From positions 8,637-14,329 of the forward strand of contig CAPQQE010000003.1 of NCBI GenBank assembly GCA_948687865.1: 5,693 nt of DNA, given 5' to 3'. Positions 1-5,693 of the stretch are shown piece after piece; the stretch's first letter is position 1; every line of letters starts with the position of its first letter. The stretch comes from an uncultured Bacilli bacterium (lineage in GTDB: Bacteria; Bacillota_I; Bacilli_A; RF39; UBA660). The notes below the pieces were generated by a model that did not search any database, was not told the origin of the DNA, and saw nothing but the letters and a program-made list of their open reading frames with translations. The translations under genes and the position numbers were made by a program.

Positions 1-2
1 TA

Positions 3-1418
3 TTTGTACTTGAAAAAGCTTGCTTAGATGTATTTAATTCAAAAATAGAAGTTAAATATTCTATTGATAAAGGTATATATATACAAATAGAAAAATCTAT
101 TACTAAAGATGATTTAGATATAATATCTCATAAAATGCATGACATAATAAAAAAAGATTTACCAATTGAGAAAACTTTGGTAAATAGAATAGAAGCAATA
201 GATTATTATAATAGTACTAAAAACTATGATAAAGCAAATACTTTAAAATATTCAGTTAATACTAATGTAAACTTATATAGATTAATTGATATATATGATT
301 ATTTCTTTTCCTATTTACCTGTTAGTACAGGTGTACTTAAGGATTTTAAACTTACATATATAGATACAAATAGTTTTATATTAAGATATCCTAATATATA
401 TTATATGAATAAGATACCTGTATATAAACATCATGAAAAATTATTTAATGAATTTAAAAAATATGATGATTGGTGTAAGAATCTTAATATTGAAAATATT
501 AGTTGTTTAAATAGTAGAGTATCAAAAGGTGGTATTGATGATTTAATCATTTTAAGTGAAAATGTACAAAATAATGCATTATTTAAAATTGCAGAAACAA
601 TATATAGTAATAAAAATTTAAAAATATTATTAGTATCAGGGCCATCATCATCAGGTAAAACAACAACGAGTAAAAAATTAGGACTATTTTTAAAAGGCTT
701 TGGTCTTAAAATAAGAATAATATCTACAGATGATTATTTTATAGATAGAGTTAAAACTCCTAAATTATCTGATGGATCATATGATTATGAGTCATTAAAT
801 GCATTAAATGTAGAACTATTTAATCAAAATTTAAAGGATTTACTAGAAGGAAAAGAAGTAAAACTTCCAAGTTATAATTTTGTAACTGGTAAAAGTGAAT
901 TTCTAAATGAAAGTATTAAACTATCAGAAAATGAAATACTAATTATAGAAGGATTACATGCCCTTAATGAAGAATTGACATATTCTATTGAAAAAAAGAA
1001 TAAATTTAAGATATATTTATGTCCACTTACTGTACTGAGTTTAGATAATCATAATAGAATAAGGACTACAGATAATAGACTACTTAGAAGAATTGTAAGG
1101 GATAATAGAACAAGAGGATATAGCGCAAGTGAAACTCTATCTTCTTGGGGTATTGTAAGGGAGGGAGAAGAGAAATATATATTCCCATATCAAGATGAAG
1201 CAGATGTAGTATTTAATACATCGTTAATATATGAACTTGGTGTATTAAAAACATATGCAGAACCACTTTTATTTTCAGTAGAGGAAGATGATCCTAATTA
1301 TAAAGAAGCAATAAGATTACTTAATTTACTCAAAAACGTATTACCAATACCTAATGAATTTATACCAAAGGATTCTGTAATAAGAGAATTCATAGGTGGA
1401 GGATATTTTAAGGCTTAA
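3..1418 (+). CDS. Nucleoside (uridine-type) kinase with ThrRS-like N-terminal region, 5'-truncated by the window edge
   Basis: The frame is open from the first codon in the window (base 3), so the gene begins upstream; the ATG at 135 has no Shine-Dalgarno sequence and is internal. In-window residues (471 aa, counted from base 3): the first ~200 resemble the TGS/second-additional-domain half of threonyl-tRNA synthetase that precedes the kinase in this clostridial family (the IEKTLVNRIEAIDYY stretch is typical). A P-loop, GPSSSGKTT, starts at residue 213 (base 639). It is followed by the STDDYF acidic motif, a Walker-B-like LIIEGLHAL, an Arg-rich lid (RLLRRIVRDNRTRG) and PYQDEADVVFNTS. This is the phosphoribulokinase/uridine kinase fold. 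From the family, it would phosphorylate a nucleoside with a nucleoside triphosphate in the cytosol (salvage); the exact substrate cannot be read from the sequence. The role of the synthetase-like half is not clear. The stop is followed after 13 nt by gap, suggesting one transcript. Confidence 0.93.
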   Translation, partial: FVLEKACLDVFNSKIEVKYSIDKGIYIQIEKSITKDDLDIISHKMHDIIKKDLPIEKTLVNRIEAIDYYNSTKNYDKANTLKYSVNTNVNLYRLIDIYDYFFSYLPVSTGVLKDFKLTYIDTNSFILRYPNIYYMNKIPVYKHHEKLFNEFKKYDDWCKNLNIENISCLNSRVSKGGIDDLIILSENVQNNALFKIAETIYSNKNLKILLVSGPSSSGKTTTSKKLGLFLKGFGLKIRIISTDDYFIDRVKTPKLSDGSYDYESLNALNVELFNQNLKDLLEGKEVKLPSYNFVTGKSEFLNESIKLSENEILIIEGLHALNEELTYSIEKKNKFKIYLCPLTVLSLDNHNRIRTTDNRLLRRIVRDNRTRGYSASETLSSWGIVREGEEKYIFPYQDEADVVFNTSLIYELGVLKTYAEPLLFSVEEDDPNYKEAIRLLNLLKNVLPIPNEFIPKDSVIREFIGGGYFKA

Positions 1419-1431
1419 AGGAGGCTAAAAA

Positions 1432-2439
1432 ATGGTTAGAATAGCAATAAATGGATTTGGAAGAATAGGAAGGCTTGCATTTAGACAAATATATAATGAT
1501 AGTGATATTGAGGTTGTAGCAATAAATGATTTAACAGATACTAAAACATTATCTCATTTACTTAAATATGATACTTCTCAAGGAAAATTTATGGAAAATA
1601 AAATATCATATACAGATGAAGATATAGTAGTAGATGGTAAGAATATTAGAATCTATAAAGAAAGTGATCCAAGTAATCTACCTTGGGGAATGTTAGATAT
1701 AGACGTAGTACTTGAGTGTACTGGATTTTTCACAAGTAAAGATAAAGCAATGAAACATATAGTCGCAGGCGCAAAAAAAGTAATTATTTCAGCACCTGCA
1801 GGCGACGATGTAGAGACTATAGTATATAATGTTAATCATAAAGATATTAGTGGAGATGAAAAAATTATATCTGCGGCTAGTTGTACAACTAATTGTCTTG
1901 CTCCTGTTGCAAAGGTACTTAATGATAACTTTAAAATAAAAATTGGATTTATGAGTACAATTCATGCATATACTAATGATCAAAATACTCTTGATGCACC
2001 TCATAAAAAGAACGATTTAAGAAGAGCAAGGGCAGCAGCAGAAAATATAGTGCCAAATTCTACAGGGGCCGCTAAGGCAATAGGACTTGTTATACCAGAA
2101 TTAAAGGGAAAATTAGATGGTAGTGCTCAAAGAGTACCTGTAGCCGCAGGTTCTATAGTTGAACTCATTTGTGAACTAGAAGAAAATGTAACAGCAGAAG
2201 AAATAAATAAAGTTATGAAAAGAGAATCTAATGAAACTTTAGGTTATACAGAAGATGAAATAGTTTCAAGTGATATAATAGGTATGACTTATGGTGCACT
2301 TTTTGATGCTACTTTAACAAAAGTAATAAATGTAGGAGATACAACACTTGTAAAAGTATCTGCCTGGTATGATAACGAAATGAGTTATACATCACAAATG
2401 ATAAGAACAGCTAAATATTTAATTGATAAAATAAACTAA
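1432..2439 (+). CDS. gap: Type I glyceraldehyde-3-phosphate dehydrogenase (NAD-type, phosphorylating)
   Basis: Full-length at 335 aa, the usual size. It oxidises glyceraldehyde-3-phosphate to 1,3-bisphosphoglycerate with reduction of NAD in cytosolic glycolysis. The N-terminal Rossmann fold opens with NGFGRIGR (residues 7-14) and has AINDLTD at the end of the second strand, as in glycolytic NAD enzymes. The catalytic motif SCTTNCLAP places the nucleophile at Cys151, and His178 lies in [20 protein letters not shown] and SWYDNE-like ([14 protein letters not shown]) C-terminal signatures are intact. The start is fixed by AGGAGG at 1419-1424, 7 nt before the ATG and abutting the kinase stop, so translation is probably linked to the upstream gene. 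Unlike many Firmicutes, no pgk/tpi genes follow: a terminator comes directly after the stop, and no cggR-type regulator precedes it within the window. The minus-strand frame at 1789-2004 is a shadow of this gene. Confidence 0.98.
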
Positions 2440-2464
2440 AAAAAATCTCTTGTGGAGATTTTTT
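2440..2464. terminator. Bidirectional intrinsic terminator between gap and cotJC
   Basis: A perfect 10-bp inverted repeat: AAAAAATCTC (2440-2449), loop TTGTG, GAGATTTTTT (2455-2464). The A run on one side and T run on the other give a U-tract in both directions, so it can end gap (+) and cotJC (-). It starts at the base after the gap stop, and the last two bases of its stem are part of the cotJC stop codon (2463-2465). Seen directly; function inferred from form and position. Confidence 0.88.
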
Positions 2465-3041
2465 AAATTATATAACTTTTATCACCCAATAATTTTTTTG
2501 CATATTCTTCATATAATGCCTTAAATCTTTCGTAATGTATTATTTCTCTTTCTCTTAAGAAAGAAAGTGGTGCAAGAATATCTTCTTCATCAGTTAAATT
2601 CATTAAATTTTCGTATACAGCCCTTGCTTTTTGTTCTGCCGCCATATCTTCTGCTATATCAGCAAGCGGATCACCAGTTACAGCAAAGTATGCAGCAGTA
2701 AAAGGAACACCATTTGCATCCTGCGGATATATTGAATTGGCATGCTCAGTATATTGACTTGCAAGACCAGCAGCCTTTAATTCTTCAGGTGTAGCACCAT
2801 CAAGAAGTTGATATACCATTGCACTTATTATTTCCATATGTGCCATTTCTTCAGTTGCTATGTCAGATAAAACAGCCTTACCTTTTTCATCTGGCATAGT
2901 ATATCTTTGATTTAAATATCTAAGAGTAGCAGCAAGTTCACCATTAGGGCCACCATTTTGAGTTATTATATACTTAGCCATTTGTACATTTTTCTTTTTT
3001 ATATTTACAGGAAACTGTAATTTTTTTTCATATTTCCACAT
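2463..3041 (-). CDS. cotJC: Spore coat protein CotJC (manganese-catalase family)
   Basis: 192 aa, close to the usual CotJC length of about 190. The N-terminus MWKYEKKLQFPV, followed by LAATLRYLNQRYTMPD, is the CotJC form of the manganese-catalase ferritin-like fold. All five expected dinuclear metal ligands can be placed: Glu35 (in NGELAA), Glu65 and His68 (in TEEMAHME), Glu136 (in MAAEQKAR) and His169 (in REREIIHYERF). The 33-residue Glu-to-His spacing is the same as in characterised manganese catalases. It may thus disproportionate hydrogen peroxide at the spore surface, although in spores its coat-assembly role is the better known one. The ATG is preceded by AGGAGG (3047-3052 on the plus numbering), which overlaps the stop codon of the upstream cotJB, so the two are one operon. 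No signal peptide. It ends inside the terminator shared with gap. Confidence 0.95.
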   Translation of the reverse strand: MWKYEKKLQFPVNIKKKNVQMAKYIITQNGGPNGELAATLRYLNQRYTMPDEKGKAVLSDIATEEMAHMEIISAMVYQLLDGATPEELKAAGLASQYTEHANSIYPQDANGVPFTAAYFAVTGDPLADIAEDMAAEQKARAVYENLMNLTDEEDILAPLSFLREREIIHYERFKALYEEYAKKLLGDKSYII

Positions 3042-3050
3042 AAGAACCTC

Positions 3051-3410
3051 CTAAAGTCTTTCCCAAGGCCATGGACTATTTATCCAAGACCAAGGATATT
3101 TTTCATTTGAATCAAGAACAATATTTCCAAATTTCTTCTCATATTCTTTTAAGAATTTATCAGATATTTCACTATATTGATTATATAAACCTATTGCTTG
3201 TTTATCATCAGGATATATATCTAAATACAAATTAAGTTCATGTGCCGCAAATGCATACATTTGAATTTTTTGCATTAAATCTTCTCTTTCATTTGCACTT
3301 TTTAAGTTAGCAACATATTTGTATGGCCAAAAATAATATCCAAATAAATTACCTCTATTTAATGCTTCTTTTGGATCTACTATACTATATAGCTCTTCAT
3401 TATTATTCAC
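3051..3410 (-). CDS. cotJB: Spore coat protein CotJB with an N-terminal CotJA-like segment
   Basis: 119 aa from the preferred GTG. Residues about 41-119 are CotJB: HELNLYLD..P.D..AI..YNQY, then a Tyr/Lys-rich linker, and the Trp-Pro-rich end YPWSW...PWPWE. The normal CotJB is about 85-90 aa. The extra N-terminal ~35 residues carry DPKEALNRGNLF and WPY (residues 12-30), resembling the conserved P.EAL..GTLF....PY core of CotJA; no separate cotJA frame lies upstream. CotJA, CotJB and CotJC are known to work together in the coat, so a fusion would keep the partners linked. Start choice: GTG at 3410 has an AGGGTGAT Shine-Dalgarno-like stretch with AGG 9 nt upstream. The in-frame GTG at 3419 (122 aa) is possible, but it sits inside that ribosome binding site and has no usable spacing. 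No ATG is available in frame nearby. Confidence 0.88.
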   Translation of the reverse strand: MNNNEELYSIVDPKEALNRGNLFGYYFWPYKYVANLKSANEREDLMQKIQMYAFAAHELNLYLDIYPDDKQAIGLYNQYSEISDKFLKEYEKKFGNIVLDSNEKYPWSWINSPWPWERL

Positions 3411-3422
3411 ATTTATCACCCT
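3411..3422 (-). promoter_or_regulatory. Ribosome binding site deciding the cotJB start
   Basis: Read on the minus strand: AAAGGGTGATAAAT directly before GTG at 3410. GGTGAT matches the extended anti-Shine-Dalgarno complement (GGAGGTGAT) and gives an 8-nt gap after GG. This favours the GTG at 3410 over the one at 3419, which is part of the same GGGTG. Confidence 0.5.
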
Positions 3423-3432
3423 TTCATTTTTT

Positions 3433-3462
3433 ATATTATGTTAATCGTTTATATATGAATGT
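3433..3462 (-). promoter_or_regulatory. Possible sporulation-sigma promoter of the cotJ operon
   Basis: On the minus strand CATAATATA (3440-3432) fits the SigK -10 form CATAnnnTA and matches 6 of 8 bases of the SigE -10 CATACAnT. It lies 22 nt before the cotJB start codon. The -35 is poor: ACATTCAT (centred near 3457) is only a weak SigE-like match, and the CACA further up is spaced too widely for SigK. The B. subtilis cotJ operon is known to be SigE-dependent, which makes a mother-cell promoter here likely, but this site is tentative. Confidence 0.3.
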
Positions 3463-3474
3463 GCATAAGCCCTA

Positions 3475-3503
3475 TTGAATAATGAACAAATGTTTGATAT
3501 AAT
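3475..3503 (+). promoter_or_regulatory. Sigma-A promoter (SOS-type)
   Basis: TTGAAT at 3475-3480 (four of six consensus -35 bases), a 17-bp spacer, and a perfect TATAAT at 3498-3503 with TGA immediately before it, i.e. an extended -10. It is the best-formed vegetative promoter in the window and points rightwards. Transcription would start near 3510. There is no gene with a ribosome binding site directly behind it: the next intact start codon is at 3907, and dinB is at 5382. It lies back-to-back with the cotJ operon. Seen directly in sequence; activity inferred. Confidence 0.75.
3484..3496. promoter_or_regulatory. LexA (SOS) operator inside the promoter spacer
   Basis: GAACAAATGTTTG fits the Bacillus-type LexA consensus CGAACRNRYGTTYG at every position except the first base, which is T instead of C (13 of 14). 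It lies entirely between the -35 and -10 elements, where a bound repressor would block RNA polymerase. With dinB 1.9 kb downstream on the same strand, this strongly suggests an SOS-controlled transcript. Confidence 0.75.
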
Positions 3504-3525
3504 TTAGATGAGGACATTAAATAAT

Positions 3526-3890
3526 TAAGCAGAAACCGGAAAAAATTATAAGACCAAATATTATAATTTTACTAAACGCTTTATAGAAGATGTGTATAAA
3601 AGTTGTGGAATTATTACGATAATAATTAATATAAGATATAGTGATAAAATATTAGAAACTATTTGAAAATAAAAGGGCAGAGGTTAATAGATAAAATAAA
3701 AGAATATACAATAAAAACCTTTGAGTGGATTAAGTATATTGATGAATATGATGTAAAAGGATTATAAACTTTCAAGATATGCATGCTATTTAATAACTCA
3801 AAATTAAAAATTGTTTCTCTTGCACAAACTTATTTTGCAGTGCAAACAAGAAAAGAAGTATAGGACAAATGATGAATAATGCAAATTATA
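3526..3890. other. About 365 bp without an intact gene; coding-like debris
   Basis: The plus-strand frame from 3529 to 3666 is open for 45 codons without a start and includes YYNFTKRFIEDVYKSCG. Around 3648-3767 a second frame is open for about 39 codons, including FEWIKYIDEYDVKGL, again without a start or ribosome binding site. Protein-like stretches switching frame suggest a decayed gene, but neither piece is recognised. At 3820-3845 TTGCAC and GTGCAA form a 6-bp inverted repeat around a 14-nt spacer. TTGCAG (3835-3840), 18 bp, TATAGG (3859-3864) is at best a weak promoter for the gene at 3907. No RNA gene, riboswitch or CRISPR repeat seen. Confidence 0.4.
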
Positions 3891-3893
3891 TGT

Positions 3894-3898
3894 GGAGG
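3894..3898 (+). promoter_or_regulatory. Ribosome binding site fixing the ORF6N gene start
   Basis: GGAGG lies 8 nt before ATG 3907. It falls inside the first codons if the in-frame GTG at 3892 were used, so the ATG is the start. Confidence 0.85.
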
Positions 3899-3906
3899 TT
3901 AAGAAA

Positions 3907-4797
3907 ATGAATGAAGTTATTGAAAAGGGAAAAAATATAGTAGAAAATATGATATATGAAATTAGTGGTAAACAAGTTATGTTAGATACTGACTTGGCCA
4001 GACTTTATGGTGTAGAAACCAAAAGAGTTAACGAGGCAGTAAAAAACAATCTTAATAAGTTTCCAGAAAGATTTAGTTGGATTTTAACTGATGCAGAATA
4101 TTATAATTTGAGGTCGAAAATTTCGACCTCAAGTTTAGAAAGTAACCATGGTGGTCGAAGATATAAAATAAGGGTTTTTACTGAACAAGGAATTGCAATG
4201 TTAGCGACTATTTTAAAATCAAAAATAGCAACAGAAGTAAGTATTAGAATAATGGATGCTTTTGTAACCATGAGAAAATATATATCAAATAATTTATTAG
4301 AACAAAAATATATAAATAATATGGTTTTAGAACATGATAATGAGATTAAATTGTTACAAGATTCATTTCAAAAATTTGAAGAAAAAAAGAAAGTAAATGA
4401 GATATTTTTTAATGGCCAAATATTTGATGCTTATTCTAAAATATATGAAATATTTAAAGAAACAAAAAGAGAAATTATAATAATTGATAGTTATGCTGAT
4501 AATACAATATTAGATATAGTTAAGAGATTAGAGGCAAATGTAATAATTATAACTAAAGAAGATAATCTTTTGACTAAGCAAGATATATTTAAATACAACA
4601 AACAATATCATAATTTAAAAGTTATTTATGACAATACTTTTCATGATAGGTATTTTATACAAGACAATAAAAATATATATCATTGTGGAGCAAGTATAAA
4701 TAAAATAGGATATAAGACATTTTCTATAACCTTAATTAACGATAATTTTATTATAAAAACATTACTTGATAGAATATATAAAATTATTAATATTTGA
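3907..4797 (+). CDS. ORF6N-domain protein with C-terminal PLD-like (single HKD) domain
   Basis: 296 aa from the ATG with a well-placed GGAGG; the in-frame GTG at 3892 would add five residues but overlaps that site. Residues ~10-125 are an ORF6N domain, the DNA-binding module common in phage antirepressor-like and KilA-N-related proteins: LDTDLARLYGVETKRVNEAVKNN as EMDLA-type helix-turn-helix, FPERFSW, then GGRRYKIRVFTEQGIAMLA. Residues ~127-162 look coiled-coil. Residues ~166-275 form an alpha/beta region ending in FHDRYFIQD (His246, Arg248, Asp253) and YHCGASIN, which fits one HxKx4D motif of the phospholipase-D superfamily with Arg for Lys. A single motif usually means the active site forms by dimerisation. 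The Arg may mean altered or lost catalysis. Function is not known; it could be a phage-type regulator, nuclease or defence effector. Upstream is an SOS-type promoter, with no obvious gene between. A 25-bp perfect palindrome lies within codons 68-75. Confidence 0.85.
   Translation: MNEVIEKGKNIVENMIYEISGKQVMLDTDLARLYGVETKRVNEAVKNNLNKFPERFSWILTDAEYYNLRSKISTSSLESNHGGRRYKIRVFTEQGIAMLATILKSKIATEVSIRIMDAFVTMRKYISNNLLEQKYINNMVLEHDNEIKLLQDSFQKFEEKKKVNEIFFNGQIFDAYSKIYEIFKETKREIIIIDSYADNTILDIVKRLEANVIIITKEDNLLTKQDIFKYNKQYHNLKVIYDNTFHDRYFIQDNKNIYHCGASINKIGYKTFSITLINDNFIIKTLLDRIYKIINI
4108..4132. repeat. 25-bp perfect palindrome inside the ORF6N gene
   Basis: TTGAGGTCGAAA (4108-4119), centre A, TTTCGACCTCAA (4121-4132). 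It encodes residues Leu68-Ser75 in frame. It is richer in G+C than its surroundings and uses TCG and ACC codons that are otherwise scarce in the gene. As RNA it can fold into a 10-bp stem with a 5-nt loop; as DNA it would suit a dimeric binding protein. Confidence 0.85.
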
Positions 4798-5111
4798 TTT
4801 CTTAATTTAGTGAGATATTCAAATAAGTAACTTATTATGATTTTGTCTTACCCATATTAGTAAATTTTTACTTTCTAATTTGTCATTTATAACAAATTAG
4901 AACTAACTTAAAATGATATAAACAAGGTTCATTATGAAGTGGGTAATAAAATACAAATACAACCAATGATTTAGATGGAACAATGCTAGAAAAATTGTCA
5001 ATATAAAAAATTTGAGGGAATTAGAAAAGAAAAACAATCTTCTAAAGATTGGTAATAATAATTAATTATTACTTAAGTAAAGTAAGTTAATTGTAATTTA
5101 TCGCAAACCAG
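4798..5111. other. About 310 bp without a recognisable gene
   Basis: All frames are broken by frequent stops. It holds an 11-bp hairpin (4873-4902, listed separately), a weak AATAAGT/ACTTATT repeat (4822-4836), and two overlapping AT-rich palindromes at 5056-5071 (TAATAATTAATTATTA) and 5069-5080 (TTACTTAAGTAA). Short coding-like runs appear, such as NDLDGTMLEKLSI (4965-5003, in the frame of the later 70-codon ORF) and NLRELEKKNNLLKIG in another frame, but neither has a start signal or a recognised family. No tRNA, riboswitch or sigma-A promoter seen. Confidence 0.4.
4873..4902. repeat. 11-bp perfect inverted repeat downstream of the ORF6N gene
   Basis: TTCTAATTTGT (4873-4883), loop CATTTATA, ACAAATTAGAA (4892-4902). 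It lies 75 nt after the ORF6N stop. Neither direction has a following T run, so it is not a standard intrinsic terminator, though it may still stabilise or end the transcript. Confidence 0.6.
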
Positions 5112-5324
5112 ATGCATGGGCATGCTGCAGCGGAGATTATAGTTGAAGGAGCAGATAGTAATAAATATCTTATGGATTTAACTACTTTTAGTGGAGGTTA
5201 TCCAACACTATTATATGGAACAATTGTTAAAAATTATTTAACAGATAAAGAATTAGATATTTTAAATATAATTGGGTTAAAACTAAACAAAGTGGAACTT
5301 CATTATTTGAAAATCATTAAATAA
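5112..5324 (+). CDS. 70-codon uncharacterised frame, probably a gene fragment
   Basis: MHGHAAAEIIVEGADSN..., 70 aa, no membrane segment or signal peptide. The ATG has no Shine-Dalgarno sequence, and the frame is open for only five further codons upstream (from 5097) with no better start, so if it was ever a gene it has probably lost its 5' end. The composition is protein-like. His4 (in GHAAAEIIVEG) and Asp22 (in YLMDLTTF), 18 residues apart, recall the His/Asp half of transglutaminase-like cysteine protease folds. The usual Trp after the His is missing and no Cys part is present, so this is only a faint similarity. The stop codon lies in the loop of a 14-bp palindrome and within the right copy of the CATTAAATAAT repeat. 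It is 57 nt before dinB. Confidence 0.3.
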   Translation: MHGHAAAEIIVEGADSNKYLMDLTTFSGGYPTLLYGTIVKNYLTDKELDILNIIGLKLNKVELHYLKIIK

Positions 5325-5335
5325 TGATTTTCAAA
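5306..5335. repeat. 14-bp perfect inverted repeat at the end of the orphan frame
   Basis: TTTGAAAATCATTA (5306-5319), AA, TAATGATTTTCAAA (5322-5335). It covers the orphan frame's stop codon and the right copy of the 11-bp direct repeat. No T run follows in either direction, so a terminator role is uncertain. It could equally be the end structure of an inserted segment or a protein binding site. Confidence 0.7.
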
Positions 5336-5349
5336 AGATAGAGAATTTT

Positions 5350-5368
5350 GGGTATACCCTTAGTACTA
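5350..5368. repeat. Tandem palindromes next to the dinB ribosome binding site
   Basis: GGGTATACCC (5350-5359) and TAGTACTA (5361-5368) are both perfect and end at the first base of the AGGAGG that serves dinB. They lie in the dinB leader and could form an operator or a small RNA structure. Neither resembles a LexA box. Confidence 0.5.
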
Positions 5369-5381
5369 GGAGGATAAAATT

Positions 5382-5693
5382 ATGGAAAGAATAGTATTAC
5401 ACATAGATGTTAATAGTGCATTTTTATCTTGGTCTTCCCTAAAACTCCTAGAAGAAGGTTATAAAAAAGATATAAGAAATGAAATATCAGTAATCGCAGG
5501 TGATCCAAGTAAAAGACATGGAGTAATAGTCGCAGCTAGTATTCCTGCAAAAAAATTAGGAATAAAACCCCCTATAAATCTATTTGAAGCAAGAAAATTG
5601 TGTAAAGATTTAATAGTAGTAAAACCTGATCATAATTATTATCATAAAAAATCAAAATCATTAATGGATTATTTAAAACAATTGTTTCCAGAG
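5382..5693 (+). CDS. dinB: Y-family DNA polymerase (DinB/Pol IV type), 3'-truncated by the window edge
   Basis: The first 104 codons are present and the frame is open at the window end. HIDVNSAFLSW (residues 7-17) is the catalytic motif of the clostridial DinB/ImpB branch: Asp9 is the metal-binding acid, and Phe14 aligns with the steric-gate residue that excludes ribonucleotides. Next come AGDPSKRHGVIVAASIPAKKLGI (palm/fingers, with the conserved RHGV.VAAS and AK..GI) and FEARKLCKDLIVVKPDHNYY, all expected for the family. It would carry out error-prone translesion synthesis. AGGAGG at 5368-5373 lies 8 nt before the ATG. No good sigma-A promoter or LexA box lies in the 57 nt between the preceding frame and this start. 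The nearest SOS promoter on this strand is at 3475-3503. Confidence 0.93.
   Translation, partial: MERIVLHIDVNSAFLSWSSLKLLEEGYKKDIRNEISVIAGDPSKRHGVIVAASIPAKKLGIKPPINLFEARKLCKDLIVVKPDHNYYHKKSKSLMDYLKQLFPE

Follow-up and report, generated by a model that had tools for sequence, protein, structure and literature searches.

DNA of the ORF6N, dinD and rhuM families between an SOS-type promoter and dinB in an uncultured Bacilli bacterium

Introduction

In many bacteria dinB is a classic target of LexA. The 5,693-nucleotide DNA segment of an uncultured Bacilli bacterium analysed here (contig CAPQQE010000003.1, in the following called the window) contains a promoter with a LexA-type box in the spacer between -35 and -10. 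Several relatives of this bacterium have the promoter directly in front of dinB, whereas in the window about 1.9 kb of other genes are located between the two. How did promoter and gene come to be separated, and what does the promoter serve now? An earlier note had proposed that an ORF6N segment bounded by the 11-mer CATTAAATAAT was inserted and either uncoupled dinB from SOS control or made it dependent on read-through. We compared the window with related genomes and analyzed the content of the inserted DNA.

Results

Organization of the locus

The following features are used throughout the text.

Left part of the window, + strand: uridine-kinase-type gene and gap
Between gap and the SOS-type promoter, - strand: a gene of the Pfam Mn_catalase family, which we take to be cotJC, and cotJB
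3475..3503, + strand: presumed ancestral dinB promoter; -35 TTGAAT (3475-3480), 17-nt spacer, extended -10 TATAAT (3498-3503) with TG before the -10
3484..3495, + strand: LexA-type box GAACAAATGTTT within the spacer of this promoter
3515..3525, + strand: left copy of the 11-mer CATTAAATAAT, not a junction
3538..3567, + strand: possible N-part of rhuM, tentative (model positions 73-82)
3693..3854, + strand: remnant of the N-part of dinD (model positions 3-119), with internal deletion and frameshifts
3907..4797, + strand: intact gene with an ORF6N domain; 296 aa when started at ATG, with a possible alternative GTG start at 3892; candidate PDC-S05 in PADLOC
4912..5059, + strand: remnant of the C-part of dinD (model positions 226-275, the protein end), frameshifted
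5112..5342, + strand: remnant of the C-part of rhuM, with internal deletion; open frame 5112-5324
5306..5335, no strand: hairpin with perfect 14-nt arms (5306-5319 and 5322-5335), without a T-run behind it
5315..5325, + strand: right copy of the 11-mer CATTAAATAAT, spanning the final codons and the stop codon of the rhuM remnant's open frame
5368..5373, + strand: dinB ribosome-binding site AGGAGG
5382..5693, + strand: dinB (Y-family polymerase), ATG at 5382, first 104 codons, open to the window end

Past cotJB the order on the + strand is promoter, insert and dinB, and the genes of the insert and dinB all point in one direction. The position of the LexA box within an extended -10 promoter, as described in the earlier note, was confirmed, and the list of open reading frames contains no intact gene directly behind this promoter. 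A convincing promoter of dinB itself was not found either: the nearest promoter-like site upstream on the + strand ends at 4914. A search of the window against Rfam gave zero matches. Taken by itself, the pattern of the promoter carries little weight, because the region 3380-5420 contains 21 promoter-like sites compared with 19.3 (sd 4.6) in shuffled sequences; its meaning comes from conservation in relatives.

The empty site in related genomes

A contig scan of genomes with the kinase yielded four loci. One of them was close, L001, a contig from the metagenome-assembled genome G001 of an uncultured Bacilli bacterium and the closest relative found. The proteins of five genes are 75-90% identical to those of the window (kinase 76%, gap 81%, cotJC 90%, cotJB 75%, dinB 82%). 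At the DNA level the alignment extends from position 1 to 3503, where the -10 hexamer ends, with 81% identity and resumes at 5381 with 84%. L001 shares this promoter, including a LexA-type box, and its -10 is followed by 21 nt and the ATG of dinB. The other three empty sites described below are alike in this respect, so that the ancestral leader of about 72 nt which had been calculated from the 11-mer copies has no counterpart.

The survey of dinB covered 117 genomes (G001 and relatives) and gave a match in 87. The dinB proteins of six relatives (G001, G002, G003, G005, G006 and G007) are 72-83% identical to the 104 residues available from the window. The promoter at 3475-3503 aligns with promoters carrying the box directly 5' of dinB in four of these six genomes (G001, G003, G005 and G006), with cotJB on the other side, and the junctions in G003, G005 and G006 resemble the short gap between -10 and dinB in G001. 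At the position of GAAC in the window and in G003, the box of the other three empty-site genomes has AAAC. The 1.8-kb spacing is not common to all relatives; according to the earlier note, a spacing common to all would have spoken against an insertion. In four of six the promoter adjoins dinB. Over the seven loci including the window, promoter and dinB are joined in four, have genes between them in two, and one has no strict box.

We are confident that foreign DNA came between the SOS-type promoter and dinB. The insert comprises about 1.9 kb (approximately 3504-5375), with the left border at about 3504-3537 and the right border at about 5343-5375; finer placement is prevented by the leaders of the relatives, which are not conserved. 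An assembly chimera is very improbable: the arrangement is shown by one window only, but a chimera would require that the two borders both happened to lie precisely in the interval from the -10 to the ribosome-binding site of a single gene, and the pieces of the insert match families from the same group of genomes.

The 11-mer CATTAAATAAT does not mark the borders

The two copies of CATTAAATAAT reported in the earlier note are present at 3515-3525 and 5315-5325, and a palindrome with perfect 14-nt arms crosses the right border proposed there. An insertion of a segment bounded by this 11-mer, with target duplication, could explain the two copies, as a match of 11 or more bases between the two flanks occurred in only 2.25% of 2000 shuffles of them. 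Fourteen different 11-mers, with CATTAAATAAT among them, recur within 3380-5420. A direct repeat at both borders which is single in the empty site, as left by a transposon, was not found, since the junction in L001 does not contain the 11-mer. The left copy has no counterpart in L001, and the right copy is located within rhuM-derived sequence whose similarity to rhuM continues to about 5342. An insertion bounded by the 11-mer is hardly credible with these findings. Hence the expected empty site was found as far as the promoter adjoins dinB there, but not with a single copy of the 11-mer.

Content of the inserted DNA

Pfam assigned the intact open reading frame to ORF6N (2.8e-30) and the short one at 5112-5324 to RhuM. 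Matches of the insert in relatives outside the ORF6N gene led to the identification of DinD; intact rhuM and dinD genes adjoin in G031. For scoring of the remnants, profiles were built from 33 DinD, 7 RhuM and 26 ORF6N proteins, and four stretches of the insert were aligned with each of the three families in a frameshift-tolerant manner and compared with 200 dinucleotide shuffles. No shuffle reached the score in four of the 12 tests: rhuM in 3504-3690 (55.5 half-bits versus 34.9, sd 5.4, in shuffles), dinD in 3690-3890 (209 versus 32.5), dinD in 4798-5090 (94 versus 33.7) and rhuM in 5090-5381 (150 versus 35.6). The N-part of rhuM, which consists of ten residues only, is rated as no more than likely, because 12 tests were made and 5 of 2000 shuffles reached its score. 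For the C-part of rhuM the traceback placed model positions 179-279 at 5115-5361, and the DNA matches rhuM of G031 at 5125-5274 (83%) and 5264-5342 (71%) with an internal deletion between. The RhuM match (PF13310) spans profile positions 130-183 of 252 and DinD (NF008573) is present in two separate frameshifted parts; both are remnants and not whole open genes. When the insert stretches were scored against the three families, no piece was identified in 3568-3692 and 4798-4911. Similarity to ORF6N near 3619-3674 (57 nt, 77%) was not accepted as a second remnant, as 16 of 200 shuffles score as high. The G+C content of the insert is 0.236 compared with 0.277 to its left.

The earlier assumption that DNA was inserted here is supported, but this DNA is not a single ORF6N segment; it contains three gene families, two of them broken. 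The pieces are arranged in the order rhuM (N-part, questionable), dinD (N-part), ORF6N, dinD (C-part) and rhuM (C-part). The plainest reading of this order is a nested insertion with deletions, in which ORF6N would have entered dinD and dinD would have entered rhuM; we regard this as moderately likely. The genes are common, and the pieces could also stem from independent copies of them. A further dinD, in G068, is likewise split by other genes.

We also considered, and rejected, that the promoters of dinB and of a dinD gene had recombined at a common box, because dinD-like sequence starts only at 3693. The dinD gene of G031 has GAACAAATGTTTG and GATGAGGA; the window matches it at 3484-3514 (87.5%) and has GATGAGGA too. 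The 8 nt common to the window and dinD of G031 may reflect a likeness of ribosome-binding sites.

The ORF6N protein matches the PADLOC model PDLC04869 with 1.5e-87 over residues 8-291 of 296, and the match to the PDC-S05/ORF6N profile spans most of the protein, which makes the gene a candidate for phage defence. PADLOC labels RhuM and ORF6N as PDC-S05 and DinD as PDC-S13. These models are matched by the ORF6N protein of the window and by RhuM and DinD of G031, which are intact there; of the three families in the window, all behind a dinB promoter, two are broken. PMC12988326 states that PDCs derive from guilt-by-embedding and that experiments are still pending for the majority of the common PDCs. 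PHROGs lists phage relatives of the ORF6N domain as anti-repressors. The ORF6N family is under constraint (dN 0.16-0.22 and dS 0.70-1.43 in eight comparisons).

With two of three gene families broken, the insert might be decaying passenger DNA, with the promoter product unused, ORF6N being lost and dinB in effect switched off. This reading would fit the lack of a dinB match in the draft genomes G004 and G008, which are near the top of the list of relatives. In G004 gap is present, with no cotJB, cotJC or dinB beside it among ORFs of at least 80 aa, and G008 gave no match for gap; the absence of dinB is weak evidence, because these are drafts of unstated completeness. In the window, however, ORF6N and the start of dinB are open, the promoter is conserved, and dinB, 82% identical to that of L001, shows a dN of 0.126 versus a dS of 0.49. 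We consider decay improbable.

LexA-type boxes in the group

The box GAACAAATGTTT overlaps the promoter and matches the LexA motif of the group, as represented by boxes of the CGAACAATTGTTTG type at lexA promoters. A LexA DNA-binding domain above the family cut-off was detected in 18 of 20 related genomes searched (E <= 6.7e-20 in all 18); the two genomes without it are G008 and G032. A script identified lexA in 10 of the 12 loci examined, and all ten have one or two strict boxes upstream, e.g. CGAACAATTGTTTG. Of 30 dinB loci of relatives, 15 have a strict box at most 80 nt from the start codon, versus 2 of 466 other upstream windows, the dinB count additionally requiring a -10-like TA...T behind the box, a condition which was not applied to the 466 controls. 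A box with one mismatch is present in six more of the 30 loci and neither kind in nine. Because of the boxes at the lexA genes and at half of the dinB starts, dinB has probably long been a target of the SOS response in this group. According to PMC4234289, GAACnnnnGTTT is among four motifs for which C. difficile was searched.

Within 130 nt 5' of the gene, strict boxes were found for 0 of 30 ORF6N, 8 of 30 dinD and 4 of 29 rhuM genes and for 8 of 298 control ORFs. The four rhuM boxes all share the motif AAACAAAGGTTT and were taken as weak, and at least four of the eight control matches, judged by their first residues, look like real SOS neighbours (the NERD gene of G002, two cotJB and one lexA). 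Fisher values for these counts overstate the case, since the gene sets are best-scoring matches and mutual kin rather than random samples. As none of the 30 ORF6N genes has a strict box, SOS control is not habitual for this family, and an SOS promoter at ORF6N would be a capture.

Loci of G002 and G007

Two of the six relatives do not have the simple junction. The order on one strand in G002 is cotJB, cotJC, a hairpin with a T-run, the promoter TTTATTAAACAAATGTTTGGTATAAT, a NERD gene and dinB. The gene between promoter and dinB encodes 239 aa with NERD and topoisomerase-zinc-ribbon domains, and the box is 777 nt upstream of dinB. The history of this locus involves more than one insertion, because cotJB and cotJC are inverted relative to the empty-site genomes. 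Two homologues of the NERD gene in G007 (53-55% identical) have no strict box, and for this reason the promoter before the NERD gene of G002 likely belongs to dinB. In G007 a hydrolase gene is located 5' of dinB and there is no strict box within 1.5 kb of dinB; dinB of this group can therefore live without a strict box.

A predicted SOS transcript carrying ORF6N and, at its end, dinB

We propose the following working of the locus, with a probability of roughly 0.6 for the explanation as a whole. The promoter at 3475-3503 would be the ancestral dinB promoter, and DNA of the rhuM, dinD and ORF6N families would have entered, probably in nested form, downstream of its -10 hexamer and upstream of the dinB ribosome-binding site. 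Upon DNA damage LexA would leave the box at 3484-3495, and a single transcript would then cross the broken dinD. ORF6N would be made from it as a captured SOS gene, and dinB, which starts 585 nt past the ORF6N stop, would be served only by transcripts that read through. In this way dinB would remain linked to the SOS response, but more weakly.

The promoter has been kept while the dinD behind it decayed. A scan of 3380-5420 found no intrinsic terminator, which leans to read-through; the hairpin before dinB leans the other way, its stretch folding at -18.8 kcal/mol, a value matched by 2 of 200 shuffles. The approximately 0.4 kb of broken genes 5' of ORF6N and the 585 nt of untranslated RNA 5' of dinB could end transcription in ways that such a scan does not see. 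Because there are weaker promoter-like sites inside the insert (3684-3712 and 3920-3948), ORF6N may also be driven by a promoter of its own.

Alternatively, the polymerase gene would be uncoupled from SOS control: a cryptic near promoter would keep it at a low and constant level of expression, with ORF6N as the only gene served by the old promoter. The 585 nt without translation together with the hairpin are compatible with this explanation, as is G007, where dinB behind the hydrolase gene does without a strict box. We regard uncoupling as rather unlikely, since the + strand between 4914 and dinB contains no promoter-like site of at least 9/12 and the scan revealed no intrinsic terminator. We take read-through from the SOS promoter to dinB as the fairly probable outcome.

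Discussion

Links between these gene families and the SOS response have been described. In PMC3998124 a LexA site 5' of a gut rhuM gene is reported to be bound in vitro by B. subtilis LexA, and HsdS is proposed as an SOS function. The window likewise has a LexA-type box upstream of rhuM sequence, but its promoter would be inherited from dinB and its rhuM is a wreck. A table in PMC11002266 contains E. coli dinD among the induced SOS genes. In the group of the window dinD often has a LexA-type box (8 of 30), whereas dinD of the window itself is broken and located behind the promoter of another gene. Searches of an open-licence library gave no report of such genes separating a dinB from its SOS promoter; we rate the case as a variant of known events and not as a new system.

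A more general, and rather doubtful, idea is that the gap upstream of dinB is used repeatedly as an insertion site in these small-genome bacteria, where defence-type genes capture a damage-inducible promoter. If so, candidates for phage defence would become SOS genes and the error-prone polymerase would be displaced to the distal part of the transcript; among the seven loci compared, the first two cases would be the window and G002.

Taken together, comparison with the relatives shows a case in which the insertion of genes has rewired the regulation of an error-prone polymerase. A candidate defence gene would thereby be tied to DNA-damage control. For mutation under stress it matters whether SOS control of dinB can be lost or weakened, and this can be tested in sister species that have or lack the insert.

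ORF6N genes and repeats

At least one match to the ORF6N gene of the window was found in 187 of the 385 genomes of the order. Head-to-tail ORF6N genes are present in the related genomes G225 (C8:14536-17196), G401 (C5:70802-72775) and G289 (C34:9743-11503); the G225 arrangement is a tandem run of three genes with a spacing of 18 nt. Within the window, the ORF6N coding sequence contains a near-perfect inverted repeat at 4105-4135 (15-nt arms, 93%). At 5351-5360, GGTATACC inside GGGTATACCC, a perfect short palindrome, lies downstream of the rhuM remnant and upstream of the ribosome-binding site of dinB.

Gene order at dinB and dinD

In the related genomes G002 (locus L080, 6383-9357) and G007 (L079, 7385-10409) cotJB-cotJC is co-oriented with dinB and inverted compared with the empty-site genomes, and another gene of the NERD or alpha/beta hydrolase type precedes dinB. 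The dinD gene of G068 (L108, 5519-8443) is interrupted by about 2.2 kb. One ORF within this segment resembles a PDDEXK-type nuclease, another an IS200/IS605 transposase.

In uncultured relatives a strict LexA-type box was identified upstream of dinD at the loci L119, L122, L123, L124, L126, L128, L135 and L142. These boxes suggest that dinD is an SOS gene far beyond the enterobacteria as well.
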